Virus record (IMG/VR): IMGVR_UViG_3300025407_000008
Location: 1 to 41,440 of that record
Source of the DNA: a virus
DNA length: 41,440 nt
Strand: one strand, 5' to 3'
The notes under the pieces were generated by a model, which was given only the letters and a program-made list of their open reading frames with translations, had not been told where the DNA came from and made no database searches. The translations under genes and the position numbers were made by a program. Shown piece by piece: positions 1 to 41,440 of the stretch; position 1 is the stretch's first letter, and every line of letters starts with the position of its first letter.

Positions 1-534
<534 letters not shown>

Positions 535-537
<3 letters not shown>

Positions 538-548
538 TAGAATAGCGT
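535..548 (+). promoter_or_regulatory. Possible extended -10 element before the glycosyltransferase
   Basis: TGATAGAAT at 535-543 fits TGN-TANNNT and ends 5 bases before the ATG at 549, the spacing of leaderless actinobacterial transcripts. The gene has no Shine-Dalgarno sequence, which fits. No good -35 element is seen, and the gene may simply be read through from upstream. Confidence 0.3.
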
Positions 549-1625
549 ATGCCCAAGATAGCCGTTTATTCCATTTGTAAAAATGAAATTAAACATATTG
601 AGCGTTACGCAGAAGCTACAAAAGATGCGGATTATCGCATTGTAGTTGACACAGGTTCTACCGATGGTAGTCAAGATAAAATGCGTGAACTAGGTATAAC
701 CGTTCATCAAATACATTTAGATCCATTTCGCTTTGATGTGGCTCGCAACACAGCCTTATCACTTGTCCCAGAGGATGCTGATGTCTGCCTTATCTTGGAT
801 ATGGACGAAGTTCCAGAACCGACCTTCTTTAAGAAAGTCAAACAAAAGTGGATACCAGGTTCACATCTTGGCTGGGTCAACATGGATACTGGTCAAAAAT
901 GGGAACGAGACAGACTCCATTCACGATTTGGATGGGTATGGAAATACCCATGCCATGAAGTGCAACTGTGGTACGGCAACGGAGAGACACGAGACTGCGA
1001 CATACGCAATGCCGTTATCCAACACCTACCAGACAATAGTAAGTCCAGAGGACAATACTTAACTTTACTTGAATTAGCGGTAAAAGAAAATCCACACGAT
1101 GCTCGTATGTGGACATATATGTGCCGCGAATATTATTTCCACCATAAGTGGGAAGATGTCATCTCAGCAGCTGAGAAACAACTTCCGCTTAATGGCTGGG
1201 ATGTAGAACAAGCCGCTGTCTGCCGATGGGCAGGTGAGGCTGCTCATCAATTGGGTCGTGAAAATGAAGCTACCCAATGGTATGACAAAGGTGTACAACT
1301 TCTTCCCCGTGAAGGTGAATCATGGTATGGCGTGGCTATCAATGCCTATCGCCAACAGAACTGGCCGAGATGCTTAGATGCTTGTGTCAATGTTTTGGAA
1401 CGGCCTAGATCAGTCCACTACTGCTACGAATCAGCGGTATGGGATTGGAAGGCTTTTGATCTTGCCTCAATCGCCGCTTACAACCTTAAGCATATTGACG
1501 AAGCAATTGTCTTTGCTGAGAATGCTGTTAAGGGTAATGGCGAAGAAACAGAGCGTATTCAACGCAACCTACAATTTTTTAGACAGGTGAAGAATGGACC
1601 ATCAACACAAGGACAAAGTTCTTGA
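549..1625 (+). CDS. Family 2 glycosyltransferase with helical repeat C-terminus
   Basis: A 358-residue protein that probably transfers a sugar from an activated donor. The GT-A nucleotide-binding start is clear: IAVYSICKNE at 4-13, VVDTGSTDGS at 32-41, and the metal-binding DMD at 84-86 inside LILDMDE. From about residue 170 the sequence is helical, with TPR-like spacing (AAVCRWAGEAAHQLGRENEA, then SWYGVAINAYRQQNW), as in glycosyltransferases fused to tetratricopeptide repeats. It follows the Thr-rich collagen-like fibre by 11 bases, so that fibre is a plausible acceptor; this is inference, and capsid or host surface glycans are alternatives. The end overlaps the next gene by 32 bases. Confidence 0.85.
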   Translation: MPKIAVYSICKNEIKHIERYAEATKDADYRIVVDTGSTDGSQDKMRELGITVHQIHLDPFRFDVARNTALSLVPEDADVCLILDMDEVPEPTFFKKVKQKWIPGSHLGWVNMDTGQKWERDRLHSRFGWVWKYPCHEVQLWYGNGETRDCDIRNAVIQHLPDNSKSRGQYLTLLELAVKENPHDARMWTYMCREYYFHHKWEDVISAAEKQLPLNGWDVEQAAVCRWAGEAAHQLGRENEATQWYDKGVQLLPREGESWYGVAINAYRQQNWPRCLDACVNVLERPRSVHYCYESAVWDWKAFDLASIAAYNLKHIDEAIVFAENAVKGNGEETERIQRNLQFFRQVKNGPSTQGQSS

Positions 1626-2037
1626 ATTTGGATTTAACGAAAAGCACGATTGGATCGTAGTCAAGTACGGTTGCACAGAGTGCGATGTAGTTTCAGATAA
1701 ACCATTTCCACATGTAGTTTTTGAGACTGGTCATAAAGACCATACAACCTATGTAGATGGTTGCTTTGGCTGCAAGATCGGCACGCTAGAACTTTCCACT
1801 GGTGATGCCGGCAGATCAGATTCTATGTCTGATAAGAAGTGGACAGCAGAGTTAGATGCTTATGCAGATGCTCGTTCACAAGGTATCCAACCAGCGGGTA
1901 CAACAATGAAAGCAGTTGCTGAAGCAAAAGAGGCTAGTGACAAACTAGGCGTTGCATTTAATGCAGAATCTATGCCAGCAGCATCCAAGATTACCAAGCA
2001 ATCTGCAAAGGTAATGAAAGAGACAGGGGTAGTATAA
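1594..2037 (+). CDS. Hypothetical protein with two CxxC pairs
   Basis: A 147-residue protein, not recognised. The N-terminal half holds CTEC (27-30) and CFGC (57-60), which could bind one zinc. The C-terminal half is Ala/Lys-rich and helical, with little hydrophobic content. The ATG lies inside the end of the glycosyltransferase gene and has AGGTGA upstream at good spacing. It opens a run of small genes linked by stop-start junctions, and its TAA is directly followed by the next ATG. A structural or packaged accessory role is possible given its place in the late unit. Confidence 0.7.
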   Translation: MDHQHKDKVLEFGFNEKHDWIVVKYGCTECDVVSDKPFPHVVFETGHKDHTTYVDGCFGCKIGTLELSTGDAGRSDSMSDKKWTAELDAYADARSQGIQPAGTTMKAVAEAKEASDKLGVAFNAESMPAASKITKQSAKVMKETGVV

Positions 2038-2217
2038 ATGGCTTATAGCGAAAAGGCTGATAAGAAGCAAGACGCCAAAGTTACAAAAGGATTAAACACT
2101 AAGCAAAAGGCAGCCTTCAAAAAGGCTGACACAGCAATGGATAAAAAGAAACCATCTGCTAAGGCTGATGCCAAAATGGATAAAGCCCTTGTAGCAAAAA
2201 TCAAGAAGGGTAAGTAA
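2038..2217 (+). CDS. Small lysine-rich protein
   Basis: A 59-residue, strongly basic protein (MAYSEKADKKQDAKVTKGLN at the start, KKGK at the end) with about one lysine in three and no aromatic core apart from single Tyr and Phe residues. The start follows the previous TAA directly and the end is TAA-ATG to the next gene. Composition resembles DNA-condensing, protamine- or H1-like tails, so a packaged or nucleic-acid-binding role is possible but unproven. It shares its final KKGK codons, stop and following start with the gene ending at 2736. Confidence 0.65.
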   Translation: MAYSEKADKKQDAKVTKGLNTKQKAAFKKADTAMDKKKPSAKADAKMDKALVAKIKKGK

Positions 2218-2223
2218 ATGGCA
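2203..2223 (+). repeat. 21-bp gene-junction repeat, first copy
   Basis: Identical to 2722-2742. The unit encodes the last residues KKGK, the stop, and the ATG-GC of the following gene, with the Shine-Dalgarno AAGGGT inside the lysine-glycine codons. Confidence 0.85.
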
Positions 2224-2403
2224 GCAGTTAAAAAGGGTATGGGCTTTAAAGCCGCTCAAAAGAATATTGCAAAGAAACAAGGCATTCCTATGGAGCGTGC
2301 TGGTGCAATTCTTGCATCTGCAACTCGTAAGGCAAGCCCAGCAGCAAAGAAAGCAAATCCAAACCTCAAGAAGGTTCTTCCAGTAAAAAAGGGTGGTAAG
2401 TAA
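2218..2403 (+). CDS. Small basic protein
   Basis: A 61-residue protein with a short folded-looking N-terminal half (FKAAQKNIAKKQGIPMERAG, typical of a small helical unit) and a Lys/Pro/Ala-rich tail ending VKKGGK. Its ATG directly follows the TAA of the previous gene, whose last codons supply the Shine-Dalgarno AAGGGT. The N-terminal pattern resembles short phage proteins often found near structural genes, but I do not recognise a named family. Its role may be nucleic-acid binding. Confidence 0.65.
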   Translation: MAAVKKGMGFKAAQKNIAKKQGIPMERAGAILASATRKASPAAKKANPNLKKVLPVKKGGK

Positions 2404-2404
2404 T

Positions 2405-2545
2405 ATGTGCGCAGAATGCGGTTGCAATTCAACAGCAATTGGTAAGTTAAATGACAAGCTAACAGGCAAGCCAACAAAGACTCCTTATGGACAATATGAG
2501 GGCGTTGGCGGAACCAATAATGTTGGGAACAGCGGATCTAAGTAA
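2405..2545 (+). CDS. Small CxxCxC protein
   Basis: A 46-residue protein starting MCAECGCNS, so Cys 2, 5 and 7 lie at the very N-terminus; the rest is Gly/Asn/Thr-rich and probably flexible. GGTGGTAAG just upstream gives a usable ribosome site, and the stop overlaps the next start as TAATG. Similar short Cys-led proteins occur in actinophage late operons, but no function is known to me. Three cysteines without a fourth make a complete mononuclear zinc site unlikely unless it dimerises. Confidence 0.6.
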   Translation: MCAECGCNSTAIGKLNDKLTGKPTKTPYGQYEGVGGTNNVGNSGSK

Positions 2546-2736
2546 TGGCGACAATTAAGGCTGCGGGTGTTAATCACAAAGTTGTTATCCAAAAGGGTAA
2601 TGTGCATGTGGTTCACCCAGACAACAAAGGCCCTAATATTGATTTAACTAAAAAGGCTGGCGCTAAAACCATTCAACAAGGTGTAGCAGCAGTTGTGAAA
2701 TACCACAAAAACAAAGGTCATAAGAAGGGTAAGTAA
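2545..2736 (+). CDS. Small basic protein
   Basis: A 63-residue basic protein. The central part (VVIQKGNVHVVHPDNKGPNI) looks like a small beta unit and is followed by a helix and a KYHKNKGHKKGK tail. The start overlaps the preceding stop (TAATG). The last codons, stop and next start repeat the junction at 2203-2223 exactly over 21 bases (2722-2742). Not recognised; its place among basic neighbours suggests a shared nucleic-acid or virion role. Confidence 0.65.
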   Translation: MATIKAAGVNHKVVIQKGNVHVVHPDNKGPNIDLTKKAGAKTIQQGVAAVVKYHKNKGHKKGK

Positions 2737-2742
2737 ATGGCA
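2722..2742 (+). repeat. 21-bp gene-junction repeat, second copy
   Basis: Exact copy of 2203-2223 at the end of the fourth small gene of this cluster. It couples the small basic gene to the 94-residue gene at 2737. Confidence 0.85.
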
Positions 2743-3021
2743 AACTACGGTGGCTTATCTACTGTGTATCATATAAATCGTTTGGCTGGCACCATTGTTC
2801 GTGGCGTACCACAATATGATTTTAATGGTGCTTGCGTAAAATGGGCTGACATTGCCATTCCTGGTCATAAGGCTACTCGTGGTATTGATGCGCTTAATCT
2901 TATTTACGCAAATCGTAATGGTGGAAAAAATTATTATCTAGATACACCTGGTGTATTAAACGCCCTTGCTGGTACCTATGGTATTGGCGAAGCCGAAGCC
3001 GCAGCAAGGATTAGTTCATGA
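2737..3021 (+). CDS. Hypothetical protein before the connector
   Basis: A 94-residue protein, not recognised. It has a mixed alpha/beta look, with Tyr/Gly-rich patches (MANYGGLSTVYHINRLAGTI) and a C-terminal AEAAARISS helix. It starts immediately after the previous stop and overlaps the connector gene by 4 bases (ATGA), so it is translationally coupled to it. A small virion or assembly protein is the likeliest class. Confidence 0.65.
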   Translation: MANYGGLSTVYHINRLAGTIVRGVPQYDFNGACVKWADIAIPGHKATRGIDALNLIYANRNGGKNYYLDTPGVLNALAGTYGIGEAEAAARISS

Positions 3022-3911
3022 CAAAATTTATTGACATTATTAACGAGACTGCCCTTGCCCTTACCGGTTACACTAACCGTCAAGATCAAGCTACATACCT
3101 CACTTCAGCAATGGGTGCCACTGACTTAACCTTTCAGGTTGCCGATGGAACTGTATTGACTCGTGGTTTGGTTGAGATTGACGATGAGTTGATTTGGGTA
3201 GACAAGTTTGACCGTACAACCAACACAGCAACCATCCCAGCATATGGTCGTGGCTTTAGAGATACAGTGGCTACAATCCATACCGCTGGTACTCGTGTCA
3301 CAATTACACCATCATTTCCACGCAGCGTTATTCGCCGCAATATTAACCTAGCAATTGATGCTGTATACCCTGATCTGTTTGGCGTCTATTACACAACCTT
3401 TAAATTCCAAGCAGCGGTAACAACCTATGTCTTGCCTCAAGAGGCAATTGATATTCTTGGTGCTTCTTGGCAGACCATTGGGCCTTCTAAGGAATGGCTA
3501 CCAATTCGCCACTATCGTGTAGATCGTATGGCTAACCCATTGACATGGAACAGCGGTAAGACAATTTCTATCCGCGAAGGAATTATTCCTGGTCGTACCA
3601 TTATGGTTACTTACACCAAAAAGCCTTCTACCCTTCAATACGATACAGATGATTTTGCTCAACTCAGTGGCTTGCCAGACTCAGCCCGTGAAGTAATTGT
3701 TCTTGGTGCTGCTTACCGTACAGCAATGTACCTAGACCTTGGTCGTGTACCAGCGGCTACCGCAGAAGCCGATGCGCAACAAGCAAACGATCCAATTGGC
3801 TCAGCAGCCAATATCGGCAGAATGATTCAACAGATGTACCAGCAACGTCTACTTATTGAAGTACGTCGCCTACAAGAGCAGTATCCACCTCGCACTCACT
3901 ACACACTCTAA
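3018..3911 (+). CDS. Head-tail connector / adaptor-like structural protein
   Basis: A 297-residue protein. Residues about 28-100 form a beta domain with EIDDELIWVDKFDRTTNTAT and GRGFRDTVATIHTAGTRV, a module common in actinophage neck and fibre proteins. The rest is a mixed helical part (RRNINLAIDAVYPDLFGVYY), with a C-terminal long helix rich in Gln and Arg. The layout resembles the adaptor (gp4/TtpA-like) proteins that sit under the portal in short-tailed phages. It lies between the capsid-fibre genes and the tail genes, which fits a neck role. Family assignment is by general pattern. Confidence 0.55.
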   Translation: MTKFIDIINETALALTGYTNRQDQATYLTSAMGATDLTFQVADGTVLTRGLVEIDDELIWVDKFDRTTNTATIPAYGRGFRDTVATIHTAGTRVTITPSFPRSVIRRNINLAIDAVYPDLFGVYYTTFKFQAAVTTYVLPQEAIDILGASWQTIGPSKEWLPIRHYRVDRMANPLTWNSGKTISIREGIIPGRTIMVTYTKKPSTLQYDTDDFAQLSGLPDSAREVIVLGAAYRTAMYLDLGRVPAATAEADAQQANDPIGSAANIGRMIQQMYQQRLLIEVRRLQEQYPPRTHYTL

Positions 3912-3920
3912 GGATAGCCA

Positions 3921-4760
3921 ATGACGACAGCAACAAGACGTTATTACAGTGCTAATGCGGTTGACAATACAGTCGCCTCATCTATCACTTCCTCATCTAC
4001 ATCGGTAACATTATCTAGCTCGCCTATTGGCTACCCTGGCTCATACCCATTTGTAGTAGCTCTTGACTACAACACAGCCTCAGAGGAATTAGTGCTTGTT
4101 ACCGGAGCATCTGGTACAACCCTTACTATTACCCGTGGTTACAATGGATCATCTGCTACAAGCCATGCTGTAGGAGCTGTTGTACGCCACGTGCTAGTGG
4201 CACAAGACATGACAGACTTTCAAGACCATGTGGCGTCTAGCACAGTTGTCCATGGCGTAACTGGTGCCATCGTAGGATCTACCGATGCTCAGACACTGAC
4301 TAATAAAACTATCTCAGGTGCAAGTAACACTGTTACTAACTTGCCAATTTCAACAGCCATTTCTGGTCTTGGAACTGGCATAGCCACATTCCTTGGCACA
4401 CCAACTTCTGCTAACTTAGCAGCGGCTGTAACCGATGAAGTAGGTTCAGGCCCGTTGGTTTTTGCAAACCTTGTTATTAACGCTCAAACTGGCACTACTT
4501 ATACAATCGCATCAACAGATGCTAGCAAGCTAGTTACCTTATCTAACTCATCTGCAATAACTTTGACCATCCCATCAGCTACATTTACTACTGGTCAACA
4601 GATCAACATCCAGCAAATTGGCGCAGGACAGGTAACCGTACAGGGAGATGGAACGTCTACCTTTACAGGGACTGGAACTAAGTTACGGGCACAATACAGT
4701 GCAGCCACAATTGTTTGCACAGGAACCAATACCTTCACATTGATTGGAGACTTAGCATAA
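3921..4760 (+). CDS. Fibre or tail protein with C-terminal beta domain
   Basis: A 279-residue Thr/Ser/Ala-rich protein. Residues about 25-90 repeat the EELVLVTGASGTTLTITRGY theme of actinophage fibre N-termini, probably the part that attaches to the tail. The middle includes DAQTLTNKTISGASNTVTNL, a repeat often found in phage fibres. The last 95 residues (VTLSNSSAITLTIP, QINIQQIGAGQVTV, ending FTLIGDLA) are paralogous to the whole protein at 5074-5430. It is probably part of the host-recognition apparatus. The stop overlaps the next start (TAATG). Confidence 0.65.
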   Translation: MTTATRRYYSANAVDNTVASSITSSSTSVTLSSSPIGYPGSYPFVVALDYNTASEELVLVTGASGTTLTITRGYNGSSATSHAVGAVVRHVLVAQDMTDFQDHVASSTVVHGVTGAIVGSTDAQTLTNKTISGASNTVTNLPISTAISGLGTGIATFLGTPTSANLAAAVTDEVGSGPLVFANLVINAQTGTTYTIASTDASKLVTLSNSSAITLTIPSATFTTGQQINIQQIGAGQVTVQGDGTSTFTGTGTKLRAQYSAATIVCTGTNTFTLIGDLA

Positions 4761-5074
4761 TGGCTACAGCATATGTCGTACTAGGAAACGTAACGCCTTC
4801 AGCGGCGGGTACTTCTACCCTCGTTACAGGGTCAACTAACGGCTCTATCGTAGGTTCATTCAACGCCTGCAATAAGGGCGGAACAAACGATTCAATCCGT
4901 ATCAGCATTACCAAGTCTGGCGGAAGTGCTTACTACCTTTACTACAACTTCACCTTGGCTGCTAACTCCACCTTGCAGGAAACTCCTGGCTGGACATTGG
5001 CTAGCGGAGATGTAGTTTCAGTCTATTCAACCACAGGAAATACCGATTTTGTAGCGACAGGAGTAACACTCTAA
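4760..5074 (+). CDS. Small beta-rich fibre-associated protein
   Basis: A 104-residue Ser/Thr/Gly-rich protein with alternating hydrophobics, probably a single beta-sandwich. The ATG at 4760 overlaps the previous stop, which decides it over upstream in-frame starts. The end overlaps the next ATG by one base. Position between two paralogous fibre domains suggests a fibre component or decoration; no named family recognised. Confidence 0.6.
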   Translation: MATAYVVLGNVTPSAAGTSTLVTGSTNGSIVGSFNACNKGGTNDSIRISITKSGGSAYYLYYNFTLAANSTLQETPGWTLASGDVVSVYSTTGNTDFVATGVTL

Positions 5075-5430
5075 TGGCCGTCTCACTGCTGACTAACGCT
5101 AGCATTACACCGACAGTTGCGGTTAACGCCCAAACTGCTTCATATACCTTTGTCTTGGGCGATGGCAATAACACCCTTGTTACTTTGTCTAACGCCTCTG
5201 CCAACACGGTGACTATCCCACCTAACTCATCAGTGGCATTTCCCGTAGGAACTGTGTTAAACTTCGCACAGATTGGCGCTGGTCAGACAACTATTACTCA
5301 AGGAAGCGGTGTGACTATTACATCAACTGGTGCTACGGCAACTGCTCCAAAGACTCGCGTACAATATTCAGCGGCTACTGCAATTCAGACCAGTGCAAAT
5401 AACTGGCTTGTGATTGGAGACTTGGCTTAA
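5074..5430 (+). CDS. Stand-alone fibre domain, paralogue of the C-terminus at 3921-4760
   Basis: A 118-residue protein. It shares LVTLSNASANTVTIP, the NFAQIGAGQTTI segment, RVQYSAA and the closing WLVIGDLA with the last third of the 279-residue fibre protein, so it is a duplicated, free-standing copy of that domain. The two copies have diverged in most other positions. It probably forms a trimeric or binding module. It is followed directly by the three receptor-binding-type paralogues. Confidence 0.65.
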   Translation: MAVSLLTNASITPTVAVNAQTASYTFVLGDGNNTLVTLSNASANTVTIPPNSSVAFPVGTVLNFAQIGAGQTTITQGSGVTITSTGATATAPKTRVQYSAATAIQTSANNWLVIGDLA

Positions 5431-6009
5431 ATGTCACCCATACTCGGCATATACGCCTCGCAAATATCGGGGCATTTAGGCATACCGATTATTAGTTCTT
5501 CGGATTATTATTCTATTGCCACAACAACAGTAGGTTCAGGTGGAGCAAGCAGTATTACATTTGCTTCTATTCCTAGCACTTATACGCATTTGCAAATTAG
5601 AGGCATTAGTAGAGAAACAAGTGCAGGATATGATCAAATCCATTTTAGATTAAACGGCGATACTGGAAATAATTATTCTCGTCACGTTTTGTATGGAGAT
5701 GGCAGTAGTGTTTATAGCGATAACAATACAACTACAAATGATATTTATGCCGCTCCCGTTCCCGGCCCAAATCAAAGTTCAGGAGTATTTAATGCTCTTA
5801 TTATTGACATTTTAGATTATGCCAACACTAATAAATATAAAACAACTCGTTCATTGGGTGGTGCTGACGGAAATGGTAGTGGTTATATTTTTTATGCAAG
5901 CGGTTTGTGGATGAATACATCTGCTACAACATCCGTCACTCTTTATTCAAATGGCTCAAGTGCTAATTTGGCACAATACTCAACTTTTGCACTTTATGGG
6001 GTGAAATAA
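5431..6009 (+). CDS. Receptor-binding-type fibre paralogue 1
   Basis: A 192-residue beta-rich protein and the first of three tandem paralogues. The shared frame is VGSGGASSITFASIPSTYTH near the N-terminus, LRLNGDTG.NYS-like (HFRLNGDTGNNYSRHVLYGD), then W.NTSA-T-SVTL and a closing YSTFALYGVK. This pattern is known from actinophage and cyanophage fibre proteins of unknown structure. Base use is more AT-rich than the neighbours and uses AGA codons, which suggests exchange. It probably contributes to host attachment. Confidence 0.65.
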   Translation: MSPILGIYASQISGHLGIPIISSSDYYSIATTTVGSGGASSITFASIPSTYTHLQIRGISRETSAGYDQIHFRLNGDTGNNYSRHVLYGDGSSVYSDNNTTTNDIYAAPVPGPNQSSGVFNALIIDILDYANTNKYKTTRSLGGADGNGSGYIFYASGLWMNTSATTSVTLYSNGSSANLAQYSTFALYGVK

Positions 6010-6010
6010 T

Positions 6011-6505
6011 ATGGCTGCTGGAATAACATATCAACCTATTCAAACACAGACTTTAGCCTCAGCCGCTTCATCTGTAACCTTTAACTCTATCCCGCAGGGC
6101 TATACGGATTTGGTGTTGGTTGTAAATTATTCACTTAATGCTGGCGGAACTGGTGCAGCAGTTAGACTACAATTTAATGGCGATACTGGTAGTAATTACT
6201 CACAAACATTTATGTATGGAAATGGTGGTAGTGCAGTAAGTGGTAGGGCTAGTAACGCAACTTCTTGCGATTGTGGTTATATGTCCACAAATGGTCAAGG
6301 TGTATCAATAACAAATATTCAAAATTATTCAAATACAACTACTTATAAAACTGCTCTTAGTAGAGCAGGTGTTGTTGTTGGTGAAGTTACTGCTTATGTT
6401 AATCTTTGGCGTAACACTTCTGCAATTACTTCAATGACAGTATTTGCTGGTTCTAATTATACAATCGGCTCAACCTTCTCCCTCTACGGAATTGCGAGTG
6501 CATAA
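6011..6505 (+). CDS. Receptor-binding-type fibre paralogue 2
   Basis: A 164-residue protein with the same frame as its neighbours: SSVTFNSIPQGYTDLVL, LQFNGDTGSNYSQTFMYGNG, LWRNTSAITSMTVF and STFSLYGIA at the end. It lacks the hydrophobic lead of paralogue 1 (MSPILGIYASQISGHLGIPI). The central loop between NYS and W.NTSAIT differs completely from the other two, as expected for the part that contacts a receptor. It overlaps the next start by one base. Confidence 0.65.
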   Translation: MAAGITYQPIQTQTLASAASSVTFNSIPQGYTDLVLVVNYSLNAGGTGAAVRLQFNGDTGSNYSQTFMYGNGGSAVSGRASNATSCDCGYMSTNGQGVSITNIQNYSNTTTYKTALSRAGVVVGEVTAYVNLWRNTSAITSMTVFAGSNYTIGSTFSLYGIASA

Positions 6506-6996
6506 TGACTAAAGGCCCAACACTTATCGCTTCTAACACAGTCGGTTCAGGCGGTGTGGCAAGCGTTACCTTTTCGTCTATTCCTGCTACTTATACAGAT
6601 TTGTTACTAAAAGCAAGCATTAACTCTGTTAATTCTCCGTACCTGCAATTTAATGGTTCTTCTAGTGGTTATTCAGAAAAATTGCTTTATGGCAACGGTG
6701 CATCAACAAGTTCTGCTTCTGCAAGTGGTTCTTATTTTAACTGGGCAATAAACGGCTATCCTACCGCAAATGATTTTGCCAGTAATGATATTTATATTCC
6801 AAATTACGCTTCAAGCAATTACAAATCTTTATCTTCCGACAATGTGCAAGAAGGAAACACTAGTTTAGTTTCTTTAGATTTAGACGCGTGTTTATGGTCA
6901 AATACAGCAGCAATTACTTCAATTTCGGTAAGTGGAAATGGCGCAAATATAAATCAATACTCAACCTTTTACCTTTACGGTATTAAAAACTCATAA
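6505..6996 (+). CDS. Receptor-binding-type fibre paralogue 3
   Basis: A 163-residue protein: VGSGGVASVTFSSIPATYTD, LQFNGSSSGYSEKLLYGNGA, CLWSNTAAITSISV and STFYLYGIKNS. Core positions match paralogues 1 and 2, while the middle (DIYIPNYASSNYKSL) is its own. Three copies in a row point to duplication and diversification of an attachment module. The following gene has a strong AAGGAG ribosome site, which may give it separate control. Confidence 0.65.
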   Translation: MTKGPTLIASNTVGSGGVASVTFSSIPATYTDLLLKASINSVNSPYLQFNGSSSGYSEKLLYGNGASTSSASASGSYFNWAINGYPTANDFASNDIYIPNYASSNYKSLSSDNVQEGNTSLVSLDLDACLWSNTAAITSISVSGNGANINQYSTFYLYGIKNS

Positions 6997-7011
6997 CTAA
7001 GGAGAAACACA

Positions 7012-7245
7012 ATGGCAGATACACCACAAGCAGTTGAAGTTAATTGCGAAACAGGCGAGGTAACATATCGCGATTTAACCGCTGACGAGATTGCAGCACA
7101 GGCTGTTGCCGCTCAAGCAGCAGCAGACCAGAAGGCTGCGGCAGAAGCAGAAGCAGCAAAGGTAGAAGCAGACAAGGCTGCGGCTCAGGCTAAACTAGCG
7201 GCTCTCGGTCTAACAGCCGATGAGATTGCGGCTCTATCTAAGTAA
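7012..7245 (+). CDS. Short acidic coiled-coil protein
   Basis: A 77-residue protein. A short beta start (VEVNCETGEVTYRDLTADEI) leads into a long Ala/Glu/Lys/Gln helix (residues about 25-65) with heptad spacing, and ends DEIAALSK. Such proteins are common next to fibre genes in phages and may be fibre chaperones or small virion linkers. The TADEIAA element occurs twice (in the N-terminal part and near the end). An AAGGAG lies 6-11 bases before the ATG. The gene is the last before a terminator. Confidence 0.65.
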   Translation: MADTPQAVEVNCETGEVTYRDLTADEIAAQAVAAQAAADQKAAAEAEAAKVEADKAAAQAKLAALGLTADEIAALSK

Positions 7246-7260
7246 CACCAAGCATTACCC

Positions 7261-7286
7261 AGCCCCGCCAAGTGCGGGGCTTTTTT
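7261..7286 (+). terminator. Rho-independent terminator
   Basis: AGCCCCGC (7261-7268) pairs with GCGGGGCT (7274-7281) across the 5-base loop CAAGT and is followed by a T run (7281-7286). It closes the fibre gene run. The next gene starts 26 bases later with its own strong ribosome site, so part of the transcription probably reads through or restarts. Confidence 0.9.
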
Positions 7287-7311
7287 ATTGGACTTAAACT
7301 AAGGAGTATAG

Positions 7312-9534
7312 GTGGCTATAGGCGACGACGGTTATTTACATATTGCAGAACGTCCTGTTGATCCAATTGGTCAACCCGCCAATGCTGGCAATACATACTT
7401 CAATACAAGTAATAACTATGACTGTGCCATTGCTGGCTTGCCATTCTTCCTTGGCGTATCAAAAGAATACCCATACAAGCGTGAGACTGCCCAGTATCGC
7501 AAGCAACAGATTGACCAACAGAAGGAACCAGGTGAGCAGACGCTCACAGGTTGGTGGCTTCGTAGCCAATCCTCATTTCATTACGGAGCTGGTATCCGCT
7601 ATGAGGAGCCAATTGAAGGCGACACAGTTGGGCTACGCTTTACCAAATCAGCTGGTGTAGATGTATTTAATATTGGCAAAGTAACACTACTACCGGATGT
7701 AACTAAAATATCTACCACTCCAGGTGGCACACCAATCATGGTCGGAGCTACCGATGTCAATGGTGTTGATCTAGTTATTTGGTCAGATGGATCTACCCTC
7801 TACCGCACAACGGCTGCTGGTACAACCACAACCTTGACATGGGGCGGATCAGGCACGATTCTATCTGTAGCCCAAGATGGTCTTAACTACTATGCCGCTA
7901 ATGCCACAGGCATCTATCGCGGCCCACTTACTGGCGCCACTAACGGCACATCAATCTTTACCCACCCATCTATGGTGGGAACAGTTACTACTGTTAAATT
8001 AGGTTGGGTTAAGCAACGCCTTATTGCCGGTATTAACAATTACCTATTTGAAGTACAACCAATCACATCATTTACTGTAGCAACCAGCAAGGTAGATGGC
8101 TCATACAATGCCACTCTTACCCTTACATCGGCTCACAACTTTGCAGTTGGTTCCTTGATTACCGTAGCCTCTGTTGGTTCTCCTTACAATGGCACATGGT
8201 CAGTAACGGCTGTGCCTAACAGCACATCGGTTGTATTCTTCTTGAACAACGCCGCAGTTAGCCAAGCTAGCGCAAGCGGAACAGTTACTCTTGCAAGCAA
8301 CAACAATCTTCCTATCTATGCTCATCCTGATACAAACTGGGTATGGACTGGTATTTGTGAAGGACCAAACAACATTTATGTTTCAGGATATGTTGGAGAT
8401 TCATCTAGCATCTTTCGCCTAGTCCTTGATACATCAGGTGCAGTACCGCTTCTTACCCGCGCTTTGACGGCAGCGGATATGCCAAAGGGTGAAATTGTCT
8501 ATGCTATTGGATCTTACGTTGGCAAGTACATGGTCTTTGGCACTAACAAAGGTGTGCGTGTAGGTGAAATTGATACATCAGGATTTTACTCCAATGGTTA
8601 TATTACCTATGGTCCAATCTCTGTTATTACCAATGGCTATGATCCAGCCCAAGGAACTAATCTTAATGGTTTGCCAGTTAAGTCAATTACCTTTCAAGAC
8701 AGGTTTGCCTATTGCACCGTCTCAAATTACATTGACAATGGCGATGGAACCTTTTCTTCTGGCTTAGTCAAACTTGATTTAAGCCGTCAATTGTCACCAA
8801 ACCAAGTGGCGTATGCCACACACTTGCGTGTGCCTTCAACAGCTGAAGCATCTCAGGTAGTCACCATTGGCAAGACAGGTAAGTTGGCTATTGGCGTAGC
8901 CGCTACTGGCATTTACTTACAATCAAACACACTGGTTACCTCAGGTTACCTACAGACTGGTCAGATCCGATACTTTACCCTTGAGGATAAGCACTTTGAA
9001 TTGGCTAAATTGCGTCAAACATTGCCCCTCATTGGCAAGTTAACTTTTTCATTTGTAGATGCCAACCAAAGCGTTACAGATGTTATTACAGTAGATAATT
9101 CATTTGACTTTACCCAAGACATTACTGGGCTAGATCAATACGATTTAGCACCAAAAGAATCTATTGCCCTACGCTTTACATTGATTGCCGCATCAGGGCA
9201 GCAAGTGGGTCAAGAAGATTCATTCAACGGCTATCAACTTAAAGCACTTCCAGCTGTACGCCGTCAACGCATTATTACTATACCAGTACTTAACTATGAC
9301 TTTGAAGGCGATAAGTACAACATGGCTACCGGATATGAAGGTCGTGCTGCTGAAAGACTTCAGGCTTTGGAAACAGTTGAATCTAATGGCGATGTAGTTA
9401 TCCTTCAAGATTTTACTAATAATGAAACAGTTCGTGGGGTTATTGAAAGCCTTACGTTTGTTCGCATGACTCCACCCGAGCGTCGCTTTACAGGGTTTGG
9501 TGGGTTAATTAACGTCCAGTTCCGTACCGTATAA
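7312..9534 (+). CDS. Large tail protein, beta-propeller or nozzle-like
   Basis: A 740-residue protein with a GTG start set by AAGGAG 5 bases upstream. The N-terminal third includes GWWLRSQSSFHYGAGIRYEE, a signature I know from actinophage minor tail proteins. Residues about 150-480 show repeated beta units (GTTTTLTWGGSGTILSVAQD, NYYAANATGIYRG, CEGPNNIYVSGYVG) that fit propeller blades, as in the nozzle of short-tailed phages. The end (FVRMTPPERRFTGFGGLINV) is typical of these tail proteins. A Ig-like insertion lies near residues 245-330. Exact placement in the tail is inference. Confidence 0.6.
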   Translation: MAIGDDGYLHIAERPVDPIGQPANAGNTYFNTSNNYDCAIAGLPFFLGVSKEYPYKRETAQYRKQQIDQQKEPGEQTLTGWWLRSQSSFHYGAGIRYEEPIEGDTVGLRFTKSAGVDVFNIGKVTLLPDVTKISTTPGGTPIMVGATDVNGVDLVIWSDGSTLYRTTAAGTTTTLTWGGSGTILSVAQDGLNYYAANATGIYRGPLTGATNGTSIFTHPSMVGTVTTVKLGWVKQRLIAGINNYLFEVQPITSFTVATSKVDGSYNATLTLTSAHNFAVGSLITVASVGSPYNGTWSVTAVPNSTSVVFFLNNAAVSQASASGTVTLASNNNLPIYAHPDTNWVWTGICEGPNNIYVSGYVGDSSSIFRLVLDTSGAVPLLTRALTAADMPKGEIVYAIGSYVGKYMVFGTNKGVRVGEIDTSGFYSNGYITYGPISVITNGYDPAQGTNLNGLPVKSITFQDRFAYCTVSNYIDNGDGTFSSGLVKLDLSRQLSPNQVAYATHLRVPSTAEASQVVTIGKTGKLAIGVAATGIYLQSNTLVTSGYLQTGQIRYFTLEDKHFELAKLRQTLPLIGKLTFSFVDANQSVTDVITVDNSFDFTQDITGLDQYDLAPKESIALRFTLIAASGQQVGQEDSFNGYQLKALPAVRRQRIITIPVLNYDFEGDKYNMATGYEGRAAERLQALETVESNGDVVILQDFTNNETVRGVIESLTFVRMTPPERRFTGFGGLINVQFRTV

Positions 9535-9553
9535 CAGATAGGGAATACTGCAA

Positions 9554-9856
9554 ATGACCAGCACGGATTTAACTACCATCCTTTACAACGGTGTATTTAC
9601 TGTTGGAGCAACTGCTACAGGCGTATGGTACGTTTTTAAGCATGGTGTTAAAAATGTTATGAAGCAAGAATTTGAAGACCTTCAGACAATTAAGCATGAG
9701 GTAACACCTAATTCAGGCGGCTCCCTTAATGATGCTATCCGTAAGCAAGTCATTCCAATGGTTGAGACTTTAGTTGAGCGTCAGCAAGAAATAGCAGTTG
9801 ATGTAGCAGTCCTTAATGGCAGGTTTGAACAACACGTCAGGGAGCATAATGATTAA
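9554..9856 (+). CDS. Membrane-anchored coiled-coil protein (DUF2746-like)
   Basis: A 100-residue protein with one N-terminal membrane segment (about residues 8-28), then PNSGGSLNDAIRKQV and a C-terminal coiled coil. The Asn-Ser-Gly-Gly-Ser-Leu-x-Asp-Ala motif and layout match small actinophage membrane proteins of the DUF2746 type found beside lysis genes. It overlaps the next gene by 8 bases and leads the lysis cassette. A holin partner or antiholin is plausible. Confidence 0.6.
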   Translation: MTSTDLTTILYNGVFTVGATATGVWYVFKHGVKNVMKQEFEDLQTIKHEVTPNSGGSLNDAIRKQVIPMVETLVERQQEIAVDVAVLNGRFEQHVREHND

Positions 9857-10208
9857 CCCATTAAAGCGAAAGTATATCCACGAAACAACCGGTGATGTAC
9901 TAACCTTTAGTGAGCAAGTATCATGGAAGATCCAAGGCATTATCCGCAATTGGTTTTTTGTAGTTCTATGGTCTGGTGTTACTTTTGTTTGGTGGCTTCA
10001 ACCTACATGGTTTACAGACACACACGCATATATTAAATGGATGAATCTAGCCTCATGGCTAGCAGTAACCGTAGAACTTATCATTGGTATTGCCATGATA
10101 GGGCAGACTAAACGAGATGCTCTCATCATACGCCACATTCTCAAACTTGAGAAGCAAGAATTAGATCATTTGAAAGACATTATTGAGGATATGAATGACA
10201 ACATATGA
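9849..10208 (+). CDS. Holin-like protein with two membrane segments
   Basis: A 119-residue protein starting at ATG 9849 (AGGGAG just upstream; upstream in-frame starts lack one). Two hydrophobic segments, about 35-55 (WFFVVLWSGVTFVWWL) and 75-96 (LASWLAVTVELIIGIAMIG), are followed by a charged helical tail (KQELDHLKDIIEDMNDNI). Size, topology and position before two cell-wall hydrolase-like genes suit a holin, which would permeabilise the membrane. No family signature proves this. Confidence 0.55.
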   Translation: MINPLKRKYIHETTGDVLTFSEQVSWKIQGIIRNWFFVVLWSGVTFVWWLQPTWFTDTHAYIKWMNLASWLAVTVELIIGIAMIGQTKRDALIIRHILKLEKQELDHLKDIIEDMNDNI

Positions 10209-10674
10209 ACCTAGATTTGGTGATTACGGAGTGGTTAAGACCAATGGTTTCTTTGGTTGGCTTATTCGTCTTGGTACTTTTTCTCGTTGGAATCATGCTG
10301 TTGTCTATGTCGGCAACGGAGACATTGTCTCTGCTGATCCGCGTGGAATAAAGAAAAAGAAAGCCGCTGAGTATCCAAGTATTGCTTGGAACCAACATGA
10401 AGAACTAGATGACAACCAACGGATGCAGATTATTAACGCTGCCCTTGAAACTGTTGGCAAGCCATATGATTTCTTTACTATCATTGATATAGCCTTGCGA
10501 AGCCTTGGACTTAAAGTATTAACTAAAGGAATTATTAGTCGTCTTGCTCAAAGCAATGGTTATATCTGCTCTGAGTTGGTAGCTGAGTGCTACCGCAAAG
10601 GTGGGCTAGTCATCGCTGAAAAAGATTATTTGTGTACCCCAGGAGATTTGGCTGAGAGGTTGATCTGGCAATGA
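10195..10674 (+). CDS. Permuted papain-fold (YiiX/NlpC-P60 superfamily) hydrolase
   Basis: A 159-residue protein. The catalytic order is permuted: His34 in RWNHAVVYVG comes first and Cys125 in NGYICSELVA comes last, as in YiiX/YebB-like amidases rather than in ordinary NlpC/P60 enzymes. FGDYGVVKTNG at the start is the usual first strand. It probably cuts a peptide or acyl bond in the cell wall or membrane. It overlaps the genes on both sides by 14 and 4 bases and sits between the holin-like gene and the CHAP endolysin. No signal peptide is seen. Confidence 0.7.
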   Translation: MTTYEPRFGDYGVVKTNGFFGWLIRLGTFSRWNHAVVYVGNGDIVSADPRGIKKKKAAEYPSIAWNQHEELDDNQRMQIINAALETVGKPYDFFTIIDIALRSLGLKVLTKGIISRLAQSNGYICSELVAECYRKGGLVIAEKDYLCTPGDLAERLIWQ

Positions 10675-11534
10675 GCAGTGGCTTAGATATAGTCAACATT
10701 GCTCAAAAACAAATCGGCTTTATTGAAGGACCTAATAACGAAAATCCATATGGCACTTGGTATGGAATGCCTAACCAAAGTTACTGCGCCATGTTTGTTA
10801 GTTGGGTATTTAGTCAAGCCCAATTGACGGCACTTGTTGCTGCTGAAACGCCCAAAGGATTTAGTTACTGCCCAGTAGGTTTAAGTTGGTTTCAGAAACA
10901 TAGCCAGATAGTTCCTAAAGGAACAGGCCGTCCAGGCGATATTGTCTTCTATGATTTTTCTGGCAAAGGCGTAGCCGAGCATGTCGGTATTCTTGAGCAA
11001 TGTTCAACGGCAGGGCTAACAGTCATTGAGGCTAACACCAGCCCTGACCATGCCACTGGCTCACAAGCTAACGGCATAGGCGTCTTTCGCCGGCATCGCC
11101 CTTGGTTGAACGTCATGGCTATTGCTAGACCAAACTACCCAACACCTGTCAAGCCTTCTGTACCTACCAAAAACAAGGTGCTAGCAACGGGAGTTGCAGG
11201 CGCTACAGCCCTTGGTGGTGGCGGAATGGCTTTGAACAATAATCTCGGCTCATCTACGCCTAGCGTCAAGGCTCCAACGGTCATCGTAGCCCCGCCATTC
11301 CCTGGCACAAACGCCTTTAAAGTGGGTTTTAAGAGCCAAGCAGCCTTAATTGTAGAGAGAGCCTTAGCCAACGCAGGATTGCTACCTCAGAATCAAATTT
11401 TAGGTACATTAACCGCAGAGGATCTAGCCCTTGTGCCTGTCTATCAGGCTAGGTATCCAGGTCTTGCTAAGGTAAAGGGTAAGGGTATTGATGCCTTTAC
11501 TTACAGTTCCATGGTGGCAAAGGCTGGTTCATAA
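10671..11534 (+). CDS. CHAP-domain endolysin
   Basis: A 287-residue peptidoglycan hydrolase. The CHAP domain covers about 1-160: Cys39 in SYCAMFVSWVF, GDIVFYDF at 88-95, His103 in AEHVGIL and IEANTS at 118-123 supply the Cys-His-Glu/Asn set. A Pro/Lys linker and a Gly/Ala-rich stretch (VLATGVAGATALGGGG) lead to a C-terminal region (about 215-287) with FKSQAALIVERALANAGLLP, which may bind the wall or the fibre of the host. CHAP enzymes cut peptide cross-links or the amide bond. It is translationally coupled to both neighbours. Confidence 0.85.
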   Translation: MSSGLDIVNIAQKQIGFIEGPNNENPYGTWYGMPNQSYCAMFVSWVFSQAQLTALVAAETPKGFSYCPVGLSWFQKHSQIVPKGTGRPGDIVFYDFSGKGVAEHVGILEQCSTAGLTVIEANTSPDHATGSQANGIGVFRRHRPWLNVMAIARPNYPTPVKPSVPTKNKVLATGVAGATALGGGGMALNNNLGSSTPSVKAPTVIVAPPFPGTNAFKVGFKSQAALIVERALANAGLLPQNQILGTLTAEDLALVPVYQARYPGLAKVKGKGIDAFTYSSMVAKAGS

Positions 11535-11764
11535 TGCCATTTAAAATTGACCATACAAATCCTAAGACTGCCGTGCTTGGCAGCGTTGCCGGTTTGATGG
11601 TTTGGAAAGCAAGCAATTTCTCTCTTGATCCTGTACATTTGGGTATGGTAGCGACGGCAGCCTTAGCAGGCTCCGCTGCTCCCAAGCCTTATGGTTCTCC
11701 GTTAGAAGATCCAGAGGCTTCACACATGAATACTCCATATGTTGACAATGTAGAGGAAGAATAA
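11534..11764 (+). CDS. Small membrane protein of the lysis cassette
   Basis: A 76-residue protein with two short hydrophobic stretches (about 13-24, VLGSVAGLMVWK, and 36-50, LGMVATAALAGSAAP) and an acidic tail ending NVEEE. It starts on the last base of the endolysin stop and is followed directly by another small membrane protein. The pair could be a holin/antiholin set in addition to the gene at 9849. No family recognised. Confidence 0.55.
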   Translation: MPFKIDHTNPKTAVLGSVAGLMVWKASNFSLDPVHLGMVATAALAGSAAPKPYGSPLEDPEASHMNTPYVDNVEEE

Positions 11765-11992
11765 ATGAAAATATCATCACGTGAAAAGGCTCTTGTTGAG
11801 CATTATCTATACGCAACTATTGCTGCTGGTGTAGCGATTTACCAGACTGGCAATCACAATCTCAAGCATGTTGCTTGGGCTGCTCTTGTTGGTGTGCTTG
11901 GACCAGTCGTAGCACGCATCAATCCATATTCTTTGTTTAATAAGACACTACCACCGGTAGATCATAAGATTGTACCTGCATCAACTAAGTAA
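11765..11992 (+). CDS. Small membrane protein, holin-like
   Basis: A 75-residue protein: basic N-terminus (MKISSREKALVEHYL), a hydrophobic stretch at about 15-28, a second at 38-53 (VAWAALVGVLGPVVARI) and a basic tail. Two predicted membrane passes and last position before a strong terminator fit a class II holin. It begins immediately after the previous stop. The function is inferred from topology and place. Confidence 0.55.
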   Translation: MKISSREKALVEHYLYATIAAGVAIYQTGNHNLKHVAWAALVGVLGPVVARINPYSLFNKTLPPVDHKIVPASTK

Positions 11993-12010
11993 AACTTAAT
12001 AGCAAACGTA

Positions 12011-12040
12011 GCCCCCACTTCGGTGGGGGTTATTTTTTTT
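12011..12040 (+). terminator. Rho-independent terminator with UUCG loop
   Basis: CCCCCAC (12012-12018) pairs with GTGGGGG (12023-12029) around a TTCG tetraloop, followed by TATTTTTTTT. This is a very stable hairpin and ends the late/lysis unit. A second small hairpin (AAGGC 12058-12062 with GCCTT 12068-12072) follows. Confidence 0.95.
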
Positions 12041-12136
12041 GCCATTTTACCCGTTGGAAGGCTATCAGCCTTGCCGCCTTCTACCCTGTCGCACTCGCTT
12101 CGCTCGTATTGTACACATACTCCAAACCATAGGCGC

Positions 12137-12198
12137 AACTTGACGCGCCAATGGCTTAACTTGACACGCCTCTCATGCCTATCTGCTACCCTTATCGC
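12137..12198 (+). promoter_or_regulatory. Promoter/operator of the replication unit, probably leaderless
   Basis: AACTTGACGCGCC (12137-12149) and AACTTGACACGCC (12158-12170) are direct repeats exactly 21 bp apart, two helical turns. Each holds a -35-like TTGAC(G/A). TACCCT (12187-12192) preceded by TG fits TGN-TANNNT and ends 6 bases before the ATG at 12199, which puts the transcription start at or next to the start codon. The 20-base spacing from TTGACA to TACCCT is long, so the repeats may serve as operator half-sites instead. The remainder of 12041-12136 holds no gene. Confidence 0.55.
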
Positions 12199-12417
12199 AT
12201 GGCTGAAATAACAATACAACATAGATCGTTTAGTTCATTTACATCATGGCTACGTTGCGGTAAAGCATGGCAACTAGAACGTGGTTTACAAGCACCTTCA
12301 GAACCAGCTTGGTGGTTTGTTGGTGGATCTGCGTTTCACGCAGCGGCAGAAAAGTATCTGCTACAACAGTTTGATAAGGCACAAGACAAGTCAACCACGG
12401 TTGACATACCGTTCTAA
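12199..12417 (+). CDS. Cas4/RecB-like nuclease, N-terminal fragment (split gene)
   Basis: A 72-residue protein matching only the start of the Cas4-like PD-(D/E)XK exonucleases of actinophages: SFSSFTSWLRCGKAW with the first Fe-S cysteine (Cys20), and WWFVGGSAFHAAAEKYL with the conserved His. The family normally runs on for about 230 more residues without a break. Here a stop follows, two small genes intervene, and the rest is encoded at 12783-13490 in another frame. ATG 12199 is chosen because a -10 box lies at leaderless distance. It is presumably inactive alone and could work with its partner. Confidence 0.75.
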   Translation: MAEITIQHRSFSSFTSWLRCGKAWQLERGLQAPSEPAWWFVGGSAFHAAAEKYLLQQFDKAQDKSTTVDIPF

Positions 12418-12596
12418 TGTTTGCCACTGATCTACGCTCACTTGGACCTATCCGTGTCTGCCATTGCGGTTCTGAATGGTGGAACGTTAAGTGTAAATTT
12501 GATGAGGATTATGAGATTGGCATGTATATGACAGATGCTACCTGTGTTGAATGCGGTAGTATTGCTAAGGTAGTTACAGAATTGGACAAGGAATAA
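12417..12596 (+). CDS. Small zinc-ribbon protein inside the split nuclease
   Basis: A 59-residue protein. CHC at residues 15-17 and CVEC at 43-46 form a likely zinc ribbon around a short beta core (EWWNVKCKFDEDYEIGMYMT). Its start overlaps the stop of the nuclease N-terminal fragment (TAATG), and its TAA is one base before the next ATG. It is not recognisable as part of the nuclease, so with the next gene it makes up the inserted segment. Function unknown. Confidence 0.65.
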   Translation: MFATDLRSLGPIRVCHCGSEWWNVKCKFDEDYEIGMYMTDATCVECGSIAKVVTELDKE

Positions 12597-12597
12597 C

Positions 12598-12786
12598 ATG
12601 GGAAAGAAACGCGCACAGATCATTACCAAGGCTGCCTTTGAGCAGGCTTTTGTTGAAGCTGAAGTCCTTATGCGTAAGGCACTTGGCGATTTGATTCAGA
12701 AAGAAATTAAAACAGAAACTAATCCTGCTACAATTGTAGGGCTAAAGAAAGCCTTAGAGATAGTAGTTGGAAAAGAGATAGAATGA
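12598..12786 (+). CDS. Small helical protein inside the split nuclease
   Basis: A 62-residue, mostly helical, Lys/Glu/Ala-rich protein (ITKAAFEQAFVEAEVLMRKA, then GLKKALEIVVGKEIE). Its stop overlaps the start of the nuclease C-terminal fragment as ATGA, so the two are coupled. Not recognised; a partner or regulator of the nuclease is possible from position alone. Confidence 0.6.
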   Translation: MGKKRAQIITKAAFEQAFVEAEVLMRKALGDLIQKEIKTETNPATIVGLKKALEIVVGKEIE

Positions 12787-13490
12787 CTTGGGATACGATT
12801 TGGCAAGAAGCGTTTACTGCGCAGATTGCTGAACAAGAAGAGAAGACCGGTACCAATCCACAAGATTGGCGTCGTGGTGGACGTGCTTCCAAAGCCAATC
12901 CTGATAAGGAAGATGGCGCTTGGTGGGATGTTAACGGCAAGCAAATGTTCTTTAATTTCATCAACGCTTGGAGTGAAAATCAGTTTGAAATTTGGGTAAC
13001 GCCTCAGGGCATACCAGGAATTGAACTTGGCTTCAATCAATCCTTTGGTGATGTTCCTATCAAAGGCTTTGCCGATGCAATTGTTACCTTGCCCAATGGT
13101 GAGATAGCAGTAATTGATTTTAAGACAGGCAACTACACACCTGACTCAGCAATGCAATTGGGTGTCTATGCTTGTATGATGGAAATGACTTTTGGTATCC
13201 GTCCGACTCGTGGCTACTTCTACTCAGCTCGCAAGGCAGAGTTTGAAGAAGCCATTGGGTTGGATCGTTGGACCATACCTGTATTCACCGAACTGTTTTC
13301 TCAGTTTGAGAGGGGCTTACAGGCAGAAATTTTTTTGCCAAATATTGGCATGTCATGTGGCACTTGTGGCGTAAAGGATTACTGTTACGCAGTAGGTGGA
13401 CAACTGGCCCAGATTTACGACCCACTAGCAAACATAAAGAAAGAAGGAAAAAAGAATGGCAGCAAGCGAAGCAACAAAGTTTCAAGTTAA
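12783..13490 (+). CDS. Cas4/RecB-like nuclease, C-terminal catalytic fragment (split gene)
   Basis: A 235-residue protein with the rest of the Cas4-like exonuclease. KTGTNPQDWRRGGRASK and NKEDxxWW-like text (DKEDGAWWDV) are family landmarks. The active site is GFADAIV (Asp98), VIDFKTG (Asp112, Lys114) and QLGVYA (Gln125). The last three Fe-S cysteines are Cys192, Cys195 and Cys201 in CGTCGVKDYC. The first Fe-S cysteine is on the separate fragment at 12199, so a complete cluster would need both polypeptides. The family processes DNA ends as a 5'-3' exonuclease in recombination. The two pieces sum to 307 residues, the usual full length. Confidence 0.8.
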   Translation: MTWDTIWQEAFTAQIAEQEEKTGTNPQDWRRGGRASKANPDKEDGAWWDVNGKQMFFNFINAWSENQFEIWVTPQGIPGIELGFNQSFGDVPIKGFADAIVTLPNGEIAVIDFKTGNYTPDSAMQLGVYACMMEMTFGIRPTRGYFYSARKAEFEEAIGLDRWTIPVFTELFSQFERGLQAEIFLPNIGMSCGTCGVKDYCYAVGGQLAQIYDPLANIKKEGKKNGSKRSNKVSS

Positions 13491-13836
13491 CTTTAAGTTG
13501 GCTGACGGAACTTTAATCAACATCTACGCAGCAGATCAAAAGGAATTGGAAAGTCAACTAACGACTATCCAAGATACTGCAACTCTTATCGGAGCAACAT
13601 CCGGTTCACTTGGTGGTGGCGCTAATGCCGCTAGCTATGTAGCACGCTCATTTAACGCAGAGGTTGTTGGATCAGCACCTGCATCAACACAAGCAGTCAT
13701 TGCTGATGGACATTGTAAGCACGGTGCATTGGTATGGCGTGAGTCAAAGCCAGGCGCACCAAAGGCATGGAAGGGTTGGTTCTGCCCTTCACCAAAGGGT
13801 ACACCTGACCAATGCGAGCCTAAGTTCGTTAGATAA
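13456..13836 (+). CDS. Hypothetical protein with C-terminal Cys/His motif
   Basis: A 126-residue protein. Residues 8-40 look like a small beta/alpha unit (FQVNFKLADGTLINIYAADQ). After a Gly/Ala/Ser linker, the last 40 residues hold HCKHGALVWRE, WKGWFCP and DQCEP, a His/Cys set that probably binds zinc and that I know from actinophage genes beside Cas4- and RecA-like genes. It overlaps the nuclease gene by 35 bases. A DNA-binding or recombination accessory role is inferred from context. Confidence 0.65.
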   Translation: MAASEATKFQVNFKLADGTLINIYAADQKELESQLTTIQDTATLIGATSGSLGGGANAASYVARSFNAEVVGSAPASTQAVIADGHCKHGALVWRESKPGAPKAWKGWFCPSPKGTPDQCEPKFVR

Positions 13837-13842
13837 TTTAGG

Positions 13843-14670
13843 ATGCTGTCACTACACCAAGCGGCAGCGAAAAGTACCAATGATTACGCACTACTGCCTG
13901 ACCTATTCCCACCGCTAGCAGCGGAAGGGATTAGGTTTAGGCGGGGGCAATTGACAATGATTGCCGGTCAACCAAATGCCGGTAAATCTTTATTAGCCCT
14001 CTATATGGCAGTGCAGATGAAGGTGCCTACGCTGTATATCTCAGCAGATACAGATGGTTATACCACCGCGATTCGTTCTGCGGCAATGGTAACTGGGCAT
14101 AGAGTTTCAAGCGTAGAAGAAGCATTTGCTTCAGGAACTGGTCAAGATTTTTATGGTCAGGAGCTTGAGAGCATTAAGCATTTACAGTTTGACTTTGCTC
14201 CATCACCTACATTAGATGAGATTGATTTATCCATACGTGCCTATGCGGAAGCATATGGTGAGTATCCGCATTTAATTATTGTGGACAACGCGATGAACGT
14301 TGTATCCCTGCACAATGATGAATGGTCTGGCCTACGCGAGATTGCTAAGGCTATGCACCACATTGCTCGTGAGACACAAGCTGCTGTGTTGCTTCTCCAT
14401 CACACAACCGAGAATGAGGGACGTCCCGACATTCCACCTGCTCGTAAAGCAATCCAAGGAAAGATTGCTCAATTGCCTGAGATGATCTTGACAGTGGCAC
14501 TTGTGCCATTTACCGGTGAATTTCGTGTTGCCTGTGTTAAGAATCGTTTTGCAAAGAACAGTGCCGACGGCAGTCAATACGTCACTTTGTGGGCAGATGC
14601 AAGTAGAATGTTGTTATACCCAGATCGGGCAGCATTGGCTATCGGAACCAGTTGGAGCAACATTGAGTAG
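13843..14670 (+). CDS. SF4 (DnaB/RepA-like) helicase or RecA-like ATPase
   Basis: A 275-residue P-loop ATPase. Walker A is GQPNAGKS (42-49), Walker B LIIVDN (144-149, Asp148), and the fold continues with AAVLLLHHTTEN, the strand after Walker B used by DnaB and RecA cores. There is no N-terminal primase-binding domain, so it is a bare motor of the type found in actinophages and plasmid RepA helicases. It probably unwinds the replication fork. The primase genes follow 340 bases downstream. KAIQGKIAQLPEMILTVAL is typical of the subgroup. Confidence 0.75.
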   Translation: MLSLHQAAAKSTNDYALLPDLFPPLAAEGIRFRRGQLTMIAGQPNAGKSLLALYMAVQMKVPTLYISADTDGYTTAIRSAAMVTGHRVSSVEEAFASGTGQDFYGQELESIKHLQFDFAPSPTLDEIDLSIRAYAEAYGEYPHLIIVDNAMNVVSLHNDEWSGLREIAKAMHHIARETQAAVLLLHHTTENEGRPDIPPARKAIQGKIAQLPEMILTVALVPFTGEFRVACVKNRFAKNSADGSQYVTLWADASRMLLYPDRAALAIGTSWSNIE

Positions 14671-15025
14671 TTACAACAAGCGCAAAGGTTCAGCATTTGA
14701 AACAGGAATATTAAAGTTCCTACGATTAAAAGGTTTGATGGCGGAGCGTCTGCGTCTTGCTGGCAAAGATGATGAGGGTGACATAGTCTGCATGGTTGCA
14801 GGTGCGCCTTATATCTTTGAATTAAAAGCAACGGCAAAGATGGATCTGCCACAATTTTGGCGAGAGGCTGTAGCTGAGGCAGCCAACTATGCCAAGGCTA
14901 GAGGGATTGATCCAGCGCCACCTGCATATGTCATCGTCAAAAGGCGTATGGCATCGCTGGATCAGTCTTGGGTCATACAAGATTTAAACCAATGGTTGAA
15001 GGTGACAGGTGGTATTGAAGCCTGA
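14663..15025 (+). CDS. PD-(D/E)XK nuclease, Holliday-junction-resolvase-like
   Basis: A 120-residue protein with an active site of Glu13 (GSAFETGI), Asp40 (DDEGDIV) and Glu53-x-Lys55 (FELKA), the order used by Hjc-type resolvases and related phage nucleases. The frame is open upstream, but the homology starts at SYNKRKGSAFE. The TTG at 14663 with GGAG at 14653-14656 is the only suitable start; no ATG or GTG is available. It overlaps the helicase stop by 8 bases. It probably cuts branched DNA made during replication or recombination before packaging. Confidence 0.75.
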   Translation: MSSYNKRKGSAFETGILKFLRLKGLMAERLRLAGKDDEGDIVCMVAGAPYIFELKATAKMDLPQFWREAVAEAANYAKARGIDPAPPAYVIVKRRMASLDQSWVIQDLNQWLKVTGGIEA

Positions 15026-15380
15026 TCTAGCTACAGTGCTAGAGCATTATGGTGTACGCGTTATGCATCGCCATGGATGGATACCATGTAAGTGCATTAT
15101 GCACGACGACAGTCATGCTAGTGCCGCTTACAACTTAGATACGCAAGGCTACAACTGTCTTGTCTGCCAAATACTTGGTGATGTATATGATGTAGTATCG
15201 CGTATGGAAAACATAAAGGAGTTTAAAGATGTTAAACGCAGAGCAGAAGCAATTGCTCACGGAAGCAGCCGAGAGATACTATCTCAATCTCACACCACAG
15301 GCTCTCTCTTACCTAGAGGCACGCGGCATAACGGAAGCGATAGCAGCCAAGTACCTTCTTGGAAGCGTCGTGGAGCCTAG
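15009..15380 (+). CDS. DNA primase, zinc-binding subunit
   Basis: A 123-residue protein whose first 80 residues match the CHC2 zinc domain of primases: DLATVLEHYGV, then PCKCIMHDD (Cys27, Cys29, His32) and YNCLVCQILGDVYDVV (Cys50, Cys53). The start is GTG 15009 with AAGG upstream; TTG 15015 is an alternative. From about residue 80 the frame overlaps the TOPRIM gene for 152 bases and its sequence becomes Ser/Arg-rich and unlike primase. The catalytic domain is the next gene in the +1 frame. Two-gene primases occur in other actinophages. Confidence 0.75.
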   Translation: MVLKPDLATVLEHYGVRVMHRHGWIPCKCIMHDDSHASAAYNLDTQGYNCLVCQILGDVYDVVSRMENIKEFKDVKRRAEAIAHGSSREILSQSHTTGSLLPRGTRHNGSDSSQVPSWKRRGA

Positions 15381-15864
15381 TGCTGGGCATGAACATTCTG
15401 TTGGAAGATTAAGTATTCCGTATCTTACGCCTACTGGCGTAGTGGGAATGAAGTTTAGGACGATAGATGATGGCACACCAAAATACTTATATCCGACTGG
15501 TCAAAAGGTGGGTCTATTTAACGTTAATGACTTGCACATATACTCTGACACAATTGCCATTTGCGAGGGAGAGATTGACACAATCATTCTTTCGGGCATC
15601 GTGTGCATACCATCAGTTGGTGTTGCAGGAGTGTCTCAATGGAAACCGTGGTTCCCAAAGCTATTTGAAGGCTACTCAAAAGTCCTCATTTTTGCTGACA
15701 ATGATGTCAAAGAGGACGGCAGAAATCCTGGACAAGAACTTGCTAAAAGGATCAAAGAAGATTTAGACAAAGCAACTGTAGTTATGTTGCCAGATAATCA
15801 AGATGTCAATGAGGTGTTTCTTACCCATGGTGTTGAGTGGTTTCGTGATAGAATTAACGCATGA
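15229..15864 (+). CDS. DNA primase, TOPRIM catalytic subunit
   Basis: A 211-residue protein. Residues 1-60 are a helical lead (LTPQALSYLEARGITEAIA, typical of primase after the zinc domain), followed by beta strands with KFRTIDDGTPKYLYP. The TOPRIM core follows: ICEGEIDTII (Glu113) and LIFADND (Asp157, Asp159). It makes RNA primers with the zinc subunit encoded just upstream. AAGGAG lies 8 bases before the ATG, so it is translated independently rather than only by frameshift. It overlaps dcm by 4 bases. Confidence 0.8.
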   Translation: MLNAEQKQLLTEAAERYYLNLTPQALSYLEARGITEAIAAKYLLGSVVEPSAGHEHSVGRLSIPYLTPTGVVGMKFRTIDDGTPKYLYPTGQKVGLFNVNDLHIYSDTIAICEGEIDTIILSGIVCIPSVGVAGVSQWKPWFPKLFEGYSKVLIFADNDVKEDGRNPGQELAKRIKEDLDKATVVMLPDNQDVNEVFLTHGVEWFRDRINA

Positions 15865-16781
15865 GTACATTTGTTTCTTTATTTGCTGGGGTAGGCGGGT
15901 TTGACCTTGGCTTTGAACGAGCAGGACATACTTGTGTGGGTCAAGTAGAGATAGATAAACACGCACAAAAGATACTGAAGAAGCATTGGCCTGATGTGCC
16001 GATGCATGATGATGTAACCACAGCAATTGAATGGGCAAAGGAGATTGATTTAATTGGACGAGTTGACATTGTTTGCGGGGGATTCCCATGCCAAGACGTC
16101 AGCGTCGCTGGCAAGCGTGCTGGAGCAGGAGCTGGGACAAGAAGTGGATTATTTTGGGACGCCATACAATTTGCACAAGAAGTTAAAGCACAAACTATCG
16201 TCTTGGAAAACGTGCCAGGACTTCTATCAAGCAACAACGGACGCGATTTCGGAGTTGTCCTCACTGAATTGGCCAACGCAGGGTATCGCCACATTGAGTG
16301 GAGAGTTTTGGATTCGCAATTCTTCGGAGTACCCCAACGACGCCGTAGAGTCTTCATTGTCGGAAGTACTATTGACAGAAGCAGACAGCCGGTATTCATT
16401 GAGTCAGAAAGCGGCAGAGGGAATCCTACGCCGAGCAAACAACCGAGGAAAAAAGTTACCAGAAAAACTGCAAGCAGCCTTGGAACAAGTAGCGTTGAAC
16501 TAGGCAGTGGAAAAGATATTGCCAACACTATTCCAGCTGAGCTATACCATCATGGATCAGTAGTAAATCAAGATGCTAACAATGGACATGTTGTTATTAA
16601 AGGTTTTACTCCATCATCCTTTGCTAATTATCAAGAAGGAACTGGAACTTTAAGAGCCAATGGTGGTGACTTGGGGGGGGGGCAGCGAAACATTGTTGGT
16701 ACGCTCCAAGCAAGAGATTACAAGGGAATAGGAAACCAATACGTGGCGGAGAATAAACTTGTGGTTCACGAAAAGCCGTAG
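15861..16781 (+). CDS. C5-cytosine DNA methyltransferase, motifs I-VIII (first piece of split gene)
   Basis: A 306-residue protein carrying motif I FAGVGGFDLGF (8-18), motif IV GGFPCQDVS with catalytic Cys77, motif VI ENVPG (116-120) and motif VIII QRRRRVFIVG (159-168), then a long variable region with TLRANGGDLGGG and GTLQARDYKGIGNQYV. Motifs IX and X are missing; they are in the next frame at 16759-17142. The break is one base: the text runs ENKLVVHEKP-stop here and RRAQSVDDYETW in the other frame. It methylates cytosine, probably to protect phage DNA from host restriction. It could be a natural two-subunit enzyme of the AquI type or a frameshifted gene. Confidence 0.85.
   Translation: MSTFVSLFAGVGGFDLGFERAGHTCVGQVEIDKHAQKILKKHWPDVPMHDDVTTAIEWAKEIDLIGRVDIVCGGFPCQDVSVAGKRAGAGAGTRSGLFWDAIQFAQEVKAQTIVLENVPGLLSSNNGRDFGVVLTELANAGYRHIEWRVLDSQFFGVPQRRRRVFIVGSTIDRSRQPVFIESESGRGNPTPSKQPRKKVTRKTASSLGTSSVELGSGKDIANTIPAELYHHGSVVNQDANNGHVVIKGFTPSSFANYQEGTGTLRANGGDLGGGQRNIVGTLQARDYKGIGNQYVAENKLVVHEKP
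16054..16503 (+). CDS. Probable overprinted gene within the methyltransferase (+1 frame)
   Basis: A 150-codon frame lies entirely inside the methyltransferase piece. Its product resembles a phage protein family I know as separate hypothetical proteins: LFAGDSHAKTSASLAS at the start, SSWKTCQ, NWPTQGIATLSGEFW in the middle and SEVLLTEADSRYSLSQKAAEGILRRA near the end, then RGKKLPEKLQAALEQVA. A stop (16051-16053) directly precedes the TTG at 16054, and AAAGGAG lies about 12 bases upstream. It may be real dual coding or a shadow of a conserved gene that has entered databases. Function unknown. Confidence 0.4.
   Translation: MDELTLFAGDSHAKTSASLASVLEQELGQEVDYFGTPYNLHKKLKHKLSSWKTCQDFYQATTDAISELSSLNWPTQGIATLSGEFWIRNSSEYPNDAVESSLSEVLLTEADSRYSLSQKAAEGILRRANNRGKKLPEKLQAALEQVALN
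16673..16682 (+). repeat. G10 homopolymer in the methyltransferase variable region
   Basis: Ten consecutive G bases encode part of LGGG. The present length keeps frame 0 open on both sides; loss of one G leads to a TAG, and gain of one G to a TAA, within about 75 bases. Such tracts are prone to slippage. Confidence 0.9.
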
Positions 16782-17142
16782 GGCGCAAAGTGTTGATGAC
16801 TATGAAACGTGGATACAGGGGGGGGTGGCACCTACTTTGAATGCTTTTGACAATGGTGATGTAAGGGCTACTGTTATTATATTTCATCCACATAGATCAG
16901 ATGGCGCAAGAATTCAAGGCAAAACAATGAATACTCTTACAAGTTTTATGGGAACAGGTGGTTTAAATACTTCAATGGTTGCAAATGATGTAGATGTACG
17001 TCGCCTTACCCCAGTTGAATGTGAAAGACTACAAGGCTTTCCTGATGGTTGGACTGACGAACAGGCAGATAGTCACCGCTATAAGCAAATGGGTAACGCT
17101 GTTACCGTCAACGTTGTTGAGTGGATTGGTAAGCGTTTGTGA
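16759..17142 (+). CDS. C5-cytosine DNA methyltransferase, motifs IX-X (second piece of split gene)
   Basis: A 127-residue protein with the end of the target-recognition region (QSVDDYETWIQGGVAPTLNA, TMNTLTSFMGTGG), motif IX RRLTPVECERLQGFPDGWT and motif X RYKQMGNAVTVNV. The TTG at 16759 has GGAG at 16748-16751, a good ribosome site, and lies 23 bases inside the first piece, so the two may be translated as coupled subunits. A G8 run at 16818-16825 lies in the coding part. If the split is not real, a single base change near 16775-16782 would restore one enzyme of about 427 residues. Confidence 0.8.
   Translation: MWFTKSRRAQSVDDYETWIQGGVAPTLNAFDNGDVRATVIIFHPHRSDGARIQGKTMNTLTSFMGTGGLNTSMVANDVDVRRLTPVECERLQGFPDGWTDEQADSHRYKQMGNAVTVNVVEWIGKRL
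16818..16825 (+). repeat. G8 homopolymer in the second methyltransferase piece
   Basis: Eight G bases encode Gly-Gly and run into a GTG (16825), an alternative in-frame start. The frame is coherent before and after the tract at its present length. Confidence 0.85.
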
Positions 17143-17711
17143 CAACTATAGCCGCCATTGAAGGCCCTGATTGGGTGATGATCGGAGCTGATTCTCAATC
17201 CTCTAGCGAGGATGGCTTTAGTATCAATATACCCAATGGCAAAGTATTTAAGAATAACAATCTTGTTTTTGCTATGGCTGGGTCAGTACGCGGCATCAAC
17301 ATTCTTGAGCATGACTTTGTACCACCACAAATCAATGGCAAGGACATAGATAAGTACATTACTAGGCAACTTATTCCAGCCATTCGTAAAGCTTTTTTAG
17401 ATGCAGGTTATGAATTTAGCAAGGCTGAGTCTGCGGTTGAGCATGACAACATTATTATTGTGGCAGTCAAAGGCAAACTTTATTGCATCAATGAGGACTA
17501 CTCATGGGAACGTAACGCCGACAATCTCTATGTAGCTGGCAGTGGTGAGAAGTTTGCTCTTGGTGCTATGACTGCTCTTGGCGGTGGCACACTTATTGAC
17601 GATGCAGTTAAGGCTCGCAAGATCATCACAAAAGCCTTACAAATCGCTAGTAAATACGACTCTTTTACCGGTGGCAAGATAACTGTTAACTTAATTCAGG
17701 AAGCCAAGTGA
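17139..17711 (+). CDS. Proteasome-like Ntn hydrolase (HslV/beta-subunit type)
   Basis: A 190-residue protein starting MTTIAAIEG. Removing Met exposes a Thr nucleophile; counting from it, Asp17 is in GADSQSS and a Lys at 34 is in NGKVFK, close to the T1/D17/K33 set of proteasome beta subunits. VFAMAGSVRG, IIIVAVKGKLYCIN and LYVAGSGEKFALGAM are further family marks. GTG 17139 overlaps the methyltransferase stop. Such genes occur in other actinophages with unknown targets. It could form its own protease ring or act with host proteins. No separate ATPase or alpha subunit is seen. Confidence 0.75.
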   Translation: MTTIAAIEGPDWVMIGADSQSSSEDGFSINIPNGKVFKNNNLVFAMAGSVRGINILEHDFVPPQINGKDIDKYITRQLIPAIRKAFLDAGYEFSKAESAVEHDNIIIVAVKGKLYCINEDYSWERNADNLYVAGSGEKFALGAMTALGGGTLIDDAVKARKIITKALQIASKYDSFTGGKITVNLIQEAK

Positions 17712-17903
17712 ATGCCCACCTTTATGTATGGCCCAAAGGATGGCGCAGAAGTGCCAGAAATTTTTTGGGTATTGGATCAGATTGAAATGGTGCAACACCT
17801 TACTGATAACAAGCGTGTGATATACTGTTATGAGCTGAATGAAGCAGATAAAAACTATTATTTTAGAGGGCAATTCAACGACGATCTAGGGGGAGATGAA
17901 TGA
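17712..17903 (+). CDS. Small acidic hypothetical protein
   Basis: A 63-residue protein starting directly after the previous stop and overlapping the next gene by 4 bases (ATGA). It looks like a small alpha/beta fold (FWVLDQIEMVQHLTDNKRVI, then YCYELNEADKNYYFRGQF). No family recognised. Its stop-start coupling on both sides suggests constant co-expression with the proteasome-like and DUF1599 proteins. Confidence 0.65.
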   Translation: MPTFMYGPKDGAEVPEIFWVLDQIEMVQHLTDNKRVIYCYELNEADKNYYFRGQFNDDLGGDE

Positions 17904-18277
17904 GTGAGCGAGGATATGGAAATAGCGTTAAAGTTATTGACCGATTTGGGATTCAACATAGTGAAGATACAAAGCCCAAATCAAATCACAATTCAAATCC
18001 CGCCTTTGCATCCGCAGTCTGGGAAGTGATGGATGAAATTGGTAATCTCCTTATTACGAAACAGCAGGACTATGGTCCAGGTAATGTTAATAACGCTTAT
18101 GGTGGGCCTATCAACGGTCTTCTTGTACGCATTGGCGATAAGTTTGAACGTCTCAAGAATTTGTTCACAAGCAAGGAAACACCTAAGCATGAGTCTATTG
18201 AAGACTCGTTCAAAGATATGGCGAACTACGCCGTGATTGCGCTAATGGTACAGAGAGGTACTTGGCCCAAACAATGA
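17900..18277 (+). CDS. DUF1599 (nucleotide modification associated domain 1) protein
   Basis: A 125-residue protein. From about residue 40 it has KQQDYGPGNVNNAYGGPING, LVRIGDKFERLKNLF and SIEDSFKDMANYAVIALM, the core of the DUF1599/Nmad1 family. The repeated acidic helices resemble all-alpha NTP pyrophosphatases such as MazG, so a role in nucleotide metabolism or DNA modification is likely. A cytosine methyltransferase lies three genes upstream. ATGA overlaps couple it on both sides. Confidence 0.8.
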   Translation: MSERGYGNSVKVIDRFGIQHSEDTKPKSNHNSNPAFASAVWEVMDEIGNLLITKQQDYGPGNVNNAYGGPINGLLVRIGDKFERLKNLFTSKETPKHESIEDSFKDMANYAVIALMVQRGTWPKQ

Positions 18278-19011
18278 AAACAATAGTTATCCTTAGTGAC
18301 TTACAAAGCCCATACCATGACGTTGGCGCAACCAACGCTATCAAGAAATTCATTCGTGCTTATCAACCCGATGTAGTTGCTACATGTGGAGATGAGATTG
18401 ACTTCCCACAGATTAGCCGATGGGAAGAAGGCGGGGAAGGTGAGTGGCAACGGGATTTAGGTCGTCATCGTGACATTACTGTTAAGTTACTAGAGGATTT
18501 AACTGTTGAGCATATGGTACGCAGTAACCATAGCGACAGACTATACAATAAAATTAAATCAAAGGTGCCAGGCTTTCTTGGCTTACCTGAATTAGAAATT
18601 GAACAATTCTTACGCTTAGATGAACTTGGTATTGAGTACCATCATGATCCATTTGAGATAGCTCCTGGCTGGCTACTCATGCACGGGGATGAAGGTAACG
18701 TACAACCGACTGCCGGTGCTACAGCATTGGGTCTTGCTAAGCGTGCTGGTATGTCGGTTGCTTGTGGACATACACATAGAGCAGGACTGACACACCATAC
18801 ACAAGGTTGGGCAGGTAAGACTAGAACTGTATGGGGCATGGAACTTGGTAACCTCATGGACTATCGCTATGCTCGTTATATTAAAGCTGGTTTGTTTACT
18901 TGGAACAAAGGTTTTGGCATTCTCCATGTAGATGGGCAGAATGTAGTACCGCAGCTCGTACCTATCGTTAAAAATAGTTTTGTTGTTGACGGCAAGGTTT
19001 GGCGTTGGTAA
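18274..19011 (+). CDS. Calcineurin-like metallophosphoesterase
   Basis: A 245-residue protein with the two-metal phosphoesterase motifs in order: LSDLQSPYHD (Asp9, with Gln in place of the usual His), CGDEID (Asp40), RSNHSDR (Asn-His), LLMHGDE and CGHTHRAG. The Gln variant is common in phage members. ATG 18274 overlaps the previous stop and is preferred to TTG 18262. It could remove phosphates from nucleotides or DNA ends, or open 2',3'-cyclic ends of RNA. The substrate cannot be told. Confidence 0.8.
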   Translation: MKTIVILSDLQSPYHDVGATNAIKKFIRAYQPDVVATCGDEIDFPQISRWEEGGEGEWQRDLGRHRDITVKLLEDLTVEHMVRSNHSDRLYNKIKSKVPGFLGLPELEIEQFLRLDELGIEYHHDPFEIAPGWLLMHGDEGNVQPTAGATALGLAKRAGMSVACGHTHRAGLTHHTQGWAGKTRTVWGMELGNLMDYRYARYIKAGLFTWNKGFGILHVDGQNVVPQLVPIVKNSFVVDGKVWRW

Positions 19012-19481
19012 TGATTGAAATTAAAATGTCTCATGGCGACTTATCTTTTGCCACGATTGAAGCGGTTGCTCGCTTTAATTACAACAGAGCCAAAGGTAAT
19101 GATGCTACGCAAGGCCATGCTCCCACTTGGGTTGAGCAGGTAGCGCGTGAGATTAGTGGTTGCTTGGGTGAGATAGCGATTGCTAGATGGCAGGATAAAT
19201 ACCCATTTGCTTTATTTGAAGAGCGTAAGATGGGCGATGTTGGAGAGTTTGAAGTACGCACAACGGCTTACTCTAGCGGTAAATTACTCATCAACCATGA
19301 CGATGATCCATCCCGTAAGTACCTTTTGGTAACCTTACCTACGCACTATGTAGCTTGTATTCATGGCTGGATGTATGGCTATGAGGCGCAGACAGAGCAG
19401 TTCTACAACACTACTATGCGTGCGCCAGTCTTTGCTGTTCAACAAAAATACCTTAAGCCACCTGAGACTATCTATGGATAA
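19011..19481 (+). CDS. Hypothetical protein, possible restriction-endonuclease-like fold
   Basis: A 156-residue protein. GCLGEIAIARWQ (Glu), then GDVGEFEVRTTAYSSGKLLI with an Asp and a Glu-x-Arg, and a strand RKYLLVTLP, suggest the E...D...(E)xR layout of PD-(D/E)XK-type folds, but the Lys is replaced by Arg, so this is tentative. ATG 19011 overlaps the preceding TAA. The end overlaps the sigma-like gene by 8 bases. Similar phage proteins are annotated only as hypothetical. Confidence 0.55.
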   Translation: MIEIKMSHGDLSFATIEAVARFNYNRAKGNDATQGHAPTWVEQVAREISGCLGEIAIARWQDKYPFALFEERKMGDVGEFEVRTTAYSSGKLLINHDDDPSRKYLLVTLPTHYVACIHGWMYGYEAQTEQFYNTTMRAPVFAVQQKYLKPPETIYG

Positions 19482-20112
19482 CTGGGTAGAAGAAGCATCC
19501 GATATTGCGTCTCAAGTAGCACGCACTGTTCACCGCAAATATCACACATACTTTGACGTGTCTGATGTACGCCAAGAGTTAATGGTATGGATCTTGCGCC
19601 GTGATAAAAAAGTAAAGCAGTGGCTTAACCATGAACAGTCATCTGAAGAATACAAGGGTGGAATTAAGCAGCTTGGTAAGACACTATCCAGGCACGCTGA
19701 TCGTTATTGTCGCAAGCGCAAAGCGCAATCACTTGGATATTCTATTGAAGATGAGGCTTACTACTCACCTATTACTTTATCTGAATTACTTCCATTTGTA
19801 TGGGCTGATGTAGTTGAGACACGCGACGCTACCAAGCCACGCGTATCCGGTGGTGGTAACCCCGCTGAAGGTGGCAATTATGTTGTTCAATTGCTAGACA
19901 TTCGCAAGGCGTTAGCCAAGTTGGATGAGATGGATCGGGATGTATTACAGCTTAAGTTTGAGCATCAACTTACCTTTAGCCAGATAGCAGAGGAGTTGGA
20001 AGTCAGCGACACTACCGCACACCGCAAGGTGGATGGTGCTTTGCGTAGGCTTAACAACCATTTAGGTGGGCAGTCACCATTTACAGCAGAGGTGCCAGAA
20101 GATGACGTATGA
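19474..20112 (+). CDS. Sigma-70-like transcription factor
   Basis: A 212-residue protein. The N-terminal part (FDVSDVRQELMVWILRRDKK) looks like sigma region 2, and the end carries a clear region 4 helix-turn-helix: LDEMDRDVLQLKFEHQLTFS, QIAEELEVSDTTAHRKVDGA, then LRRLNNHL. A basic, Arg/Lys-rich middle joins them. The ATG at 19474 overlaps the previous stop. It could direct host RNA polymerase to late phage promoters. If so, it may work with the WhiB-like protein on the other strand, since host WhiB proteins bind the primary sigma factor. That link is inference. Confidence 0.75.
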   Translation: MDNWVEEASDIASQVARTVHRKYHTYFDVSDVRQELMVWILRRDKKVKQWLNHEQSSEEYKGGIKQLGKTLSRHADRYCRKRKAQSLGYSIEDEAYYSPITLSELLPFVWADVVETRDATKPRVSGGGNPAEGGNYVVQLLDIRKALAKLDEMDRDVLQLKFEHQLTFSQIAEELEVSDTTAHRKVDGALRRLNNHLGGQSPFTAEVPEDDV

Positions 20113-20233
20113 GAAGCCGATCCACCATCCAGACTGCTATACTGAGATACGCAAATCACTGGGTCATTCATATTATGAACTGATATGGAATTGTGTAGAT
20201 GAATGTAAGTTGGGAGTATTAAATGAAGATTAA
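20102..20233 (+). CDS. Very small hypothetical protein
   Basis: A 43-residue protein (MTYEKPIHHPDCYTEIRKSL at the start) overlapping the sigma-like gene by 11 bases and the next gene by 11 bases. It has four Cys/His pairs loosely spaced (HHPDC, NCVDEC), which may bind a metal. The tight overlaps and a good ribosome site within the sigma gene support it as real. Not recognised. Confidence 0.5.
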   Translation: MTYEKPIHHPDCYTEIRKSLGHSYYELIWNCVDECKLGVLNED

Positions 20234-20351
20234 ATTCTTTCATGGCATAACAAGTTACTGGGGTTTTGGTATTGACTATGACCCGCATGATCGTGCCTTT
20301 ATGATGAATGCTTTTCGTTGGTACATTGGCTTTGAGATTTGGACTAAGTAA
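20223..20351 (+). CDS. Very small aromatic-rich protein
   Basis: A 42-residue protein (MKIKFFHGITSYWGFGIDYD), very rich in Phe, Tyr and Trp, ending FEIWTK. Short proteins starting MKIKFFH are seen in other actinophages, usually as hypothetical. GGGAG lies 6 bases before the ATG. The stop overlaps the next start (TAATG). Confidence 0.55.
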   Translation: MKIKFFHGITSYWGFGIDYDPHDRAFMMNAFRWYIGFEIWTK

Positions 20352-20530
20352 TGCCTAGTTATGAATACAGATGCGCCAAGTGCGCCACGCAATATGAGGT
20401 AGAGCGTAGTATCCATGCCGAGGCATCGGATCCGATATGTTGTAATACGCCTATGAACAGAGTATACTCAGCTTCACCTGTTAGGTTCAACGGCACCGGT
20501 TTCTACACCACCGATCATCCTAAAAGATAG
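20351..20530 (+). CDS. FmdB-family zinc-ribbon protein
   Basis: A 59-residue protein: MPSYEYRCAKCATQYEVERS at the start, CxxC at 8-11, a CC pair at 30-31 and the typical end VRFNGTGFYTTD. The family normally has a second CxxC; here it is Cys30-Cys31, so the second knuckle is altered. FmdB-type proteins are small putative regulators of unknown mechanism. It is the last gene of the replication unit, 27 bases before the terminator. Confidence 0.8.
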   Translation: MPSYEYRCAKCATQYEVERSIHAEASDPICCNTPMNRVYSASPVRFNGTGFYTTDHPKR

Positions 20531-20557
20531 GTTTGGGTAAGGGGAAGTACCCAAAGC

Positions 20558-20587
20558 AAAAGCCACCGATAAATCTCGGTGGCTTTT
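20558..20587. terminator. Bidirectional rho-independent terminator
   Basis: AAAAGCCACCGA (20558-20569) pairs with TCGGTGGCTTTT (20576-20587) around TAAATC. The 12-bp stem has T4 at one end on each strand, so it can stop both the + strand replication unit and the - strand unit that ends at 20614. Confidence 0.9.
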
Positions 20588-20613
20588 CTCTTGCCGCTAC
20601 AAGCCTGGAAGGG

Positions 20614-21474
20614 TTAGCGAGCGGCAATCCTGTTGTTTACATAGGCTTCTTTAAGTTTATCCATCCATTGTACACAAGCATCCACGTCTTCGTCAAGCGT
20701 GAGATAGCCGTACAGCTCTGTGTTATCTAGCCATTGAGTAATGCCAAGCTCTCGCAAGCGTCGGCTAAAGATAACGTATTCATAGTCATCGGTTCCATCA
20801 ACATACTTGATCTTTGGGAGTATGTCTTGACGGATGAGATATGTACAGTGAACGACGTCACACTTGATAAGCCCTCTGACTTCGCCGTTGAGGATACGAT
20901 AATACGCGTAGTTGTCTTGATAGTAACCCGTTGGGCTGGCAATATTGTGGTAGTTGGCATAAGGCTTATGTTCCTCTTTCCCTAGAGCGTAGCGGATAAG
21001 GGGTGCCACCACTGGTTGATTGTATGATACTAATTTCTTGAGCGTGTGAGGTAATACAAAGTTGTCCACGTCGCAGGTGTAGTAGAAGTCTGTCTCCCAA
21101 AAGCGTGCTTTATCTATGCCTTCTTGGCGAAGCGCTCCCAGCGCCTTAAACCTTTCGGCATTCCACTCATGTACGCCGTAGTTCTGTACAGGCGTAGCTA
21201 TGTCGGAGTCATCTACTTCAATAGAAGCCCACTCATACCATGATCTGTCGCTTTCATAGGTAAATGGGCTTTCACGACGCACCTGTTGATCGTCTATCCA
21301 TCTGTGGATAACATTCGCAGTTGCGTCGTTATTATTATTGGTTCTGAAATATAGATAGACTCTGTTGCGTGGGTATTCCAAGTCATCTAGGTTGCGCTTA
21401 AGCCACTCAGGCAGGATCTTTTCCTTATCCTTTGCCAATATATGGATCAGCACCTTTGGCTTTTGTAATTCCAT
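20614..21474 (-). CDS. Glycosyltransferase, GT-A type
   Basis: A 286-residue protein. KVLIHILAKDKEKILPEWLK at the start, then VYLYFRTNNNND and the metal-binding CDVDNFVLP (as in Asp-x-Asp enzymes) mark a GT-A fold of the Anp1/PLOD-like kind. A C-terminal region has DDYEYVIFSRRLRELG. ATG 21474 overlaps the stop of the transglycosylase (TGATG) and has AAGGGA upstream, so the longer in-frame starts are not used. This is the second glycosyltransferase of the genome and of a different family from the first. Likely targets are virion proteins or host wall glycans. Confidence 0.75.
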   Translation of the reverse strand: MELQKPKVLIHILAKDKEKILPEWLKRNLDDLEYPRNRVYLYFRTNNNNDATANVIHRWIDDQQVRRESPFTYESDRSWYEWASIEVDDSDIATPVQNYGVHEWNAERFKALGALRQEGIDKARFWETDFYYTCDVDNFVLPHTLKKLVSYNQPVVAPLIRYALGKEEHKPYANYHNIASPTGYYQDNYAYYRILNGEVRGLIKCDVVHCTYLIRQDILPKIKYVDGTDDYEYVIFSRRLRELGITQWLDNTELYGYLTLDEDVDACVQWMDKLKEAYVNNRIAAR

Positions 21475-21872
21475 CAGTAGTATCCCTTTCTGTTTTCGTT
21501 GCGCAATGCCGCGCAAGCGTCGTTCTTCCAATGTAGCTTGATGTATAACAAGCCCCATCGTATTTGAGTTTGCCAATTAGTTTTGTAATCAGCACCCATT
21601 ACTTCATACTTCTCTGCCGGCCATGCTTGGGCTATGCCCAGCGCACCACCTTTGGAGTTGCGTGCCTTGTAATTCCAATGGCTCTCAGCCGTCCAAAGTT
21701 TATCCAGGCATATCCATTGCTCACGCGTAGCTCCTTGCTGATTATACAAGGCTCTGGCGTAGTGCTTAGGCGTCTCCAGATGGTCATGAACAGCCTCACA
21801 AGGGCAGAAGAAGCCAGCAAATATGCCGACTAGTATTAGGAAGCCAGCCCCGATTGTTCGTCGTCTGTAAAT
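21474..21872 (-). CDS. Exported lytic-transglycosylase-like protein with a non-standard start
   Basis: The domain YARALYNQQGATREQWICLD, then KLWTAESHWN (catalytic Glu), SKGGALGIAQAWP and TQIRWGLLYIK is the actinobacterial SLT-type transglycosylase fold, about 90 residues. The only standard start (TTG 21749) would cut off the first helix. The open frame continues upstream into a perfect signal peptide (MYRRRTIGAGFLILVGIFAG if ATT 21872 is the start, then a CPCEA cleavage region), and no ATG, GTG or TTG exists between the upstream in-frame stop (about 21947) and 21749. Start at ATT (132 residues) is my proposal; ATC 21854 is an alternative. It overlaps WhiB by 37 bases. Confidence 0.6.
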   Translation of the reverse strand: MYRRRTIGAGFLILVGIFAGFFCPCEAVHDHLETPKHYARALYNQQGATREQWICLDKLWTAESHWNYKARNSKGGALGIAQAWPAEKYEVMGADYKTNWQTQIRWGLLYIKLHWKNDACAALRNENRKGYY

Positions 21873-22282
21873 GTATTTTTTGTTCTTGAGAAATATGTAA
21901 CGTGTAATTGGTTCGGCCTTTCTCTCTTGGCGATATAGGTGGGGAGTATTCCCTCATCGTCCGCGGCTTTTCTTACAATAAATTCCCACTTGTTGGAGTC
22001 TTCCGGTATTAGTCCTACTGCCTTGCGCCTTTCAAAGGGTAGAGATGCGGCATAAATGCCATGATCTATGGTAGCTGCGTCTTCCATAGCGTATTCTATA
22101 CATGAATTATCCGCAAATAGTGGGCAACGCTGGCATGTACGCATAGCAAATATCGCTTTATCTATAAACTTGCGACGATCTGCTGGGCTATGCGTGCGTA
22201 GGCTAGTTGCGTCAGGGAACCATAGCTCCGGATCTATACCTGGCTCCGCGCATGCGGGGCTTGCTCCTGGCTTAATACTCAT
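21836..22282 (-). CDS. WhiB-like Fe-S transcription regulator
   Basis: A 148-residue protein with the WhiB layout: Cys11 and DPELWFPD, then Cys50, Cys53 and Cys61, and GIYAASLPFERR followed by a basic, disordered tail. Two marks differ from host WhiB proteins: the last cysteines are spaced C-x2-C-x7-C instead of C-x2-C-x5-C, and the turn is GIYAA instead of GVWGG. WhiB proteins bind a 4Fe-4S cluster and region 4 of the primary sigma factor. A phage version may compete for host sigma and shut down or redirect host transcription. AGAAGGAAG lies before the ATG. This is the best host marker in the window. Confidence 0.85.
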   Translation of the reverse strand: MSIKPGASPACAEPGIDPELWFPDATSLRTHSPADRRKFIDKAIFAMRTCQRCPLFADNSCIEYAMEDAATIDHGIYAASLPFERRKAVGLIPEDSNKWEFIVRKAADDEGILPTYIAKRERPNQLHVTYFSRTKNTFTDDEQSGLAS

Positions 22283-22382
22283 TATCTTCCTTCTTTTCTA
22301 ACATGTAGACAAGTGAAAGGGCCATTAGCCCACCAAATACACACATACCTAGAACTACTAGTGCCAAATGTATAGTACTCAC
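22272..22382 (-). CDS. Tiny single-pass membrane protein
   Basis: A 36-residue protein starting GTG 22382, with one hydrophobic helix (LALVVLGMCVFGGLMALSLV) and a charged tail KKEDNEY. It overlaps the previous stop by 4 bases and the WhiB start by 11. The size and layout fit small phage inner-membrane effectors such as superinfection or secretion inhibitors, but no family is known to me. Confidence 0.55.
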   Translation of the reverse strand: MSTIHLALVVLGMCVFGGLMALSLVYMLEKKEDNEY

Positions 22383-22567
22383 TCTCTGTCATCCATCTCA
22401 ATATTTGAGACAACAGCAAGGCGCAAAGTACGTCCCCCGCCTAGGTCCTTATCTTGATTTACGTCTTTCAGGGCTTGCTCGTATCCGGCTTGCCATGCTA
22501 TCCGAATAGCCTCGTGAAGCGCGTCAGTAGCTCGCTCTCCTAGTTTTTCTGTCAGTGTCTGTGTCAT
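22379..22567 (-). CDS. Small helical hypothetical protein
   Basis: A 62-residue protein (MTQTLTEKLGERATDALHEA, then IRIAWQAGYEQALKDV). The ATG at 22567 overlaps the stop of the upstream gene and has AGAGAAGG before it. One amphipathic helix of about 30 residues is likely, with a Gly-rich turn and a beta end. Similar short proteins with AGYEQAL segments occur in phage early regions. Role unknown. Confidence 0.6.
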   Translation of the reverse strand: MTQTLTEKLGERATDALHEAIRIAWQAGYEQALKDVNQDKDLGGGRTLRLAVVSNIEMDDRE

Positions 22568-22689
22568 GCTTCTGCCTTCTCTCTGTAGTCCATCATGTAG
22601 CCTTGCTTTCCACACGTAGCGCATAGGTCGCTAAGGTTTCCGTCTTGCCTTGTTTCGCACCAATTACAGCGCGTTAGATAATCGTTCAT
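22564..22689 (-). CDS. Very small zinc-ribbon protein
   Basis: A 41-residue protein with CNWC (8-11) and CATC (23-26), a minimal zinc ribbon. It is coupled to both neighbours by ATGA overlaps. Proteins of this size and shape are frequent in phage early regions and may bind RNA polymerase or nucleic acid; there is no specific evidence here. Confidence 0.6.
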   Translation of the reverse strand: MNDYLTRCNWCETRQDGNLSDLCATCGKQGYMMDYREKAEA

Positions 22690-22832
22690 TGGTCTATTCC
22701 TTCCTTGTTAGCGTTAATTGGTAACGGGGTACAATTGCCAAAACAATCTTCGCAATCTTCTCCCTCATCTTCTACTAGATTTTCACACCCGCATTGCGAG
22801 TAGCAGTTACAAATAAACATTTCTTCTTCCAT
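22686..22832 (-). CDS. Small Cys-rich acidic protein
   Basis: A 48-residue protein with eight cysteines (CNCYSQCGCENLV, CEDCFGNC) and many Glu/Asp, likely to bind two zinc ions or an Fe-S cluster. The start is ATG 22832 with AGGA upstream; the frame is open further to a TTG at 22889 whose extra codons look non-coding. The stop overlaps the next ATG. Function unknown. Confidence 0.6.
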   Translation of the reverse strand: MEEEMFICNCYSQCGCENLVEDEGEDCEDCFGNCTPLPINANKEGIDQ

Positions 22833-22895
22833 TTTCCTGCTCTTTCTGTTTAATAGCTCCGCCGATGCGGGGCTTGCTTGGTTGAACAATAGGCA

Positions 22896-22928
22896 AAGGC
22901 GCGAGGTAAGTCAAGCACCCCGCGCCTT
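22896..22928 (-). other. Stem-loop between small early genes
   Basis: AAGGCGCG (22896-22903) pairs with CGCGCCTT (22921-22928). It lies in the 107-base gap after the gene ending at 22940. There is no long T run on the - strand, so it may slow or process the transcript rather than end it. Nothing else is seen in the gap. Confidence 0.45.
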
Positions 22929-22939
22929 GCTCGTGTCGG

Positions 22940-23065
22940 TTATTTATTTTCCTTGTGGTAAGCGTTTAATAAATCTCGGATGTCAGATAGTTTGTCCTCG
23001 TCTGAGTGTTTGCTTGGGTCGCCGTCTAAATACATTTCCAGCAAACCAAAAAAATCTATGCTCAT
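22940..23065 (-). CDS. Very small acidic protein
   Basis: A 41-residue protein (MSIDFFGLLEMYLDGDPSKH at the start), acidic and probably helical. Its ATG overlaps the stop of the gene before it (ATGA). Not recognised; support comes from the tight coupling and normal codon use. Confidence 0.55.
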   Translation of the reverse strand: MSIDFFGLLEMYLDGDPSKHSDEDKLSDIRDLLNAYHKENK

Positions 23066-23277
23066 TGCCCTGCCCCTTCTGTTTTGTTAGTGTTGTATAG
23101 CCAATCAAAGTCCACCCCATTGGTGAGCCTGTCTATCTCTCTGTTCGCGTGGATAAAGCGGGCTAAGTTTTCTACTGCTTCATCCTGTTTTTCCTTGTCG
23201 GGAATTTGTTCATAAAATAATTTCTCACACAAAGCCGCTTTGGCTTTCCAATAAGCAAGGCGTCCTTCTTGGCTCAT
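23062..23277 (-). CDS. Small hypothetical protein
   Basis: A 71-residue helical protein (GRLAYWKAKAALCEKLFYEQ, then AVENLARFIHANREIDRLTN). It is coupled by a 1-base TAATG overlap to the gene upstream and by ATGA to the gene downstream. Reported homologues are not known to me. A charged, helical, early-expressed protein of this size is probably a host-interaction factor. Confidence 0.6.
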   Translation of the reverse strand: MSQEGRLAYWKAKAALCEKLFYEQIPDKEKQDEAVENLARFIHANREIDRLTNGVDFDWLYNTNKTEGAGQ

Positions 23278-23573
23278 TATGCGCCCACAATTTCAGCTTT
23301 GGATGCTAAAACATCGCGAGCAATCAAGATGAAAGGCTCAATGCCCCAGCAGAGCAAAGCCTGCCGAGCCATCCAATGGCGCGGGGTGTCTTTGTCGCCG
23401 ATTATGTTCGCCATTTCTTCCTCGTAGTCTGTTTTGATTAACTCCGCGAGAGCGTAAGCCTCGCGATTATCTGCCCAAGACATAAGCCGATTGTAAGTTT
23501 TCTGATCGTTCATCGCGATCAGTAGGTAATCATCCGCGAATTGTTGTGCGGGTGTGGTTGTCATTGTTTCCAT
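23277..23573 (-). CDS. Hypothetical early protein
   Basis: A 98-residue protein (TPAQQFADDYLLIAMNDQKT, HWMARQALLCWGIEPFILIA). The ATG at 23573 has GGAAGGA 6 bases upstream and is preferred to ATG 23588. It looks fully helical and amphipathic. Not recognised as a named family. It is followed by a chain of coupled small genes. Confidence 0.6.
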   Translation of the reverse strand: METMTTTPAQQFADDYLLIAMNDQKTYNRLMSWADNREAYALAELIKTDYEEEMANIIGDKDTPRHWMARQALLCWGIEPFILIARDVLASKAEIVGA

Positions 23574-23610
23574 TTGTATTCCTTCCATATGTTCAGACGA
23601 GGCTCGTCAG

Positions 23611-23648
23611 TTGGCGCGATACGCCAAGACGGGGCAGGGTTGCCCCGT
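23611..23648 (-). other. Tandem stem-loops in the early unit
   Basis: TTGGCG (23611-23616) pairs with CGCCAA (23622-23627), and ACGGGGCA (23629-23636) with TGCCCCGT (23641-23648). They lie between the genes ending at 23655 and starting at 23573 on the - strand. Neither is followed by a clear T run there, so they may be processing or attenuation sites rather than full terminators. Confidence 0.5.
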
Positions 23649-23654
23649 TTCGCC

Positions 23655-23759
23655 TTAGTTACAATCAGGGCAGGATAGAATCCTATCTTGTCCACTAATG
23701 TGGGCTTTAATGAATCCCCCGCGACATGTTTGGCAGTTTGGACTTTCTTTGCTTGCCAT
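23655..23759 (-). CDS. Tiny zinc-ribbon protein
   Basis: A 34-residue protein with CQTC (9-12) and CPDC (30-33), so a complete minimal zinc ribbon. The start overlaps the preceding stop as TAATG. The Gly-rich loop and KAHISGQDRILSC strand fit the fold. Function unknown; the unit holds several such mini zinc proteins. Confidence 0.6.
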   Translation of the reverse strand: MASKESPNCQTCRGGFIKAHISGQDRILSCPDCN

Positions 23760-23911
23760 TAGTTCCCCTTTCCGAATTCGCAGACGATCAGAGAGTGAAA
23801 ACACCAATGGTTGCCCATCCAATTAACATGATCTACAAGCCACAACAAGCCCACAACCCCCGCCACAATGGCGAGGGTGAGGGCAATTTTTCCGCGTTTT
23901 GTTAGGCGCAT
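23759..23911 (-). CDS. Small membrane protein
   Basis: A 50-residue protein with a basic start (MRLTKRGK), one membrane helix (IALTLAIVAGVVGLLWLV) and a short outer tail with His, Trp and two Cys. A signal-anchor topology with the tail outside is likely. It overlaps both neighbours by one base (TAATG). Similar single-pass proteins are common at the start of actinophage early units; the role is unknown. Confidence 0.6.
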   Translation of the reverse strand: MRLTKRGKIALTLAIVAGVVGLLWLVDHVNWMGNHWCFHSLIVCEFGKGN

Positions 23912-24090
23912 TATTCCGCCACCTTGTCTATGTCAGAGCCGAGAAATTCGGTTGTGTAATCCGCGTCTTCTCCTTCTGCGGTTGTTGGTTCTTCAATCTG
24001 CGCGATTGTGTCGTGTTGGAGTTGTCCAAGTTCTTCTTCGGTCAATTCGCGTGAAGCATTAAAGCCAATCGTGAGTGTGTATTTAGGCAT
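23911..24090 (-). CDS. First gene of the early - strand unit, acidic protein
   Basis: A 59-residue acidic protein (MPKYTLTIGFNASRELTEEE at the start), probably a short beta hairpin and a helix followed by a disordered acidic tail. AAGGAAAC lies 8 bases before the ATG. As the first gene after the divergent control region it is probably expressed earliest. The acidic composition could mimic DNA, as some early phage inhibitors do, but this is speculation. Confidence 0.6.
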   Translation of the reverse strand: MPKYTLTIGFNASRELTEEELGQLQHDTIAQIEEPTTAEGEDADYTTEFLGSDIDKVAE

Positions 24091-24660
24091 TTTTAGTTTC
24101 CTTCCAAGGTGTGGGAGTTTCCCACTAGGAAAATCATCCCACCTTTTGGGCAGAAGTCAAACAGTTCAACACGCTCAAACCGGTTACCAGGTTTTAAGGC
24201 TACCAAGCTGAAAATTGGGGTTTGGGTGAGCCTTTGGGCTGCCCCTGCCCCTTCCTCAATGGGTCAAATGTCTGCCCTTGGGTGTCATGTTGTGAGGGTC
24301 AACGCCTTTATTTGTCTTGGGTTGTGGGTCGGTTGTGAGGCAAGTTTTGGATGGTTGAGGGCGGTTATGGGTGGTTTCTATAGTCTCCCCACATTAACCT
24401 AATAACACCCACAAAGCCCCACTTTGCCCCCTTAACCATCTTTTAACGGCTCAACAAGGACGGCAAACAATCCGATTTGACCCGTAATCGTAGCCGTCTA
24501 ATCGTGGATTGTCGGGCTTGCCCGCCTTGTCGCACAAATCCCAAACCCGTTTCGTGGGTTGTTCAACCCGAGGGTTTTTAACGTGGGCGGTGTGGTACTG
24601 GTACTATCCACCCAAATATTTTTTCTAAATATAGGGCCGTGTGACGAAAATCTTTTTTAC
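24091..24660. other. Non-coding control region with strand-composition flip and inverted repeats
   Basis: No frame here looks coding. The + strand is strongly G/T-rich up to about 24376 and A/C-rich from about 24386. GATGGTTGAGGG (24350-24361) faces CCCTTAACCATC (24429-24440), 11 of 12 paired. Other hairpins are GTGGGA/TCCCAC (24111-24125), CGGGC/GCCCG (24513-24524) and AAACCC-GGGTT-AACCC-GGGTTTTT (24543-24579), whose arms can pair in two ways. Composition switch and dyads fit a replication origin; the divergent promoter of the - strand unit should also lie here. Confidence 0.45.
24639..24654 (+). promoter_or_regulatory. Degenerate copy of the Crp-type site
   Basis: GTGTGACGAAAAT repeats the left half and spacer of the perfect site at 24691-24708 but lacks the right half (TCTTT in place of TCACA). 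The copies start 52 bp apart, about five helical turns. Confidence 0.4.
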
Positions 24661-24690
24661 AAAGTAGGCGTAAAATACTGACTTTAAAGA

Positions 24691-24708
24691 GTGTGACGAA
24701 CATCACAC
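24691..24708. promoter_or_regulatory. Perfect TGTGA-N6-TCACA operator (Crp/GlxR type)
   Basis: GTGTGA CGAACA TCACAC is an 18-bp palindrome that matches the consensus bound by cAMP-dependent Crp/GlxR regulators of Actinobacteria. It lies about 40-60 bases before the AT-rich stretch (24743-24770) that probably holds the late promoter. Binding is inferred from the motif. Confidence 0.5.
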
Positions 24709-24716
24709 ACTCATAT

Positions 24717-24741
24717 GCGGGATAAAACGACTTTATCCCGC
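24717..24741. other. 10-bp stem hairpin
   Basis: GCGGGATAAA (24717-24726) pairs perfectly with TTTATCCCGC (24732-24741) around ACGAC. No T run follows, so it is not a standard terminator. It could be a protein-binding dyad or a packaging-site element. Confidence 0.7.
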
Positions 24742-24742
24742 C

Positions 24743-24770
24743 TTAGTATATATAGGGATATAAATAATCT
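24743..24770 (+). promoter_or_regulatory. AT-rich stretch, probable late promoter
   Basis: TAGTAT (24744-24749) and TAATCT (24765-24770) both fit the TANNNT -10 pattern. No convincing -35 hexamer is present, which is compatible with a promoter that depends on an activator at 24691 or on the phage sigma-like factor. Everything from terminase onwards lies downstream. Confidence 0.4.
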
Positions 24771-24775
24771 ACACA

Positions 24776-24944
24776 GGTAACGTTCGGCTCACGGCAGGGT
24801 GAGCCTCAAGCGAACAATGCCGGTGAGACGAACTACGGTTTACCCAATGGCAGCCTCTACGGGCTGCCTTTAACCCATAGGGTTAGGCGCTGAAGGCGCC
24901 CCCTAAAGATAACCCAAGTGTTGCCCATAGGCAACGCTTCGCGG
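24776..24944 (+). ncRNA. Structured 5' leader of the terminase transcript with alternative folds
   Basis: Fold A is a long hairpin: GGTAA (24776-24780) with TTACC (24840-24844) outside, then GTTCGgCTCACGGCA (24782-24796) with TGCCgGTGAGaCGAAC (24818-24833). Fold B uses a second copy of the 3' arm in the loop: GGCTCAC (24786-24792) with GTGAGCC (24799-24805) and GTTCG with CGAAC (24811-24815). The folds exclude each other. Further hairpins are 24849-24868, 24871-24885 (its GGGTTA can instead pair with TAACCC at 24910-24915), 24886-24900 and 24920-24935. The ribosome site GGAG (24947-24950) follows. It could be a cis-regulatory RNA or a packaging site. Confidence 0.5.
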
Positions 24945-24960
24945 TAGGAGAAATAGGTTT

Positions 24961-26880
24961 ATGAGTAAACCAAAGTCTAATTCATACAAATTAGCCCCAG
25001 AGGCTAGCCTTTCGGCTCCAGAGGCAAAGAAGCGCCTTGTCGCGCTGATTGCCGATGGAGTGACTGTTGAGGATGCTTGCCGCGCAGTCGGCAAGTCTAT
25101 CAAGTCTTATGAGTACTATCGCTCTAGCGACCCACAGTTTAAAGAAGCTATTGATCTGTCTAGGGTCATTCAAAAGCGTAAAGGCGTCGTGGCTGATGAA
25201 GACGCCGAAATCTCGTTTGAGGATTTCCGTGCCAAGTATTTAATGAGCAAGACCTTCCCCCATCAACGCAACATTACCTCGTTGCTAGAAGAAGGGGAGC
25301 CTGCTTGGCTCCACGGCAACATGACCTACGAAAAGGGATTTCCTAATTACGTCTTGGTCAATATGCCGCCCGAGCACGCCAAGAGCATGACAGTCTCCAT
25401 TGACTACGTAACCTATCGGATTGTCACCAATCCCAATGTTCGTATCAAGCTCGTTTCAAAGACTCAGGCAATGGCTAAAGAATTTCTTTACGCCATCAAG
25501 CAAAGACTCACATCACCTCAATGGGCAGAACTTCAAAGGCGCTACGCGCCAGTAGAAGGCTTTAAGGCTACCGCTGAGAAGTGGACAGCCGACACGATCT
25601 ACCTAGAACGTGAATCAGGTGAAAAAGATCCTACCGTTCAAGCCCTTGGTATCGGTGGACAGATTTACGGCGCACGTGCCGATCTTATTATTTTGGATGA
25701 CTGCGTCACCCTTGCCAACGCTGGTGAGTATGAAAAGCAGATCCGCTGGATTCAACAGGAAGTACTGACTCGTGTCGGTCCTACTGGAAAGATTCTCGTT
25801 GTCGGTACTCGCGTAGATCCAATGGATCTTTACCGCGAAATGCGCAACCCTGAGCGTTACCCAGACAACGTCAGCCCTTGGACATACTTGGCTATGCCAG
25901 CAGTCTTAGAATTTAAAGATGATCCAAAAGACTGGATTACCCTCTGGCCTAAGTCAGATCGTCCTTGGGATACTGATACTACCCCAGCAGATAACGATGG
26001 ACTTTACCCGCGCTGGAATGGATCGCATCTTCGCCGCCGTCGCGGATTGATTGACCCAAAGACGTGGGCGATGGTTTATCAGCAGCAAGATGTTGAGTCT
26101 ACTGCCATCTTCTCACCTGAGTGTGTACGCGGTTCTGTCAGCGGTATGCGTGCTATTGGTCCTCTGATTCCTGGTGCGCCAGGTCATCCTGATAATCTCA
26201 ATAGCCAATACATAGTCGCTGCTATGGATCCAGCCATGTCCGGTGACACCTTCTCTGTCATTATCTCAGGAGATAGAACCACAGGCAAGCGTTACTTGCT
26301 AGAGGCATCACGGATGCCAGCACCTACGCCTCAACAGATTCGCGACCTAATCTTTAGTTGGACTGAGAAGTACAATCCAAAGGTCTGGGTTATTGAGAAG
26401 AATGCTTTCCAGCTATTCTTAACTCAAGACGAAAAGATCAACTCATTTTTAGCAACACGCGGCATTCGCCTCGTGCAGCATTACACAGGCGCCAACAAAA
26501 TGGATCTTGAATTTGGCGTAGCCTCTATGGCACCACTATTCGGCTCGTGCGACAACCAGGGCAAATACATGAAGAATAACCTTCTGGAATTGCCACGGGC
26601 CGACAACGAACATATCAAAGCACTGATTGAGCAATTGATTACTTGGTCAGCAGGAACGAAGAATAAGCAAGATGGTCCAATGGCCCTCTGGTTTGCTGAG
26701 ACACAGATGCGTGACTACATCAATCAGGCTGGTGCATATGGTGGATCGTTTGTAAAGAATCCATATGCTACTCGCCATCAGTTGGCTTCACGCAGAGTAG
26801 TAAACCTAGAAGAATACTCACAACTTCAAGAAAAGTTAGCAAGCAACGGGGGATACCTAAGTGGCAATAGAAATTGGTGA
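24961..26880 (+). CDS. Terminase large subunit with N-terminal helix-turn-helix
   Basis: A 639-residue packaging motor. After about 15 residues comes a small-terminase-like helix-turn-helix (LVALIADGVTVEDACRAVGK, then SIKSYEYYRSSDPQF). The ATPase follows: a Walker-A-like PPEHAKS (136-142), Walker B DLIILDD (241-247) and a coupling TR at 283-284 (VGTRVD). The RNase-H-like nuclease begins at AAMDPAMSGDT (Asp423). No separate small subunit was found, so the fused domain may recognise DNA. The start is ATG 24961 with GGAG upstream. It overlaps the portal gene by 20 bases. Confidence 0.9.
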   Translation: MSKPKSNSYKLAPEASLSAPEAKKRLVALIADGVTVEDACRAVGKSIKSYEYYRSSDPQFKEAIDLSRVIQKRKGVVADEDAEISFEDFRAKYLMSKTFPHQRNITSLLEEGEPAWLHGNMTYEKGFPNYVLVNMPPEHAKSMTVSIDYVTYRIVTNPNVRIKLVSKTQAMAKEFLYAIKQRLTSPQWAELQRRYAPVEGFKATAEKWTADTIYLERESGEKDPTVQALGIGGQIYGARADLIILDDCVTLANAGEYEKQIRWIQQEVLTRVGPTGKILVVGTRVDPMDLYREMRNPERYPDNVSPWTYLAMPAVLEFKDDPKDWITLWPKSDRPWDTDTTPADNDGLYPRWNGSHLRRRRGLIDPKTWAMVYQQQDVESTAIFSPECVRGSVSGMRAIGPLIPGAPGHPDNLNSQYIVAAMDPAMSGDTFSVIISGDRTTGKRYLLEASRMPAPTPQQIRDLIFSWTEKYNPKVWVIEKNAFQLFLTQDEKINSFLATRGIRLVQHYTGANKMDLEFGVASMAPLFGSCDNQGKYMKNNLLELPRADNEHIKALIEQLITWSAGTKNKQDGPMALWFAETQMRDYINQAGAYGGSFVKNPYATRHQLASRRVVNLEEYSQLQEKLASNGGYLSGNRNW

Positions 26881-28648
26881 ACTAAGCACCAAGGTTCGCA
26901 AGTTACGCGACCATTACCATTCACGCGATTCGCGCTGGGCTGATCTTCTTGCTATTCGTCAAGGAGACATTCAGCAAGTATTTCCAGGACAATTCCCTGA
27001 AGAATTTCCTAAGCCTATGGTGGCTAACTTCATTGATATTGCCGCACGCGATGTAGCAGAAGTTATTGCTCCGCTTCCAGCATTCAACTGCGATACAACA
27101 GACGCTATCTCAGATCGTGCTAGAAAGAAAGCCGATAAACGCACCATGATTGCCGCTGGCTATCGTGATACTGCAAACCTTCAGACTTTGATGTACACAG
27201 GTGCTGACCGTTACCTTACCTATGGAATGCTAGCATTTATCGTTGAGCCTGATTATGAGAATAATCGCCCAATGATTCGTATTGATAACCCAATCGGAAC
27301 ATACCCAGAGTATGATCGTTTTGGTAAGTTAATCTCATACACACGTCGCTACAAGAAGACTGTCCGTGAGTTGGTCAATGACTATCCTGAGTATGAGTCA
27401 GTCATCAAAGGACCTTACGAGACTCGTAACTCAGAGCGTATCCTTGAAGTCTATCGCTATCAGGACAAAGAAGAACTAGTTCTATTCATCCCTGAGCGTA
27501 ACAACTTTATCCTAGATCGTGCTAAAAATGTCATTGGCGAATTGCCTATTGTCATCGCTACTCGTCCTGGTATTGACTCTGACGAGAATCAACGCGGACA
27601 ATTTGATGATATTATGTGGCTACAAGTAGCCCGTGCTAGATTTGCTACACTTCAATTGGAAGCAGCACAGAAATCTGTACAGGCTCCGTTTGCTTTGCCT
27701 TCTGATGTGAATGTACTTGAGATTGGTCCAGATGCAACTATCCGCTCTGCCAATCCTGAAAAGATTCGCCGTGTTGGTCTTGAGATTCCACCAGGAATAT
27801 TTCAAGAGACAGCACAACTAGATCAAGAACTACGCGTTGGCGCACGTTACCCACAAGGTCGTCTAGGACAGCAATCAGGTTCTATCGTTACAGGCCGTGG
27901 TGTAGAAGCACTCATGGGTGGCTTTGATACTCAAGTTAAAACTGCTCAAGCAGTATTTGCTGAAGTATTTCGCCACGTTATGCGCATCTGTTTCATGATG
28001 GATGAAAAACTTTTTGGTGATGTTGAGAAGGAAGTACGCGGTGTAAATGCCGGTGCGCCTTATGAAATTACATACACACCTAAGAAAGATATTCAAGGCG
28101 ATTACTGGTGTGACGTATCTTACGGCATGATGGCTGGACTAGATCCAAACCGTGCTTTGGTATTTGGATTGCAAGCTCGTGGAGATAAGTTAATCTCACG
28201 CGATTTCTTGCGTCGTCAAATGCCTTGGGAAATGAACGTAACCCAAGAAGAAGAAAAGGTTGAAGTAGAAGCACTACGCGATTCGCTTATGGCGGCAGTT
28301 GGTGCTTACGCAAATGCTATTCCTTCACTTGCAGCGCAGGGACAAGACCCTTCAAAGGCAATCAATGCAATTGCCGCAGCGATTAAGGGTCGTCAAGCAG
28401 GAGATAACATTGAAGATGTTATTGCCGCTGCTTTCGCACCTGCACCACAACCAAAATCCCCAGAAGTCGCAGCCGCTGGTGCGGCGCCTCAAGGCGCCCC
28501 AGGACAGGCTCCTGCTGGGGTACCTATGCCGCAAGGCGCACCACAAGGTGGCGCGCAACCATCTGCCCTGCAAAATCTATTAGCAGGACTTTCATCTTCT
28601 GGCGCACCGCAGTTATCTGCCAATGTTGCTAGAAGGCAACCAGTCTAG
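26861..28648 (+). CDS. Portal protein
   Basis: A 595-residue protein with a GTG start within the terminase gene. It has the features of actinophage portals: an N-terminal helical part (LRDHYHSRDSRWADLLAIRQ), a central domain with ADRYLTYGMLAFIVEPDYEN and RIDNPIGTYPEYDRFGKLIS, and the crown-side helix after QSGSIVTGRGVEALMGG. The last 90 residues are Ala/Pro/Gln/Gly-rich and disordered. Portals form the dodecameric DNA gate of the capsid, and position directly after terminase fits. A hairpin spans the stop codon. Confidence 0.85.
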   Translation: MAIEIGELSTKVRKLRDHYHSRDSRWADLLAIRQGDIQQVFPGQFPEEFPKPMVANFIDIAARDVAEVIAPLPAFNCDTTDAISDRARKKADKRTMIAAGYRDTANLQTLMYTGADRYLTYGMLAFIVEPDYENNRPMIRIDNPIGTYPEYDRFGKLISYTRRYKKTVRELVNDYPEYESVIKGPYETRNSERILEVYRYQDKEELVLFIPERNNFILDRAKNVIGELPIVIATRPGIDSDENQRGQFDDIMWLQVARARFATLQLEAAQKSVQAPFALPSDVNVLEIGPDATIRSANPEKIRRVGLEIPPGIFQETAQLDQELRVGARYPQGRLGQQSGSIVTGRGVEALMGGFDTQVKTAQAVFAEVFRHVMRICFMMDEKLFGDVEKEVRGVNAGAPYEITYTPKKDIQGDYWCDVSYGMMAGLDPNRALVFGLQARGDKLISRDFLRRQMPWEMNVTQEEEKVEVEALRDSLMAAVGAYANAIPSLAAQGQDPSKAINAIAAAIKGRQAGDNIEDVIAAAFAPAPQPKSPEVAAAGAAPQGAPGQAPAGVPMPQGAPQGGAQPSALQNLLAGLSSSGAPQLSANVARRQPV

Positions 28649-28659
28649 TACTACTGGTT
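28638..28659 (+). other. Stem-loop at the portal stop codon
   Basis: AACCAGT (28638-28644) pairs with ACTGGTT (28653-28659) around an 8-base loop that holds the stop. GTTGC (28625-28629) and GCAAC (28636-28640) offer a competing hairpin. Only three T bases follow, so termination would be weak; it may tune expression of the genes after the portal. Confidence 0.4.
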
Positions 28660-28686
28660 TCCACACAAAACCTATAGGAGAAAAAA

Positions 28687-28893
28687 ATGGCTAAAGTAGC
28701 CCCACAAATGAAGGCAAGCCTTACAACAAAGGTTCCTTCACCAAAGATGCAAGGTGGACATGGTTCATCTGATGCAACAACTCAGAAGACAAAGATCCAA
28801 AAGAAGTCTGGTCCAGTAGGAACAGGCAAGTCTGACATTAAGTACAGCGTACAGCCTTCTGCTACACGCGGAACAAACCCAGGCGCTAAATAA
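28687..28893 (+). CDS. Small basic hypothetical protein
   Basis: A 68-residue protein rich in Lys, Thr, Gly and Pro (MAKVAPQMKASLTTKVPSPK at the start), probably unstructured. AGGAG lies 7 bases before the ATG. It resembles the small basic proteins at 2038-2736 in composition. A packaged linker or DNA-associated role is possible; the family is unknown. Confidence 0.6.
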   Translation: MAKVAPQMKASLTTKVPSPKMQGGHGSSDATTQKTKIQKKSGPVGTGKSDIKYSVQPSATRGTNPGAK

Positions 28894-28895
28894 TT

Positions 28896-29507
28896 ATGGC
28901 GGCAAATAAGCCGCTCCCAGTTAAAAATCGTCCACCACTTATTGACCCAAATTCAACTGCTGGTAAAATTATTACCAATGTTGTACCTGCTTTAATGGGT
29001 GGTGGATTATTAGCCAAGGGAGCCGAAGAAGCCGGTTCTGTAGCCGCTGCTAAAATTGGAGATAAAGTTGCTCAAAGAGTAGCAGAATCTACACCTGCTG
29101 GTAAAATAGGAAAAGCTGGCGGAGAAACAAAATCTATTAAAGTTAGTTCAGATAAGCCAGTAACTGTTTCTCGTACTGTTGATAAGACAAAAGTTACGAC
29201 AACTAGCCCTGATAAAGTAGAATTAACAACTCCCAAAAGAACAGAAGCCCAACGTTTGGGCGACCAACAAAGTGGAGATACAAAACGTTTTAACGCTGTT
29301 GAAAGTGCGCAAACAAACGCACAAGCAGCCGCAAAACCTGTTACAACTTCTGCATCTGCTGCTGATAGAGCTAAAGGAGCAGCTGTTGGATTTGTTGCTG
29401 GAAAAGCATCAACTCCAGCACAACCTAGTTTAAATTCAAATCCAATACGCCAAGCAGGAAATAATACAACAAAATATCATCCAGATAATAAGCCGTCAGG
29501 AAAATAA
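28896..29507 (+). CDS. Low-complexity hypothetical protein with atypical base use
   Basis: A 203-residue protein rich in Ala, Thr, Lys and Gly. Residues 22-42 (GKIITNVVPALMGGGLLAKG) form one hydrophobic stretch, and the rest (TVSRTVDKTKVTTTSPDKVE) looks extended. The gene is more AT-rich than portal or the 1549-residue gene and uses AGA codons and TTA leucines often, so it may be a later acquisition. No family recognised. Position among ejection-type genes suggests a virion protein. Confidence 0.55.
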   Translation: MAANKPLPVKNRPPLIDPNSTAGKIITNVVPALMGGGLLAKGAEEAGSVAAAKIGDKVAQRVAESTPAGKIGKAGGETKSIKVSSDKPVTVSRTVDKTKVTTTSPDKVELTTPKRTEAQRLGDQQSGDTKRFNAVESAQTNAQAAAKPVTTSASAADRAKGAAVGFVAGKASTPAQPSLNSNPIRQAGNNTTKYHPDNKPSGK

Positions 29508-29510
29508 ATT

Positions 29511-29723
29511 ATGCAAAAGGGTGAGCATATCCCTACTCGTTTTAACAAGTGGGACATGTTTGCCCTTTTTGCTGATCTAATTTCTAATATTTTTATAGCG
29601 TTTGCCAATTTTGCAAATGCACTAACTAATATTTTTGACACACAAGCAAGTTTCGTGGAAGACAAAAAAGACTTTCACGAGTATGCGGCTCGGACCATTG
29701 AGACACTACAAGAGGGAGAATGA
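29511..29723 (+). CDS. Small amphipathic or membrane-associated protein
   Basis: A 70-residue protein with a long hydrophobic/aromatic stretch (FALFADLISNIFIAFANFAN, about residues 17-40) between charged ends. It could be one membrane helix or an amphipathic helix used during DNA ejection. The stop overlaps the region of the next start. Not recognised. Confidence 0.55.
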   Translation: MQKGEHIPTRFNKWDMFALFADLISNIFIAFANFANALTNIFDTQASFVEDKKDFHEYAARTIETLQEGE

Positions 29724-29725
29724 CT

Positions 29726-30202
29726 ATGCCACAGGCGAAAAATCCAGCAATGTCATCAGGCCCAGGGGCTTTAAGCCAACGCACCGATGGTGGACCTGCA
29801 TCAAAGCAAGCACAACGGTATATCTCAGGTATGCCTAACTACGGGGATGGACAAGAATTGGCACTGCTTCAACAGCAAGCACCACTCTCTTCATCACCAG
29901 CACCAAAGCCAGCAACACCAGCACAGGTTCGCAATGCTGCTCAGCAATCTGCACCTACTGCTCAAGGAGCTGGACAAGCACAACCAGTAGTACCTTTGCT
30001 TGCCGATACTCAACGTCCTAATGAACCAGTTACTGCCGGTGCAGCAGCAGGTCCTGGCGTTGGCCCAGCAGCCCTTAATTTGCAATCTCCTGACATCGCT
30101 CAGTATCAAACTGCAAAACAAGGCATTCAATCAATGGCGTCAAACCCACAAGCATCTCCTGCACTTAAGGCACTAGCAGCGCGATTTAATCAGGGGTACT
30201 AA
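29726..30202 (+). CDS. Pro/Gln/Ala-rich hypothetical protein
   Basis: A 158-residue protein. ATG 29726 is chosen because GGGAG (29714-29718) lies 7 bases upstream; ATG 29720 would be too close. RYISGMPNYGDGQELALLQQ at about 33-52 is the only folded-looking part, followed by a long Ala/Pro/Gln linker and a C-terminal helix (KALAARFNQGY). It is coupled to the giant gene by a one-base overlap. Probably a virion or assembly protein. Confidence 0.55.
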   Translation: MPQAKNPAMSSGPGALSQRTDGGPASKQAQRYISGMPNYGDGQELALLQQQAPLSSSPAPKPATPAQVRNAAQQSAPTAQGAGQAQPVVPLLADTQRPNEPVTAGAAAGPGVGPAALNLQSPDIAQYQTAKQGIQSMASNPQASPALKALAARFNQGY

Positions 30203-33200
30203 TGCCAGGTACGCCAAACATCAATAATGGTGTAGCACCTGTTATCAATACACCTGCCAATGACATAAATACAACACTTGCAAACCATCCTGGCTTATCA
30301 CAACAGCCTGGACTAGCAAGCGATGTAGCGTCATCTCCAAACCAAGATGGAACAGCAACTACTGTTCTTCATGCCACAAATGTCTCTAGTATGCAACAAG
30401 CTATTCAAGACAATGCCGCAACAAACAATAGTGCTGGCGTATGGCAACAATTATTTGGTGGAGCAGCAAAAGTTGTTAGCGGTGGTTTGGCATGGCTTAA
30501 TAAGCCACTTCAACAGATTCAACAAGATTACAAGTTTATCCACTCAGTATGGGTACGCCACGGAGCTTTAGAAGGCTTAATGGCTGCTGCTGGTGTGGCA
30601 GGTGGCGCTACTCTTGGCGCATTTATAGATCAACCTGGACTTGGCGCAGATTTAGCCGCAGAAGCAGAACGTGGCGTTGCAGGATTATTTGGCAAAACAT
30701 ATCGTGATTCTCTTTCCGATGCTACCAATCCTAACTATCAAGTTTCCTTTGGTCGTGATTTGGCTAACGCCGCAGCACAAGTACCTGGTCTTGGTGATTT
30801 AAAAAATACTAATACCGGTGTAGGTAAAGTAGTTTCAGGTCTTGGCGATGCCGCATTTGACTTTAAACTTGATCCTTTGATGGGCATTGGCAAAGCACGC
30901 ACAGATATTCTTCAAGGTAAGATGCTTACCACTGAAGAGGGTAAATTAGTTACAACCATTAAAGGTCCAATGCGTGGACTAATGAATGGCATTACAGATT
31001 TTCTAGGTCAAAACAGCTTACGTGTATTTTCACCAGATCAACTAGATAGCCTTTATCAAGCTGGCAAAAATCCAACAGTTGCTAACATCCTTGCTGGTAA
31101 TGCTGGCGGAACATATGTTCGCGCATTGAAGGGTATTGCAGATACTCTCAATGACTCAGCCAAAGCTGGATTTGCTCAAGCAGATATTGCTCAAAAGTTT
31201 CCTGGCTTACAAGGAATAGTTCAATATCTTAAGCCATCAGCAGTTACAGGTTCTGCCGTAACAGTAGATGACATTCACAAGGTTTTCCTACAAGCAACAA
31301 CTGACTCTGAAATGATGAAGAATTTCTCAGTCAATGGAGCCACAATGGTTCCAAGCCGTACAGTCGTTCGTGCCGCCCTATCTAATGTAGCAGACAAACT
31401 GCGTCAATGGGATAGCAATAATGAGTTGTATCTTCGTGGCAACCAAGCAAACTTCTTTTTGCCTCGTAAGGGTGAGCAACTAACAGTTGATCCTGCAACT
31501 GGTGCTGTAGTCAACAGTGGAACTGGTCAAACAATTCTACCTGTAGCACTACGCCCATTTAACGGGGATGCTTGGAAGTCTGCTATTGCTGGTAAGGTAC
31601 GCACATTTAGTGGCTACCTTCCATACAACATTGACAGTAAATCACTTGAACTTTCAAATACAAAGTTTGATCCAAACGATCCAGCATCTGCTATCTCAGT
31701 TTATCGTATTGGTCGTTTCTCATTGTCAGATCAATTGGCAAAGCAAAAGGCTACAGAATTTATCAATGGAAACATTGCTGACAAGAAGGATATCTATTCA
31801 AGCCTAGTCAATGAAATGTACAAGGCTGCTGGATTGCCAGATGACCCAGCACTTGCTCAACGCATTATGGATAAGTCCGCTGCGCTAGTACATGGTCCAA
31901 TTGACAAACAAAATTATGGCGTAGGTCTTCTCTCAGATAATCGTGCATCTGTTGCCGAATTTGATGGCAAATCATCACCACAAGGTGCTTTTGAAGATCA
32001 ACGCGGTTACTTTACTATGCCAGACTTTCGTGCTGTCAAAGGCGCTATGCGCGAGATGGGTACATACGGCAAGTTATACGGTAAGATAGATGACTTTGGT
32101 CGTCGTTATATTGACAAGGCTTTTAAGCCTCTCGCTCTACTTACTGGTGGATTTGGTCTGCGTATTGCCGCATCTGAGTTAATCCCAGCAATCTTCCGCT
32201 TTGGTTCAATGGACATTGCTAGGGCTAAAGTTGCCGGTGCCGCAGCTAAGATGAATTACAAACTTGCTGCTGGTGAAGATCAACACATTGTTGAAAATGC
32301 TATTCACGCATTATCAGAAGGCGCTGATCCTGTTGCATATCTACAAAACGCTGCCGATGCTGCACAAGGCAAGCCTATTCGTAAGGCTATTGCTGGTGGA
32401 TTAAACAAGTTAGCAGATGAAAAAGACCTTGATCTAGCAGCTCGTATTACTATTGCAACCAAAGGCCATATGGCTACTGGAGCAACATTTACTGGTTATG
32501 GCATTCCTGCTGAACAGCAAGAGTGGATGCGCCAGATGGTTAACATTCTTGGTCAAGATGGTAAGCGTCGTATTGCTATGCCAAGTGGCGATTATTCTTA
32601 CTTCAGCAATACAGATCCTTCTTTTGCCCTTCATTATTTTACTGAACTTTCAAAGTCAGCAACCACAACATCTCGTAATCAAATTGTTAAAGATGCTCTT
32701 GCTGAACTTAAAAAAGGTTCCACATACGATGAAGCATGGGAAGTGGCTCGTCTTAAGGATGAAGCCCGTATTCGCAAACTAGACTTTAATCATGATAATC
32801 CATCAGTCTTTGGCGCACCTACCAAAGTTGATCCATACGCTTCTGAGCGTAATGTTATGGCTGGATATATCAACGAAGATCCAACGGCTTTCTCCGCTCG
32901 TCGTGTAGACATCATGAAGAACCTATTTACAGGTCGTACTGTAGAAGATGCTAAGACTGGCTTGGCTAGCAATGCCGTCAACCAAAAGTTTATGGAAATG
33001 ATTGCCAATGGTCAAAAGCCTACATTGGAGCAAATCAAGGCTCTTGAGCCTGAGTTACTTCCAAAGGCAGTTGCTGGTCAGCGTTATGACATTATGCCTG
33101 GACCAAACCTAGCACAACGCATTACACAACATGGCTTTGAGTACATTATTGATCCAATCATCAATAACATGTCTCGTCAACCTTTGTTTTTTAACCACGT

Positions 33201-34851
33201 CAAGCAAGAAATGAAAAGCCTTCAATGGGCTTTGGATAATGGCGTAATTAGCGAAGAAGAAGCAACACGCTTGGCTATGACCCGTGCTTCCTTTGCAATG
33301 GTGCCTCAGATCCACAATACTGCACTTCGTACACAATTCTCTGTGTTGGCTAACAACTATTTGCCATTCTACTTTGCGCAAGAGCAAGCTATGCGCCGTG
33401 CTGGATCTTTAATCCTTTCAAATCCTGATGCTTTCCGTCGTTATCAGTTAGTACAACAAGGTATGAATAACCCAGCCTTTGTACAAACTGATGCCAATGG
33501 CAACCGTATTGTTACCGTTCCTTACATCGGTGAACTTGGTGCTATGGCAATGAATGCGGCTAAGGCTATCGGTATGCCGGTAGTTGGCGGATTGCCTGTC
33601 AATATCACAGGTAATTTACAGTCACTTAAAACTGTTTTGCCTGAACTTAACATTCCTGGCGTCTCACCATTTGTATCAATTGCAGCCAATGACCTTGGTT
33701 CACTTGATCCAAACCTAGAGCGTGAAGTAAAGAAGTTGACTGGTGGCGGTGGATTCTCTACAAGCCTATTTGACCAACTTATGCCTAACAGCATTGCTCG
33801 TACTGTCTACCATGTTGCTAATGCCAGCGAGACAGAAACAAGTTTCTATAACGCAATGATGGCTTCAATGGCGTCTGCTATGTACCACAATCAAGTACCA
33901 GCATCTAATGATCCATTAGCACAACAGGCTTTCCTAGATCGTATCAAGAACAATGCTCGTTCTATTATGATTATGAAAGCAATCGTTGGCGCTGTAAGCC
34001 CATTGTCTGCCGCAGTTACTCAAGAAGACTTGGGTCTACGCAACGAGTTTTACAAGATTTTAGATAGCAAGTCACCTGTTACTGGTAAGCCAATGACTTA
34101 CCCAGAAGCACTTGATGTATTCCTTAAAGAGCATGGTAATAGCGCAATTTCTTACACCATCTCTAAGACTCAAGCAGCAGTTAAAGGCGCAACAATGCCT
34201 TATACAGATTCCGCTATCAATTGGATTCAAAACAATAAAAATCTGCTTAGCGGTTTAAATGCCGTAGGAGCAGCATTCCTAGTTCCACAAATAACTAGCG
34301 GCACAGGCGATGCTCAAGCCATCCATGATGAAATTATCAAGATGCACCTTCGTTCACAAGATACGCCTCAACAATTCTTAACTTCATACTATGTCGCAGC
34401 TGGCAATAATGACATTGCCCAACAGCGTACAACACATGATAATGCTATGAATCAATTAAAGGCTAGTGGACAATCAACCACAGCAGAGCGTGCTAATTGG
34501 AATGCTTATATCACTGCATATGGTAAAATGAATCCATTGTGGTGGGATGACTATTCTTCTACTACCCGCACCCACCTTGCTCAAGTAGCGGCTAATGATA
34601 TGCAGCAATTATTTGCTAGCAAGAATTTAGACCAGATTACAAAGCAATATGGAGAGCAAGCAGGGTTAGTTGCTCAGTTGTACAGCGATTGGAACCAACA
34701 CAATAATGCGCTTTCACAAGCCCGTTTAAGTGGTGGTACCGGCGCAGTTACTGCTGAAAAAGATAACTGGCAGATTTACATTAAGGGTATTGCTCAACAA
34801 GTCCCACAACTAAATACTGTTATTAACAGTGTATTTTCAAGGTTAGGATAA
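30202..34851 (+). CDS. Giant (1549-residue) virion protein, probably internal or ejection protein
   Basis: The largest gene of the genome. The N-terminal 60 residues are Asn/Pro/Thr-rich, then an amphipathic or membrane-like stretch appears near 130-150 (EGLMAAAGVAGGATLGAFID). Long helical segments follow, with landmarks such as SELIPAIFRFGSMDIARAKV and LANNYLPFYFAQEQAMRRAG. The C-terminal 250 residues are Gln/Asn/Ala-rich and repetitive (QLYSDWNQHNNALSQARLSG). No transglycosylase or peptidase motif is visible. It lies between portal and capsid genes, and no tail tube or chaperones exist, so an internal core protein that helps DNA cross the envelope is more likely than a tape measure. Confidence 0.6.
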   Translation: MPGTPNINNGVAPVINTPANDINTTLANHPGLSQQPGLASDVASSPNQDGTATTVLHATNVSSMQQAIQDNAATNNSAGVWQQLFGGAAKVVSGGLAWLNKPLQQIQQDYKFIHSVWVRHGALEGLMAAAGVAGGATLGAFIDQPGLGADLAAEAERGVAGLFGKTYRDSLSDATNPNYQVSFGRDLANAAAQVPGLGDLKNTNTGVGKVVSGLGDAAFDFKLDPLMGIGKARTDILQGKMLTTEEGKLVTTIKGPMRGLMNGITDFLGQNSLRVFSPDQLDSLYQAGKNPTVANILAGNAGGTYVRALKGIADTLNDSAKAGFAQADIAQKFPGLQGIVQYLKPSAVTGSAVTVDDIHKVFLQATTDSEMMKNFSVNGATMVPSRTVVRAALSNVADKLRQWDSNNELYLRGNQANFFLPRKGEQLTVDPATGAVVNSGTGQTILPVALRPFNGDAWKSAIAGKVRTFSGYLPYNIDSKSLELSNTKFDPNDPASAISVYRIGRFSLSDQLAKQKATEFINGNIADKKDIYSSLVNEMYKAAGLPDDPALAQRIMDKSAALVHGPIDKQNYGVGLLSDNRASVAEFDGKSSPQGAFEDQRGYFTMPDFRAVKGAMREMGTYGKLYGKIDDFGRRYIDKAFKPLALLTGGFGLRIAASELIPAIFRFGSMDIARAKVAGAAAKMNYKLAAGEDQHIVENAIHALSEGADPVAYLQNAADAAQGKPIRKAIAGGLNKLADEKDLDLAARITIATKGHMATGATFTGYGIPAEQQEWMRQMVNILGQDGKRRIAMPSGDYSYFSNTDPSFALHYFTELSKSATTTSRNQIVKDALAELKKGSTYDEAWEVARLKDEARIRKLDFNHDNPSVFGAPTKVDPYASERNVMAGYINEDPTAFSARRVDIMKNLFTGRTVEDAKTGLASNAVNQKFMEMIANGQKPTLEQIKALEPELLPKAVAGQRYDIMPGPNLAQRITQHGFEYIIDPIINNMSRQPLFFNHVKQEMKSLQWALDNGVISEEEATRLAMTRASFAMVPQIHNTALRTQFSVLANNYLPFYFAQEQAMRRAGSLILSNPDAFRRYQLVQQGMNNPAFVQTDANGNRIVTVPYIGELGAMAMNAAKAIGMPVVGGLPVNITGNLQSLKTVLPELNIPGVSPFVSIAANDLGSLDPNLEREVKKLTGGGGFSTSLFDQLMPNSIARTVYHVANASETETSFYNAMMASMASAMYHNQVPASNDPLAQQAFLDRIKNNARSIMIMKAIVGAVSPLSAAVTQEDLGLRNEFYKILDSKSPVTGKPMTYPEALDVFLKEHGNSAISYTISKTQAAVKGATMPYTDSAINWIQNNKNLLSGLNAVGAAFLVPQITSGTGDAQAIHDEIIKMHLRSQDTPQQFLTSYYVAAGNNDIAQQRTTHDNAMNQLKASGQSTTAERANWNAYITAYGKMNPLWWDDYSSTTRTHLAQVAANDMQQLFASKNLDQITKQYGEQAGLVAQLYSDWNQHNNALSQARLSGGTGAVTAEKDNWQIYIKGIAQQVPQLNTVINSVFSRLG

Positions 34852-34853
34852 TA

Positions 34854-35387
34854 ATGGCGCCAAAACCAAAGGTTACTACAACCACTGTGCCTGCATCATC
34901 ATATGCGATGCAAAACAGTGCTGCTGGTACCACAACAATTGCTGGTCCAACATCTACTAGCCTAGGCGCTTACACACCTGCAATTTCAGCAGCTGGTACA
35001 GGCGCTGCCACAAGCACACGCGTACCAACAATGACATCGGAAATTCAACAACCCGATATTACAACAACTGCTTATATTACAAATCAAGTTTATCAAAATC
35101 TTATGGGTCGTGACGCTACTGCCGATGAGATTGCTCAATATCATCAGCAATTTACAGAGTATGCCAAGACTCACCCTATCTTTACCCGTCAGGCTACATA
35201 TGATCCATCAACTGGATTGCCTTATGTAGCAGTACGAGATATTACAGCCCAAAAGAATCCATTGGCTGAACAAGACTTTATTACAAACATTGTTCGTCAA
35301 GGCGCAGATTCTAAGGCTTATCAAGCAGCAACTGGATACATGGGTGCTATGAACCAAGCAATGCAACAATTCGGGGGTGGCTTCTAA
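34854..35387 (+). CDS. Hypothetical virion protein
   Basis: A 177-residue protein. The first 65 residues are Thr/Ser/Ala-rich and disordered. The rest is a helical unit, AYITNQVYQNLMGRDATADE and IAQYHQQFTEYAKTH, with the YxxLMGRDAT motif known from proteins that carry short calcium-binding-like or collar repeats. It ends QAMQQFGGGF. It is coupled to the following gene by a one-base overlap and probably belongs to the same internal or ejection complex. Confidence 0.55.
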   Translation: MAPKPKVTTTTVPASSYAMQNSAAGTTTIAGPTSTSLGAYTPAISAAGTGAATSTRVPTMTSEIQQPDITTTAYITNQVYQNLMGRDATADEIAQYHQQFTEYAKTHPIFTRQATYDPSTGLPYVAVRDITAQKNPLAEQDFITNIVRQGADSKAYQAATGYMGAMNQAMQQFGGGF

Positions 35388-36538
35388 TGGCTAACACACC
35401 AAAGCCAACTGCTGTTAAAAAAGCACCTGCTAAACCAATTCAAAAGTCTGCACCAGGTGTGCCAGCTCCAACTGGCCCAGCAACAGTTCTTCCTGCTGTA
35501 ACAGGTCCTACCGGCGCATTTAACCCAGCAGATCCAGCATGGCAAAAATTTACTAGCGAGTACGGCGTACCTGCTTCTTACATTCAATCTGATCCAACTG
35601 GAGAATTGCAAAAACTATTCATCACTGCGATGAATCAGCACTACTCAATTGCTCAATTCCAACAAGCATTTATTGCTACTAAGTTTGCTCAAACACACAC
35701 TTCACAATGGCAATCAGCAGAAAAAGATCGTCTTGAAAACGCTGCTTCTTATGCTGATTCATATAACCGTGTATCAGATTACCTATCAACCCTTCAAGGG
35801 CAAATTGGTTACAATGTAGATCCATCACTCATGGGTGCTAATTATGATCCTAACAACCCATCTGCTTCACATATCAATGCCAACTCAACCCACACTTATG
35901 ATCCAAATAATCTTGTTGACTGGACATTGCATAACTATTATGGGCAGAATCTTAACTCAGCAGACATTGCAAATCAGATCAAACAGCACATTATTCAACT
36001 ATCTAAGAATAACCCAAATCAAAAACTTGGTGGAGATAGAGCGGCAAATGTCAATCAGATTCGCTCATGGGCTAAAGATTACGGCCTAAATAGCCTTGTT
36101 CTTCCAGCGGGTGCGACTGGTGCAGATTATGCTACTAACGCAGCCAACAGCATTGAGATGGGTACTACAAATCTTGATACTTGGAAGACAGATTTGATGA
36201 ACCAAGCAGCAAATATCTACAAGCCATTTGCCAAGCAAATCATGGATGGCGTCACTGTAGATTCTTTGGCTGCTCCTTACAAGAATGTTCTTAGCGGTTT
36301 GCTAGAGAATGTAGATCCAAGCAGCATTGACCTTAGCGCACCTACTGGCTATGGCGCAATGGTTGCCAGTGCTTTGAGAGGCACAGATCCTTCTAACCCA
36401 CAAGCTATGTCTTTGGATCAATTTATGACACAAGTCAAGCAACGTCCTGAATGGCTAAATACAACCAATGCTCGTAACAGCCTAATGGATACTGCCACAA
36501 ATATGCTTCGTAACTTTGGATTGGTGGTGGGTCAATAA
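35387..36538 (+). CDS. Hypothetical virion protein
   Basis: A 383-residue protein with a Pro/Ala/Thr-rich lead (to about 45), then a helical body: WQKFTSEYGVPASYIQSDPT, QLQ-type helices, a DYLSTLQGQIGYNVDPSLMG segment and SALRGTDPSNPQAMSLDQF near the end. Resemblance to the 177-residue neighbour (interval of helix plus Gln-rich text) suggests related functions. No catalytic motif seen. It is coupled to both neighbours by one-base overlaps. Confidence 0.55.
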   Translation: MANTPKPTAVKKAPAKPIQKSAPGVPAPTGPATVLPAVTGPTGAFNPADPAWQKFTSEYGVPASYIQSDPTGELQKLFITAMNQHYSIAQFQQAFIATKFAQTHTSQWQSAEKDRLENAASYADSYNRVSDYLSTLQGQIGYNVDPSLMGANYDPNNPSASHINANSTHTYDPNNLVDWTLHNYYGQNLNSADIANQIKQHIIQLSKNNPNQKLGGDRAANVNQIRSWAKDYGLNSLVLPAGATGADYATNAANSIEMGTTNLDTWKTDLMNQAANIYKPFAKQIMDGVTVDSLAAPYKNVLSGLLENVDPSSIDLSAPTGYGAMVASALRGTDPSNPQAMSLDQFMTQVKQRPEWLNTTNARNSLMDTATNMLRNFGLVVGQ

Positions 36539-37782
36539 TGGCAAGTGATGTTCAAGTACAGCGTATGATTGATCTTGGCGTACCAGAAGCCAAGGCAGCA
36601 TCTGCTGCGGTAGCAGCGTCAAATTCTGGCGGTGGAGAAGCATTTAATAAAATTGTTACACAATATGGTGGAACAGTTACTTCTTCTCCAGCAAATCCAA
36701 CAGCTGGAACAGTTATTGGTCAAACTTCTACACCAAATGGTGATGGAACATATACTGTTACTACCACATATGCAGATGGCAATGGTGGTACATATACGCA
36801 AACAAGTATTGCTGGTACACCTATAACCGCAACTGGGCCAACAGGACCTTCATCTGCTTCTGCACAACAAGAAATTGCAAATAAAAACGCATTACAACTA
36901 ATGCAATCAACTCTTGCTGGCTATGGTATTGACCCAACGGGTGCAATTAGTAACGCAATTCTTGGTCTTACTCAAAGTAACTATGATGCTCAAACTATTA
37001 CAGCATTGGCTCAAGATCCAAACGCTTCTAAATCAACAGACCCAAATGTAGTGGCTTTGGCTAATGCTTGGCAAACACGTTTTTCTGGTAACACACTTCG
37101 TGAAAAGGCTGGACTAACACCATTGGATCCAGCATCATATATTGCCACAGAAAATTCATACAAGGCTGTTATGCAACAAGCTGGACTACCAGCCGCAGCA
37201 ACAGACAATGCTTTGCTTGGTCAATTGATTGGCAAGGATGTATCTCCAGCAGAAACACAAATGCGTGTAAATGCTGCTATGTCTGCCCTACAATCTGAAG
37301 ACCCACAAGTCATTGCTCAATTGCAAAGTCAATATGGATTAACTCAAGGCGCACTTGCCCTTCATCTACTTAGCCCAGACATTGCTGCAAATGTTATTCA
37401 ACAGCAAGTTACTGCGGCTCAAATCGGTGCTGAAGCAGCACGTCAAGGAACTAACATTCAATACGGCGGAACTGGTCCATTGAGTGCTATGGGATTGGCA
37501 GCACAAGGTGTAACACAAGCACAAGCCGCACAAGGCTTTGGAACAATTGCTCAGCAGTTGCCAGCCACACAAACATTGGCTGCTCGTTACAACCCTTACG
37601 TGGCTCCAGAACAAGTTGGTCAAGCACTTGAAGCATCTACCTTTGGCACACAAGGTGCCGCTGAAGCCGCAGCAGCATTGAAGCGTTTACAGACACAAGA
37701 AGTATCCACCTTCAGTGGATCTTCCGGTGCTTCAACTCAAGCACAGAGCCTAGGAATAGCTAACGCTCAAGGCGTTTCATAA
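36538..37782 (+). CDS. Hypothetical virion protein, Ala/Gln-rich
   Basis: A 414-residue protein. The N-terminal 35 residues look like a small helical (UBA-like) unit, VQRMIDLGVPEAKAASAAVA. A Thr/Gly-rich beta stretch follows (GTVIGQTSTPNGDGTYTVTT), then a long Ala/Gln-rich helical part to the end. It is the last gene of the coupled block after portal and is followed by a 125-base gap. Likely another internal or ejection protein. Confidence 0.55.
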   Translation: MASDVQVQRMIDLGVPEAKAASAAVAASNSGGGEAFNKIVTQYGGTVTSSPANPTAGTVIGQTSTPNGDGTYTVTTTYADGNGGTYTQTSIAGTPITATGPTGPSSASAQQEIANKNALQLMQSTLAGYGIDPTGAISNAILGLTQSNYDAQTITALAQDPNASKSTDPNVVALANAWQTRFSGNTLREKAGLTPLDPASYIATENSYKAVMQQAGLPAAATDNALLGQLIGKDVSPAETQMRVNAAMSALQSEDPQVIAQLQSQYGLTQGALALHLLSPDIAANVIQQQVTAAQIGAEAARQGTNIQYGGTGPLSAMGLAAQGVTQAQAAQGFGTIAQQLPATQTLAARYNPYVAPEQVGQALEASTFGTQGAAEAAAALKRLQTQEVSTFSGSSGASTQAQSLGIANAQGVS

Positions 37783-37907
37783 CAATAAAATCCGTCACTA
37801 CTCACCAGCATAGATGACGCGTATTTAGACTGGTAGTGGGAGCCAACACTTCTTCCCCTGGAAGTGCTTGCGGCCTGCGTCTCAATCAACACGAAAGGGA
37901 GTGCCAC
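37783..37907 (+). promoter_or_regulatory. Gap before scaffold, hairpin and possible promoter
   Basis: CAACACTTC (37844-37852) faces GAAGTGCTTG (37861-37870), nine pairs with one bulge. It has no T run. GAAAGGGAG then sits 7 bases before the scaffold ATG. The position, before the two most abundant late products, suggests separate control, but no clear -10/-35 pair is seen. Confidence 0.4.
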
Positions 37908-38393
37908 ATGGCAAACCAATATGATGAAGACGATGACTTTGATGTCACCGAAGAAGTACAAGATGCTAATGGTCCTGCGAATCTTCGCAAGGCATTGAAG
38001 CGCGCTGAGAAGGAAAAGAAAGAACTGTCCGAGCAATTGGCACAGATTCAATCTGATCTTCGCTCACGCTCAGTCAAAGACGTATTGGCAACGAAAGGCG
38101 TACCTGACAAGGTAGCCAAGTTTATACCTGGCGACGTTAGTACGCCAGAGCAGATTGACGCATGGCTTACTGAAAATGCCGATGTATTCGGTTTTCAGAA
38201 GGCTGATGCAGAGTCTGCTCCTATCAGCGAAGAAGAGCAAGCAAACCGCGCCTCATATCAGAGGATCAATGCGGCTACTCAAAATGCTACAACTCCGTCT
38301 CGTGATGTTGACTTAATGTCACAAATCTCAGGCGCAAAATCAATAGATGAGTTGAATCAACTTATGGGACAGCCTACTCAACGACGCAGATAG
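37908..38393 (+). CDS. Capsid scaffolding protein
   Basis: A 161-residue protein. The first 25 residues are very acidic (YDEDDDFDVTEEVQD), followed by a coiled coil (LRKALKRAEKEKKELSEQLA) and a helical C-terminus with SVKDVLATKGVPDKVAKFIP. This composition and place directly before the major capsid gene are those of phage scaffolds, which guide prohead assembly and then leave. The start is ATG 37908 with AAAGGGAG upstream; the open frame further upstream lacks a ribosome site. Confidence 0.75.
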   Translation: MANQYDEDDDFDVTEEVQDANGPANLRKALKRAEKEKKELSEQLAQIQSDLRSRSVKDVLATKGVPDKVAKFIPGDVSTPEQIDAWLTENADVFGFQKADAESAPISEEEQANRASYQRINAATQNATTPSRDVDLMSQISGAKSIDELNQLMGQPTQRRR

Positions 38394-38438
38394 AACATTT
38401 TCTATCCATCGCACAAACCTTAAGAAAGAAGGTGACAC

Positions 38439-39476
38439 ATGAGCAACGCATATACAGATACATCATCTGGTTCCCTTGGTACTTCTCTAGTACAAACAGC
38501 CTATGATCGTTATGTTGAATTCGCTCTCCGTGCTGTACCTCTTATCCGCGACGTAGCGGACAAGCGTCCAGTACAACAAGCAATGCCTGGGTCTTCTGTA
38601 GTCTTCCAAATTTACACAGACCTATCAGCAGTTACCTCACCACTTTCAGAAGACGTTGATCCAGATGCAGTAGCCCTAGGCAACACTACACCTGTCACCG
38701 TTTCACTGAATGAATACGGTAACGCTTCACTTGCTACACGTAAGTTGGAGTTATTCTCACTCTCAGACGTTGATCCAGCAATCGCTGACATCATCGCCTT
38801 CAACATGGCTGACTCACTTGACACAACAGTTCTCAACACTCTCGTTGGTGGACCAAATGCAATTGCAGAAGTCAACGGTTCTCTTGTTTCTACCTATGCA
38901 GGTACATACACAAACGGAACAACAAACAAGTCAATTCTTGGAACTGACGTAATCAAGTCACGCGACATCCGTACAGCAGTAGCAAAGCTACGCGCTAACA
39001 AGGCTGTTCCTCGTCAAGGAGAATACTACTGGACTGGTATCCACCCAGAAGTTTCATTTGACCTTCGCTCAGAAACTGGTTCTGGCGGATGGCGTGATGA
39101 CCATAAGTTCTCTGAGACTGGTGCTTCAGAATTCTGGCCAGGAACAATCGGAACCTACGAAGGATCAATGTTCGTAGAGTCTCCACGTTTGTTCTCTGCT
39201 ACAGATGGAACAGGTGCTGGATCATCTTCAGGTACTTTTGGTACATCTTCATATGTTAACGCTACAGGTGGCGTACGTGTATTCCGTACACTCGTTGCTG
39301 GTAAGCAAGCACTTGCAGAAGCAGTTGCCGAAGAGCCACACGTTATCTTCGGACCAATTGTTGATAAGTTGATGCGTTTCCGTCCAATCGGTTGGTACGG
39401 TGTACTCGGCTGGAGCCGTTACCGTGACGCTGCATTGGTTCGTATTGAATCAACATCTTCAATCCACAACTCATAA
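38439..39476 (+). CDS. Major capsid protein, N4-gp56 type
   Basis: A 345-residue protein with the landmarks of N4-gp56-family capsid proteins of actinophages: TAYDRYVEFALRAVPLIRDV, ADKRPVQQAMPGSSVVFQIY, SLNEYGNASLATRKLELFSL, VRTAVAKLRANKAVP-like text near 180, and VDKLMRFRPIGWYGVLGWSR near the end. It forms the icosahedral shell in an HK97-like fold. Its codon use is the most biased in the window (ttc, cgt, tct and aca preferred), as expected for the most abundant product. A stem-loop follows the stop. Confidence 0.9.
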   Translation: MSNAYTDTSSGSLGTSLVQTAYDRYVEFALRAVPLIRDVADKRPVQQAMPGSSVVFQIYTDLSAVTSPLSEDVDPDAVALGNTTPVTVSLNEYGNASLATRKLELFSLSDVDPAIADIIAFNMADSLDTTVLNTLVGGPNAIAEVNGSLVSTYAGTYTNGTTNKSILGTDVIKSRDIRTAVAKLRANKAVPRQGEYYWTGIHPEVSFDLRSETGSGGWRDDHKFSETGASEFWPGTIGTYEGSMFVESPRLFSATDGTGAGSSSGTFGTSSYVNATGGVRVFRTLVAGKQALAEAVAEEPHVIFGPIVDKLMRFRPIGWYGVLGWSRYRDAALVRIESTSSIHNS

Positions 39477-39485
39477 TTTGAGTTA

Positions 39486-39526
39486 GTTGTTGTCCTAGCC
39501 CTCGCACGTGGGGGCTAGGCGGCAAC
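39486..39526 (+). other. Stem-loop after the major capsid gene
   Basis: CCTAGCCC (39494-39501) pairs with GGGCTAGG (39512-39519), and GTTG (39486-39489) with CAAC (39523-39526) extends the stem. No T run follows and the next gene starts 17 bases later. It probably protects the 3' end of capsid mRNA or reduces read-through. Confidence 0.6.
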
Positions 39527-39542
39527 GCCATGAAAGGTAGCA

Positions 39543-39803
39543 ATGACATACATATTCAAACCGCCAACGGTTGAAGAAGGCCCAGCGGGTTTTTCCCGTT
39601 TGTTTTGGCGCTATCGCATTGCTCGTGCAAATACAATTTTAGTTTATGGAACAGCAATTCTCTCAGAGCGTACACCAGGTGTAGATGAGACTCAGAATGC
39701 AGATTACTGCTACTTGGGTGGACATGAATATGTCATTAGCCCAGTTGAATATAATATTTTAGTTAACGGCGGTTATGGTCCTTACATAACCACAACGGCG
39801 TAG
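39543..39803 (+). CDS. Small virion-associated hypothetical protein
   Basis: An 86-residue protein (FSRLFWRYRIARANTILVYG, then YCYLGGHEYVISPVEYNILV), mostly beta and aromatic-rich. AAAGG lies before the ATG. It follows the capsid gene directly, the usual place of head-completion or decoration proteins in this type of phage. No named family recognised. Confidence 0.6.
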   Translation: MTYIFKPPTVEEGPAGFSRLFWRYRIARANTILVYGTAILSERTPGVDETQNADYCYLGGHEYVISPVEYNILVNGGYGPYITTTA

Positions 39804-39811
39804 GGGGATAA

Positions 39812-40158
39812 GTGAATACAGGTAGATACAACATAGCCGTAACCAATGGCACAACCTTTACCCTTGCACCAATTTGGAAGATCAATAATCTTCCTGTAGA
39901 CCTTACAGGCTACAGCGCGGATATGCAGGTACGCGACATAAGCAATAACCTCATCGTAGAATTATCTACAGCCAATGGCAAGGCAGTTATTAGTGCCGGT
40001 CTTGGTCAAGTCACACTAACCCTTACTGCCACTCAAACTAGCGCAGCTAACCTTCCAGTAGGCAATTACAATTATGCTTTGAATCTTACCGATTCAGCAG
40101 GCAACGTTTACCAAATCTTGCAAGGCGCGTTTATCGTTAGTGCAAGCGTGGTGCAGTA

Positions 40159-40159
<1 letters not shown>
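39812..40159 (+). CDS. Ig-like fibre-attachment protein (BppU N-terminus-like)
   Basis: A 115-residue protein with a GTG start and AGGGGG 6 bases upstream. [20 protein letters not shown], then [40 protein letters not shown] and AFIVSASV follow the strand pattern of the Ig-like N-domain of baseplate and fibre proteins such as BppU. It probably anchors the collagen-like fibre, whose ATG overlaps its stop by one base. Confidence 0.7.

Positions 40160-41440
<1,281 letters not shown>

Follow-up and report, generated by a model that had tools for sequence, protein, structure and literature searches.

The 41,440-nt stretch of DNA analysed here, called the window below, is a circular virus record, the first 127 bases of which recur at its end. 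Its rightward genes run from terL, the gene for the terminase large subunit, onward round the circle to ~20.1 kb, a set of short leftward genes lies at ~20.6-23.6 kb, and a noncoding stretch of ~0.9 kb is found directly upstream of terL, which is the first gene after the leader described below (Table 1). The encoded TerL is of the T7/phrog_38 type, and its residues 13-64 (24961-25152) resemble the terminase small subunit family phrog_4044 (E 0.00035), which suggests that a small-subunit-like domain has been fused at the N-terminus. The window also encodes a portal and a major head protein, and a proteasome/HslV-like protein at 17139-17711. The closest cultured relatives, with TerL proteins 49% identical, are Planktophila phages, and because these infect Planktophila an actinobacterial host is likely. 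Two of them, E7 and F5, are in culture and encode a phage sigma-70 factor (PMC10202952).

The leader is headed by a late promoter motif that is conserved in ~100 viral contigs and is common to phages down to ~50% TerL identity. Among 69 distinct stretches that carry the motif, terL lies 209-312 nt downstream of it in 66, the other three being one truncated stretch and two apparently unrelated ones. Transcription would start at the G run of the promoter, at ~24755. The window has a candidate recogniser of this promoter in its own sigma-70-family protein, relatives of which are encoded in 18 of 24 related records (the remaining records are partial), and we infer that this phage sigma reads the late promoter, which is probably sigma-specific. 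The inverted repeat over the upstream half of the promoter is a possible operator for a dimeric regulator; distant relatives carry a CGGGAAAT..ATTTCCCG inverted repeat at the same site, and in others the right half is missing.

Table 1. Positions of the leader elements, their internal parts and the associated genes in the window
Feature	Positions	Strand	Remarks
Perfect 10-bp inverted repeat, GCGGGATAAA/TTTATCCCGC	24717-24741	.	Overlaps upstream half of promoter
Late promoter motif, CCTTAGTATATATAGGG	24741-24757	+	Sole copy in window
A-rich linker, inferred start to hairpin	24758-24781	+	Length nearly constant among relatives
Conserved hairpin HP1	24782-24833	+	Covariation; model R1 score 67.6 bits
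HP1 P1	24782-24786/24829-24833	+	GTTCG/CGAAC
HP1 P2	24788-24792/24823-24827	+	CTCAC/GTGAG in window; CTC../..GAG across relatives
HP1 P3	24793-24796/24818-24821	+	GGCA/TGCC
HP1 upper stem	24799-24800/24814-24815	+	Part of HP1
HP1 apical module, GA-GC-CUCAA-GC-GA, 'type 1' allele	24801-24813	+	Alignments
Competing hairpin S1, GGCTCAC/GTGAGCC	24786-24792/24799-24805	+	Complementarity real; unsupported as conserved fold
Hairpin H2, GGCAGCC..GGCTGCC	24849-24870	+	Sequence not conserved
Hairpin region H3, AACCC/GGGTT/AACCC triple	24871-24915	+	Window sequence
Hairpin H5, then GCTTCGCGGTAGGAG and ribosome-binding site	24912-24951	+	Second conserved module
terL, terminase large subunit	24961-26880	+	phrog_38, E 4.6e-72
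Phage sigma-70-family protein, candidate late-promoter recogniser	19363-20112	+	Pfam Sigma70_r4, TIGR02937

Positions 24776-24944 fold at a predicted -75 kcal/mol, against a mean of -55 kcal/mol for shuffled sequences (z -4.98; none of 200 dinucleotide shuffles was as low), and rank second in stability among the loci of the window when both strands are scanned in 180-nt steps. The most strongly folding locus, 28441-28620, lies inside the 3'-terminal part of the portal gene and is rich in GGCGC/GCGCC repeats. Within the leader, the long hairpin HP1 has a predicted occupancy of 0.93-0.98 (37 C and 20 C). The first-pass annotation had paired 24782-24796 with 24818-24833, allowing for one mismatch and one bulge, and its coordinates and complementarity were correct, the mismatch being a G·A and the bulged base a G; the G·A, which separates P1 from P2, recurs in the hairpin of ~50 relatives.

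The covariation test that had been proposed for these arms gave clear compensatory changes. In a sequence-only MAFFT alignment, which misplaces some type 1 tops, ten of the 20 HP1 pairs vary on both sides and the covariation score was reached by none of 500 shuffles. A model-fitted alignment yielded 11 two-sided pairs and a score of 0.142; shuffled sequences gave 0.087, and sliding the arms against each other gave no more than 0.084. In a hand alignment 15 pairs show two-sided changes. In the leaders L064 and L066 (relatives are given L numbers throughout), for example, CCGAACG/CGTTCGG replaces CCGTTCG/CGAACGG, and the upper pairs alternate between T-A and C-G among relatives. On the evidence of these alignments the arms of HP1 are under compensatory selection as one fold, and the leader is very probably a conserved RNA with a single fold. 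The non-standard cells of the hand alignment are mostly plus-strand G·A (96 of 147), and because mismatches that are mainly G·A would be C·U on the opposite strand, a plus-strand RNA fits. Model R1 scores the plus strand far higher than the minus strand, and the counts of G-U and A-C cells, 12 versus 13, do not discriminate between them.

HP1 does not occur in every relative. It is absent from the L258 group (79% TerL identity) and the L238 group (50%), though both retain the promoter and have leaders rich in hairpins, and model R1 finds no match in leaders of types 4 and 5, in the distant clade described below, in Immanuel3 or in F5. The likeness of types 4 and 5 to HP1 is based on hand inspection. 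In L078 a second GAGTGAGCCTATGCC..GAGGCGAACGG stretch (233-330) follows immediately after the hairpin and is perhaps a duplicated element.

The top of HP1 combines, in the window, a tandem G·A with two GC pairs and a pentaloop, and across ~50 relatives it consists of stacked GA/GA and GC/GC with the loop CUCAA or CUCACA. In the type 2 top and in many leaders of the distant clade CGAG pairs with CGAG, in likeness to the tandem sheared G·A duplex motif (CGAG/CGAG), which is a building block and not a functional family. Between the window and L004 the core of the hairpin diverges by 22%, the flanks by only 5-9% and the compared part of terL by 7%. On the TerL tree, types 1 and 2 switch eight times, at least five of these being forced by well-supported branches; read from this tree, the phages have swapped these two allelic tops among themselves no fewer than five times. 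No protein family stood out as tracking the type 1 and type 2 tops in 17 partly complete genomes when TerL distance was allowed for, and no partner protein for the hairpin was found in this allele-tracking search.

A clade at ~50% TerL identity has the same promoter layout, followed in a comparable place by a different hairpin of GA/GA design with a CCUA(A) loop, the likeness of which to HP1 is based on hand inspection and shuffle tests. A pattern that was defined after inspection finds the GA/GA hairpin in 38 or more of the 52 leaders of this clade, and a strict pattern matches 8 of the 52, compared with 0.48 in shuffles, no coding windows and four reversed leaders. The arms fit their own partners in 20 of 30 cases, whereas arms dealt anew did so in a mean of 9.1 and a maximum of 15. 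Here the distance between the inferred start and the loop is 53-56, 64-66 or 78 nt, and that between the loop and the ATG 104-346 nt.

Downstream of HP1 the leader has a second conserved module, a hairpin with GCTTCGC(A/G)GT near the ribosome site, which is found in 47 of 69 leaders, that of the window included. A small ORF within H2 (ATGGCAGCC..TAA) was considered and dropped, being present only in close kin.

At gathering scores, Rfam gave no match in the window or in the leaders of 19 relatives, and this bears out the earlier description of a structured terminase leader of no known class; permissive Rfam matches in the window were snoRNA noise only. A DNA search of 50,697 phage records returned no match, and a search with the core pattern through 84,980 bacterial and archaeal genomes returned a single one, in a terL-bearing phage contig within a metagenome bin labelled as a beta proteobacterium. 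A search of the literature gave no report of such a leader. The phi29-type packaging RNA was rejected as an identity for the element on the grounds of the T7/phrog_38 type of TerL and the lack of an Rfam match. The HP1 leader is a real and uncatalogued conserved RNA, filed under no known family.

The position of the hairpin bears on how it might act. The promoter motif and the hairpin are 35-39 nt apart in most leaders, with outliers at 31, 47 and 52 nt, and the inferred start and the loop 47-52 nt apart (41-44 nt in a subset), while the distance from the hairpin to the ATG of terL is variable, at 115-216 nt. Going by these distances, the hairpin is anchored to the promoter and not to the start codon. 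Because the promoter distance is constant and the gene distance variable, we infer that HP1 acts in cis during transcription or at the 5' end of the transcript, and not on ribosome binding.

The best explanation overall, to which we give about even odds of being right, is that HP1 is a cis-acting leader RNA of the late, terminase-first transcript, with a put-like action on the polymerase as its most likely mode. HP1 would form in the nascent transcript behind the phage-specific late promoter, and the transcription complex, via the polymerase, a host elongation factor or the phage sigma, would recognise the G·A top of the folded hairpin; as with put of HK022, late transcription would become more processive as a result. 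This put-like mechanism, drawn by analogy, is put forward tentatively and taken by itself is less likely than not. The putL RNA is ~70 nt long, is situated immediately downstream of its promoter and needs no phage protein to act on the polymerase (PMC9378689), and the window element shares with putL and putR the character of a structured RNA of ~60-70 nt that lies close behind a phage promoter and opens a long operon (PMC9378689). The HK022 put elements, however, have two stem-loops and belong to early operons of phages of Enterobacteria, whereas the window element has one hairpin with G·A modules and belongs to the late promoter of phages that probably infect actinobacteria; the likeness is one of place and size only. 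Two adjacent stem-loops of the put type were not found in the window leader, in which H2 is not conserved and Rfam gives no match. A need for antitermination is unsupported, because the strong intrinsic terminators of the late strand lie only ~23 kb downstream, at 7261-7281, and further on, at 12008-12033.

The lambda late leader (the 6S RNA of pR', with Q/qut) is a structured leader of ~200 nt that reaches from the late promoter to the first late gene, and is thus similar to the window leader in length and place. The window leader differs in having no tR'-like terminator, no Q-like gene was identified, and the sigma is phage-encoded. The late leaders of Planktophila phages E7 and F5 are a further comparison, with the related TerL and phage sigma-70 factor already mentioned, but upstream of terL in F5 the promoter motif was not seen on inspection and the hairpin model had no match. 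These cultured phages make a test in a relative possible. Few structured leaders that head phage operons are known, mostly from Enterobacteria, and here lake phages of a broad group share a conserved hairpin tied to a late promoter. Should the put-like reading be true, HP1 would be, to our knowledge, the first such polymerase-acting element in actinobacterial phages. A broader proposal, that of a new family of promoter-anchored nascent RNAs in actinobacterial phages which act in a put-like way via a stacked G·A top, with exchangeable tops and with members in two clades whose terminases are 50% identical, is doubtful as a whole.

Other roles for the hairpin have to be weighed against action on the polymerase. 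HP1 could be bound by an RNA-binding protein, of the phage or of the host, that controls the translation or stability of the late mRNA, for example in autoregulation by a late protein. The conserved G·A top and loop sequence do suggest recognition, and allelic tops that are repeatedly exchanged would suit allele-specific binding, but the hairpin, at a variable 115-216 nt from the start codon, cannot directly mask the ribosome site and no gene family follows the allele type, so that we consider this role possible though unlikely. Every leader is strongly folded, including those without HP1, and in some a GGGG..CCCC hairpin stands at the presumed 5' end, as would be expected if a generic hairpin-rich 5' region shielded an abundant late mRNA from nucleases or Rho and the exact hairpin were of minor importance. 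Such a shield is rather unlikely given that in distant pairs the conservation of HP1 exceeds that of its flanks (in the window versus L030, 85% in the core, 26% upstream and 55% downstream) and that in the window ~24 A-rich and mostly unpaired bases precede it, which places it too far in for sealing of the 5' end.

The first-pass annotation had favoured two mutually exclusive folds, with HP1 exchanging for S1 as in a riboswitch or attenuator, and this we now regard as quite improbable. The competitor copy, GTGAG..CGAAC, is indeed present in the loop at 24799-24815 and its competition for the 5' arm is physically possible, but it is not a conserved alternative: the predicted equilibrium occupancy of S1 is ~0.000 in the window (37 C and 20 C) and small in most kin, and S1 is predicted above the long hairpin only in L010, L013, L014 and L204. 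Five inner pairs of S1 are nearly invariant, two outer pairs fail to form in roughly half the sequences and no clear compensatory change was found among relatives; because the inner pairs are invariant and the outer ones fail, the S1 core is neither supported nor excluded and its extension is not kept. S1 is lost in type 5 leaders and in part of the distant clade, and the inner GTTCG/CGAAC alternative is broken in L064 and L066 through the compensatory changes of the outer arm. Nor is there an expression platform, as no intrinsic terminator was found on the plus strand of the leader and the ribosome-binding site is unpaired in the predicted fold, and the two-state switch was rejected on these grounds. 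S1-like complementarity does occur with other letters, as GCTCGC/GCGAGC in the L028 group and GGCCTC/GAGGCC in part of the distant clade, and because it recurs in this way S1 may still play a transient part during folding. Two further elements of the switch proposal exist in the window but fade among relatives: the GGTAA/TTACC extension of the long hairpin is not kept beyond the closest kin, and TAACCC (24871-24876), GGGTTA (24880-24885) and TAACCC (24910-24915) do not form a conserved choice, since both sides of the AACCC/GGGTT/AACCC triple are equally kept in close kin and are gone further out.

A cos or pac signal for packaging or cutting of DNA beside terL, the main alternative of the first-pass annotation, is very improbable: the site does lie upstream of terL, and the linear record of the related Streptomyces phage Immanuel3 starts 678 nt before terL, but compensatory changes and asymmetric G·A mismatches fit a single-stranded RNA of the plus strand, the element is anchored to the promoter, and the contig ends of relatives, among which physical DNA ends were sought, are scattered over more than 1 kb with no common sequence and no clustering in the leader.

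Ribozymes of another kind were seen near terL in some of the relatives. The Rfam scan found no hammerhead ribozyme in the window; type II hammerheads above the Rfam gathering score are present in three distant relatives, L354 (166-226), L355 (459-519) and L361 (376-436), all on the minus strand, opposite to terL and ~1 kb upstream of it, with the core CUGACGA and GAAA.
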